From a virus: a DNA stretch of 36,033 nucleotides. Location: positions 1 to 36,033 of the IMG/VR virus record IMGVR_UViG_3300045119_000178; one strand, 5' to 3'. The notes beneath the pieces were generated by a model. The model was not told the DNA's origin. It searched no databases and saw only the letters and a program-made list of their open reading frames with translations. The position numbers and the translations under genes were made by a program. Shown here piece after piece: positions 1 through 36,033 of the stretch (the first letter of the stretch is position 1; every line of letters begins with the position of its first letter).

Positions 1-127
1 GATCGGCACTGATCTTCTGACCGGATCGCTGATCGAATATCTCCGCGTCAAAACGACCGTAGCAAACATGGGCATCCGTATGCTCGATGGCTTGGTCAAC
101 AACGTTGCAATCCCGCGCGTGACCGGA
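1..127 (+). repeat. Terminal direct repeat, left copy (contig closure overlap)
   Basis: Bases 1-127 are identical to 35907-36033. Both copies lie in the same frame of the capsid gene, so joining them restores a continuous gene. An odd overlap of exactly 127 bases fits an assembly overlap of a circular or circularly permuted molecule better than a biological terminal repeat. Confidence 0.95.
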
Positions 128-802
128 ACCGGAACAGTTTACTGGCTCGCAGAAGGCGCGACGGTCACCGCGAGCACGCAGGCGTTCGGACAGCTCACGC
201 TAACGCCGCATCGTTTGGGAGCGGACACTTTTTATACGAAACAACTTCTTAATCAGGCTTCGCTTTCCGTCGAGGCGTTCGTCCGCGATGATCTCGTTGC
301 CGCGCAAGCGGTCGAGCTTGATCGAGTTTACCTCAACGGTTCGGGTATCGCCGGTGAACCTATCGGTATCTTCAATACAGTTGGAGTTGGAACAGTCACT
401 TATTCAGGCGCGGTCGTACTTTCAAAACTTCTGAGCCAAGAATCGGATATCGCGGTAGCAAACGCTGACATCGGAGCCTTGGCATGGATGTTTTCGCCAG
501 CATCCAGGGCGAAACTGAAAGCCGCCGTCGCTTTCCAGAATACCGCAAGTCCACTGTGGGACAACAACAACATGGTGATCGGCTATCCGGCGGTGATGAG
601 CAACAACCTCCCCGGTAACAAATCAATTTTCGGCGTATGGAGCGATTTCATGGGAGCGCGGTGGGCCGGGCTTGACGTTGTGGTCGATCCTTATTCTCTC
701 AAGAAATCCGAACAAATTGAGGTCACAATGCATCAATGGGTCGATTGCGGAATTCGGCATCCGGTCGCATTTGAAATCTCGACAGACACAGCAGCGACGT
801 AA
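1..802 (+). CDS. Protease-major capsid fusion, C-terminal part (continues from 34795-36033)
   Basis: This is the 3' part of a gene cut by the contig ends. Base 1 is the third base of a Leu codon, and the frame joins exactly to the frame open at 36033 once the 127-base terminal overlap is merged. The complete product is 637 aa and this part supplies the shell-forming HK97-fold capsid domain. Visible family features are the stretch IPRVTGTGTVYWLAEG, the P-loop-like region around LSVEAFVRDDL, the segment AVELDRVYLNGSG and the C-terminal HPVAFE, all typical of HK97-like capsid proteins. The ATG at 68 is internal and should not be taken as the start. It is followed closely by small capsid-associated genes. 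The HK97-type capsid assignment is from motif recognition only. Confidence 0.88.
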   Translation, partial: IGTDLLTGSLIEYLRVKTTVANMGIRMLDGLVNNVAIPRVTGTGTVYWLAEGATVTASTQAFGQLTLTPHRLGADTFYTKQLLNQASLSVEAFVRDDLVAAQAVELDRVYLNGSGIAGEPIGIFNTVGVGTVTYSGAVVLSKLLSQESDIAVANADIGALAWMFSPASRAKLKAAVAFQNTASPLWDNNNMVIGYPAVMSNNLPGNKSIFGVWSDFMGARWAGLDVVVDPYSLKKSEQIEVTMHQWVDCGIRHPVAFEISTDTAAT

Positions 803-806
803 AAAT

Positions 807-1007
807 ATGGCAAATCCAGCAACACTCAAAGTCAGGCTTCTCCATGGATGTATCGTGCAAGGCGCAAGCGAACCGCGTGGCGTAGCAGTTTACGGGAAAG
901 CAGGCGAAATCCACGAATTGCCTCGGTGGGAAGCGATGCATTTAATGCAATGTCACCCGGAATTTCCGCGCGCGGAATTGGCGAACGACAAGAAACAACG
1001 AGAATAA
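807..1007 (+). CDS. Small capsid-downstream protein, 66 aa
   Basis: The start is the ATG at 807, four bases after the capsid gene stop. The frame is open further upstream (to 672) but that would overlap the capsid gene, so the short form is preferred. The 66-aa product begins MANPATLKVRLLHGC and has the pattern GEIHELPRWEAMHLMQCHP, resembling the small proteins often found just after phage capsid genes, whose role is mostly unknown. No membrane segment or signal peptide is seen. It is probably translated with its neighbours, because the next start lies two bases after its stop. Confidence 0.7.
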   Translation: MANPATLKVRLLHGCIVQGASEPRGVAVYGKAGEIHELPRWEAMHLMQCHPEFPRAELANDKKQRE

Positions 1008-1008
1008 T

Positions 1009-1446
1009 ATGGCAGCAACAGCAGCAATCGATTACGCGGGCGCGTTGACGGTAACGTCGCTCCAAAACGTTATCAACATCAATTCCAACACCGGATCGCC
1101 TGGACTGGACATTTCGGGCTACATCGGGAATCTGATGGTCGTTACCACTTGCGGAAATGGCGTATCCGGCACGGTGATCGTGCCATCGTTGAAAGCCGGA
1201 GCGGATACGAACGTCCTAAACGCAACGAATTGGGTCTTGAACCTTACCAATTTTAGTACCGTCGGAGCGGTCAACGTTGCGAACGTCGATCTTCGGTCGA
1301 GCGCCTTCGGTTCTCCAGCTCCTAATGCAACCGGCGTGCAGGTCGTCAACAAATATCTCTATCTCACATGGTTAATCACCGGATCAGCGACCGCGAACAG
1401 CGCGATCGATTGCACGGTGATCGGCCAAAAGAAAGTCGGCTCCTAA
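1009..1446 (+). CDS. Probable virion protein (decoration candidate), 145 aa
   Basis: The protein is rich in Val, Asn, Thr and Gly, with alternating polar and hydrophobic residues that suggest an all-beta fold. It has no signal peptide and no transmembrane segment. Its position directly after the capsid gene and the 66-aa gene is where decoration or head-stabilising proteins usually lie, and this is the only support for that role. The ATG at 1009 follows the upstream stop (TAA at 1005-1007) by one base, indicating coupled translation. I do not recognise a named family. Confidence 0.65.
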   Translation: MAATAAIDYAGALTVTSLQNVININSNTGSPGLDISGYIGNLMVVTTCGNGVSGTVIVPSLKAGADTNVLNATNWVLNLTNFSTVGAVNVANVDLRSSAFGSPAPNATGVQVVNKYLYLTWLITGSATANSAIDCTVIGQKKVGS

Positions 1447-1449
1447 ATT

Positions 1450-1578
1450 ATGGCAAAGAAAAGCGCGGCTAAACCGAAAGCGAAGTCGAAAATTAAACCT
1501 GCGGCGAAGCCTCCTCCGCAACCTCCTATTCCTGCTTCACCGACCGAGTATCCGGCGTCGCCAAGTCCAGCCAGCTAA
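1450..1578 (+). CDS. Lys/Ala/Pro-rich small basic peptide, 42 aa
   Basis: The ATG at 1450 follows the previous stop by three bases and the frame ends with TAA at 1576-1578. The first half is a histone-tail-like run of Lys, Ala and Pro (AKKSAAKPKAKSKIKPAAK). The second half is Pro/Ser-rich. The whole peptide looks disordered and the N-terminal half is strongly basic, which would suit DNA or RNA binding or charge neutralisation in the head. No domain is recognised. It is the last gene before the intrinsic terminator at 1602. Confidence 0.6.
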   Translation: MAKKSAAKPKAKSKIKPAAKPPPQPPIPASPTEYPASPSPAS

Positions 1579-1601
1579 ATTTTATTTCGGAGTTACATGG
1601 G

Positions 1602-1637
1602 AAAGCGCCAGCGTAAAAAGCTGGCGCTTTTTTTATT
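1602..1637 (+). terminator. Rho-independent terminator after the capsid genes
   Basis: An 11-bp perfect stem (AAAGCGCCAGC with GCTGGCGCTTT, bases 1602-1612 and 1620-1630) with a 7-base loop is followed by an uninterrupted T tract. It should end most capsid transcripts before the accessory island. An ATG with a GGAG ribosome site sits just upstream at 1597 and reads through the hairpin, so translation could influence termination. Confidence 0.85.
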
Positions 1638-1652
1638 GTTGCAATGTTCATA

Positions 1653-1664
1653 CCTAACGGTTAG
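1653..1664. promoter_or_regulatory. CCTAACGGTTAG dyad upstream of the accessory island
   Basis: A short perfect dyad (CTAAC-G-GTTAG) lies 16 bases before the ATG at 1681. The same sequence, extended to CCTAACGGTTAGG, occurs on the other strand at 23811-23823, 15 bases before an ATG. The shared sequence and near-identical spacing suggest an operator or RNA element, but the function is not known. Confidence 0.4.
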
Positions 1665-1680
1665 AAGTGGGTTCATCCAA

Positions 1681-2001
1681 ATGCAGACCAAATTATCGGT
1701 GACCGGCTGTTCATCTTCCTGCGCATCTTTTTCGGATAGCGCCAACGAGAAAAAGATTTTCTATCTTGGAAAATGGCGCAAAGTTGGCGACAAAGTCCGA
1801 TACGATTACGCGAAAGGATTTCGAAAACTCTTTCGATTTCCGATAGTTTTTATTAGCCCGGAAGCGTGCGCCGAAATCCAGCTTCCGAAATGGTGGAATA
1901 ATTCCGGCTCGTGGCGGAAAGCTCCTGAGCGCGAACGCAGGGCGACAATAATAGGGAACACGATTTGTCCGACGAGCGACAGGCCGTCGTGGATGAAATG
2001 A
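1681..2001 (+). CDS. Hypothetical protein opening the accessory island, 106 aa
   Basis: The product is about 106 aa from ATG 1681. The frame is also open from ATG 1597, which has a GGAG ribosome site and would give 134 aa with a basic-hydrophobic N-terminus (KKLALFLLLQC) like a signal peptide. However, that N-terminus is encoded by the intrinsic terminator hairpin. The body contains several Trp and aromatic residues (FYLGKWRKVGDKVRYDY) and no family is recognised. Its TGA (1999-2001) overlaps the ATG of the glycosyltransferase gene at 1998, the same 4-base junction used throughout this island, which supports translation. The start is uncertain. Confidence 0.5.
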   Translation: MQTKLSVTGCSSSCASFSDSANEKKIFYLGKWRKVGDKVRYDYAKGFRKLFRFPIVFISPEACAEIQLPKWWNNSGSWRKAPERERRATIIGNTICPTSDRPSWMK

Positions 2002-2828
2002 TCACGCGCACGCACAACGGTTATCATTTAGGTGATAACCTCGTTCACTTGAATTTCCTGCGGAAAGTGGCGCTCGCCAATCCCGACAGAAGTTTTGTTC
2101 ATGCGGCGCAATGGCAATATCTCCCGGAACTTCAGCCAGTGGTCGCAGACGTTCCGAATATCAAGCTCTCGGATATAAACTACATGACGCCGCCGAGTTC
2201 AATCGACTCATGGCGCGGAACGCAAGGTTTTTGGTATCATCACGAGGACCGCAATGATTTTGTAAAGTTCCACGTTGAATCGTGGTTTCCGTATCTTGCC
2301 AGGCGCATGGGCGTCGAGAACCCGGTTATGAAGCCGGAGGACATGCTTTTTGATTATCCTGCATTGAAGAACGCCAAATTGCCTCCTGAATTTGGGAAAC
2401 CATTCGACGTTTTGGTTGTCAACAGCGCTCCCGGATCGGGACAATTCCAAGGATTCGATCAATATGAACTTGGTTTGCTCGCCGTGAAGATAGCTCGGAA
2501 AACTCTCAAAGTGGTAGCCACTGCCGAAATGCCAAATCTAGGCACATGGATGCTCTCAAATACGAGCGAGTGGACCGAAAGTCCGTTGATAAGTTCCCGG
2601 TTCAATTTGAACTGCACACAGATAGGGGCGCTCAGTTTGCTTTGTCATACAATCCTGATGGTCAGCACCGGCCCGAGCTGGCCGACGTTCAACATTTGGA
2701 ATCAGGACAGCGTAAAGCTGCGCGTGATCCTTTTGGATTCGGAACGGGTCAACCTCGCGCCACATACGGTGCATTACAGTAAGGTTGAAGAAGCTGCTGA
2801 GATTTTGAAAGGAGCCGGACTATTATGA
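1998..2828 (+). CDS. GT9 (heptosyltransferase)-like glycosyltransferase, 276 aa
   Basis: The N-terminal motif HNGYHLGDNLVHLNFLRK resembles the LGD-x(2)-HLPFL start of GT-B enzymes of family GT9, which transfer ADP-heptose or similar sugars to lipopolysaccharide. A central VVNSAPGSGQ and a late STGPSWPTFNIW resemble the nucleotide-sugar binding half. At 276 aa it is shorter than typical heptosyltransferases (about 320-350 aa). I chose the ATG at 1998, which overlaps the upstream TGA, over a TTG at 1965. It should act in the host cytoplasm on a nucleotide sugar, but donor and acceptor are unknown. The gene ends in an ATGA overlap with the next one. The family match is by eye. Confidence 0.65.
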   Translation: MITRTHNGYHLGDNLVHLNFLRKVALANPDRSFVHAAQWQYLPELQPVVADVPNIKLSDINYMTPPSSIDSWRGTQGFWYHHEDRNDFVKFHVESWFPYLARRMGVENPVMKPEDMLFDYPALKNAKLPPEFGKPFDVLVVNSAPGSGQFQGFDQYELGLLAVKIARKTLKVVATAEMPNLGTWMLSNTSEWTESPLISSRFNLNCTQIGALSLLCHTILMVSTGPSWPTFNIWNQDSVKLRVILLDSERVNLAPHTVHYSKVEEAAEILKGAGLL

Positions 2829-2980
2829 ACTTAAATCGGATTATATGTTGGTTTCGCGGACACGTTTGGCGAGTCGTTGGAGATAAAAAAACCTCCGAAT
2901 TGTTGAAATGTAGACGCTGCCAAAAATTTAGGCGGCAGAAGCCGTATCTTCCACCGGACTACCTGAGAATTGACCTATAA
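2825..2980 (+). CDS. Small DUF1660-like zinc-ribbon protein, 51 aa
   Basis: A 51-aa basic protein whose start overlaps the previous stop as ATGA. It has an N-terminal CWFRGHVW (Cys and His) and a central CRRC, giving a possible Cys-x-His plus CxxC zinc site similar to the phage DUF1660 family. No enzymatic role is implied. It sits inside a sugar-modification island and its stop overlaps the E1 beta-like gene start by 11 bases. Confidence 0.6.
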   Translation: MNLNRIICWFRGHVWRVVGDKKTSELLKCRRCQKFRRQKPYLPPDYLRIDL

Positions 2981-3494
2981 AGAAGAACTAACTGCTGCAA
3001 TGGAAGCCATGGCAACCGATCCGCTTGTTCGCTTCATCGGCTATGGCGTAAAGATCGGCGGACGCGCAATGGGAACGCTGAAGAATGTTCCTGATTCGCA
3101 ACTGATCGAAATGCCGGTTGCGGAATCTTTGATGGTCAGCTTTGCAATCGGCCTGTCGCTAAAGGGTCTGAAGCCGGTGGTTTTCATTGAGCGGTTTGAT
3201 TTCATCCTCAACGCGATGGACGCAATCGTAAATCATCTAGACAAGATTGGTGAACTGAGCCATGGCGAATTCAACCCGACAGTGATTCTTCGGATTGTGG
3301 TTGGCAACCGTGACAAACCGCTTTTCACCGGCAAGACGCACACGCAAGATTTCAGTTACGGGTTACGGCAATTCGTGAAATTTCCTGTCGTCCAGTTGGT
3401 GCAAGCGAGCGACATTAAATTTCAGTACGAAGCTGCGCACCGCCATCTTGGGCAGCATTCAACCGCGCTCGTTGAGTACAAAGACCTGACATAA
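2970..3494 (+). CDS. Truncated E1 beta-like thiamine-diphosphate enzyme (PYR domain), 174 aa
   Basis: The TTG start at 2970 is chosen because MTYKEELTAAMEAMATDP aligns with the conserved beginning of E1 beta subunits of 2-oxoacid dehydrogenases (MTYREAL...DP). The motif PVAESLMVSFAIGLSLKG carries the conserved Glu (about residue 52) that activates thiamine diphosphate. The region THTQDF matches the family's HxQ segment. Canonical E1 beta proteins are about 325 aa, and the C-terminal transketolase domain is missing here. Together with the E1 alpha-like gene at 5028 it could form a minimal 2-oxoacid decarboxylase or carbon-carbon ligase. The next gene starts in a TAATG overlap. The substrate is not known. 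Confidence 0.75.
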   Translation: MTYKEELTAAMEAMATDPLVRFIGYGVKIGGRAMGTLKNVPDSQLIEMPVAESLMVSFAIGLSLKGLKPVVFIERFDFILNAMDAIVNHLDKIGELSHGEFNPTVILRIVVGNRDKPLFTGKTHTQDFSYGLRQFVKFPVVQLVQASDIKFQYEAAHRHLGQHSTALVEYKDLT

Positions 3495-4144
3495 TGACCG
3501 ACGAAGATATTCTGTCGCAATTCAGAAATGAGCGATATGAGGCATTAAATGCTGTCCGTTGGGCGCATTTTCTTTCGCTTGAGATTTCGTTAGAGGGCAA
3601 AACGATATTTGAGCCTGGGGCAGGCGTCGGCGATCAAACAGCATGGCTATTGAATCAAGGTGCGAAGCTCATTTACGTGAGCGATGGCAGGTTCGAAAAT
3701 CTTGCTATCATCGCTGCGCGTTTCATCGGCGATTTACGGTTAGCTATTATTCCCGGAGACCTCGAATTTTGCCTTGTGGGATCTCAGTTTAGGCTCAACG
3801 TCGATTTCATCTTTTGCTATGGAGTTTATTATCACTTGAAAGAAAGTTCGGATTTCAGAATCATGCGCGAGTTGTCCGCCGTCGGTCAGACAATCGCCTT
3901 TGATTTTCTGGCTGGGAACGACAACGAAGTTTCCTATGGCTACGACAATCCCAGCACTTCCATTAGCGGCTACGGATTCAGACCGCGACCTGAGAGCTTG
4001 GTTGCAGCTCTAAAAGAAATTTGGGGTTACGCTTATCTTCCGAAAGAACAGTTAAAATGGATTGATCCGGTGCAAGCAGAGCAACGGATGGTGGCGATCG
4101 CATCTCACGCGCCCTTGCGTAATCCGAATCTCATTCGCCAATGA
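3494..4144 (+). CDS. SAM-dependent class I methyltransferase, 216 aa
   Basis: Motif I is FEPGAGVGDQT at about residues 39-49. It is followed by an acidic position after a strand (YVSDGR) and a YYHLKE segment like motif IV/post-IV regions of class I methyltransferases. The length of 216 aa is usual for a small-molecule or sugar methyltransferase. No target-recognition domain for DNA is seen, and there is no DPPY or PC motif, so a DNA methyltransferase is unlikely. It lies between the E1 beta-like and MDR genes, overlapping the latter by ATGA, so methylation of the island's product is a fair inference. Confidence 0.75.
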   Translation: MTDEDILSQFRNERYEALNAVRWAHFLSLEISLEGKTIFEPGAGVGDQTAWLLNQGAKLIYVSDGRFENLAIIAARFIGDLRLAIIPGDLEFCLVGSQFRLNVDFIFCYGVYYHLKESSDFRIMRELSAVGQTIAFDFLAGNDNEVSYGYDNPSTSISGYGFRPRPESLVAALKEIWGYAYLPKEQLKWIDPVQAEQRMVAIASHAPLRNPNLIRQ

Positions 4145-5031
4145 AAGCCGCGATATTGGAAAAGATCGGAGCGCCTTTGAGAGTCTCGGATATTAGACTT
4201 CCTAAAACTTTGCAGCACGGCCGGGTTCTTGTGAAAGTTCTTTGTACTGGCATCTGTGGCTCGCAGTTACAGGAGATTGACGGCATCAAGGGCGATTCAG
4301 CGCACCTACCGCATCTGCTTGGGCATGAAGGTTGTGGGATAGTTGAGGGCGTGCGTACGGACTCCTACAAGTTTAAGATTGGAGACAAGGTCGTAATGCA
4401 TTGGCGAAAAGGTTCTGGAGCGGATGTAGTTGGCGGCACTTATGGCGGAATCAGATCGGGTCCGATTACGACGTTCTCCGAATACTCCATCGTCAGCGAA
4501 AACCGTTTGACTAAGATTGACGACGACGTTCCGAACGATTTTGCAGCGCTTCTCGGCTGCGCGCTTTCAACCGCCTTGGCGATTGTCGAGAAGGAAACTC
4601 AAAACGATCAATGCATAATCGTGATAGGGTGCGGCGGAGTTGGGCTTGCGTTAATTCTAGTGTCCAAAATGATAAGTTCATTCGTCGCGGGGTTTGACCG
4701 AGTTAAATCAAAACGTGCTTTAGTCGAAGCACTCGGCGCTCAATGGATAACTCGTATGGTTAAAGCTGACGTTCTTATCGACACGATTGGAGGATACCGC
4801 GATTACGTTTCTCGCGGTAAATATGTTTCTCTCCAAGACGGCGGCACTTCTGCCGGGGGCTTCGATCCGCCGAAAGACATTCCGCGATACGTCCAGATGT
4901 GGCGCGATGGTTTGCTAAACGATTATCCAAAGATCGTCACGCATCGAATTTCTCTGGATCAGATCAATGAAGGAATCCAACTCATGCGCGAAGGGAAAGC
5001 CGGACGCGTGATGATTGAAATGAACCAATGA
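4141..5031 (+). CDS. Zinc-dependent MDR (alcohol dehydrogenase-like) oxidoreductase, 296 aa
   Basis: The catalytic zinc ligands of the medium-chain dehydrogenase family are visible as GICGSQ (Cys39) and GHEGCG (His62, Glu63). A Rossmann motif IGCGGVGLAL follows at about residue 160. At 296 aa it is shorter than the usual 340-360 aa, and the four-Cys structural zinc lobe is absent; a Gly-rich loop stands in its place. It probably oxidises or reduces an alcohol or sugar carbonyl with NAD(P). Both ends overlap neighbours by ATGA. Its place between the methyltransferase and the E1 alpha-like gene suggests a shared pathway. Confidence 0.85.
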   Translation: MKAAILEKIGAPLRVSDIRLPKTLQHGRVLVKVLCTGICGSQLQEIDGIKGDSAHLPHLLGHEGCGIVEGVRTDSYKFKIGDKVVMHWRKGSGADVVGGTYGGIRSGPITTFSEYSIVSENRLTKIDDDVPNDFAALLGCALSTALAIVEKETQNDQCIIVIGCGGVGLALILVSKMISSFVAGFDRVKSKRALVEALGAQWITRMVKADVLIDTIGGYRDYVSRGKYVSLQDGGTSAGGFDPPKDIPRYVQMWRDGLLNDYPKIVTHRISLDQINEGIQLMREGKAGRVMIEMNQ

Positions 5032-5696
5032 CTGCCGAAGCTCTTATCGCTTTTGAATCCGGGGTAAAAGCTTCGTGGGAATCCGGCTTTCTTCCTTCGC
5101 TGATTCATCTTTGCGGCGGAAACGAGAATCAATTGATCGAGATTTTCAAAGAGATAAAACAAGGCGATTGGGTGTTTTCCACACATCGCACGCATTACCA
5201 TGCGTTGCTCGCTGGAATCGATCGACGGCTTCTATCGCTAAAGATTGCCGACGGCGATTCGATGTTTGTTTATTCAAAGGAGCGCAATTTTCTTTGCAGC
5301 GCGGTTCTCGCTGGATGTTGCGGGATTGCTGCCGGGATCGCGTGGGCGATTAAGAACGAATGGAAACCGCCCATATTTGGATGGGACAGCTTCGATGGAA
5401 AGGACGCGAATGTTTGGTGTTTCATTGGCGACGGTGGCGAGGAACAAGGCCATTTCTACGAGGCTGCGCTGTTCATAGAAGCTAACGACTTGCCTTGCAC
5501 GTTCATTATAGAGGACAATGACCGGAGCGTTGATACTCCGCGTTCATATCGACGCGGCAGTGCAAAGGGGCTTGAGCATCTTTTCAAATGCGTTCGGCGT
5601 TATCATTACATACCGACATTTCCTCACGCCGGCAGCGGTTGCAATTTTAAGATTGAATTTGATAAGGAAGCAATCGAAAGGCTGAAGCGCAGATGA
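5028..5696 (+). CDS. E1 alpha-like thiamine-diphosphate enzyme (PP domain), 222 aa
   Basis: The thiamine-diphosphate binding motif GDG (residues 134-136) is followed 27 residues later by Asn164 in EDND, the GDG-x(24-27)-N pattern of this superfamily. GDWVFSTHRTHYHALLAG matches the E1 alpha segment before the cofactor site. Normal E1 alpha subunits are 320-400 aa, so this is a reduced form lacking much of the C-terminal part. Its partner is probably the E1 beta-like protein encoded at 2970, although two genes separate them, whereas such subunits are usually adjacent. It overlaps both neighbours by ATGA. Confidence 0.8.
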   Translation: MTAEALIAFESGVKASWESGFLPSLIHLCGGNENQLIEIFKEIKQGDWVFSTHRTHYHALLAGIDRRLLSLKIADGDSMFVYSKERNFLCSAVLAGCCGIAAGIAWAIKNEWKPPIFGWDSFDGKDANVWCFIGDGGEEQGHFYEAALFIEANDLPCTFIIEDNDRSVDTPRSYRRGSAKGLEHLFKCVRRYHYIPTFPHAGSGCNFKIEFDKEAIERLKRR

Positions 5697-6415
5697 AAAC
5701 GGCGGTTCTAATCTCAGGTCAGATGCGGACATTTGCGAAGTGCTATCCGACACAGCGCTGGCAAATCTTTAGACATTACGAGCCGGACATTTATTTCTTC
5801 GTTAGCTGCTGTGACGATGCACAGGCCGACAGCGCATCCTTGTTGCTGCGCGATTACGAGAACGTCCATTGCGAGCGGCTAAAAGACCCTGATGATCTTC
5901 CCTCGATTCCTATTCAACAAGGCTACCACGCGCCATATGCGAACGCGGCGAGCCATGCCAAGCTAATGTTGCAGCATTGGGGAAACAAAAGGGTTTGGGA
6001 ATTTTTCAGGTCGAAGGCAGAATCTACTTCATTTGACACGATCATTCGTATCCGTCCTGACATTTGGATTCACAGATTTCAGAAACCTTCGGTAAGCACA
6101 TATTTTGAAATCGATTTGCGAACAGTATTAGCGCCTTGGTGGGGGAAATTCGGAGGGATTAATGACCGATTGGCAATTGTTGGAAAAGAAGCTGCGTCGA
6201 TTTATTTCGGCCTGTATGATATAATTCCAACACTGCTTGAGAAGGGATGCCCGTTCCACCCTGAAACGTTACTGGCCGAAACCCTGCGAACTTCCGGCAT
6301 GAATGTCGAGAACACGCTTTTGACCGAATTCTCGACAGAACGAATGGACGGCTCGCGTCGTTGGGCTGAGATTGTCACAAGCGATATGGTTGAATTTATA
6401 GCTGCCACAAAATGA
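5693..6415 (+). CDS. Probable sugar-transferase-like protein, 240 aa
   Basis: The N-terminus KTAVLISGQMRTFAKCYP followed by a middle RIRPDIWI matches proteins found in capsule and LPS gene clusters that are annotated as glycosyltransferase-like. These motifs probably form part of a GT-A-like nucleotide-sugar site, but a clear DxD is not obvious. The length (240 aa) is in the usual range. It sits in the island between the E1 alpha-like gene and a zinc-ribbon gene, with ATGA overlaps on both sides. Donor and acceptor are unknown. Confidence 0.6.
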   Translation: MKTAVLISGQMRTFAKCYPTQRWQIFRHYEPDIYFFVSCCDDAQADSASLLLRDYENVHCERLKDPDDLPSIPIQQGYHAPYANAASHAKLMLQHWGNKRVWEFFRSKAESTSFDTIIRIRPDIWIHRFQKPSVSTYFEIDLRTVLAPWWGKFGGINDRLAIVGKEAASIYFGLYDIIPTLLEKGCPFHPETLLAETLRTSGMNVENTLLTEFSTERMDGSRRWAEIVTSDMVEFIAATK

Positions 6416-6609
6416 TAACACCTGCCGTCCCACCAGAATATAAATGCTTGTTATGTGGACACGATCCACATCCTGATTCATATGGCCATTCTTACATGCC
6501 AAGAAAACTTCCAAGGCACAATCCCGAACGCTGCCGAGAAGGTAAAGCGCGGCCACAAGATCAGATTCCAACCAAAGCCGGAGCCGTATATCCTATCGCT
6601 AATCAATGA
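6412..6609 (+). CDS. Small zinc-ribbon-like protein, 65 aa
   Basis: The start overlaps the previous stop as ATGA and the stop overlaps the next start the same way, which is the main support for translation. The sequence has a CLLCGHDPH motif and a later Cys after PRHNPERC, so a His/Cys zinc site is plausible. The last third is Lys/Arg/Gln-rich. No family is recognised. Confidence 0.6.
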   Translation: MITPAVPPEYKCLLCGHDPHPDSYGHSYMPRKLPRHNPERCREGKARPQDQIPTKAGAVYPIANQ

Positions 6610-7325
6610 GCAACCTATTTGTGCCAATCCTGGACAACGGACAAGGCTACATCCGGCGCAATTTCTTCTTTTCCTTCCTCCGCTCTTTTCACGGCATTGA
6701 CGTTCACACTGAGGCATTCTCCGACAGCTTACCCTCGCGCGCTCGTAATCGAGCAGCTGGATATTTCCTTCGGGATACGACGCGTGACTACATTCTTTTC
6801 ATCGATACGGACATTATCTTCGAGAAAACGCACATCGATATGTTGATGGAATCGGATGAGCCTATTCTTGCGGGGATTTACTGCAAAAAGGGCAAAGGGA
6901 TCGATCCCTGCTTAAACACGCTTCCTGGACACGTTGAGACACAATGCGGCGGTTATCAAGAGATTGCTCGCGCTGGTACCGGCTTTCTCCGCATCCATCG
7001 CTCAGTCTTGGAAAAGATGAAGGACGTGGGAAAATACAATAGAAATTGGGCTAAATATTACAAGAACCACGGCGTTGATGAATGGGAATTCTTTCCCGTC
7101 GGCGTCGTAAATGAGGAATTTTTGTCTGAAGATTGGTATTTCTGCGACCGGGCAAGAGCTTTAGGATTCAAGATCATGCTCGACACGCGCATACAGCTAA
7201 GGCACGAAGGCACAGCCATTTATCCGATTGAAGAAACGATCCAAAAACAGATGGAAGAAGCTGGCGGGAAAGCTACCGTCGAGCAAATTGCGTCTGAACA
7301 AGCTACAGTGGAGTGTAAAGAGTGA
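6606..7325 (+). CDS. GT-A fold glycosyltransferase-like protein, 239 aa
   Basis: The sequence SRARNRAAGYFL followed by DYILFIDTDI (DTD at residues 67-69) is the usual nucleotide-sugar and metal site of GT-A glycosyltransferases. LAGIYCKK and the late EDWYFCDRARALGF match the acceptor-side ED-x-xFC region of GT2-like phage enzymes. The C-terminus contains ATVEQIASEQATVECKE, an internal repeat of the gene-end cassette described at 7287-7320. The stop overlaps the next start as GTGA. It probably transfers a sugar made or modified by the upstream enzymes, but this is inferred from context. Confidence 0.75.
   Translation: MSNLFVPILDNGQGYIRRNFFFSFLRSFHGIDVHTEAFSDSLPSRARNRAAGYFLRDTTRDYILFIDTDIIFEKTHIDMLMESDEPILAGIYCKKGKGIDPCLNTLPGHVETQCGGYQEIARAGTGFLRIHRSVLEKMKDVGKYNRNWAKYYKNHGVDEWEFFPVGVVNEEFLSEDWYFCDRARALGFKIMLDTRIQLRHEGTAIYPIEETIQKQMEEAGGKATVEQIASEQATVECKE
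7287..7320 (+). repeat. Gene-end cassette, copy 1 (ATVECKE type)
   Basis: About 34 bases at the 3' end of the glycosyltransferase gene, containing GTCTGAACAAGCTACA then TGGAGTGTAAAGA. The copy at 20641-20677 (minus strand) differs at only two positions over about 37 bases. It encodes the end of one protein and also carries GGAG, the ribosome site of the next gene. Confidence 0.8.
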
Positions 7326-7498
7326 GTTACAAGCCTGAAATGGTCGCCCTAACTCCGCATGAATGTGCAGAGCAATTTCGGATGTATGCCAGAGCAAACA
7401 AGGATAATCCTGAGGCAGTTCATCAACTCAATTTCTGCGCTGACTTTTTGGACGAATACTGCAAACCAGCTGCTACAGTGGAGTGTAAAGACAAATGA
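7322..7498 (+). CDS. Hypothetical protein ending in the cassette peptide, 58 aa
   Basis: GTG start overlapping the previous TGA, with the ribosome site GGAG supplied by the repeat. The product is acidic, has four Cys and ends ATVECKDK. The central part (CAEQFRMYARANKDNPEAV) looks helical. No family is recognised. The stop overlaps the next ATG. Confidence 0.6.
   Translation: MSYKPEMVALTPHECAEQFRMYARANKDNPEAVHQLNFCADFLDEYCKPAATVECKDK
7471..7498 (+). repeat. Gene-end cassette, copy 2
   Basis: TGCTACAGTGGAGTGTAAAG followed by ACAAATGA. It encodes ATVECKDK-stop and includes the overlapping start codon of the following gene. Confidence 0.8.
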
Positions 7499-7662
7499 AC
7501 GATGAAGAAATTGAAGCACTCGCGCGAAGGTATGCCGAGAGCTTAGTGTCCGTTCAGTTACCCGACGATGAATGGATTGAAGAAGCAGTCCGCCATTTTA
7601 TCCGGTTTCGTCAAGAAACGGCTACAGTGGAGGGTAAAGACCAAGTGACACCTCCCAATTAG
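7495..7662 (+). CDS. Hypothetical acidic protein ending in the cassette peptide, 55 aa
   Basis: ATG overlaps the previous TGA. The protein is helical and acidic (NDEEIEALARRYAESLVS, then DDEWIEEAVRHFIRF), and its end is ATVEGKDQVTPPN. The last five residues extend beyond the cassette, so a stop or start seems to have been lost or altered there. It is the last gene of the accessory island and precedes a neck gene by two bases. Confidence 0.55.
   Translation: MNDEEIEALARRYAESLVSVQLPDDEWIEEAVRHFIRFRQETATVEGKDQVTPPN
7620..7648 (+). repeat. Gene-end cassette, copy 3
   Basis: GGCTACAGTGGAGGGTAAAG then ACCAAGTGA, a diverged copy. GTG replaces ATG at the position where copies 2 and 5 have the start codon of the next gene, but no long frame follows from that GTG. 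Confidence 0.75.
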
Positions 7663-7664
7663 CG

Positions 7665-7988
7665 ATGGGTTTAGCCGATAATATAGACTTGGCATTGATC
7701 GATGCTTTTCTAGCTACGGGCACAACGTTCAAATGGCAGGGGCAGGATTACGGGTGTGTGCTAAACGCCGATCAGAATGTTCTCGTGACTTCCAAACGGC
7801 TCTTTGGAGCGAATCTGCCGAAGGCCGGTGATGTGATAAATTTGGCTGGAAAAGATCGGCAGATTACGGGTCGCGCGAATTCCGCAGAAGAATTCGTTCC
7901 CGGCGGTCTCAGCGCTGAGAACACGTTCGTCGACGATCCAGCAAACCCAAGCTTGGCAATTCAATTCAGCAGTTTTATCGGAACATAA
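7665..7988 (+). CDS. Probable head-tail connector protein, 107 aa
   Basis: The size, the beta-rich character (FKWQGQDYGCVLNADQN, then DRQITGR) and the position ahead of the tail genes fit the small neck or head-completion proteins of siphoviruses such as the lambda FII type. No diagnostic motif is visible, so the role rests on context. It starts two bases after the end of the accessory island, and is followed by the SEC-C gene after three bases. Confidence 0.5.
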   Translation: MGLADNIDLALIDAFLATGTTFKWQGQDYGCVLNADQNVLVTSKRLFGANLPKAGDVINLAGKDRQITGRANSAEEFVPGGLSAENTFVDDPANPSLAIQFSSFIGT

Positions 7989-7991
7989 ATT

Positions 7992-8180
7992 ATGGACACA
8001 CGAACCGGAATGATAATTGATCAGGAGCTACTCGAACGCTTTCTTCCGTCGCAGAAGAAGCACTTCATTCCCGTCGAACGGGACTTGACCTATAAGGAGC
8101 ATATGGAGCAACAAATTGCGCTTTACGCTCCATGCGGTTGCGGCAGCGGAAAGAAATTCAAATTCTGCTGCAAGAAATGA
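7992..8180 (+). CDS. SEC-C motif zinc-binding protein, 62 aa
   Basis: The C-terminus CGCGSGKKFKFCC (residues 48-60) is the SEC-C metal-binding motif found at the SecA C-terminus and in many small proteins. In such proteins it binds zinc and mediates protein contacts. The N-terminal 45 residues are helical without recognised features. It ends in an ATGA overlap with the next neck-region gene. Its place in a virion assembly region suggests an assembly or binding role, but no function is shown. Confidence 0.75.
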   Translation: MDTRTGMIIDQELLERFLPSQKKHFIPVERDLTYKEHMEQQIALYAPCGCGSGKKFKFCCKK

Positions 8181-8647
8181 GCATTGAAAGTCTGCTTGAG
8201 GATTCGATCATTGCTGATTTCCAGCGTGATCCAACCCTACAGCAACAGCTAATTCACAAGCACGATTACGGCGGTGCAATAGGCGGCGACAATCAAGCCA
8301 CGGACCAAGAGGCGACCTCGGTCATTATCGTGACAGCAACCGACAGGGGCGAGTTCAAATTCGGATCAGGGATTCGCATAGTCGCGGTTGAGGTCAAGAT
8401 CAGGGTAAACGGCGACGCCGACAATTTCGACGGCACGTTGCTCGACACTTTAACGGCATCGGTACGGTCGCGGTTCACGCCAAGCCCAACCGTTTACGGT
8501 GTTCTCAACGGCAGGGAAAGCATATTCTCGATGAACGGGATTCAGGTGTTCGGCATCACGAACAACGAAGTCACGCAGCGGGTCGAAGCCGGGTTTGAAC
8601 GGATTCGGATTGTCCCGGCCACGTTCATTGTCTCTCAGGTAAGTTGA
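8177..8647 (+). CDS. Probable neck or tail-terminator protein, 156 aa
   Basis: ATG overlaps the SEC-C gene stop. The protein has an N-terminal helix (IESLLEDSIIADFQRDPTLQ) and then an alpha/beta pattern (TSVIIVTATDRGE, IVAVEVKIRVNGD, then VRSRF and a final FIVSQVS). This resembles small tail-completion or tail-terminator proteins, which have about this length, but the match is weak and context carries the call. Confidence 0.5.
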   Translation: MSIESLLEDSIIADFQRDPTLQQQLIHKHDYGGAIGGDNQATDQEATSVIIVTATDRGEFKFGSGIRIVAVEVKIRVNGDADNFDGTLLDTLTASVRSRFTPSPTVYGVLNGRESIFSMNGIQVFGITNNEVTQRVEAGFERIRIVPATFIVSQVS

Positions 8648-8651
8648 CATT

Positions 8652-8665
8652 TCTGCTTCGGCAGA
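8652..8665 (+). promoter_or_regulatory. UUCG-tetraloop hairpin abutting a start codon
   Basis: TCTGC-TTCG-GCAGA forms a perfect 5-bp stem with the very stable UUCG loop closed by C-G. It ends one base before the ATG at 8666. No ribosome site lies at the normal distance; an AGGT at 8637-8640 would come to about 11 bases from the ATG if the hairpin is excluded. It may therefore act as a structured spacer. Confidence 0.55.
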
Positions 8666-9067
8666 ATGGCAGCACTTTCAATCACCGCGGCCAACGTCCT
8701 TCACTCATCGAGTGCAACCGTCTTTACAGGAACGGCAGGCGGGACAATCACGCAGGGACAACCGCTTTACCTCGACGGCATAACGAACACCTGGAAGCTT
8801 GCGAACGCTTTACTGACTAATTCCGTACAAGGAGTTGCGACTGTTGGCGCGAGCAACGGTCAGGACATGGTGATATGTTCGCGCGACCCAAATTTCGTTC
8901 CGGGCTTTACGTCCACAACCGGCAATGTGGTCATTCTTGGCAATGTCGCCGGACAACTCAATCCGTACGAGGATCGCGCTAGCGGATGGTATGTAACTTC
9001 GCTTGGCGTGATGATCAGCACGACCCGGATGAATTTCTATATTACCGGCTCTAACGCGGCAATCTAA
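8666..9067 (+). CDS. Probable virion structural protein, 133 aa
   Basis: A Gly/Thr/Val-rich protein with the motifs ITQGQPLYLD and GVATVGASNGQDMVICSRDP, and a beta-rich C-terminus (MISTTRMNFYITGS). These patterns fit a surface or tail structural protein but do not identify it. Translation may depend on the hairpin at 8652-8665. Its TAA overlaps the next ATG by one base. Confidence 0.55.
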   Translation: MAALSITAANVLHSSSATVFTGTAGGTITQGQPLYLDGITNTWKLANALLTNSVQGVATVGASNGQDMVICSRDPNFVPGFTSTTGNVVILGNVAGQLNPYEDRASGWYVTSLGVMISTTRMNFYITGSNAAI

Positions 9068-9447
9068 TGGCAGCAGGCGACCCTATCCTTCTCGGTTCGT
9101 TAGCAACGAATGGCGTATTTCTAATGACCTCGGAAACCGCCATCATCATCGACAGTTTTACGCGGGTAATCGATTCGTCGAAGTTCGATTTTTACGACGG
9201 TTCGCTTGGCTTTATTTCGGGCACCGTTTACCACGACTTCAAAGCCGTTCACACGATCAAAGGCGCTGCGAACGGTTCAACAGGCATCATGGCGGCATCG
9301 ATCGGGGTGCAACAAACCATCACAAACACGCATACCGGAAACGGGGTGTCCAGCGGCACTCTTTACACCGACCGATTCGAGCTTGGACACCAAGCCCAAC
9401 AACTCCGCGAAGCGACATGGACCGGAATGCAGCGAGCGGCGTTCTAA
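9067..9447 (+). CDS. Probable tail structural protein (tube candidate), 126 aa
   Basis: The protein is beta-rich, with IIIDSFTRVIDSSKFDFYDG and a run through AVHTIKGAANG. It lies two genes upstream of the tail assembly chaperone, where the tail tube gene usually lies. Tube proteins are commonly 130-250 aa, so it would be at the small end. No motif proves the role. The start overlaps the previous stop by one base. Confidence 0.45.
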   Translation: MAAGDPILLGSLATNGVFLMTSETAIIIDSFTRVIDSSKFDFYDGSLGFISGTVYHDFKAVHTIKGAANGSTGIMAASIGVQQTITNTHTGNGVSSGTLYTDRFELGHQAQQLREATWTGMQRAAF

Positions 9448-9468
9448 TTTTATCCAAATGAAATCCAA

Positions 9469-10185
9469 ATGCACCAAATTAATCTTGCAGACGCTGGCGT
9501 AGGGCAAAATCCCATAGGGGAAGTTCGCTTCGCTACGCACGACATTCGGCTTTCGAGCGCTCTTTGCGCTTTAGGATTCTCGCTCAAGCTCGAATCGCAG
9601 CCTGTCGGTGTTACTATCGACGCCGATTCAGAATGCAAGATCGTAACTTTCTTCCACGAAGACAAGACTGACCTTGGGAACTTTACGGCAAGAGCTGTGC
9701 AACTATGGTGGAATTCGCCACTCGGCAAATACGAGATTCAAGGCTATGACGACGCGCTGGAAGCGATGCGCCGCGTTCATAGAGAACGCGCTCGGATGAT
9801 AGCCATAGCTAAAAGTCCACGGAGCTATCAATCTCGCAACGGATCAGTCGGAACCAAATCGATACATACCGCGTCGATCCTTGCCGCGTGCGAGATTAAA
9901 CTGGCTGGATATGAAACTTCTACTCGGCGGTGGATATTCGCAAAAGGCGCTGAAGTGATTGCCGATTTTATCAAAGCTGGCGGCAAACCCAAGGAACGCC
10001 CAATGGAGAACGATCTGTGCATTGACTGGATGCTCGAAGCTTTGCGGTTCAGGGATTGGTTGGCGAAGCTTGTCCGCGATCCTGAGAATATCCCGCTTAT
10101 GTCGATGAGGGACGGCGAAAAGGTTTTGCAGATTAGCAGCGCAATGGACGAGCGAGAACAAAGAAAGTGGATCAGTTATTTATGA
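9469..10185 (+). CDS. Hypothetical protein with a DUF5659-like N-terminus, 238 aa
   Basis: Residues about 18-95 (FATHDIRLSSALCALGF, later FHEDKTDLG, then LWWNS and ALEAMRR) resemble the DUF5659 pattern of a short helix-strand domain found in phage and bacterial proteins. The C-terminal half is helical with Trp and Arg (ALRFRDWLAKLVRDPENIP). The role is unknown. The position between tail protein and chaperone is unusual. Its stop overlaps the chaperone start as ATGA. Confidence 0.5.
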   Translation: MHQINLADAGVGQNPIGEVRFATHDIRLSSALCALGFSLKLESQPVGVTIDADSECKIVTFFHEDKTDLGNFTARAVQLWWNSPLGKYEIQGYDDALEAMRRVHRERARMIAIAKSPRSYQSRNGSVGTKSIHTASILAACEIKLAGYETSTRRWIFAKGAEVIADFIKAGGKPKERPMENDLCIDWMLEALRFRDWLAKLVRDPENIPLMSMRDGEKVLQISSAMDEREQRKWISYL

Positions 10186-10679
10186 ACCAAATCGCAGAAG
10201 ACATTAGCCAGGATGAAGAAATTGCAGCACCGTTAACAGTCGTTGAAACTCCAAAGAGCGAGTTTGTTCGACCGCCATATACGTTCAAAGGCGCAGAGCT
10301 TTTCCCGTTCACATACGGCTACGAGATTCTCTTTAATCAGGTCCGTGACCCTGAAGATACAGGACTATTTACCTGGATGGCTTTTATCTATCTACTGCGA
10401 AAACGGGAGGCGAACGAGACCGGAGACGATCATCGTAAATGGGCAATCTCGATTGCTTGGAGGGTAGCAGGCTTCCGCGACTCGCTGATTACGTGGATGG
10501 ACGACAACGGTCCATTCACCGCTGAAGACCGCGCGGAAGCCAAACGGATTTTCGACGAATCCATGAAAGCTATCGCAGAAACGCGCGTCGAAGCTGTTCC
10601 TGTTCGTGGGCGTTCAGCACAAAAAAAAACCTGCCGCCAGAAGAAGCGATCATCGTCTATCTCCTTAGAAACAAGCTGA
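10182..10679 (+). CDS. Tail assembly chaperone, short form (gpG-like), 165 aa
   Basis: I chose the ATG at 10182, which overlaps the previous TGA, over the GTG at 10167. The protein is acidic at the N-terminus and helical. Its in-frame tail after residue 149 is an unlikely Lys/Arg/Ser run (TCRQKKRSSSISLETS). A run of nine A residues lies at 10621-10629, just before the end, and the -1 frame is open for 71 more codons. This is the layout of the lambda G/GT tail chaperones, which recruit tape measure and tube subunits. It is followed, after one gene, by the tape measure. Confidence 0.8.
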   Translation: MNQIAEDISQDEEIAAPLTVVETPKSEFVRPPYTFKGAELFPFTYGYEILFNQVRDPEDTGLFTWMAFIYLLRKREANETGDDHRKWAISIAWRVAGFRDSLITWMDDNGPFTAEDRAEAKRIFDESMKAIAETRVEAVPVRGRSAQKKTCRQKKRSSSISLETS

Positions 10680-10843
10680 GATGCACGCGCGATGAAATAC
10701 TTTGGAATATGCCGATAACCGAACTGAACCAAATGATCCACAGCTTTTATTTCATGGAAGGGCGGGAGGTCCGCAGGCCGCAGGAGAAAGCGCAACTCGC
10801 GGGCAAATTCCAACGGGCAATGAGCTTATTTGGCAGGCGGTGA
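10182..10843 (+). CDS. Tail assembly chaperone, frameshifted long form (gpGT-like), 220 aa
   Basis: Reading the first 149 codons, slipping back one base in the A run and continuing from AAC at 10628 gives a 71-codon extension to TGA 10841-10843, about 220 aa in total. The extension begins NLPPEEAIIVYLLRNKLRC and contains DEILWNMPITELNQMIHSF, the W-x-MP type pattern of T-domain chaperones. It has no start codon of its own at a sensible place and no stop before 10843. Frameshift frequency cannot be read from sequence. Confidence 0.75.
10619..10630 (+). promoter_or_regulatory. Slippery sequence for -1 ribosomal frameshift
   Basis: ACAAAAAAAAAC holds nine consecutive A. In the chaperone frame, A-AAA-AAA at 10622-10628 is a classic X-XXY-YYZ slippery heptamer, and slippage by -1 opens the T-like extension. 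No strong downstream stem was worked out. Confidence 0.75.
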
Positions 10844-10861
10844 CATCCTGCAAATTGTGAA

Positions 10862-11632
10862 ATGCCTGATGTCCACGTCAAACATCAATCGGACGTAGGC
10901 CGACTCTTTCAAGAGAAAGGCTGGAGCCTCAAGAACTCGCTGCCGGGATTGATGCGGCAAACGGGGCGGCTGTGTGCGGTTTCGCTTTCATTCCAGACGC
11001 AGCCGTTTGGGGACAGCGCGCAATCGCAGGCTCTTGGGGCGGTTGCAACCACACGAGACATTTACCGCGTTTACGCTACGCCAGGAACGGCTTGGAAGGA
11101 TATTCAGGATAGCGGCGCGCAAGCTGGATTCTGGAAAGCGGTCAAAACAAGTGCATGGGACCGCGCCAAGAAAATCTTGGGACGCGAAGGAGCCGTCCTT
11201 CGAGCTACTCCGATTGATAACTTCGATAATGGCGCGGCACACCGTCAGCTTCGGAATAGCCAAGGCCGAATTCCTCCGTCACAGAAGCAGGTAATGATCG
11301 TCAAAGACCCGCAGAAATTGAAAACATACGTCGCAACCGAAACGGACAAGGTAGGAGCAGGCAAAGGCGGCTGGGCGACGTGTGCGGCCATCCTCGGCGG
11401 AACTAGGGGCATTCCACGCTGGATCACGAGACATGGCTCACCTGGACAAGTCATTGAAAACTACGGAAGCGATAAAACGTCGATTACGCTTATCAACCAA
11501 GTTCCCTATGCTGATTCCATTCTTCCACCGCCGCAGAAAGCCGAAGCGGTGAGAATCGCGGTTGATCGGCTTTTCAAATCAATCCAGATCGCGCAACGCA
11601 ATAACGGGAGAGCCGTGGCATTGGCTGAATAA
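10862..11632 (+). CDS. Probable minor tail or neck protein, 256 aa
   Basis: A 256-aa protein between the chaperone pair and the tape measure. The N-terminus is polar, the centre has a Trp-containing segment (AGFWKAVKTSAWDRAKK) and the C-terminus is helical (AEAVRIAVDRLFKSIQIAQ). It has no signal peptide. Some HK97 gp10-type neck proteins have a comparable helical end, but the resemblance is too weak for a named call. The tape measure starts immediately after its TAA. Confidence 0.5.
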   Translation: MPDVHVKHQSDVGRLFQEKGWSLKNSLPGLMRQTGRLCAVSLSFQTQPFGDSAQSQALGAVATTRDIYRVYATPGTAWKDIQDSGAQAGFWKAVKTSAWDRAKKILGREGAVLRATPIDNFDNGAAHRQLRNSQGRIPPSQKQVMIVKDPQKLKTYVATETDKVGAGKGGWATCAAILGGTRGIPRWITRHGSPGQVIENYGSDKTSITLINQVPYADSILPPPQKAEAVRIAVDRLFKSIQIAQRNNGRAVALAE

Positions 11633-12796
11633 ATGGCTGAAGATCGCGTAACTATAACGGCGGACGCGAGCCAATATTTCGACGTGCTCTCGCGCGCAGG
11701 TGCAGCGGCGAACAGGTTCGCGCAAACCGGTGACAAGATTGGCGCAGGCTTTCTTCGCGGCGACCGCGTGGTGCGTACGGCAACTGCGAATATTACGCAA
11801 GGACTTCTCACCGCGAACAGCGCGGCAGACGCGGCATTAATAACCTTCCAATCACTCGAAAGAGTATTCCGAATTCCCATCGGCGCTCTTGTGGGAGTAG
11901 CCGCCGGAGTGGCCGCGTTCGCTGCCGTCAAAAGAGAAATCGATTTGACGACCAAAGCATTCGACGCCCTGAAAAAAGAAGTTGGTCGTCCATTAGCCAT
12001 AGAAGTGGCCTTGGACCCGTCCGATATAGCGCAACGAATTGAATCGGTTGGGAAAGCTACCGACGACGTTGTTAAGAGGCGTGATGGATGGTTGCAGACC
12101 TTGAAAAAATTGGCGGTGGCTGCCGCGCCGGGTGGCATCGGAGCAGTTCCCGGACTCGACAAACCTTTCAACGAACAAATTAGCGCCGGATTAAAACGAC
12201 AACACGATTTGTTGGACGCGCAGGCAAATCAGGAATTACGAATAGCGGTTCTCAAGCAGAAAGAAGCAGATTTGGGGAAAGACGCTTCCGAAATCGACAA
12301 AGCAAGGCTTAAATTCGAGACTGATCGCGCCAAGTTACTTGAAGGAGCATTTAAGCCCGGAGCGCAGCAGGTCGATATTTTCAAGCGATTGCTGGCGCTC
12401 CAAATTGGCTTGAACGCCGCTATCAAGATTCAGAACGATTTGGAGGCGGCGGTATTAGAAAAGGCTAAAACGAAGCTCGGAGCAACCGCGCGAGGATTTT
12501 TTCAAGACGTAGGCTCCGGTCAATTTTTGAAGGATGAAGATCAGAGACGATTGCAAGAGCAACAGGAACAATTTGGAAAAGACCAGGTAGCAGAATTCGC
12601 AGATGCTAGAGCGCGAGGGATTGATCTAGGTCCAAATGCACAAGCTATTTTGCGGGAGGCTGATAAACTGGCTAAAGGTGCGAAAACGACAATTCAAGAT
12701 TTGGCTAATACCGACTTCTCCAATCTGTTTGATCTTTCCAAGTACGATTTCACTGGGCTTGCGCCGTTAAACGGCCTAATAATCAGTATTCAATAA
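11633..12796 (+). CDS. Tape measure protein, short, 387 aa
   Basis: The order chaperone, one gene, tape measure supports the role. The protein has an Ala-rich N-terminal region (SRAGAAANRFAQTGDKIGAG), a hydrophobic segment around residues 80-105 (GALVGVAAGVAAFAAV) and a long Gln/Glu/Lys coiled-coil-like stretch from about residue 190 (QANQELRIAVLKQKEADLGK). At 387 aa it is much shorter than the lambda tape measure (about 850 aa). Tape length scales with tail length, at about 0.15 nm per residue, so a tail of roughly 60 nm is inferred. Confidence 0.7.
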   Translation: MAEDRVTITADASQYFDVLSRAGAAANRFAQTGDKIGAGFLRGDRVVRTATANITQGLLTANSAADAALITFQSLERVFRIPIGALVGVAAGVAAFAAVKREIDLTTKAFDALKKEVGRPLAIEVALDPSDIAQRIESVGKATDDVVKRRDGWLQTLKKLAVAAAPGGIGAVPGLDKPFNEQISAGLKRQHDLLDAQANQELRIAVLKQKEADLGKDASEIDKARLKFETDRAKLLEGAFKPGAQQVDIFKRLLALQIGLNAAIKIQNDLEAAVLEKAKTKLGATARGFFQDVGSGQFLKDEDQRRLQEQQEQFGKDQVAEFADARARGIDLGPNAQAILREADKLAKGAKTTIQDLANTDFSNLFDLSKYDFTGLAPLNGLIISIQ

Positions 12797-12797
12797 C

Positions 12798-13631
12798 ATG
12801 CCAGGTGACGCTCCAATTCGGTTAGGATCAGCGAACGCGGGAATCTTCACTTTCGAAGTTGGAACTGGCATCAGCACAGACGAATACGGAATTCAAACGT
12901 TGGGAACGAAGGCTTTGTTTCCTAATGCGCCGAATCTATTTTCTAATCTCCCATCGGACGGCGCGAGCTTTTCTTCCGTGTTCGGCTACTCCGTGTATTC
13001 GCCTGAGTTCTACGTCGATTATTTCGATGGCACACCCGGAATCGAATATTTGGAAGGCAGAGTTTGCCGAGTCAATTTCAAGTTCAAACGGATCGACCCG
13101 CTATTTGCTAATCGACGGAGAATCTCAGTAGATTCCGTACTCAATTACGACTCTCAATTTAACCAGAAATCGTTATCTATAGTAGGACTAGGGGGCGTTG
13201 TGAATGTTGCTCCACTAGATTCTGCGCGCACCGACAAATTCGGATTTCCTGAGCCGGTAGTATCGGTCAAATACAGTACGACAAGGTCACCTGGAATCGG
13301 AAGCGGGGACCTTTCTACACTTTACGCTCTTCCTGGAAGCGCGAAAACAGCTGGTTTTCCGGACGCGGCGGACGTGTTTGTTCCCACAACCATTCCAGCG
13401 CCAGCCGGTTCGACTGTAGCATATTTTAATGGATCGGCTGTGATTGTGGAACTCGTGCATGTGGATACCACTTTCGTTTTTTCGACTAGATATAAGCCAC
13501 ATCCGAAGGGCTGGCAGCTGACCGAGCTAAAATTTGATCCGATAGCGAACCGAAATTTCTTCGCAGTGGAAGAAACTTGGCGAACTTATTATTTCTTTTT
13601 TGGCGTTCAGTTCGTGTCGAAAACTCCATAA
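12798..13631 (+). CDS. Probable tail-tip structural protein, 277 aa
   Basis: A beta-rich protein with repeated aromatic strands (FYVDYFDGTPGIEYLEGRV, WRTYYFFFGVQFV). It follows the tape measure directly, where distal tail or tip proteins usually lie, and starts two bases after the tape measure stop. No family is recognised and no carbohydrate-binding motif is visible. Confidence 0.5.
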   Translation: MPGDAPIRLGSANAGIFTFEVGTGISTDEYGIQTLGTKALFPNAPNLFSNLPSDGASFSSVFGYSVYSPEFYVDYFDGTPGIEYLEGRVCRVNFKFKRIDPLFANRRRISVDSVLNYDSQFNQKSLSIVGLGGVVNVAPLDSARTDKFGFPEPVVSVKYSTTRSPGIGSGDLSTLYALPGSAKTAGFPDAADVFVPTTIPAPAGSTVAYFNGSAVIVELVHVDTTFVFSTRYKPHPKGWQLTELKFDPIANRNFFAVEETWRTYYFFFGVQFVSKTP

Positions 13632-13634
13632 ATT

Positions 13635-13799
13635 ATGGCGGATGCAGTCATACTTTCTGAAGACACTTTTAAGCGCTTAATGCGGATGCTTGAAAAATGG
13701 GAGAAGGGCGACATCGTTATTCTAGGCGAAGGACTCAAGAACGAAGAAGTCGGGACTGGCTATCAGAAAATCGGAATCGACGGCGTTGAATGTCCTTGA
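13635..13799 (+). CDS. Small hypothetical protein, 54 aa
   Basis: ATG at 13635, three bases after the previous stop, and TGA at 13797-13799 directly followed by the next ATG. The product begins ADAVILSEDTFKRLMRMLEKW, a likely amphipathic helix, and ends in a Gly-rich beta-like part. No family is recognised. The exact junctions support it as a gene. Confidence 0.6.
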   Translation: MADAVILSEDTFKRLMRMLEKWEKGDIVILGEGLKNEEVGTGYQKIGIDGVECP

Positions 13800-14513
13800 A
13801 TGAAAGTAATAACGCGTGGCGGGAAGCCGCTGCTGAAGAGCGGCAAAGTCGCCACTTCAGACGATGGCACTTGTTGCGGTGACTGCGGCGGAGGAGGCGG
13901 AGGCGGAACGGGAGCTTGCTGTGTCGCTGGAATCTGCACCATTCGTACTCCGGCGTCATGCACTGCACACGGCGGATCATATCACGGCGACGGAACACAT
14001 TGCACGCCGAATCCGTGCGGCGGCATTACGGGCGCTTGCTGCGTTGGCAGCGCCTGCACTATTCATACTCATGTTGATTGCACGACAGCCGGTGGCGTGT
14101 ATCTCGGCGATGGCACAACCTGCGGCTCTTTTCCGTGCGGAAGCGGAGACCTAGGGGCCTGCTGTCTCTACAATCCTGCATGTTCGCCTTTTTGTTCGAA
14201 CGGATGCATAGATGGAACCACTCAGGCGGTTTGCGATTTTCTTAGCGGCGTTTGGGGAGCGTTTAGTGAATGCGCGAGCAGTTGTCCGTCGTCTGCGTTC
14301 AGCATTTGTTGTGGAGGGTTCTGCTGCGATCCTTTTGCTTCTCCTGATCCAAAATGTTGTCCTTGGGAATTCGGAGATTTTTGCTGTCCTGGAGCTTACG
14401 AATGCTGTTTCGGAGCGTGCTGTAACACCAGCGCTGGCCAATTCTGCTGTGATGCGTCTGAAGTATGCTGTGACGCAGGACAAACTTGTGACCCGATGTT
14501 AGGATGCGTATGA
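13800..14513 (+). CDS. Extremely cysteine-rich repeat protein, 237 aa
   Basis: The product has 41 Cys in 237 residues. After a Gly run there are two tandem repeats of about 38 aa starting TGACCV and containing GDGTHC or GDGTTC then PCG, and a third degenerate one. The last 70 residues hold Cys pairs every few residues (ICCGGFCC, KCCPW, ECCFGACC), like granulin or disulfide-knot modules. GACC-type repeats occur in secreted proteins of some bacteria, notably planctomycetes. No signal peptide is seen. It follows tail-tip genes, so a disulfide-stabilised tail appendage is a reasonable inference; how disulfides would form is open. Confidence 0.7.
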   Translation: MKVITRGGKPLLKSGKVATSDDGTCCGDCGGGGGGGTGACCVAGICTIRTPASCTAHGGSYHGDGTHCTPNPCGGITGACCVGSACTIHTHVDCTTAGGVYLGDGTTCGSFPCGSGDLGACCLYNPACSPFCSNGCIDGTTQAVCDFLSGVWGAFSECASSCPSSAFSICCGGFCCDPFASPDPKCCPWEFGDFCCPGAYECCFGACCNTSAGQFCCDASEVCCDAGQTCDPMLGCV

Positions 14514-14878
14514 GAACCGGAGACTTGATAGCAACTGCCGCGCAACCGATTGCCAAAGGAATAGATAGGATTCTCGGAACGGATGTGCAAAACTGCGGCG
14601 GATGCAAACAGATGCAGAACAATTTGAACCAAGGGATGAGCTTGGCCGATGCGGTCATTGCTCGCTGGTTCAGCGGTAAACAATCAAACGGAGGAAAACC
14701 AATGGGAAGGCCATACGTAGTCACGGAGCAGTTTGTAATTGAAGATGCAGAATCAACGCGAGACGCGATTGCTAAACACCTAGCCGGAGAGAGCGAAGCA
14801 ATATCACTCAACGCTCAAGTGCGTCCGCAGCCGCCGGGACAGTCTCCGCGCCCACAACAGCAATCGCCGGGAAAATAA
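14510..14878 (+). CDS. Hypothetical protein with CGGC motif, 122 aa
   Basis: I prefer the ATG at 14510, which overlaps the previous TGA, to the ATG at 14504. The N-terminal half contains GTDVQNCGGCKQMQNNLNQG, a Cys-pair motif next to a helix. The C-terminal 25 residues are Pro/Gln/Ser-rich and likely disordered. No family is recognised. Confidence 0.6.
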   Translation: MRTGDLIATAAQPIAKGIDRILGTDVQNCGGCKQMQNNLNQGMSLADAVIARWFSGKQSNGGKPMGRPYVVTEQFVIEDAESTRDAIAKHLAGESEAISLNAQVRPQPPGQSPRPQQQSPGK

Positions 14879-14932
14879 AGCCTTGCCGCACCGCGCCGAT
14901 CGAATGATATTTGATGAACTTCCCTTTAGAAC

Positions 14933-15406
14933 ATGGCTGCGGGTAGCGGAGGCGAAACACGATCATCGGTCAGCGCATGGACGGTTGATACTTATGCGAC
15001 GCATAACGAAGCCTTGCGCTCTGCGGAAGAGAAATTCCAACTCGAACGCGACAGGCGTTACACCGAAGTCAACATTGAGAAAGAAAAGGCGCTCAAGATC
15101 AAAGAGACCGCCGATTTAGCTGCGTTATCTCTTGCGCGCGACATTCAGATTTACAAGGACGAAAAAGCCAACGAACTGCGCGAACAAATCAACCGCGAGC
15201 GCGGTTTCTACGCTTCAAAAAATGACGTTACCGCTTCAGCAGAGAAAATAGAAGCTATCATTGCGCCTCTACTGACATACGTAAATCAGCAGCAAGGTCG
15301 CGGCGGCGGAATAAGCATGATGGGCGCGATTGTCGTTGGAGCTTTTATCGTGCTTTCTGGCATATCGGCTATCGCCGGACTTCTTTATGCAATGCTAAAA
15401 CCATGA
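14933..15406 (+). CDS. Coiled-coil protein with C-terminal membrane anchor, 157 aa
   Basis: Residues about 30-90 form a highly charged helical coiled coil (AEEKFQLERDRRYTEVNIEK). Residues about 127-152 are a strongly hydrophobic segment (MMGAIVVGAFIVLSGISAIA), with a short tail after it. The architecture suits a lysis-associated or membrane-anchored phage protein, but no holin family is recognised. ATGA overlap with the next membrane protein gene suggests co-function. Confidence 0.6.
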   Translation: MAAGSGGETRSSVSAWTVDTYATHNEALRSAEEKFQLERDRRYTEVNIEKEKALKIKETADLAALSLARDIQIYKDEKANELREQINRERGFYASKNDVTASAEKIEAIIAPLLTYVNQQQGRGGGISMMGAIVVGAFIVLSGISAIAGLLYAMLKP

Positions 15407-15708
15407 ACGGAACAACCACAAATCAGACACCCATAACCGTCGTTACAACGACTGTCGCATTTTTGGCAGCAATCTGCGTGTGGACGATTTGCTGGCTTGC
15501 CTATAAAGGAATCCAAATTCCCCCCGAACTAAATACTCTCACAGGAACGTTGTGCGGTTATTTAACGGGAGCATTGACAAAAACGACGCCAACGGAAACG
15601 CAGAGGCAGCCTCCGCCGATTCTATCCCCGTCTTTCGATAATCCGATGCCGGTTAAGCCGATCACTTCGGTTGCTGATCCTGTTCATACCGAAGAAGCTC
15701 CGAAATGA
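15403..15708 (+). CDS. Small membrane protein (holin candidate), 101 aa
   Basis: A hydrophobic segment (VTTTVAFLAAICVWTICWLA) lies near residues 12-32 and a second weak one at about 44-58 (TLTGTLCGYLTGALT). A Pro-rich tail follows. Size and topology fit a small holin. The ATGA overlap with the preceding anchor protein supports a shared lysis or membrane role. This is inference, since no holin motif is diagnostic. Confidence 0.55.
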   Translation: MNGTTTNQTPITVVTTTVAFLAAICVWTICWLAYKGIQIPPELNTLTGTLCGYLTGALTKTTPTETQRQPPPILSPSFDNPMPVKPITSVADPVHTEEAPK

Positions 15709-15763
15709 AAGCTTGCCAGCGAACCGATAGCGTGAGAGGCTAAGTTCCCAACGGAGTAAACTT

Positions 15764-15994
15764 ATGATGACATTTCTAACTTTGGCCTCCATCGCGTTTC
15801 CTGGCGGAGCAATAGGTTTGCTTTTCAAAATAGCAATCGTTTGCGTAATCGTTTGGGTGGTTTGGTCAATCGGTACTTGGCTTTTAGCCAAAAGCGGAAA
15901 GACCGTTCCCTATCCGCTGGTGATTATTTTCTGGGGCGTCGTGGCAATCATCATCATTTACTGGCTTTTCCAGTTGGTTCAATACATCTTATGA
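15764..15994 (+). CDS. Small two-helix membrane protein, 76 aa
   Basis: Two hydrophobic segments (IGLLFKIAIVCVIVWVVWSI and PLVIIFWGVVAIIIIYWLFQ) are separated by a short Lys-containing loop, like a class II holin. A GGAG ribosome site lies at 15752-15755 before the ATG. Its TGA overlaps the lipoprotein gene start. It is a second holin candidate next to the one at 15403. Confidence 0.6.
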   Translation: MMTFLTLASIAFPGGAIGLLFKIAIVCVIVWVVWSIGTWLLAKSGKTVPYPLVIIFWGVVAIIIIYWLFQLVQYIL

Positions 15995-16419
15995 AAACGC
16001 TCCGGCATCTACACCCGCTCGTAATCGCAGTCGTGTTCTACGGCTGCACGACCTTTCCAACGCCCGTCATCGACAGTCTGATTACGCTTGGGATCGGAGA
16101 ATTTCTTGGTCGGGGAATCACCGATAGCGCCAAAAGAACGCAGGTCGCAAATTACCTGGATGTCGCTGCGGTCGCGCTGCAATCCGTGTCCACTCAGCAA
16201 ACCCCGGCACAGCTTACTGCGCTCATATCGGGGTTCATCCCTGCCAGCGTCCGTGCGCAATATCCTGAAATCATGCTGGCTGTCACGAGCATCGTTATTC
16301 CGGTTTACGAGACAGCCTACGCCAAATACAGCGGCAACCTCACGAAGCTTTTAGGCATCACGAACGAGATCGGCGTTGACGTTCAGGCTGGCGCGGCACC
16401 TTACATTTCTCACTCATAA
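15991..16419 (+). CDS. Putative lipoprotein, 142 aa
   Basis: The ATG at 15991 overlaps the previous TGA. The N-terminus has basic residues, a short hydrophobic run (PLVIAVVFYG) and then Cys, a lipobox-like end. The mature part is helical and Ala/Gln/Thr-rich. Small lipoproteins in phage lysis regions are often outer spanins, but this one is longer than typical spanins. The function is unproven. Confidence 0.55.
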   Translation: MKTLRHLHPLVIAVVFYGCTTFPTPVIDSLITLGIGEFLGRGITDSAKRTQVANYLDVAAVALQSVSTQQTPAQLTALISGFIPASVRAQYPEIMLAVTSIVIPVYETAYAKYSGNLTKLLGITNEIGVDVQAGAAPYISHS

Positions 16420-16443
16420 ACCCAAACCGAAAGGAAAATCACA

Positions 16444-16620
16444 ATGACACCAGCAGAATTAGCCGAATTAAAAAGTCGCTGGAACTCGCTCAGGACGCAC
16501 CCAGTCAATCCGCAAAACATACAGATAGCCAAAGATCGAATCACGAAGGCGCTCGCGGGCTTGCCGCCCGAGTTTACGAATGACTTGATCGGCTTCATCA
16601 ACGCAGCATTGCCGCACTGA
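16444..16620 (+). CDS. Small hypothetical protein, 58 aa
   Basis: ATG at 16444 preceded by a clear AAAGGAAA ribosome site about 6 bases away, with TGA at 16618-16620. The product is mostly helical (PAELAELKSRWNSLR, then LAGLPPEFTNDLIGFI). No family is recognised, but the good ribosome site and spacing support it. Confidence 0.6.
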   Translation: MTPAELAELKSRWNSLRTHPVNPQNIQIAKDRITKALAGLPPEFTNDLIGFINAALPH

Positions 16621-16630
16621 AAGTTAAAGC

Positions 16631-16846
16631 GTGAACTTATTCCAACGTTGGGTAATCGACGCCTTACTAATCCTGCATAAACGTGCGCGTCACATCGAAG
16701 CCAAGCAGGACATCTTGCTTCAACATCTTGGAGCTGCACTTCCTCCAGAGTTGGTCAAGGCTGGCGAAGATTTATCGGTGAAAACGAAAGCTTTACAGGC
16801 GGCGCTCGACGCGCAGGCCCAACAACCAACACAGAAAGAACCATAA
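16631..16846 (+). CDS. Small helical protein, 71 aa
   Basis: GTG start. The N-terminus is hydrophobic-amphipathic (LFQRWVIDALLILHKRARHI). The rest is a Leu/Ala/Lys-rich helix (KAGEDLSVKTKALQAALDAQ) ending in Gln/Pro. No family is recognised. It is part of a run of small genes after the lysis-candidate region. Confidence 0.5.
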   Translation: MNLFQRWVIDALLILHKRARHIEAKQDILLQHLGAALPPELVKAGEDLSVKTKALQAALDAQAQQPTQKEP

Positions 16847-16850
16847 CATT

Positions 16851-17096
16851 ATGGCATCAGGAACAGAACAACTCGCAGTACTGACGCAGGAAGTGAAAGA
16901 CACAGATGGCGTCGTAGATAGCGCAACCGCGTTTATTTTGGGCGTGGCACAGAAAATCGCAGATGCGGTAGCAGCCGCAATGGCTGATGGTCTAACATCA
17001 GCTCAGCTACAACCGTTTAGCGATCTTGGCGCTGAAATGAAAGCCAAATCGGATACGCTAGCAGCGGCCATCGCTGGTCCGCCTCCGCCTCCATAA
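16851..17096 (+). CDS. Small Ala-rich helical protein with Pro tail, 81 aa
   Basis: The sequence has heptad-like Ala, Leu and Val spacing (EQLAVLTQEVKDTDG, then VAAAMADGL) and ends in six consecutive Pro or Gly/Pro residues. It resembles small phage coil proteins of unknown role. ATG at 16851, four bases after the previous stop. Confidence 0.55.
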   Translation: MASGTEQLAVLTQEVKDTDGVVDSATAFILGVAQKIADAVAAAMADGLTSAQLQPFSDLGAEMKAKSDTLAAAIAGPPPPP

Positions 17097-17098
17097 CC

Positions 17099-17326
17099 GT
17101 GGGCTTCATAGGCCCAATTCTAACCGCGATTGCGTCAGTTCTAGATATTTGGCGACATAATCTAGAACTGCGCAACTCGCCGGCAATGATAAAAAACAAA
17201 CTAGACATCGCCAGACAGCAAGCTGCCGATGCCGTGCGCAACGCTGAATCGGTGTTGGCAGATACTAACGCGACCCCTGCTCAACATGCCGACGCTCTCC
17301 GGCAACTGAGGCTCGCTGCAAGTTGA
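17099..17326 (+). CDS. Small helical protein, 75 aa
   Basis: GTG start two bases after the upstream stop. A short hydrophobic N-terminus (GFIGPILTAIASVLDIW) is followed by an Ala/Arg/Asp-rich helix. It could be membrane-associated. No family is recognised. Confidence 0.5.
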   Translation: MGFIGPILTAIASVLDIWRHNLELRNSPAMIKNKLDIARQQAADAVRNAESVLADTNATPAQHADALRQLRLAAS

Positions 17327-17342
17327 TAACCAAAACCAGCGC

Positions 17343-17567
17343 ATGAAGTGGCACTGCGTAATTTGCGGTGATCCGACTAATCGCCCGATAGAGGCGGTTT
17401 GGTGGCACTTGCGGCCACTTGAAGATCCGCGCGAGTGGTGGGGATTTATTCGCGGAACATACGCTACGTTTGGATTGCGCGCGGTTGTCACCTTGATTTC
17501 ACCGTTAGCAAACACGCTTATCCACTGGAAGTATCGCTTCCACAGACTAGAATTTCCTACGAGCTAA
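17343..17567 (+). CDS. Small Trp-rich CxxC protein, 74 aa
   Basis: The N-terminus KWHCVICGDP has a CxxC pair, and the rest is rich in Trp and aromatic residues. A hydrophobic stretch (LRAVVTLISPLANTLI) is present. The lipoprotein gene follows nine bases after its stop. The Cys pair and length suggest a real small protein, but no family is recognised. Confidence 0.45.
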   Translation: MKWHCVICGDPTNRPIEAVWWHLRPLEDPREWWGFIRGTYATFGLRAVVTLISPLANTLIHWKYRFHRLEFPTS

Positions 17568-17575
17568 AATCTATC

Positions 17576-17923
17576 GTGACAATCAAAGCCAAATCATCGT
17601 GCGCTCTTGTCATTATCATTTGGGTGCTGATTGGATACCTGCTATTTGGATGCTCTCATTTAACCGTCGCACCGAAGCCTGTAAATGCTCATGCGATAGC
17701 GTTCGACAAGAACACGCAAAACGCCGGGATCATCGACTGCGACACGCAGGGTTGCAAAGTCACACGGCTATGGCTCGACAAGTATCGGCAGCTTGAAACC
17801 ACTTTTAAGCAGACCTTCGCCGGCGACGTGAACATCAAGCCCGAAGGCGACCATTACCGGGCGCCATACGATTGCGTCGAGTTATTCACTCGATTGAAAG
17901 CGCAAGAGAGAGGATCTCCGTGA
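17576..17923 (+). CDS. Putative lipoprotein, 115 aa
   Basis: GTG at 17576 is preferred over the longer frame start, because it gives a good signal peptide: basic residues, a hydrophobic run (ALVIIIWVLIGYLLFG) and Cys25 in a lipobox-like context. The mature domain contains two further Cys (DCDTQGCKV) and is partly charged. It may act in lysis or at the outer membrane. Its stop overlaps the next tiny membrane gene as GTGA. Confidence 0.6.
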   Translation: MTIKAKSSCALVIIIWVLIGYLLFGCSHLTVAPKPVNAHAIAFDKNTQNAGIIDCDTQGCKVTRLWLDKYRQLETTFKQTFAGDVNIKPEGDHYRAPYDCVELFTRLKAQERGSP

Positions 17924-18018
17924 CTGCGTATTTCCACATTAACGGGATCAATGTTCTTGCGCTCGTCGCTTTGACGGCTGTTGCCGTTGCTTTAATCGTC
18001 CTGCTTCCATTAAAATGA
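17920..18018 (+). CDS. Tiny single-helix membrane peptide, 32 aa
   Basis: GTG start overlaps the previous TGA, with TGA at 18016-18018. About 20 residues (VLALVALTAVAVALIVLLPL) are hydrophobic after a polar N-terminus, and one Lys ends the peptide. This size and layout is common for small phage membrane peptides. Confidence 0.5.
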   Translation: MTAYFHINGINVLALVALTAVAVALIVLLPLK

Positions 18019-18044
18019 CAGAAATGAGGTCCGGATAAATAGCA

Positions 18045-18221
18045 ATGTTGACGAAAGAAGAACGAGAATTGCTGCGCGACACGAAGGATCGACTGAAGCG
18101 TCATTGGGCTGGCGTTGGCGACTACTCCACCGTCGAAGGGCTCGTTCAAATCATCGAACGCCTCGCCATGATGTACGGCCGCGCTTTTGTAAATCTCAAC
18201 CTCAATGAAACCAGAGAGTGA
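18045..18221 (+). CDS. Small hypothetical helical protein, 58 aa
   Basis: ATG at 18045 and TGA at 18219-18221. The protein is charged and helical (LTKEERELLRDTKDRLKRHW, then LVQIIERLAMMYGR). No family is recognised. It overlaps the next candidate gene. Confidence 0.5.
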   Translation: MLTKEERELLRDTKDRLKRHWAGVGDYSTVEGLVQIIERLAMMYGRAFVNLNLNETRE

Positions 18222-18384
18222 AGTGGTCATGGCAGCGCGGGCTCTCGTGACAAAGTTCGATGAAATTCACAAAGCGTGGCCGACGTACGCAATCGACGGC
18301 GGAAACTTTGGTCCAAGGCCGTACGATCAGGAATTGGACGCGCTAAGGGCTGCATTAAAAACTTACGAATATGCCAGATCATAG
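18205..18384 (+). CDS. Small hypothetical protein, 59 aa
   Basis: The frame from ATG 18205 to TAG 18382-18384 gives 59 aa (KPESEVVMAARALVTKFDE, then YDQELDALRAALKTYEY). An alternative ATG at 18229 has a better purine-rich ribosome site and gives 51 aa. The product is helical and unrecognised. Confidence 0.4.
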   Translation: MKPESEVVMAARALVTKFDEIHKAWPTYAIDGGNFGPRPYDQELDALRAALKTYEYARS

Positions 18385-18568
18385 AAAACTAACGCCTAAT
18401 CGCGCCGCCGCTGCCGTACGAAGCGAAATCCAATGCGAGATGGTCAGGCTGGAAGAAAAGACCAAGCAAGGCATAGCTTACGAGGCTATTTGGGAGCAGT
18501 TGCGCATCTTTATCGACGGCATGGCCCAGCGCGCGTCGGCTAAAAAAGGTGGTCTAGGCAGAAAGTGA
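18371..18568 (+). CDS. Small basic hypothetical protein, 65 aa
   Basis: ATG at 18371 within the previous gene's end. The Ala/Arg/Lys-rich product (NRAAAAVRSEIQCEMVRLEE) is likely helical with a disordered Lys/Gly end. No family is recognised. Confidence 0.45.
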   Translation: MPDHRKLTPNRAAAAVRSEIQCEMVRLEEKTKQGIAYEAIWEQLRIFIDGMAQRASAKKGGLGRK

Positions 18569-18575
18569 AATTCTG

Positions 18576-18866
18576 ATGAAATGCTCGGAATGTGGAGGAG
18601 AAATGGGAACGCATAGCCCATACTGTAGTTGGAGGCCGCTAGAGCGACGGTTGCTACGCGCCAGAGGTATCGACGGTTCCATGCAGGTAGTATCGACGAA
18701 CGAGGTCAAATTGGCCGAACGCGAACAAGTCCCATATTCAGAAGCGTTGCAGCAAACACGACCAAAACCCACGGTAGGCGAAATCATTTGGATGGTTCTA
18801 TTTTTGGCTCTAGTTGTGGCGGATTATCTTCTCGTCTGCGGCGTGATCCGCAAAATTAGCCAGTGA
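18576..18866 (+). CDS. Zinc-ribbon plus membrane-anchor protein, 96 aa
   Basis: The N-terminus KCSECGGEMGTHSPYC has a CxxC with a later Cys, fitting a zinc ribbon. Residues about 70-88 are hydrophobic (IIWMVLFLALVVADYLLVCG), an apparent C-terminal membrane segment. This tethered zinc-finger layout is unusual for a small phage protein. Its stop overlaps the next start (GTGA). Confidence 0.6.
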   Translation: MKCSECGGEMGTHSPYCSWRPLERRLLRARGIDGSMQVVSTNEVKLAEREQVPYSEALQQTRPKPTVGEIIWMVLFLALVVADYLLVCGVIRKISQ

Positions 18867-19057
18867 GAGATTTTATGAGGCGAAAAGGACATTCGGCCTT
18901 GAAAATTAAGAACGGTAGGTTGGATAGATTTGATCCAAGTCCCTCATTTTCGGAGCGATACTTATTAGCGCAAGAGGCCAGCTATTGGTGTAAGGACAAC
19001 CGCTTACCAATTACGGCCTTAAACGTCATTACTTATCTTTTCGGAGCGCGTAAATGA
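18863..19057 (+). CDS. Small hypothetical protein, 64 aa
   Basis: GTG start overlapping the previous TGA. The product is basic at the N-terminus (RDFMRRKGHSALKIKNGRLD) and mixed afterwards, with the segment YLLAQEASYWCKDN. No domain is recognised. Confidence 0.5.
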   Translation: MRDFMRRKGHSALKIKNGRLDRFDPSPSFSERYLLAQEASYWCKDNRLPITALNVITYLFGARK

Positions 19058-19073
19058 CAACCACAGTAGCCCG

Positions 19074-19295
19074 GTGAAATTGCTATTGCTCTTTCTGCTC
19101 GCAGGATGCTCGACAGACAATCATCCCGGTGCAATCGCATATCGGCACTATGAGTGGCGAAAGGGCGATTCAGGCAATTCTCAGTATCGCGTATGGAGAT
19201 ACGGCGACAGTCCGCTTGGCGTCTGGATTGATGCCGATGGTAGCCAGTGGCGCAAGATTGATAACGAGTTCCTGCCCTTGAACAAAAAACCGTAA
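19074..19295 (+). CDS. Putative small lipoprotein (o-spanin-sized), 73 aa
   Basis: GTG start, then KLLLLFLLAGCSTDN: a short signal with LAGC, a good lipobox. The mature chain is rich in Trp, Tyr, Gly and Asp. Length and lipobox resemble small outer-membrane lipoproteins of phage lysis cassettes, but an inner spanin partner is not recognised. It is the last rightward gene; the leftward operon ends 16 bases later. Confidence 0.6.
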   Translation: MKLLLLFLLAGCSTDNHPGAIAYRHYEWRKGDSGNSQYRVWRYGDSPLGVWIDADGSQWRKIDNEFLPLNKKP

Positions 19296-19311
19296 TTTGC
19301 AAAGACCGTCA

Positions 19312-19608
19312 CTATTTCGTGTTGTGCCGAACGAGCATATCGAGGATGTCCGCCTTAACTGCTTCAAGAGCGCCCACTACACCAAGAACGGTTAGCCTAT
19401 CACCTTCGCTGCAATAGCGTTTACAGACTGAATGAACCTCATTGTAAACCATTCCCGCCTCTGTAGCTTCGTCGTTGCCCGCAGGAGAAAACTTTCTGCC
19501 GCAACCTGAATCGCATTCCCAATAATCAGATCGAGTCCCGTCCTCATGGTCAATGTGTTTTAGGATTACCCTGCAATGGGCGCAGCAGGCCGCTTGATCG
19601 TTGCTCAT
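19312..19608 (-). CDS. Small Cys-rich zinc-binding protein, 98 aa
   Basis: The start overlaps the PAPS-reductase-like gene stop as ATGA. The protein begins SNDQAACCAHCRVILKHIDH and later has CDSGCGRK and CKRYC, so several Cys pairs could form a zinc-ribbon. It is the last leftward gene. No family is recognised. Confidence 0.6.
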   Translation of the reverse strand: MSNDQAACCAHCRVILKHIDHEDGTRSDYWECDSGCGRKFSPAGNDEATEAGMVYNEVHSVCKRYCSEGDRLTVLGVVGALEAVKADILDMLVRHNTK

Positions 19609-19640
19609 TTGTCTTTACCTTCTGGCACAGTTTGTAAAGA
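19605..19640 (-). repeat. Gene-end cassette, copy 5 (diverged)
   Basis: Minus-strand reading ends with GGTAAAGACAAATGA, matching copies 2 and 3, and encodes PEGKDK-stop. The upstream half differs from the consensus (GTGCCAGAAGG instead of ACAGTGGAGGG). It supplies the purine-rich site and overlapping start of the 98-aa gene. Confidence 0.6.
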
Positions 19641-20414
19641 CGCATCCAGCGCGCAGCCGCAGCCTCCCCAATCGTGTCGATCAAATGTTTCTCCGGCTTC
19701 GATGCGCTCGCGCAACATCCGCAAGGTCAGTGGCTTTTTCTTGCCATCGCCGCGACGGTCACTCATCACGCTGAAATCGCCCACCTGATCGCGTAAAGTT
19801 TGCTCTTGCGCTTCGTGAAACGCATAGCGTTCAGGAAAGCTTCGAAGTAGAAGCGCGAACTGCGCTTGTCCGGCTTTGACGCAGAAGCCGCCGCAGTTGT
19901 TGTGAGGGAATCCGAATTTGTAAAGCCTAGGCGGTTCGATGCCGATTGCTCGCAGTTCGTCCAACATCTGACATTTGTCCCACAGTGGCGGCTCGCACAT
20001 CGGAGCTTCGATATTCCACGTAGGTTTGGCTTTCCGTAGATAGTGCAGCCGATGTTCCTCAGTCCAATCAATCCCGATGTAACACGTTGTAGTCATTTCG
20101 AGCGTGTTTGCACGCATCCATTCGTCTAAGAGTTCGCGCTTGAGCTTTACAGAGCAGATCGGTGAGCGCGAATTTCCGATCAGTCCTTGCTTGGCGAACA
20201 ACTGCCACGGCGTCATTTCGCGTGAGATTCGAGTAATCGGAACGCCGAGATACTCTGAGCCTTCGCGCAGAAACCGATACAAATCTTCGTCCTCGATGAG
20301 CGTGTCGGCAAAGAGCAAAGTAACATTGTCGGGGCCATGCTTTTTTACCACTCGATCTGCGGCCCAGAACGAGCAGACTCCGCCACTGATGTGGACGACA
20401 TGATTCAAGTTCAC
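19605..20414 (-). CDS. PAPS-reductase/PP-loop family protein, 269 aa
   Basis: The GTG at 20414 is chosen because it overlaps the preceding TGA and gives a start just before NHVVHISGGVCSFW, the SGG-x-x-S PP-loop that binds ATP or PAPS. LLFADTLIEDEDLYRFL and SPICSVKLKRELL are typical of the phage PAPS-reductase-like family, and Cys pairs (NNCGGFC, GGCGC) are near the C-terminus. In cellular relatives this fold reduces PAPS or activates an oxygen for thiolation; the phage substrate is not known. The gene lies in the early operon next to zinc-ribbon and RusA genes, so nucleotide or DNA modification is possible. Confidence 0.8.
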   Translation of the reverse strand: MNLNHVVHISGGVCSFWAADRVVKKHGPDNVTLLFADTLIEDEDLYRFLREGSEYLGVPITRISREMTPWQLFAKQGLIGNSRSPICSVKLKRELLDEWMRANTLEMTTTCYIGIDWTEEHRLHYLRKAKPTWNIEAPMCEPPLWDKCQMLDELRAIGIEPPRLYKFGFPHNNCGGFCVKAGQAQFALLLRSFPERYAFHEAQEQTLRDQVGDFSVMSDRRGDGKKKPLTLRMLRERIEAGETFDRHDWGGCGCALDASLQTVPEGKDK

Positions 20415-20641
20415 AGTCCCGCTTCCCGCTCGTATTCGCGTTCTTGGAGCAGTTCGCAAGCTGGACATGGCGGATGATCCATTGAACATTGATGGTTCGG
20501 TCCGTAGTCGTTTGAAAACGTGGATTTCCGAGCGCCACACCATTTACAGCGTTGATAAATCTCAAACCACGGCGAACAGCAGTTTTCCCACCGGTGGCCT
20601 TGTTCGGCACAGCGAATCTGGTGGGTAGTCGGATCGCTCAT
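20411..20641 (-). CDS. Multi-Cys zinc-ribbon protein, 76 aa
   Basis: The ATG at 20641 overlaps the RusA-frame stop (ATGA), behind gene-end cassette copy 4. CKWC and CPAC pairs plus several other Cys and His (CAEQGHRW, CSMDHPPC) suggest two zinc sites. No known family is identified. Confidence 0.65.
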   Translation of the reverse strand: MSDPTTHQIRCAEQGHRWENCCSPWFEIYQRCKWCGARKSTFSNDYGPNHQCSMDHPPCPACELLQEREYEREAGL

Positions 20642-20677
20642 TCGTCTTTACACTCCATTGTAGCTTGTTCAGACTCA
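20638..20677 (-). repeat. Gene-end cassette, copy 4 (minus strand)
   Basis: Reverse-strand reading contains GTCTGAACAAGCTACA, then ATGGAGTGTAAAGA and the junction CGAATGA. Compared with copy 1 it has two mismatches over about 37 bases, although it is in the opposite operon 13 kb away. It encodes SEQATMECKDE-stop and the next gene's start. Confidence 0.8.
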
Positions 20678-20972
20678 ATTTCTATCAGCGTCCGCTCCTG
20701 CGAGTAGTGCGCGACTTTCTCTTGCGAGGTCTCGAAGATGATCCTCCACGGTTCATCGCCAGGTATGAGGCCAGCGTGTCTAAGGCCATCGAGAAGGTCT
20801 TTCGTTCCACCGGCGAAATTATCCGGGTCGACTGGGCGAACCCTGTAACCGATAAACCGGACAGTAACGCGCTGAACGCTTTTTTCTTTTCTCGCATTTG
20901 GGCTGTCCAATGCTGGCGTTTGGTGACGTTGAGGCTCGGAGTCCGATATTTGACGCTGATTGTGAGTTTCAT
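20638..20972 (-). pseudogene. rusA: RusA-family Holliday junction resolvase, split between two frames
   Basis: The N-terminal half is in one frame from ATG 20972 (KLTISVKYRTPSLNVTKRQ then HWTAQMREKKK, the PSLN and HW signature). The C-terminal half is in the -1 frame (VTVRFIGYRVRPVDPDNF, then KDLLDGLRHAGLIPGDE, with the conserved Asp-x-Asp-Asn). Joined at the A-tract they give about 111 aa, normal for RusA, which cuts Holliday junctions in phage recombination. The join lies in GAAAAAAG at about 20880-20887. Either -1 ribosomal frameshifting, a one-base change or an error explains it, so the pseudogene label is provisional. Confidence 0.6.
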
Positions 20973-21126
20973 GGTTGTCTGAGATGCCGCTGCGCTGCGC
21001 TGAAGATGCCCTGGGACCGCGTTTATCGTCCGGTTGAGCGAGTGATAGCTGCGGATTAGCTTCCCGGAAGCTTTTAGAACCGCTTACGGCGAATGTCCTA
21101 GCGAGCTGGCTGAAAAAGCTTTTCAT
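20638..21126 (-). CDS. Long frame upstream of and fused to the RusA C-terminus, 162 aa
   Basis: An ATG at 21126 overlaps the preceding stop as ATGA and opens the frame that runs uninterrupted into the RusA C-terminal half. The first 60 residues (KSFFSQLARTFAVSGSKSF, then a Gln/Ser/Arg-rich stretch) have no recognisable domain and look low-complexity. It may be a separate small gene whose true end was altered by the A-tract change, or a genuine N-terminal extension. It overlaps the RusA N-terminal frame. Confidence 0.4.
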   Translation of the reverse strand: MKSFFSQLARTFAVSGSKSFREANPQLSLAQPDDKRGPRASSAQRSGISDNHETHNQRQISDSEPQRHQTPALDSPNARKEKSVQRVTVRFIGYRVRPVDPDNFAGGTKDLLDGLRHAGLIPGDEPWRIIFETSQEKVAHYSQERTLIEIESEQATMECKDE

Positions 21127-21263
21127 ATTTCTACTTCGTAGGCTCGATGCGCGATCTTGTTGGCTTGAACGCTCTGAGGATTGCCGCCATGATTGCGAGC
21201 GCAAATGTCGAACAGCTCGCTCTGCGGAGCTTTAGCGGAGCAGTGTGGACCGTAGGCGCTCAT
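21123..21263 (-). CDS. Small hypothetical protein, 46 aa
   Basis: The start at 21263 overlaps the upstream stop (ATGA) and its TGA overlaps the next ATG at 21126. The product is short, begins SAYGPHCSAKAPQSELFD and includes ARNHGGNPQSVQA. No known family. The tight junctions support translation. Confidence 0.55.
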   Translation of the reverse strand: MSAYGPHCSAKAPQSELFDICARNHGGNPQSVQANKIAHRAYEVEI

Positions 21264-21529
21264 AACTTTGAATTTAGGGGCAACTCTGCATCCGTGGAAG
21301 CTTTCCGTTGCTTTGGAGACAGACGATGTTTGCATCTGCAAAGCGTAACCGTGTGCCAATTCTCTGCTGAAATACGCTCAACCACTCGACCGTCTTTAAT
21401 AAGATTTGCTATGAATTTCGCAGTGTCCTTTTTGTGATTCGGATCATCAACGCAAGCCGCAGTAACGCAACCGCAATCAGGCCACTTGCCGATATAGATG
21501 GGTAGTTTTAACCAATCGTTAGCGCTCAT
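21260..21529 (-). CDS. Small protein with Cys motifs, 89 aa
   Basis: The start at 21529 (ATGA overlap with the HNH gene stop) is preferred to the longer frame. The product has PDCGCVTAAC and LCRCKH, fitting metal-binding Cys pairs. The centre is Lys/Asp-rich and helical. No family is recognised. Confidence 0.55.
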   Translation of the reverse strand: MSANDWLKLPIYIGKWPDCGCVTAACVDDPNHKKDTAKFIANLIKDGRVVERISAENWHTVTLCRCKHRLSPKQRKASTDAELPLNSKL

Positions 21530-21798
21530 TTCGTGAAACCTGCCGAACGAGCGTATGCCGGATTGTCGTGTAAAAATCGATGGCAAGCGGAGCAGGCTGG
21601 CAAGCATTGGCTCATGTCGAGAAGTCGTTTCCCGTTTCTTCCGTTGGTGTGGTGCAGTTCGGTGGCGAATCGCGTGCATCCCGGCTCATATATTTCGCAG
21701 TAGGACCGGCGCGATAGGAAGTGAGCGCGCGCGGATAAATAAACGCGGTTCTCTTTCGCTCTTTTCTTGCTGACTTTTTTGAGGGGAGTTCTTTTCAT
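21526..21798 (-). CDS. HNH endonuclease, 90 aa
   Basis: A basic N-terminus is followed by CEIYEPGC (Cys34 and Cys41), ELHHTNGRNGKRLLD (His49-His50) and the CLPACSACHRFLHDNP tail with further Cys and His77. This is the HNH nuclease fold with a zinc-like Cys framework, typical of small phage HNH enzymes involved in packaging, recombination or homing. It starts by ATGA overlap with the 70-aa gene stop. Its distance from the terminase genes argues for a recombination or replication role, but this is not certain. Confidence 0.75.
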   Translation of the reverse strand: MKRTPLKKVSKKRAKENRVYLSARAHFLSRRSYCEIYEPGCTRFATELHHTNGRNGKRLLDMSQCLPACSACHRFLHDNPAYARSAGFTK

Positions 21799-22007
21799 TT
21801 GTTCACCGAGACTGCGACGTATGGTGCGTTACCATTATCGGCTATCAGGTCTCCAAGACTATCATAAACGAGCAGGAATCCAGATGAGCGTCCGTCCCCG
21901 GAAACAGGCATTGGAAACGGCGTATGTGTTGATGAAAGTAATAATGCTTCGACATTCTTCCATAGATTTACTTTCATCAGCACATAACGCTTTTTTTTTC
22001 GTTTCAT
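21795..22007 (-). CDS. Small hypothetical protein, 70 aa
   Basis: The ATG at 22007 overlaps the tiny membrane peptide's stop. The N-terminus is KRKKKRYVLMKV, strongly basic. The rest contains Gly/Ser-rich and hydrophobic segments (FLLVYDSLGDLIADNGNAP). No family is recognised. Its stop overlaps the HNH start. Confidence 0.55.
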   Translation of the reverse strand: MKRKKKRYVLMKVNLWKNVEALLLSSTHTPFPMPVSGDGRSSGFLLVYDSLGDLIADNGNAPYVAVSVNK

Positions 22008-22096
22008 TGCTGCAAAATCCAGGTAATCATTCCAACGCCCAAAATCAGGATGATCGAAATGGCCAGAAACGCGGCTTTGCGCCTCTGCTGTTGCAC
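22004..22096 (-). CDS. Tiny single-helix membrane peptide, 30 aa
   Basis: GTG at 22096, immediately after the ERF gene stop, and TGA at 22004-22006 overlapping the next ATG. After QQQRRKAAF it has a hydrophobic run (LAISIILILGVGMITWIL), fitting one membrane helix. The exact ATGA junction is the main support. Confidence 0.5.
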   Translation of the reverse strand: MQQQRRKAAFLAISIILILGVGMITWILQQ

Positions 22097-22097
22097 T

Positions 22098-22724
22098 TCA
22101 AAATATTGTTGATTTTTCCCTAGTGAATTTATCGCGCAGTCCTTTTGTTAGACGGCTCGCTTCGGATTTCATTAAACCTTCGGTATTACGAGTTCGATTT
22201 CCCGAAAACTTCAGGCAAGTAGCTTCGATTGAATCAGGGTCAGCTTTTAAGGCTTCAAATAGGCTGTTTAGTTCTTTAATTTGACCGTCTGTAATTGGCT
22301 TCAGGCTCGCATCGCTCCTGTCTTTCTTGGGGTCTTCGTCGCTAGAACTTTGCCCATCATCATCTTCTTCCGCCAAGGACGCCATAGCTTTCAATCCGTA
22401 CCGCCTGCCGTAGCTAGATGCGCTTCCAGCTGATTGCGGGTCTTGTTTTGCCAGTGGAATCGGAAAATCAGTTTCAATCCACTGACCGGATTCATGTATT
22501 AACCGCGTGATCAGGTTTATCCCGTTCTTGCTTTCCCCGCTGCCTTGAACGATTGCGATTCCGTGATTTAGGAAGACCGGTTTTATGACATCGAGGACAG
22601 CTTCTAGGCTGGCATACTTCGATTTGAAATATGGATTTTCGGCATCTTTCGCAAGTTTTCCGACTTCTTTTTGCGATGCGATCAACGCAGGATAAATCGC
22701 GTCCGTTTTTCTGCTAGTTCGCAT
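22098..22724 (-). CDS. ERF-family single-strand annealing protein, 208 aa
   Basis: NPYFKSKYASLEAVLDVIKP is the ERF family signature; it is followed by GIAIVQGSG and SYGRRYGLKAMASLAEEDDD. ERF proteins anneal complementary single strands in phage recombination and genome circularisation. The ATG at 22724 is chosen; the frame is open to 22745 (MINTATN...), which would add seven residues and overlap an upstream zinc-ribbon-like frame. It forms a recombination set with RusA and HNH genes in the leftward operon. Confidence 0.85.
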   Translation of the reverse strand: MRTSRKTDAIYPALIASQKEVGKLAKDAENPYFKSKYASLEAVLDVIKPVFLNHGIAIVQGSGESKNGINLITRLIHESGQWIETDFPIPLAKQDPQSAGSASSYGRRYGLKAMASLAEEDDDGQSSSDEDPKKDRSDASLKPITDGQIKELNSLFEALKADPDSIEATCLKFSGNRTRNTEGLMKSEASRLTKGLRDKFTREKSTIF

Positions 22725-22887
22725 ATTGGTTGCCGTGTTGATCACATAGCACGCAGTCTTTGCCGTTTACGTTACGGACCTGCGTCCCCGGCGTTAAATC
22801 CGAACACTCTTCACACCATTTACGTTGTCGGATTAACCATGAATAAAAAGGGATGAGACGGCGACGATGCCGCGTGGACAGGTTTTA
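22719..22887 (-). pseudogene. Zinc-ribbon-like coding stretch without a start codon
   Basis: One frame reads KWCEECSDLTPGTQVRNV then KDCVLCDQHGNQYAN-stop, a clear double CxxC zinc-ribbon. The nearest in-frame upstream stop is at 22885-22887 and no ATG, GTG or TTG lies between it and the first Cys pair. It may be a gene remnant, the end of a frameshifted neighbour or use a rare start. Confidence 0.4.
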
Positions 22888-23218
22888 TGTGTCTTTCATC
22901 GCCGCCGCTCAAGGTATTAGAGGAATTGGAGACGGCGGGGTTCTCGCGCCGAATATGTGCTCCGGTTGGTCGCTCGCCAGTGTCGCCGCCTCCATACCCC
23001 AAGAATTTTTCGTTGCCACCTATGTCGCAAGTCTCTTCCTGTAGCCAAGAAGAAAGAGTGCCTTGTTTATCCTGAGTCGCGGAGTCGTTGGCGATCACAT
23101 GATCTGCATTGACGGTTTTCGTGCGAGTAAGATTTGCACTTGTCTCAGCGTAGGGGTTACATCTCTTACCGCATTTACACCAAAACAAATCCTCGTGGCA
23201 ACGTAAACAAAATGTCAT
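22820..23218 (-). CDS. Hypothetical protein with N-terminal Cys finger, 132 aa
   Basis: The ATG at 23218 overlaps the upstream TGA. The N-terminus TFCLRCHEDLFWCKCGKRC has five Cys and a His, fitting a zinc finger. The remaining 100 residues are Ser/Thr/Gly-rich and look disordered. The translated C-terminus overlaps the start-less zinc-ribbon stretch at 22719-22887 in another frame. Confidence 0.5.
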   Translation of the reverse strand: MTFCLRCHEDLFWCKCGKRCNPYAETSANLTRTKTVNADHVIANDSATQDKQGTLSSWLQEETCDIGGNEKFLGYGGGDTGERPTGAHIRRENPAVSNSSNTLSGGDERHIKPVHAASSPSHPFLFMVNPTT

Positions 23219-23598
23219 TGTAAGTGCTCTTTGTCGTTGTGATCTTCGTGGACAGATTGAGCGGGCGGGGCGCTACTCCCGCTTTCAGCAACTCCCGAAG
23301 TATTGCTGTGCACCGATTTATTGAGGCATCCGGCCGACCGGACTTTAGAACGGGCTACTTTGCTCCCGCCTTGGATGTCAGTCGTGCCTACGTGTCTACT
23401 TTCCACGCCGCCGCTCAAATTTGTTTCAGGAGAAGAAAGAGGTTCAATCGCGATAGAATTATCGAAATCGGTAGGGACTTGCGTCGTCCGCTTTTTTGTA
23501 TAACGCGAGGTCTTAGGATTGGTTATATCGACAAATCCGCAGGCCATTCGCAGATGGTCAAGCAGTTCTTTGGGCGTGAAATCGTTAGCGTTTTTCAT
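23215..23598 (-). CDS. Hypothetical protein, 127 aa
   Basis: The first 25 residues (KNANDFTPKELLDHLRMACG) are helical. The rest is Ser/Thr/Pro-rich and disordered. No domain is recognised. Its start is coupled to the upstream stop (TAATG) and its stop to the next start (ATGA), so it is probably real. Confidence 0.5.
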   Translation of the reverse strand: MKNANDFTPKELLDHLRMACGFVDITNPKTSRYTKKRTTQVPTDFDNSIAIEPLSSPETNLSGGVESRHVGTTDIQGGSKVARSKVRSAGCLNKSVHSNTSGVAESGSSAPPAQSVHEDHNDKEHLQ

Positions 23599-23984
23599 TA
23601 CGCGATTGACGTTTCGGGAGCGTTCGTCACTAGGTATTCTGCTTGGTCTAATCCATTGGCGATTTCGTGCAGTAGTGACGCGGCTTCGTGTGTTGTTTTT
23701 TGCTGGTCAAGATTCTTAATAAAGATCGCTACCGTGAATCTCGTTCCGGCATCGTTTGTCTTAAATGCTGCTTTTCGTTTTGCTTTGGGTTTCATTTGAC
23801 AGCACGATAACCTAACCGTTAGGCCCTGTAAAGAACTATTTGATTTATTTTTGGGCTTCTTTTTCGCGCCTCCAAGTCGCCCATTTCGCCTGCTTGATGT
23901 CGCTTTGCGTTTGCTGGTGCGGCCACCGAGAATGCGCATGGCTGCGCTGACAAGCTCTTCCTGCCGCTTTTGTTCTTCCGTCAT
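23598..23984 (-). CDS. Basic hypothetical protein, 128 aa
   Basis: The ATG at 23984 overlaps the replication gene's TGA. The N-terminus TEEQKRQEELVSAAMRILGG is helical, then Lys/Arg/Ser-rich (SKRKATSSRRNGRLGGAKKK). The middle residues QGLTVRLSCCQ are encoded by the CCTAACGGTTAGG dyad region and read like non-coding DNA. From ATG 23795 a 65-aa domain follows (PKAKRKAAFKTNDAGTRFTV, then helices). It may therefore be two genes, with a second start at 23795. Confidence 0.45.
   Translation of the reverse strand: MTEEQKRQEELVSAAMRILGGRTSKRKATSSRRNGRLGGAKKKPKNKSNSSLQGLTVRLSCCQMKPKAKRKAAFKTNDAGTRFTVAIFIKNLDQQKTTHEAASLLHEIANGLDQAEYLVTNAPETSIA
23811..23823. promoter_or_regulatory. CCTAACGGTTAGG dyad, second copy
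   Basis: A perfect 13-base dyad on the minus strand (CCTAAC-G-GTTAGG), 15 bases before the ATG at 23795. It repeats the 12-base sequence at 1653-1664 at a near-identical distance from a start codon. It may be an operator or RNA element controlling an internal gene start. Confidence 0.4.
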
Positions 23985-24715
23985 GGCATCTTGAGTTCTT
24001 TGGCAAGTTGCGCCGACAGTTCGCGCACTTTCTTTTGCGCTGCCAAACGTTCGGCCTCCGGGACTTCGCGCATAGGCGGCAAGTACTTGGGTGCGGGTTT
24101 TGGCGCTTCCAATATCCTGTCCGCCTTCTTTAGCCAGTTTTCGAAAAAGCGTTGAGTCAGCCGCCTGCCTTTTCTCTGACACCATTGCCGCGCCTTTTCG
24201 TATTCACGATCGATCTCGATACCGAGATGTAAAGGGTTTCTCTTCAACTCTTCCAACAAGGCATAAGCAGAAGAAGAGGGAGAAGGAGGAGTCAACACCT
24301 GTCCGTTGCTGTTAATCTTTGTCAAACCCTTGTCTTTGACACCGTCTGCTTTCTTCTTCCTGTAATCTCGCTGAGCGTCCCTGAAATATGTCCTGCGAGC
24401 TTCTTCATCCCTGATCTTTCGGTAATGAACGTAGTTAACGATCTTCCAACCCCAATCGCGCGCGCAATCGAGCGGTATCAGTCGCTTGCCTTCGTGAAGT
24501 TTTGACCGACTTTTTCTGTCCGGCTGGCAAAGTTCCTTGATGTATTTCTCTACTTCTTCAATCGGGACATTTGTGCGCCGCGCGATGGCCTCAAGCGTCA
24601 TATCCACTGCGCCCGATGAATCCGCGAGAACTAGCAAGTCAATGAACATGCGGCGACAGTTGTAATCTTCAGCAATCGAAGAATCGAATATTTGCCCGAA
24701 AACCTTAGCGAACAT
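23981..24715 (-). CDS. Phage replication initiator-like protein (winged-helix N-terminus), 244 aa
   Basis: The start chosen is ATG 24715 (AKVFGQIFDSSIAEDYN), nine bases inside a TTG-started frame at 24724. The N-terminal 100 residues (FIDLLVLADSSGAVDM, then LEAIARRTNVPIEEVEKYIK) match the winged-helix start of phage replisome-organiser proteins, which bind the origin and load the helicase. A basic linker and a C-terminal helical domain (FFENWLKKADRILE) follow. It is the first gene of the leftward operon, next to the operator. A DNA polymerase is not present, so the phage would use the host replisome. Confidence 0.7.
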   Translation of the reverse strand: MFAKVFGQIFDSSIAEDYNCRRMFIDLLVLADSSGAVDMTLEAIARRTNVPIEEVEKYIKELCQPDRKSRSKLHEGKRLIPLDCARDWGWKIVNYVHYRKIRDEEARRTYFRDAQRDYRKKKADGVKDKGLTKINSNGQVLTPPSPSSSAYALLEELKRNPLHLGIEIDREYEKARQWCQRKGRRLTQRFFENWLKKADRILEAPKPAPKYLPPMREVPEAERLAAQKKVRELSAQLAKELKMP

Positions 24716-24724
24716 CAGTGTCAA

Positions 24725-24752
24725 ATAATGTCTAAGACAAATTACTTGTCAA
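24725..24752 (-). promoter_or_regulatory. Leftward early promoter
   Basis: On the minus strand a consensus -35 TTGACA lies at 24747-24752 and a -10-like CATTAT at 24725-24730, with a 16-base gap. The replication gene ATG at 24715 is only ten bases downstream of the -10, so its transcript could be nearly leaderless. Confidence 0.6.
24729..24750. promoter_or_regulatory. Overlapping palindromes in the divergent promoter (operator)
   Basis: TGTCTAAGACA (24729-24739) is a perfect odd palindrome lying between the -35 and -10 boxes. GACAA-N5-TTGTC (24736-24750) is a second dyad that overlaps the -35. Such overlapping sites suit a repressor; no repressor gene is recognised. Confidence 0.5.
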
Positions 24753-24771
24753 TGCCGAAGTTTTTTATACT
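24742..24771 (+). promoter_or_regulatory. Possible rightward promoter
   Basis: A -10-like TATACT at 24766-24771 has a weak TTACTT at 24742-24747 with an 18-base gap (or TTGTCA with a short 14-base gap). It would drive the rightward gene at 24811. Confidence 0.35.
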
Positions 24772-24810
24772 TGCGTTCATAGACGATTCGGACTAAAGCG
24801 TGATTCCGAA

Positions 24811-25380
24811 GTGGCAATCGAGGTCGCGCAATCTGATAAAACTCTTTGGACTTATCCAGCCGAAGAAATCTCGCGCCTTCACAAAGAAATCCTCTCACAC
24901 GCTCGCGCGTCACTTCAAAACGCTATCCGTATTGGCGAAGTTCTCTCTCAAGTCAAAGAGGCGCTTAAGCACGGTGAATGGCTTCCTTGGCTTGAAGAAT
25001 ACGCGCCTTTTGCTGAACGCACCGCCCGAAATTACGTCAAGGTATTTGACAACCGAGTTGCGTTGAAATCGGCAAGTGTTGCCGATTTGGGCGCGGCCTA
25101 TAGCTTTCTTTTGTCCAACGGCAACGAAGCTTCCGACGCAGGCACACCTCGATTACACGAGCCAAATTTTCACAGCCAAGCCGTCCGTTTACGGCAAAAT
25201 CTTGTCGGCGTTTTCAACCATTATCTGCAACGCCGACCTCTGAAAGTATGGCAGACCGAGGAAGTTTATGATCTACTTTGTTCCCTCAAACCATTGATTG
25301 AGATGTGCACGCAACTGGAATTGGAACTTGGCACACGCTCCGATGTCCCATCAAGCTATAGAGCAACGCACGGCAGTTGA
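24811..25380 (+). CDS. DUF3102-like protein, 189 aa
   Basis: GTG start after the divergent region. The central ARASLQNAIRIGEVLSQVKE followed by HGEWLPWLEEYAPFAERTAR is the DUF3102 signature, a helical domain of phage and bacterial proteins, often with an HTH-like character (AERTARNYVKVFDN). The C-terminal 80 residues are helical. The position just after the operator suggests a regulatory or packaging role, but the function of the family is not settled. Its end overlaps the next gene by 38 bases. Confidence 0.65.
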   Translation: MAIEVAQSDKTLWTYPAEEISRLHKEILSHARASLQNAIRIGEVLSQVKEALKHGEWLPWLEEYAPFAERTARNYVKVFDNRVALKSASVADLGAAYSFLLSNGNEASDAGTPRLHEPNFHSQAVRLRQNLVGVFNHYLQRRPLKVWQTEEVYDLLCSLKPLIEMCTQLELELGTRSDVPSSYRATHGS

Positions 25381-25726
25381 TTATATCGAGCCAGTTCTTG
25401 AGGTGCGTGAGGCTGGAATGCGTTACCTGGACGTGCTCGAGGGCTTCGCGTCACGCATCGAATCAGGCATCATCGAAGGCAACCCCCGTTCAATAGCCGT
25501 CGCCTTCTGGTCCGCATCATATGCTCTTGGCCTCAAGTGCTGTGGGGGTGTCAGCATGACTGACCGAGCCAAGCAACTCGGAGTACGCCGCGCCACTATC
25601 AGCAAGGGCGCGAAGAAGTTTATCGAGTCCAATGGCCTCTCCCCTTCCTTTTATATGAAGAACGCGCAGGCAGGACGATCGTACTGCAAGGCAAGGCTCA
25701 ACTTCGTAGCCAATGGCAAGCACTGA
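25343..25726 (+). CDS. Putative helix-turn-helix DNA-binding protein, 127 aa
   Basis: The ATG at 25343 is preferred because the longer frame starts deep in the previous gene. The C-terminal MTDRAKQLGVRRATISKGAK followed by KFIESNGLSPS resembles a sigma-factor or resolvase helix-turn-helix, with RRATISK as a likely recognition helix. The N-terminal 60 residues are helical with VREAGMRYLDVLEGFA. It could be a regulator of the adjacent promoters or a terminase-accessory protein. No named family. Confidence 0.55.
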   Translation: MSHQAIEQRTAVDYIEPVLEVREAGMRYLDVLEGFASRIESGIIEGNPRSIAVAFWSASYALGLKCCGGVSMTDRAKQLGVRRATISKGAKKFIESNGLSPSFYMKNAQAGRSYCKARLNFVANGKH

Positions 25727-25828
25727 ATATATCGCGGGTCCTTCCTGAAACAAATTTGCCACGGGGTTTTTTGTCTGTCGTCAAAAGCTAGATATTGATT
25801 CGCCTTAGAGTTCATACAGGTTGCAGCC
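25727..25828. other. Intergenic region before terminase (possible packaging site)
   Basis: This 102-base gap is one of the few non-coding stretches in the late operon and lies directly upstream of the terminase small subunit gene. In lambda-like phages the packaging site is normally adjacent to or inside this gene. No clear repeat, hairpin or cos-like dyad is seen; a T-run (GGGGTTTTTT at about 25758-25767) is not preceded by a good stem. Confidence 0.25.
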
Positions 25829-26248
25829 ATGCCACTTGTCAGCGCAAATTGGCTTTCCCGACATACGGGGAAAGATTGGCGCACAATCAAGAAGCGGATC
25901 GACAAATTGTCGCACGACAACCGAGGCCGCGTTGATTCCGCTAGCGCGCTTGAGGCCATTTATGTCGGATTGGCCGAGACAAACGGGGAATTCGTTTCGA
26001 CACCGGAGGCCGTTAGGCAACTTACGATTGCCAAGAAAGAAGAGATCGACCTTGAAATGGAGATCAAGCGCGGAGATCGGATACCGATTGCCGACTGTTT
26101 AGCCGTGGACAACGAGGTATTCCAAGCAATCGCTGGAACGATCAAAGCCAATCGCAACAAGCAATTGAGCGAAGAAGTGACAAACGAGATTTTCGATAAT
26201 CTCAGGGATTGGGCTGGGCGATTAAACGGCAACGGCAAACATGACTGA
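25829..26248 (+). CDS. Terminase small subunit (Nu1-like), 139 aa
   Basis: The N-terminal region (SANWLSRHTGKDWRTIKKR) is a winged-helix-like DNA-binding part of the Nu1 family. It is followed by ALEAIYVG and helices with KKEEIDLEMEIKRGDRIPIA, the segment that links to the ATPase-binding C-terminus. Terminase small subunits recognise the packaging site and load the large subunit. Length (139 aa) and the 8-base overlap with the large subunit gene support the call. Confidence 0.85.
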   Translation: MPLVSANWLSRHTGKDWRTIKKRIDKLSHDNRGRVDSASALEAIYVGLAETNGEFVSTPEAVRQLTIAKKEEIDLEMEIKRGDRIPIADCLAVDNEVFQAIAGTIKANRNKQLSEEVTNEIFDNLRDWAGRLNGNGKHD

Positions 26249-28181
26249 TGCTATCTCTCGGCAAACCTATCGGTCAGCAGTCGCCAAACTTCTTTTAGCT
26301 TCGTTCGCGCATTGGCAGCGTCTTCCGCCAGATGAATTCGCGGAAAGATTCATTCGGATGCCGGGAGAACACGGTTCAACGCGGAAGTTCACGTTCGATT
26401 TCTTCCCGCCGCAGCGCGAAATGTTCAACGAGATATTCAATCCAAGGAACCGCGAGGTCGTATTCAAGATGGCGAGCCGCCTCACGAAAACAATGACGGT
26501 CCTCGGCGCAATTGGTTATTGCATCGCGGAAGCGCCGAGGAAGATTCTCGTGATGTGGCCGAAGATTGGGGATAGCGAGGAATGGAGCAAGAAACATCTC
26601 ATGGGAGAGTTGGTCGATCCGACTCCGGCGCTCCAAAATTTGCTTCAAGACGGTCGAGGACGACGATTAGCGAATAATACGATTCTCAGTAAGATTTTTC
26701 CTGGCGGTTACATCTCGATGTTTGGCGCAAACGTGCCCGGAGATTTCCGACGCGCGAAAGGAAACTTCCTTTATGCGGATGAGATTGATGCAATCTCCAT
26801 AGCCGAGAGTGACGAAGGAGATCAACTTCGCCAATTCGCAGTTCGCGGGTCAGAGTATCCTGACACCGTTCAAGTTTATTGCTCATACCCATCATTAAAA
26901 GGGCAATCGAACATCGACAGCAAGTACGAACTTTCCGACAAACGAGCATGGGAGGCGCATTGCGCTAAGTGCGGTGATCCGTGGGTAATGCACAGAAAAG
27001 ACTTGCGCTACGACAAGGAAGCCACAGAATCAACGGTAATCCAATGTCCAACTTGCCATGCAAACCATGACGACAACGCACGGTTACAGATGGCCAGAGG
27101 CGGTGAATGGCGAGCTACCGAAGATTTTAAGGGCATCGCCGGATTCCACGCTAATTCGCTTTTGTGGCCGCATCCTGTTGATCGACAGAAATATGCCGGT
27201 GGATTTCTTCAAATGCTCGCCTTGGAAGAGATTGCCGTTGATCAGGCCGACAATCCTGAACGCGCCCGTCGAGTGCTGGTCAATACTAGGGACGCCGAAA
27301 GCTATGAGCCGGAGCATTTGCAGAAAATCGAGCACTCAACGCTCTACAAACGGCGCGAACACTACGATCCAAGAGAACTCTTGCCGGTGCCAGTTGTGTT
27401 TATCACCTTCGGAGCTGATCTACAGGCCAATCGAGCAGAAATAAAGTTCAAAGGCTGGGGATTTACCGAAGGAAAGAAACAATCATGGGCGATTGATTAT
27501 CGGGTTGTCCGTGGTTCGCCGTTGCAAGCCGAGTTTTGGGAGAAATTAGGCGCCGTTTTCCAAAATGTGAGCTGGAAACATCCGTGCGGGAAGTGGATTC
27601 ATCCGTCAATCGGCCTTTTCGACTCGCGTTTTCGCCCGGATGAGGTTTTCGCCTTCACACGCAAGATGCAGCGGCTAAGAATCTATGCCTGCGAAGGCGC
27701 GACGACGATTTCTAAGCCAATTGTGCCAAAAAAGCCGATGAAACGTGGCGTCCCACCGGCGTTGGTATGGGAAATCGGCACGCACGAGGCCAAGGACGTG
27801 ATTTACCAGCAGTTGGAGTTAAGCGATCCGTCCGCGCAAGGCTATTGCCACTTTCCCGATACGTCTTCATTCACCGAAGGCTATTTCAAAGGGTTGACGG
27901 TCGAAGAATCGGTCATGCAACGCGGCAGGGACGGCAATTTCTATCGCTTTTTCTTCAAGAAAAGCAGTGACGACCGGAATGAGCCACTTGACGCCGAGGT
28001 TTATGCGAATGCCGCCGAACAGATTTTCAGGCCGAACTACGAAAAGTTGGCCAAGGAATTCTCGGCGGAGGATGAAGCGCCGGTTCAGCGCAATGACAAT
28101 CCAGATGCTGGGATTAAGCTGCCGCGACCTCGGATGAATCCAACGGGATCGAAGTGGATGGCTGGGTTTGGCAAGATTTAG
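26241..28181 (+). CDS. Terminase large subunit (GpA-like), 646 aa
   Basis: The N-terminal motif PGEHGSTRKFTFDFFPPQRE and the length fit GpA-type terminases. A Walker-A-like MASRLTKT (residues 77-84) and a Walker B YADE (acidic pair at 180-181) mark the ATPase. A CAKC plus CPTC pair forms a zinc insertion. The nuclease half has FGADLQANRAEIKFKGWG, LFDSRF and a final PLDAEVYANAA with the family's conserved Asp. It packages DNA into the prohead. The Walker A deviates from GxxxxGK(S/T), as is common in this family. Confidence 0.9.
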   Translation: MTDAISRQTYRSAVAKLLLASFAHWQRLPPDEFAERFIRMPGEHGSTRKFTFDFFPPQREMFNEIFNPRNREVVFKMASRLTKTMTVLGAIGYCIAEAPRKILVMWPKIGDSEEWSKKHLMGELVDPTPALQNLLQDGRGRRLANNTILSKIFPGGYISMFGANVPGDFRRAKGNFLYADEIDAISIAESDEGDQLRQFAVRGSEYPDTVQVYCSYPSLKGQSNIDSKYELSDKRAWEAHCAKCGDPWVMHRKDLRYDKEATESTVIQCPTCHANHDDNARLQMARGGEWRATEDFKGIAGFHANSLLWPHPVDRQKYAGGFLQMLALEEIAVDQADNPERARRVLVNTRDAESYEPEHLQKIEHSTLYKRREHYDPRELLPVPVVFITFGADLQANRAEIKFKGWGFTEGKKQSWAIDYRVVRGSPLQAEFWEKLGAVFQNVSWKHPCGKWIHPSIGLFDSRFRPDEVFAFTRKMQRLRIYACEGATTISKPIVPKKPMKRGVPPALVWEIGTHEAKDVIYQQLELSDPSAQGYCHFPDTSSFTEGYFKGLTVEESVMQRGRDGNFYRFFFKKSSDDRNEPLDAEVYANAAEQIFRPNYEKLAKEFSAEDEAPVQRNDNPDAGIKLPRPRMNPTGSKWMAGFGKI

Positions 28182-28275
28182 CGTTCAGTTCGCTTCGGCG
28201 CGCGTCTTCCGCGCTTTGCAGTAAGGAGGGGAAAGCTTCCGGTTTCGGTGTTTTTGGAGTTCTTGGGGTTTTCAT
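28114..28275 (-). CDS. Possible small leftward gene antisense to terminase end, 53 aa
   Basis: The frame starts at ATG 28275 with KTPRTPKTPKPEAF (a KTP repeat) and ends with TAA at 28114-28116. About 68 bases overlap the end of the terminase gene on the other strand. It has a promoter-like sequence upstream. No family is recognised and it could be a shadow, so confidence is low. Confidence 0.35.
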   Translation of the reverse strand: MKTPRTPKTPKPEAFPSLLQSAEDARRSELNAKSCQTQPSTSIPLDSSEVAAA

Positions 28276-28354
28276 GCCTAATTAGATAACACATTGCCCA
28301 AATTTGTTCAAATTTGCTAATTCATCTATCGAATTGACATAGCAAATTAGGTGC
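28276..28354. promoter_or_regulatory. Divergent regulatory region with nested dyads
   Basis: The region holds CAAATTTG twice (28299-28306 and 28309-28316, period 10), TTTGCTA and TAGCAAA as inverted arms (28313-28319 and 28340-28346) with ATTC/GAAT inside, and CCTAATT/AATTAGG outer arms (28277-28283 and 28345-28351). Leftward it has TTGAAC (28306-28311), a 17-base gap and TATCTA (28283-28288), a good promoter. A rightward TTGACA (28334-28339) lies too close to the ATG at 28355 for a promoter of that gene. Confidence 0.45.
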
Positions 28355-28915
28355 ATGGCAGTTCAAACTGGCACCGGCGCACCTGAATTGATCGAGCAGG
28401 GCGGCGCTTATGTCTTCTCCGAGGATTTCTCAGACTTCCCAAACACCGCTTGGAGCGCGCAATACCTTCTCCAAATCCCCGGTTCAGCGCCTTATACGAC
28501 AAATGCCACGAACGGGACCGGAGCGACCAACTTCATTTTCACGCTAACCAAGGCCGCGACGGCGAACTGGACGCCGGGACGGTACATGTTCTCGGAATAC
28601 GTCACCGAACTGGCAACGGGCCAGCGCGCGACAGCCAAGACCGGGGTGCTGAACGTCATTCCAGACCTTTCGCAAACGCAGACGGCCAGCAGCGCGTCGA
28701 CGATGCTCGCGCAGATCGAATCGGCAATCTCGGCGCTCACAACCGGCGGATTCCAAAGTGTGAGCGTCAATAATGTCAGCTACACGCGATATGACGTAAC
28801 GACATTGATCGCTCTGCGAACTCGGCTGCAAGCAGAAGTAATTCGGGAGCGGGAAGCGCAAGAAGTTCTGCGCGGGATCGATCACACCGGCCTTATAGGG
28901 ACACGCTTCAAGTGA
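28355..28915 (+). CDS. gpW-like head-tail joining protein with N-terminal beta domain, 186 aa
   Basis: The C-terminal ~75 residues (LAQIESAISALTTGGFQSVS, then NVSYTRYDVTTLIALRTRLQ) resemble the lambda gpW head-tail joining domain, which seals the portal. The N-terminal ~110 residues are beta-rich, with GAYVFSEDFSDFPNTAWSAQ, and form an extra immunoglobulin-like domain absent from lambda gpW (68 aa). The position between terminase and portal is the lambda order. The extension is unusual. Confidence 0.65.
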   Translation: MAVQTGTGAPELIEQGGAYVFSEDFSDFPNTAWSAQYLLQIPGSAPYTTNATNGTGATNFIFTLTKAATANWTPGRYMFSEYVTELATGQRATAKTGVLNVIPDLSQTQTASSASTMLAQIESAISALTTGGFQSVSVNNVSYTRYDVTTLIALRTRLQAEVIREREAQEVLRGIDHTGLIGTRFK

Positions 28916-28985
28916 AAAGGCGAATTCGGTTGAAATGGACATGCTCGGACTTTGTTCACCATGAACATCGATTTTATTTCATGGC

Positions 28986-31133
28986 ATGGATATGCGGCAG
29001 GATGCAAAGATTTTTGAAATGAAACTGTCGAAGCAACTCAATCAGTTCGCTATTGCGACCGGCCTGAAAGAGCCTCCGAGACGGCGCGGACTTGGCAAGA
29101 AAAACCCTGTACGGATCGCAGCTGAAAACCCAAACGGCGAGCGCGGTACTCTCGCTGTAAGTCCATCGACCTCGGCTGCGATCCGTCTTTCCAAGCGCGA
29201 TTACAAACAGGTCGTCGGGATTGGCGGAATCAACTCGGATTGGGCGCTTTCCTCGCTATCAGAAGACGCCGATGTTTGGCAAAACATCTTCGCCTTGCGC
29301 GCTCGGTCGCGCGACCTTTTTCGCACGGATGTTTATTTCAAGAAATATAAGGAAGAACTTTGGGCGAACGTGTTCGGGTCCGAAGGCATCACATGCCGGA
29401 TGCGGGTTAAAGAGCAGGAGGATCGAATCGTTTATGACAGCGCGGAGAAGAATTTTCGGCAAGGCTGTGCGAACCGAGAAGAACGAATAGCCAAATATCT
29501 CGAAAGAAAGTTTGCTAACAACGGTTTCTATCGGCAATCCGCGACTATCAAGGTTGGGGACCTTGATCTTTATGCTAACAAACTGATTGAAGATGCTTGG
29601 GCCCGATGGAAGCGCCGCGAGTTCTGCACGGTCACCGGTGCGCTCAGTTACAACGAGGTTTGCCAATTGAGACTGCTTTCGTGCGCGCGCGATGGCGATT
29701 ATTTCCTTCGCCACGTTCGATCGCCAGCAATTAACGAATACGGGTACTCACTCCAACTGATCAACTCGGAATGGTGCGATTTCACGCTGAACACTAAAAC
29801 AACGGACGGCAACGAAGTCAGAATGGGCATCGAGCGCGACAAGTGGGGCAAGCGCGTCGCATATTATTTCATTCGTAGAAGCCCAATGGATTGGCAGTTC
29901 GGGACTCCGGGATTAGCTGCGAGCGGGGCCGTCAAGACGTACGACCGGATTCCAGCCGAAGACGTTATCCACTATGCCAGATATGAGGACGGCGATTCCA
30001 CGCGACCCGCGCCATGGAGCGCAAGCGTCATTCAGAAATCGCGGCATCTCGACAAATATGAAGAGGCGGAAGTAGTGGCCGCGCGCGTGTCCGCGTGCAA
30101 GCTAGGTTTTTTCACGTCGAACCAAGTTCCCGAAGGTGGTGAAATCATGGGCGACCGTCCAGACCCGACACAGGAAGCGACAATGGACGCTGAACCCGGT
30201 TCATTCACCGGCCTGAAATGGGGAATTGATTTCAAGGAATGGAACCCTGAGCATCCAAACGGGAATTTCGATCTATTCAGGAAAGGGATGTTGCGCGCAT
30301 GGTGCGCCGGTATGCCAGGAGCTAATTACAACATCATCGCCAACGACCTCGAAGGCGTAAACTACTCCAGCGGTCGCCTCGGAATGTTGGATGAACGGGA
30401 GCTGTGGAAACTGATCCAGAAATTCGACATTGAAATCGCGGAGCGTCCGATATTCGAGGAATGGCTTTATATGAGCCTTTTGACCGGCGCAATCCCGTTG
30501 CCGCTCGCCAAGTTCGACAAATTCAATAAGCCAGTTTTCAGAGGAAGGCGCTGGGCATGGGTCGATCCGCAGAAGGAAGTTCAAGCCAATGCGTTGCAGG
30601 TAGTGAACAATTTCACAAGTAGGACTAGGGTAATCGAAGACAGCGATGTTGACGCGGATTTCGAACAAATCGTTTTTGAATTGGCGGAAGAAAAAATGCT
30701 ACTCGAAGAACTCGGATTAGACGTTGTTCCGGTGGTTGGCAAGGTGCCGCCCACCAAACCAGCACAGGACACAGCAGATGACGCGCCCCCGCCTGCCGTA
30801 CCTGCATCTAAGGAAATGACGCTACGCCAAACGCTAGAATTGATAAAAGCCACGACGCCGCAACCTTCCGCGCCGTCGATCAATGTGCACGTGCCAGAAA
30901 TCAATGTTCCTGCCCCGGTGGTGAACATCGCGGAACTCAAAGTTCCCGAACAAAAAGCGCCGGTTGTGCATGTTGCTGCGGCGAAGGTAGTCATGCCGCC
31001 GATGCCGGAGATCAAACCGCCGGACGTGGTCGTGAACGTGAAGAACGAGATCAAGATTCCTAAGACGAAGAAAATTACGATTGCGCGGGACGACGAAGGC
31101 AAACTCAGCGGGTTAGACGTAGAGAAGGAATAG
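28986..31133 (+). CDS. Portal protein (lambda GpB-like) with C-terminal extension, 715 aa
   Basis: The middle region contains ARDGDYFLRHV, IPAEDVIHYARYEDGDSTRP and GVNYSSGRLGMLDER, the conserved features of lambda-type portals that form the dodecameric DNA entry ring. Lambda GpB is about 533 aa. Here the last ~130 residues are a Pro/Val-rich beta-repeat (INVHVPEINVPAPVVNIAEL and KVVMPPMPEIKPPDVVVNV) of unknown role, with a basic end. The start at 28986 is chosen; ATG codons downstream at 28992 and 29022 are possible. Confidence 0.85.
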   Translation: MDMRQDAKIFEMKLSKQLNQFAIATGLKEPPRRRGLGKKNPVRIAAENPNGERGTLAVSPSTSAAIRLSKRDYKQVVGIGGINSDWALSSLSEDADVWQNIFALRARSRDLFRTDVYFKKYKEELWANVFGSEGITCRMRVKEQEDRIVYDSAEKNFRQGCANREERIAKYLERKFANNGFYRQSATIKVGDLDLYANKLIEDAWARWKRREFCTVTGALSYNEVCQLRLLSCARDGDYFLRHVRSPAINEYGYSLQLINSEWCDFTLNTKTTDGNEVRMGIERDKWGKRVAYYFIRRSPMDWQFGTPGLAASGAVKTYDRIPAEDVIHYARYEDGDSTRPAPWSASVIQKSRHLDKYEEAEVVAARVSACKLGFFTSNQVPEGGEIMGDRPDPTQEATMDAEPGSFTGLKWGIDFKEWNPEHPNGNFDLFRKGMLRAWCAGMPGANYNIIANDLEGVNYSSGRLGMLDERELWKLIQKFDIEIAERPIFEEWLYMSLLTGAIPLPLAKFDKFNKPVFRGRRWAWVDPQKEVQANALQVVNNFTSRTRVIEDSDVDADFEQIVFELAEEKMLLEELGLDVVPVVGKVPPTKPAQDTADDAPPPAVPASKEMTLRQTLELIKATTPQPSAPSINVHVPEINVPAPVVNIAELKVPEQKAPVVHVAAAKVVMPPMPEIKPPDVVVNVKNEIKIPKTKKITIARDDEGKLSGLDVEKE

Positions 31134-31134
31134 G

Positions 31135-31767
31135 ATGGCCGACAACTACATCCAGGTTGCGGCAGACGGGTCCGGGAAGAAGATGCAGACCTATCTGAAC
31201 ACGATAGGGGCATCCGACGTTCACGCTGAAGCCGTAGTCTTGGTCGATAGCACTGGATCGCCTTTGGGAAGTACGTCCGGTGCGTTGAACGTTTATCTCG
31301 GAAGCATCAATTCGACAATTTCGGGGACGATCACCGCTAATCAGGGCGGGGCATGGAACATTGCGGCGGTGACTTCCATTACAAATCCCGTTACCGTTCA
31401 GCAGACAAATGCATCCAATTTTCTCGCAACTGTTTCGGGCAGCGTCACCGCAAATGCGGGAACGAATCTAAATACGAGTAACATTTCAGTAAAAGTCTTT
31501 CAAGGGGCCGCGTTCATTGCAGGAGGACAGATAACGATAGGCAATGTTGCGACCACCATCGCTGGATCGCGCCCGACTCGACGCTCGGTGACCATTCGCA
31601 ATCAGGATTCAGTAAATTCAGGTTTCGTAGGACCGGCAAACGTGAATATTTCCAACGGAATTCTGCTGTCGGCGCTTGATTCGATCTCAATCGATTTCGT
31701 AGGAATCATTCAGGGAATCACTGCCGGAAACAACGTCACCTTTGGATATTTAGAGAGCTACGATTAA
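31135..31767 (+). CDS. Fibre-like virion protein, 210 aa
   Basis: Ser/Thr/Asn/Val/Gly-rich beta pattern (GTITANQGGAWNIAAVTSIT, then a region with ATVSGSVTANAGTNLNTSN). ANQGG and NPVTV repeats are common in phage head or tail fibre proteins. The last third (TRRSVTIRNQDSVNSGFVG) is a beta domain seen in fibre-associated proteins. It begins one base after the portal stop, an unusual position for a fibre, so it may decorate the head. Confidence 0.6.
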   Translation: MADNYIQVAADGSGKKMQTYLNTIGASDVHAEAVVLVDSTGSPLGSTSGALNVYLGSINSTISGTITANQGGAWNIAAVTSITNPVTVQQTNASNFLATVSGSVTANAGTNLNTSNISVKVFQGAAFIAGGQITIGNVATTIAGSRPTRRSVTIRNQDSVNSGFVGPANVNISNGILLSALDSISIDFVGIIQGITAGNNVTFGYLESYD

Positions 31768-31772
31768 ACAAA

Positions 31773-33098
31773 ATGCCTTCGCCAATTCAGCGCGGAACAG
31801 CAGCAGCAGGCACATTGACGGGAACGACGCTGGCTTCCGGAGTTACAGCTTCGTCGCTGACAAGTTTTGGAAGTTCGCCAACACTGATCGGCAATCCGGT
31901 GGCCCCAACGCAAGCGTCCAGTGACAATAGCACTCGCCTTGCCACTACTGCATACGTCACTACTGGAATTGCGAATGCTATTGCCGGGGTTAATCCCGCC
32001 GTAGCGGTTCAAGCTGCGACCACGGCAGCGGGAGACACAAGCGGGTTTACCTATAGTAACGGCGTTTCGGGAATCGGAGCCACATTGACCGGTCCGACAG
32101 CAAATGTCGCTGTCACGGTTGACGGATATACGTTCACTGCTCTAGGACAACGCTTGCTAGTCAAAAATGACACGCAGAGTCCATCCGGCGCGTTCAACGG
32201 AGTCTATTATGTCACGACACTTCAAGCGCCAGCCATAAAACCAATTCTTACTCGCGCGTTGGATTACGACATGCCCAGCGACATCAATAACACTGGCGCA
32301 ATTCCCGTTGTAAATGGAACGGTAAACACCAACACGTCTTGGCTTCTAACTTCGTCAGTTGCAACCGTTGGAACCGATCCACTGACGTATGTGCAGTTTT
32401 CGATAAATCCATCAACGATACTTTATTCTGGCGGTCCGCTTGGCACACCTTCTAGCGGCACTGCTACTAATCTTGGAGGAACGGCAGCTAGTCTGACGGC
32501 TGGAAACGCAACTAAATGGACGACAGGCCGCACTGTTTCGATTACCGGAGACGTGACTTATACGAGCGGAAGCCTGGACGGAAGCGGAAACGTTACTGGC
32601 GCGGGCACGGTAGCCAATGTGCCAGCAGCGGCAACGCACGGAACCGATCTAACAGCAGTCCCAACCGATACTGGCGGTTGGAATACATACGTGGTCACCG
32701 GAAGTAATTACACTAACGCCACCAACGGATTTACCGACATTGTTGTTACGGGGACACTATCCAATTCTACTCTCTACGAGTTCGAGTTCGTAGGGCAGGC
32801 TCAGTGTAGCGGCAGTGGCGGGTTAGCGTTTGCGTTCCACGGCGCTGGAACGGGAACCGCCGCGACGGGATCGGTAGCCGCTCAGTACGGAACTACACCG
32901 ATGGGAACAACTGGGCCGGATGGATCGTGGGGAACTGTCGGGACGGGAACAACTAAAAATGCTACTTTCGCTCACGGATTTGCAACGACTACCAGCACCG
33001 GAATGGCGACACTTTCAATTCAGGGCAAATCCATTACGAATACGCAAACTACGACCGTTTTCATTGGCAGCGTATTGAGAGTTAGGAGAGCAAGCTAA
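31773..33098 (+). CDS. Tail-fibre-like adhesin, 441 aa
   Basis: The sequence ASSDNSTRLATTAYVTTG matches the DNSTxVATTAFV motif of phage tail fibre N-terminal segments. Later TGRTVSITGDVTYTSGSLDG and SGNVTGAG match the repeated fibre motif ITGDVTGS. The C-terminus is beta-rich (SVLRVRRAS at the end). It likely binds a host surface structure. Its stop overlaps the next start, and four more fibre-region genes follow. Confidence 0.7.
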   Translation: MPSPIQRGTAAAGTLTGTTLASGVTASSLTSFGSSPTLIGNPVAPTQASSDNSTRLATTAYVTTGIANAIAGVNPAVAVQAATTAAGDTSGFTYSNGVSGIGATLTGPTANVAVTVDGYTFTALGQRLLVKNDTQSPSGAFNGVYYVTTLQAPAIKPILTRALDYDMPSDINNTGAIPVVNGTVNTNTSWLLTSSVATVGTDPLTYVQFSINPSTILYSGGPLGTPSSGTATNLGGTAASLTAGNATKWTTGRTVSITGDVTYTSGSLDGSGNVTGAGTVANVPAAATHGTDLTAVPTDTGGWNTYVVTGSNYTNATNGFTDIVVTGTLSNSTLYEFEFVGQAQCSGSGGLAFAFHGAGTGTAATGSVAAQYGTTPMGTTGPDGSWGTVGTGTTKNATFAHGFATTTSTGMATLSIQGKSITNTQTTTVFIGSVLRVRRAS

Positions 33099-33499
33099 TG
33101 AGCGTCCAGAGTATTAACCGCAATGAATATATTCTCCAAGGCGGCACAGTCGATGCAACAGCAAAGATTATTACATTTGACCAAGCAGCTGTCGGCACTA
33201 CAAATCAAATCGCTGTGCCAGCCGCCTCTGGAATGGCGTTTACGGCTGAAATAGTGGGCTTGTCCGGTGCGACAGTATTTCGCCAACGCATTAAAGGCAC
33301 AATCAAGACGACCGGCGGGACGACTGCGCTAGTGGGCAGCAACATTGTGACTGACAAATGGGCGGATGCGGGCGCAAGCACATGGAGTGCCACTGCGACA
33401 GCAGATAATATCAGAAAGGCGCTCGCGATTACGGTCACTGGTCAAGCTACAACCACAATCGGATGGTTTGCGCTTATTACTACTATCGAGGTTTCATAA
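33098..33499 (+). CDS. Fibre-region structural protein, 133 aa
   Basis: ATG overlaps the previous stop by one base. The protein is beta-rich with KIITFDQAAVGTTNQIAVPA and GTIKTTGGTTALVGSNIV. This kind of sequence is seen in fibre tip or head-fibre proteins. No function beyond a virion role is supportable. Confidence 0.55.
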   Translation: MSVQSINRNEYILQGGTVDATAKIITFDQAAVGTTNQIAVPAASGMAFTAEIVGLSGATVFRQRIKGTIKTTGGTTALVGSNIVTDKWADAGASTWSATATADNIRKALAITVTGQATTTIGWFALITTIEVS

Positions 33500-33685
33500 A
33501 TGCTAATCGCGCTTCGATCTCTTTGGGAACCGTCCATCACGCCAACGCCAACATTGCCTAATCGACAAGGGCGCGTTTACAAAAGCCAATACCCGTATTT
33601 TAAGCCAAGAGAAAAACCGTATTGGGAAACCGGCGACCCGGATGAAGAAGAATTCCTGGCGATAATCGGAATAGATTTAGACTGA
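33500..33685 (+). CDS. Small hypothetical protein, 61 aa
   Basis: The ATG directly follows the previous stop. The product contains Pro/Tyr-rich segments (SQYPYFKPREKPYWETGDPD) and an acidic end. No family is recognised. It lies among fibre-like genes and its stop overlaps the next ATG by one base. Confidence 0.5.
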   Translation: MLIALRSLWEPSITPTPTLPNRQGRVYKSQYPYFKPREKPYWETGDPDEEEFLAIIGIDLD

Positions 33686-33939
33686 TGCAGCACGCAGTTC
33701 TTTTAACAGAAGACGGCGCACGACTTCTAACTGAAGACGGATTACATCATTTATTGATCGAACCGGTTTCGGTAGAGCTTGGATTTCCTCCGCGACCCAT
33801 AGGCATTGCTGTCATCTATAAAAAGGCAGATTTTTGGGAAGTCGATCTTGGGCAAGGTGCTGTGCGTTCAGAATATCCGCTGAGACTTGAGGAAATGGCG
33901 AAGAAATCCGGGGCTTCGCGCGTGGAATATGTGATATGA
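33685..33939 (+). CDS. Small protein with LLTEDG repeats, 84 aa
   Basis: Two tandem repeats (LLTEDGARLLTEDGLHHLL) start the protein; LTEDG repeats occur in phage tail proteins. The rest has WEVDLGQGAVRSEYPLRLEE. No named family. ATGA overlap with the next gene supports translation. Confidence 0.55.
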   Translation: MQHAVLLTEDGARLLTEDGLHHLLIEPVSVELGFPPRPIGIAVIYKKADFWEVDLGQGAVRSEYPLRLEEMAKKSGASRVEYVI

Positions 33940-34778
33940 CCGACGAAAAGATTTCGCAGTTGCCGATCGCAACTTCGGTGGCTTCGCCTGATGTAGTGCC
34001 AATTGTTCAGGGCGGTGTGACGAAGCAAGCTGATGTTTTTCTTATTGCCAAGCAATATGCAGACGTTGTGCTTGATCCTGTGCAACTGACCACCGCTCCA
34101 TTTGTAGATACGGGATTTACCGGCCCAGGGATAAAAGTAATTGACGCGCCGGGAGAGGGATTGTCCGTTTGGCCTATATATTTTGATTTCTGTCCCGCTC
34201 CAGGAGAAGCTTGGGCAGGCGGAGATAGCAATAGGAGCCTTCCGGTAACGTTTTGCTACAGAGATGTGCCGATCGGTACGAACGAAGGTACTAAATGGGA
34301 AGCGAACGATTCAGGTTCGTTAGCAGATAAAGCTGATCCGCTTTATCCATTTTACAGCCCGAGAAGGTTCTTGGCACAAGATATAAACCGGGACTTCGTT
34401 GTAAATGATCCAAGTGTTGTTGTGAATGCGCCGTTAGTTATGTTCGTGCCTTCTGCTAATTATTTTGATTTAGGTATCGGTTCAAGATCACTACGAATTC
34501 GCATTACTTACGAGATCATTCCTATAACGCAGCTAGTTTCATTCGACTATAGCTTTTTCCGTATCTCAGCTACAAATCAAGGCACGAAAACATTCACGGT
34601 TGCCGACCCATACGAACAAGCTATTGCTTCGCTTGGAGCGACATTTACTGTGGTAGGATCGACCGGCAACAATGGAACTTACACAAAAGTCTCTGCCACG
34701 TTTATTGCGGATCACACTGACATTGTGGTGAGCGAGGCGATTCCAAACGCGACCGCTGACGGATGGGTGAAGAATTGA
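33936..34778 (+). CDS. Fibre or adhesin protein with KISQLP N-terminus, 280 aa
   Basis: The N-terminus DEKISQLPIATSVASPDVVP matches the KISELPxAT start found in phage tail fibre and spike proteins, where it may anchor the fibre. The C-terminal half is beta-rich. The ATG overlaps the previous stop. It is the last gene before the protease-capsid fusion, so fibre genes here sit in the head gene block. Confidence 0.65.
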   Translation: MTDEKISQLPIATSVASPDVVPIVQGGVTKQADVFLIAKQYADVVLDPVQLTTAPFVDTGFTGPGIKVIDAPGEGLSVWPIYFDFCPAPGEAWAGGDSNRSLPVTFCYRDVPIGTNEGTKWEANDSGSLADKADPLYPFYSPRRFLAQDINRDFVVNDPSVVVNAPLVMFVPSANYFDLGIGSRSLRIRITYEIIPITQLVSFDYSFFRISATNQGTKTFTVADPYEQAIASLGATFTVVGSTGNNGTYTKVSATFIADHTDIVVSEAIPNATADGWVKN

Positions 34779-34794
34779 CATTCCGGCTTGGAAT

Positions 34795-36033
34795 GTGAGC
34801 AAGATTAAGATTCCGGCGGCGCTCTTTCGCTCGGCTGAATTTGAACGTGCCTCGATCGATATAGAGCAAAAGACTGCAACGCTTTCCGTCTCTTCCGATC
34901 AACCTTACGAGCGATATTTCGGGACTGAAATCCTGAGTCACAAGGATGGCGCAGTTCGTTTGAACCGTCTGAATCGCGCGGGGGCGCTCCTATTCAATCA
35001 CGACCGGAACGCGCACATCGGGCGGGTCGTTTCAGCCGGGGTGGACGGCAGCAAGCTCAACGTCACTGTGAAATTTGGCAATTCGCCGTTGGCCAAGGAA
35101 AAGTTTCAAGACATTCACGACGGCATTCTTCAGGAAGCTTCCATTGGTTACGAGATTCACAAGATGGAGGAGGACAAGGATCAAAAGTCGTTCACGGCTA
35201 TTGATTGGGAGCCGCATGAAGTTTCGATGGTGACGGTTCCTGCTGATCCGTCTGTTGGAATGGGGCGCGATCTTTTGACCAAGGAACTCGAAATCAAAGA
35301 CCGCCAAGTTGACAACAAATCAAAAACGAACATGAGCGAACCAATCATAGTGAACGAACCCGCGCCCGAAGCCGTGAAGGCGGCTGAAGAAAATGCGGTC
35401 AAAGAATTTCAGAAACGTTGCAAGCGAATCGACGACCATGTCTCGGCTATCAAAAACGCCAAATGGCGCGAAACCGCTGCGGAGATCGCCGCCAAGCACA
35501 AGCAAGAGAAAGCGGATTTCGAGGCCTTCCGTGCTGAGTGCAACAATTCTTTCGATCCGGCCAAACACATTGAGACGCCGAATACCAGCACCGGAATGGG
35601 CAAAGGCGACCGGAAACGGTTCTCCGTTCGCAAGCTGATCCTGGAAGCCTTCGTTCACGGAAGGCTCACCGGATTGGAAAAGGAAGCCTGCGAACATGCG
35701 CGTGAACAGCTTCGCGCGGCGGGGGATAACGTTCTTGATACGCGGGAAGGATTCACGCTCCCGGAGGACATGGCTTTGTCCAATTTCGCGGAAGATCACG
35801 ATTTGGATTCTCGCGGGATGAATCGAGTCCTTGAAGAAGTCCGCCAATTGAAACAAGCACAAACGCGCGGTTTGCAGGCCAGTGTTCAAAATCTCGGAGG
35901 TTATCTGATCGGCACTGATCTTCTGACCGGATCGCTGATCGAATATCTCCGCGTCAAAACGACCGTAGCAAACATGGGCATCCGTATGCTCGATGGCTTG
36001 GTCAACAACGTTGCAATCCCGCGCGTGACCGGA
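34795..36033 (+). CDS. Prohead protease-scaffold-capsid fusion, N-terminal part (continues at 1-802)
   Basis: GTG at 34795 starts a 637-aa gene that continues past the contig ends. Residues 1-165 are an HK97-type prohead serine protease: LLFNHDRNAHIG (His69), EASIGYEI (Ser116) and WEPHEVSMVTVPAD (Glu142) fit the catalytic set. Residues about 180-290 are a charged coiled coil like a scaffold or delta domain, starting at an in-frame Met180 (ATG 35332). The capsid domain follows. In most HK97-like phages protease and capsid are separate genes, so this is a natural fusion or uses the internal start to make free capsid. No stop exists between domains. Confidence 0.8.
   Translation, partial: MSKIKIPAALFRSAEFERASIDIEQKTATLSVSSDQPYERYFGTEILSHKDGAVRLNRLNRAGALLFNHDRNAHIGRVVSAGVDGSKLNVTVKFGNSPLAKEKFQDIHDGILQEASIGYEIHKMEEDKDQKSFTAIDWEPHEVSMVTVPADPSVGMGRDLLTKELEIKDRQVDNKSKTNMSEPIIVNEPAPEAVKAAEENAVKEFQKRCKRIDDHVSAIKNAKWRETAAEIAAKHKQEKADFEAFRAECNNSFDPAKHIETPNTSTGMGKGDRKRFSVRKLILEAFVHGRLTGLEKEACEHAREQLRAAGDNVLDTREGFTLPEDMALSNFAEDHDLDSRGMNRVLEEVRQLKQAQTRGLQASVQNLGGYLIGTDLLTGSLIEYLRVKTTVANMGIRMLDGLVNNVAIPRVTG
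35907..36033 (+). repeat. Terminal direct repeat, right copy (contig closure overlap)
   Basis: Identical to 1-127 and in the same capsid frame. Removing one copy gives the 35,906-bp circular map. Confidence 0.95.

Follow-up and report, generated by a model that had tools for sequence, protein, structure and literature searches.

A putative sugar-tailoring module of phages that joins a two-domain ThDP enzyme to an exchangeable dehydrogenase

Many phages carry a gene module whose core is a dehydrogenase and a thiamine-diphosphate (ThDP) enzyme, usually joined by a glycosyltransferase, which is GT9-like in the window. The favoured reading, to which we give a probability of about 0.4, is a sugar-tailoring module in which the dehydrogenase would form a keto-sugar, the ThDP enzyme would add a two-carbon branch and the GT9-like enzyme would transfer the product. 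The module is larger than the first-pass annotation of this DNA described: its MDR dehydrogenase is exchangeable with a radical-SAM protein, and its mini-E1 ThDP enzyme with a transketolase. A literature search found no published description of this gene set in phages, nor of the swapping of its partners.

Gene layout in the window

The window (the whole stretch of 36,033 nucleotides that was analysed) is a complete phage genome of ~36 kb, in which genes for a GT9-like transferase, an E1β-like PYR subunit, a methyltransferase, a zinc MDR and an E1α-like PP subunit form a run of five (Table 1). All of the reading frames claimed for this region are present, on the + strand. Alignment places the probable start of the GT9 gene at ATG 1998 (MITRTHN..) and not at TTG 1965, and no convincing coding sequence was found in 1681–1964. 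The 51-aa ORF is not conserved, as a homologue search matched the window copy only. The last two genes of the table, initially described as further transferases, do exist as ORFs, but their family matches are weak or uncharacterised and they lie outside the conserved core; homologues of the 240-aa protein occur mainly in close relatives.

Table 1. Genes of the module region in the window, with the evidence for each assignment.
Feature	Position	Strand	Evidence
GT9-like (heptosyltransferase-fold) glycosyltransferase, 287 aa	1965..2828	+	AlphaFold model and PDB fold match
Zinc-ribbon-like 51-aa ORF with pairs of Cys, overlapping the start of E1β	2825..2980	+	ORF list and sequence
Mini-E1β, PYR domain only, 174 aa	2970..3494	+	PF02779, phrog_34187 C-half, alignment, PDB E1β matches
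SAM methyltransferase, 216 aa, motif FEPGAGVGDQ	3494..4144	+	Weak Pfam, homologue in other modules
Zinc MDR alcohol dehydrogenase, 296 aa	4141..5031	+	PF08240, 75-sequence alignment, phrog_2640
Mini-E1α, PP (ThDP/Mg) domain only, 222 aa	5028..5696	+	PF00676, alignment, PDB E1α matches
Conserved 240-aa protein, possible transferase, non-core	5693..6415	+	Weak DUF7796/phrog_13607
phrog_1574 protein, 239 aa, weakly GT-A-like, accessory, non-core	6606..7325	+	Family match weak or uncharacterised

Distribution and exchange of partners

The ThDP enzyme was found in 166 distinct copies, nearly all of them viral, including those of the cyanophages S-SM2 and P-TIM68 and of one 735-kb phage. Exactly one dehydrogenase gene accompanies 161 of the 166 (median gap 3 bp), two never do, and four of the five copies without one lie on truncated contigs. 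This co-occurrence, found by searching other phages for the gene set, is far beyond chance and rules out scattered cargo. The dehydrogenase is either an MDR or an unrelated radical-SAM protein, and the ThDP enzyme occurs as split mini-E1, fused mini-E1 (PP-PYR, a frequent fusion), full-length E1 or split mini-transketolase. Radical SAM is paired with mini-E1 at 82 loci and with transketolase at 4, MDR with mini-E1 at 62, with full-length E1 at 7 and with transketolase at 6. On the E1α tree the dehydrogenase type switches about six times (bootstrap 5–6; at least three switches are forced by well-supported branches). Once, the mini-E1 has also been replaced in place by the mini-transketolase, between phages whose GT9, GT2, radical-SAM and capsid genes are 80–98% identical, so the E1-type and the transketolase-type enzymes do equivalent jobs; the donors of E1 and transketolase normally differ. 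The exchange of partners between phages shows that the parts function as one pathway.

Cellular genome contigs hold at least three loci (two degenerate patterns). None besides the MAG's own was found in 395 genomes of the phylum of a Desulfobacterales MAG, nor was any found on plasmids, and the module would seem to be rare in cells. The phages that carry it come mostly from lakes and oceans.

The enzymes of the module

The description of the ThDP enzyme as a split mini-E1 is borne out. The PP-only subunit matches PF00676 (E1_dh, E 4e-17) and the PYR-only subunit PF02779 (Transket_pyr, E 4e-7, passing the Pfam family cut-off), while both pieces match phrog_34187, a phage family in which they are fused, each in its own half (1.5e-61, 2.5e-46). 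The fused form of this family includes SSM2_198 of S-SM2, a "transketolase central region-containing protein" whose function is listed as unknown. The ThDP residues are present and essentially invariant in alignments of 87 E1α and 94 E1β sequences. In E1α, where the window protein reads HRxHxH (53–58), GDG (134–136) and EDN (162–164), G134, D135 and G136 are kept in 86–87 of the 87 and E162, D163 and N164 in all. In E1β, Glu52 (ThDP activation) and His124 (the position of the E1β catalytic His) are found in 94 of 94, E52 aligning with the TPxxE motif of 1ik6 and H124 with the HHSQ His of 1um9/1umd chain B. To judge from these residues, the active sites are intact. Pyruvate dehydrogenase E1 (human 3exe, T. 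thermophilus 1umd; profile similarity 1.8e-17, 1.5e-12) shares the GDG...N motif, the RxH loop and the PYR Glu and His, but each phage subunit is without the ~120–150 aa C-terminal part, the two are often fused, and no E2/E3-like genes were noticed among the neighbours of the ThDP loci. The subunits end after the PP or PYR domain (median 204 and 172 aa), and the missing C-terminal domains serve E1 in dimerisation and in docking to E2. The mini form predominates, with full-length E1 accounting for 7 of 156 distinct E1-type copies, and with PP and PYR domains only these are, to our knowledge, the smallest E1-type ThDP enzymes.

The window MDR matches PF08240 (E 6e-16) and phrog_2640, and the catalytic zinc ligands C39, H62/E63 and C140 and the NAD-binding GxGGxG are kept in 75 of 75 aligned sequences. 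Many zinc MDR alcohol dehydrogenases have a structural zinc lobe with four Cys. None of these Cys occurs in the corresponding loop of the aligned rows inspected, and the absence of the lobe, noted at first for the window copy, is a trait of the phage MDR family. The window protein is ~40 aa shorter than most relatives, with a deletion in the Rossmann domain that could impair it; a dN/dS of about 0.14 suggests that it is under constraint, and the alignment and conservation data led to rejection of a decayed gene.

The radical-SAM partner has the core C41, C45, C48 (CX3CX2C) and four C-terminal Cys (C280, C298, C339, C343) in 93 of 93 sequences, and from this pattern we infer that the latter four bind one auxiliary cluster. 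Its closest solved relatives by sequence are MoaA and BlsE, whose substrates are GTP and a nucleoside sugar; BtrN is not among the matches listed. BtrN, a twitch radical-SAM dehydrogenase of 2-deoxy-scyllo-inosamine, likewise has four C-terminal Cys beside CX3CX2C, and its two-electron alcohol oxidation is the role proposed here. In other aminoglycoside pathways an MDR performs the step of BtrN, which parallels the MDR/radical-SAM swap of the phages. BtrN, an oxidising enzyme, is described with one auxiliary cluster that has four Cys ligands (PMC9012708), as the Cys pattern of the phage enzyme would lead one to expect here.

The GT9-like protein has no Pfam match, and its assignment is supported by its predicted fold. 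Against the PDB, the AlphaFold model (pLDDT 93) has GT9 heptosyltransferases (WaaC/WaaF) at the top with Z 13.2–13.8, the first non-GT9 sugar enzymes following at 10.9, and some plant NDH-PSI chains also score 12.7–13.3; the modelled fold is that of a GT-B GT9 enzyme. WaaC, WaaF and TibC share this fold (Z 12.6–13.8), but the phage proteins are only 8–13% identical to them and shorter (median 254 aa). Homologues occur at 80 of the 166 loci, and certain loci have no recognisable GT9 protein. Cyanophage-type loci carry genes for a heptose-7-P kinase (TIGR02198, 1e-31) and an ADP-heptose epimerase (TIGR02197, 4e-61), together with nucleotidyltransferase, SIS, HAD and SDR genes, and in 57 loci the ThDP gene is closely followed, on its 3' side, by a heptose-7-P-kinase-like gene. 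Our own profiles, which a divergent member could escape, found no kinase, epimerase or SIS family in the small phages, the complete window genome included. That cyanophage-type loci alone bring heptose precursor genes would follow from the general lack of heptose in cyanobacterial LPS (PMC4515613). The GT9 fold and the NDP-heptose genes of cyanophages tie the module to sugar chemistry.

Proposed pathway and alternatives

In the proposed pathway, the MDR (window) or the radical-SAM enzyme (most relatives) would oxidise one secondary hydroxyl to a ketone, on an activated or already transferred sugar that is probably a heptose. The mini heterodimeric ThDP enzyme, of PP and PYR subunits, would turn a small 2-oxo compound (pyruvate, hydroxypyruvate or a ketose) into an acyl- or glycolyl-ThDP carbanion, and addition of these two carbons to the ketone would yield a C-branched sugar. 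Reduction by an SDR or methylation may follow, and the GT9-like transferase would attach the product. The acceptor is most likely on the virion or the cell surface, given that small phages carry the cluster within their late head-tail operon. Of the sugar pathway first suggested, the dehydrogenase, the GT9-like enzyme and sometimes the methyltransferase are well supported by neighbours and the GT9 fold. The data show the module itself; we infer the branched or acylated sugar, the keto-sugar intermediate, the addition and not removal of two carbons, the heptose substrate and the virion or surface target.

The closest known systems are AviB1/AviB2 of avilamycin, Plm8/Plm9 (= Pau11/Pau12) of paulomycin and, as proposed, EvdU5/EvdS3 of everninomicin, E1α/β-like pairs that extend 4-keto-sugars by a branch of two carbons derived from pyruvate (PMC4802897, PMC4425429, PMC10338323). 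Likened by their literature description, they too are E1-type pairs without E2/E3, in sugar clusters with keto-sugar-forming, methyltransferase and glycosyltransferase genes. They belong, however, to bacterial secondary metabolism and not to phages, Pau11/Pau12 are full-length (325/345 aa), and their keto-sugars are formed by a 4,6-dehydratase or decarboxylase instead of an MDR or radical-SAM enzyme. YerE (yersiniose A) is described as a ThDP enzyme that places a C2 branch on a keto-sugar, as proposed here, but is an acetolactate-synthase-type flavoprotein of another ThDP family.

A wider formulation, which we hold tentatively and with more doubt, is of a virus-dominated pathway: a ThDP carboligase reduced to two domains, together with an interchangeable MDR or radical-SAM enzyme, would build a C-branched heptose for virions or the host surface, the transferable unit being the reaction pair and not one enzyme family. 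If the favoured reading is right, minimal E1-type ThDP enzymes give phages, the cultured S-SM2 and P-TIM68 among them, a rare branched sugar. Viral genes now classed as central-carbon AMGs under the names "transketolase" and "alcohol dehydrogenase" could then in some cases be glycan-tailoring genes, and mini-E1 pairs would be attractive as simple carboligases. The natural swaps (MDR/radical SAM, E1/transketolase) offer a ready test of which reaction is conserved.

An unlikely alternative is precursor supply. The ThDP enzyme would be a small transketolase or acyloin synthase making a ketose phosphate (sedoheptulose-7-P or some unusual analogue of it) for NDP-heptose synthesis, and the dehydrogenase would prepare the donor or acceptor. 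The split transketolase in place of E1 at some loci, the 57 loci with a nearby kinase-like gene and the heptosyltransferase family fold of GT9 agree with this, but the small phages, with the window genome, are without the tested kinase, epimerase and SIS families, hosts already make sedoheptulose-7-P, and the obligatory dehydrogenase, with radical SAM as its substitute, is left unexplained. Less probable again is that the ThDP enzyme takes a two-carbon (or acyl) unit off the keto-sugar, shortening or remodelling it instead of branching it. The gene evidence is equally compatible with cleavage, of which transketolase- and E1-type chemistry is capable; the exchangeability of these enzymes could be a sign of it, and BlsE, near relative of the radical-SAM partner, is a decarboxylase. 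Against it, the known E1-like pairs of sugar clusters add carbons, and we know of no E1-type enzyme that cleaves keto-sugars in NDP-linked or glycosidic form.

A role as an AMG of central metabolism, boosting host energy or nucleotides through pyruvate/acetoin or pentose-phosphate metabolism, is very improbable. The S-SM2 and P-TIM68 genes are annotated as transketolase, and viral tkt genes have been interpreted in terms of pentose-phosphate metabolism (PMC4053976), but the lack of E2-docking and C-terminal domains and the constant link to a dehydrogenase and glycan genes argue otherwise, and no E2/E3 genes were noticed nearby. Phage DNA glycosylation exists in general, but hypermodification of virion DNA with the remodelled sugar, a target also suggested at first, is scarcely credible: no evidence points to DNA, a non-exhaustive look at loci noticed no nucleotide-modifying enzymes, the cluster sits in a late structural operon, and the GT9 fold resembles that of LPS/protein heptosyltransferases.

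Tailoring genes accompany the proposed pathway at some loci. The window methyltransferase, whose gene is directly 5' of the dehydrogenase gene, falls below the Pfam threshold (E 0.09), and a viral scan with it as query gave no matches. A 41% identical homologue stands beside mini-transketolase and radical SAM in four phage contigs (L258, L266, L269 and L270), which upholds the assignment, and the idea of unrelated cargo was dropped once it surfaced there. Pfam, phmmer and the annotation of the records distinguish the methyltransferase carried by S-SM2 from the SDR-like protein of P-TIM68.

Pairing of a ThDP enzyme with one dehydrogenase

Scanning IMG/VR with E1alpha, E1beta, the MDR and the radical-SAM partner gave about 290 loci, some of which are overlapping pieces of one contig; the partner gene was never included in the query when loci were fetched. 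Each distinct ThDP enzyme (n=166; split or fused mini-E1 with PP and PYR domains only, full-length E1, or split mini-transketolase) was scored for an accompanying dehydrogenase, either a zinc MDR, as in the window, or an unrelated radical-SAM protein. Exactly one dehydrogenase is present in 161 of the 166 copies and two in none, and the median gap between the two is 3 bp. Four of the five exceptions are contigs ending where the gene would be, and the fifth is a Desulfobacterales MAG in which other radical-SAM genes flank the ThDP enzyme on both sides. The radical-SAM protein occurs with split mini-E1 (79 copies), split mini-transketolase (4) and fused mini-E1 (3), and the MDR with fused mini-E1 (51), split mini-E1 (11), full-length E1 (7) and split mini-transketolase (6), absolute frequencies that are biased by the use of E1alpha, E1beta, MDR and radical-SAM genes as search anchors. 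On the E1alpha tree, a long branch parts full-length E1alpha from the mini forms.

Both partners are exchanged. Dehydrogenase type switches six times on a 49-sequence E1alpha tree (5–6 in bootstrap trees; 15 changes with shuffled labels), and well-supported branches force at least three switches. Four loci (L258, L266, L269, L270) match locus L006 at 93–97% in the capsid, 86–98% in GT2, 88–94% in GT9, 80–82% in the radical-SAM protein and 89–93% in the next gene (148 aa), with the N-terminal (213 aa) and C-terminal (151 aa) halves of a transketolase in place of E1beta/E1alpha. An exchange between near-identical flanks amounts to a natural replacement, the strongest sign that E1-type and transketolase-type enzymes would perform the same step.

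Integrity of the window genes

An exact direct terminal repeat of 127 bp joins the window ends, so the phage genome in the window is complete and can be closed into a circle. The genes named in the first-pass annotation are all present on the plus strand, between the capsid gene and a conserved head/tail gene, with PYR, PP and MDR backed by Pfam. Both E1 pieces match one fused 405-column PHROGs family of unknown function, phrog_34187.

Features of the window and of related module loci
Feature	Locus	Position	Strand	Remark
Direct repeat	window	1-127, 35907-36033
Protease-capsid fusion gene	window	34795-36033, 2-802		broken across the ends
Major capsid protein	window	start
E1beta-like PYR domain	window	2970-3494	+	Pfam
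MDR	window	4141-5031	+	Pfam
E1alpha-like E1 PP domain	window	5028-5696	+	Pfam
Next conserved head/tail gene	window	7665		follows module
GpA-type terminase, lambda-type portal, prohead protease	window	26-36 kb
561-aa protein with GT2 domain	L006	3955-5640		immediately upstream of GT9; small freshwater phages
Full-length E1alpha (~321 aa) and E1beta (~358 aa)	L108, L130, L133, L143, L146, L148			beside the same MDR
Second small radical-SAM protein (~263 aa)	L003, L170, L172	8695-9486 (L170)		between E1beta and MDR
Different radical-SAM/SPASM family	L086	7547-10935		adjoins E1alpha/beta
Different radical-SAM/SPASM family	L085	6717-7772		adjoins E1alpha/beta
Different radical-SAM/SPASM family	L046	5878-6930		adjoins E1alpha/beta

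In E1alpha, G134, D135, E162-D163-N164, H53, R54, H56 and H58 are invariant among 87 distinct sequences (G136 in 86); in E1beta, E52, E74, R75, D77 and H124 are invariant among 94. Profile searches align E1alpha with human PDH E1alpha (1.8e-17) and E1beta with the E1beta of 1ik6 (3e-14) and 1um9/1umd (1.5e-12), E52 falling on the TPxxE motif and H124 on an HHSQ histidine. Both subunits stop where the cofactor domains end and lack the C-terminal portions of E1 (median 204 aa for mini-E1alpha, 172 for mini-E1beta, 400 fused). All 75 MDR sequences compared keep the catalytic zinc ligands (C39, H62/E63, C140) and the GxGGxG motif; the aligned rows that were inspected have no structural-zinc cysteines. 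At 296 aa (family median 338), the window MDR falls about 40 residues short of most relatives through a deletion in the Rossmann domain, and the copies closest to it are equally short. The dN/dS values of 0.09–0.14, from the few pairs with unsaturated dS, suggest purifying selection.

Proposed pathway and candidate sugar

E1alpha/beta-like pairs in sugar clusters, such as AviB1/B2 and Plm8/9 (= Pau11/12), are reported to extend a keto-sugar by a two-carbon branch that comes from pyruvate; for EvdU5/S3 this is proposed only (PMC4802897, PMC4425429, PMC10338323). Such branching requires a ketone, which fits a dehydrogenase as obligatory partner. In the radical-SAM partner, three core cysteines and four near the C-terminus are invariant, a pattern that matches the single auxiliary cluster with four cysteine ligands described for the oxidising enzyme BtrN (PMC9012708). 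Among proteins of solved structure, MoaA and BlsE are its closest sequence relatives. Together, the branching precedent, the obligatory dehydrogenase and the BtrN-like cysteines suggest a route in which MDR or radical-SAM protein would oxidise a sugar to a ketone, the ThDP enzyme would add two carbons, and the product would be reduced or methylated and then passed on by a transferase. MDR enzymes also carry out the BtrN-type oxidation in aminoglycoside pathways. The mini-E1 is not a member of a PDH complex, since the C-terminal domains are missing and no E2/E3 partner was noticed among the neighbouring genes; it would work like the AviB1/B2 type without being classed with it. The first-pass observation holds, and the sugar-pathway interpretation is in part supported, and extended. 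A literature search turned up no earlier account of the module.

The gene just before the dehydrogenase varies: about 25 loci have an SDR there, S-SM2 and eight or nine more have a PF13489 methyltransferase, and still others have a methyltransferase of the window type. Copies of the last type in the window (MDR/E1) and in the L258 group (radical SAM/transketolase) share 41% identity; the methyltransferase noted earlier is therefore a recurring option of the module. Phages closely related to that of the window carry the second small radical-SAM protein, which is unrelated to the partner family and left out of its count.

Pfam gives no match for the GT9-like protein. Its AlphaFold model (pLDDT 93, 31-sequence alignment) best matches GT9 heptosyltransferases (3tov, Z 13.8; WaaF 1psw, 13.6; WaaC, 13.5), GT9 being the heptosyltransferase family, followed by UDP-GlcNAc 2-epimerases (10.9). 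Three plant photosynthetic-complex chains reach 12.7–13.3, so assignment as GT9 heptosyltransferase-like stands on predicted fold plus context. A GT2-domain protein occurs in 58 of 166 loci, and the 561-aa form is probably a second transferase of the GT9 operon in small freshwater phages. In cyanophage-type loci a kinase nearest to heptose-7-P kinase lies 3' of the ThDP gene (57 of the 64 loci in which the MDR accompanies fused E1, full-length E1 or transketolase). An ADP-heptose epimerase homologue also follows the ThDP gene in such loci, and genes of the nucleotidyltransferase, SIS, HAD and cupin families are close by. Heptose is generally absent from cyanobacterial LPS, marine Synechococcus included (PMC4515613), and cyanophages would therefore need their own NDP-heptose pathway; small phages of heptose-making hosts, we infer, would need only the last steps.

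Distribution

The module is carried by two cultured phages, Synechococcus phage S-SM2 and Prochlorococcus phage P-TIM68, and by an uncultured 735-kb phage. Among 50,697 phage records, these three alone have full-length matches to the module E1; the MDR is confined to the first two and the radical-SAM protein to the third. A search of plasmids found no module, and at least three cellular MAGs, two archaeal and one Desulfobacterales, have it. The different radical-SAM/SPASM family ('YHPKRVAEW..') is found in cellular and large-phage loci.
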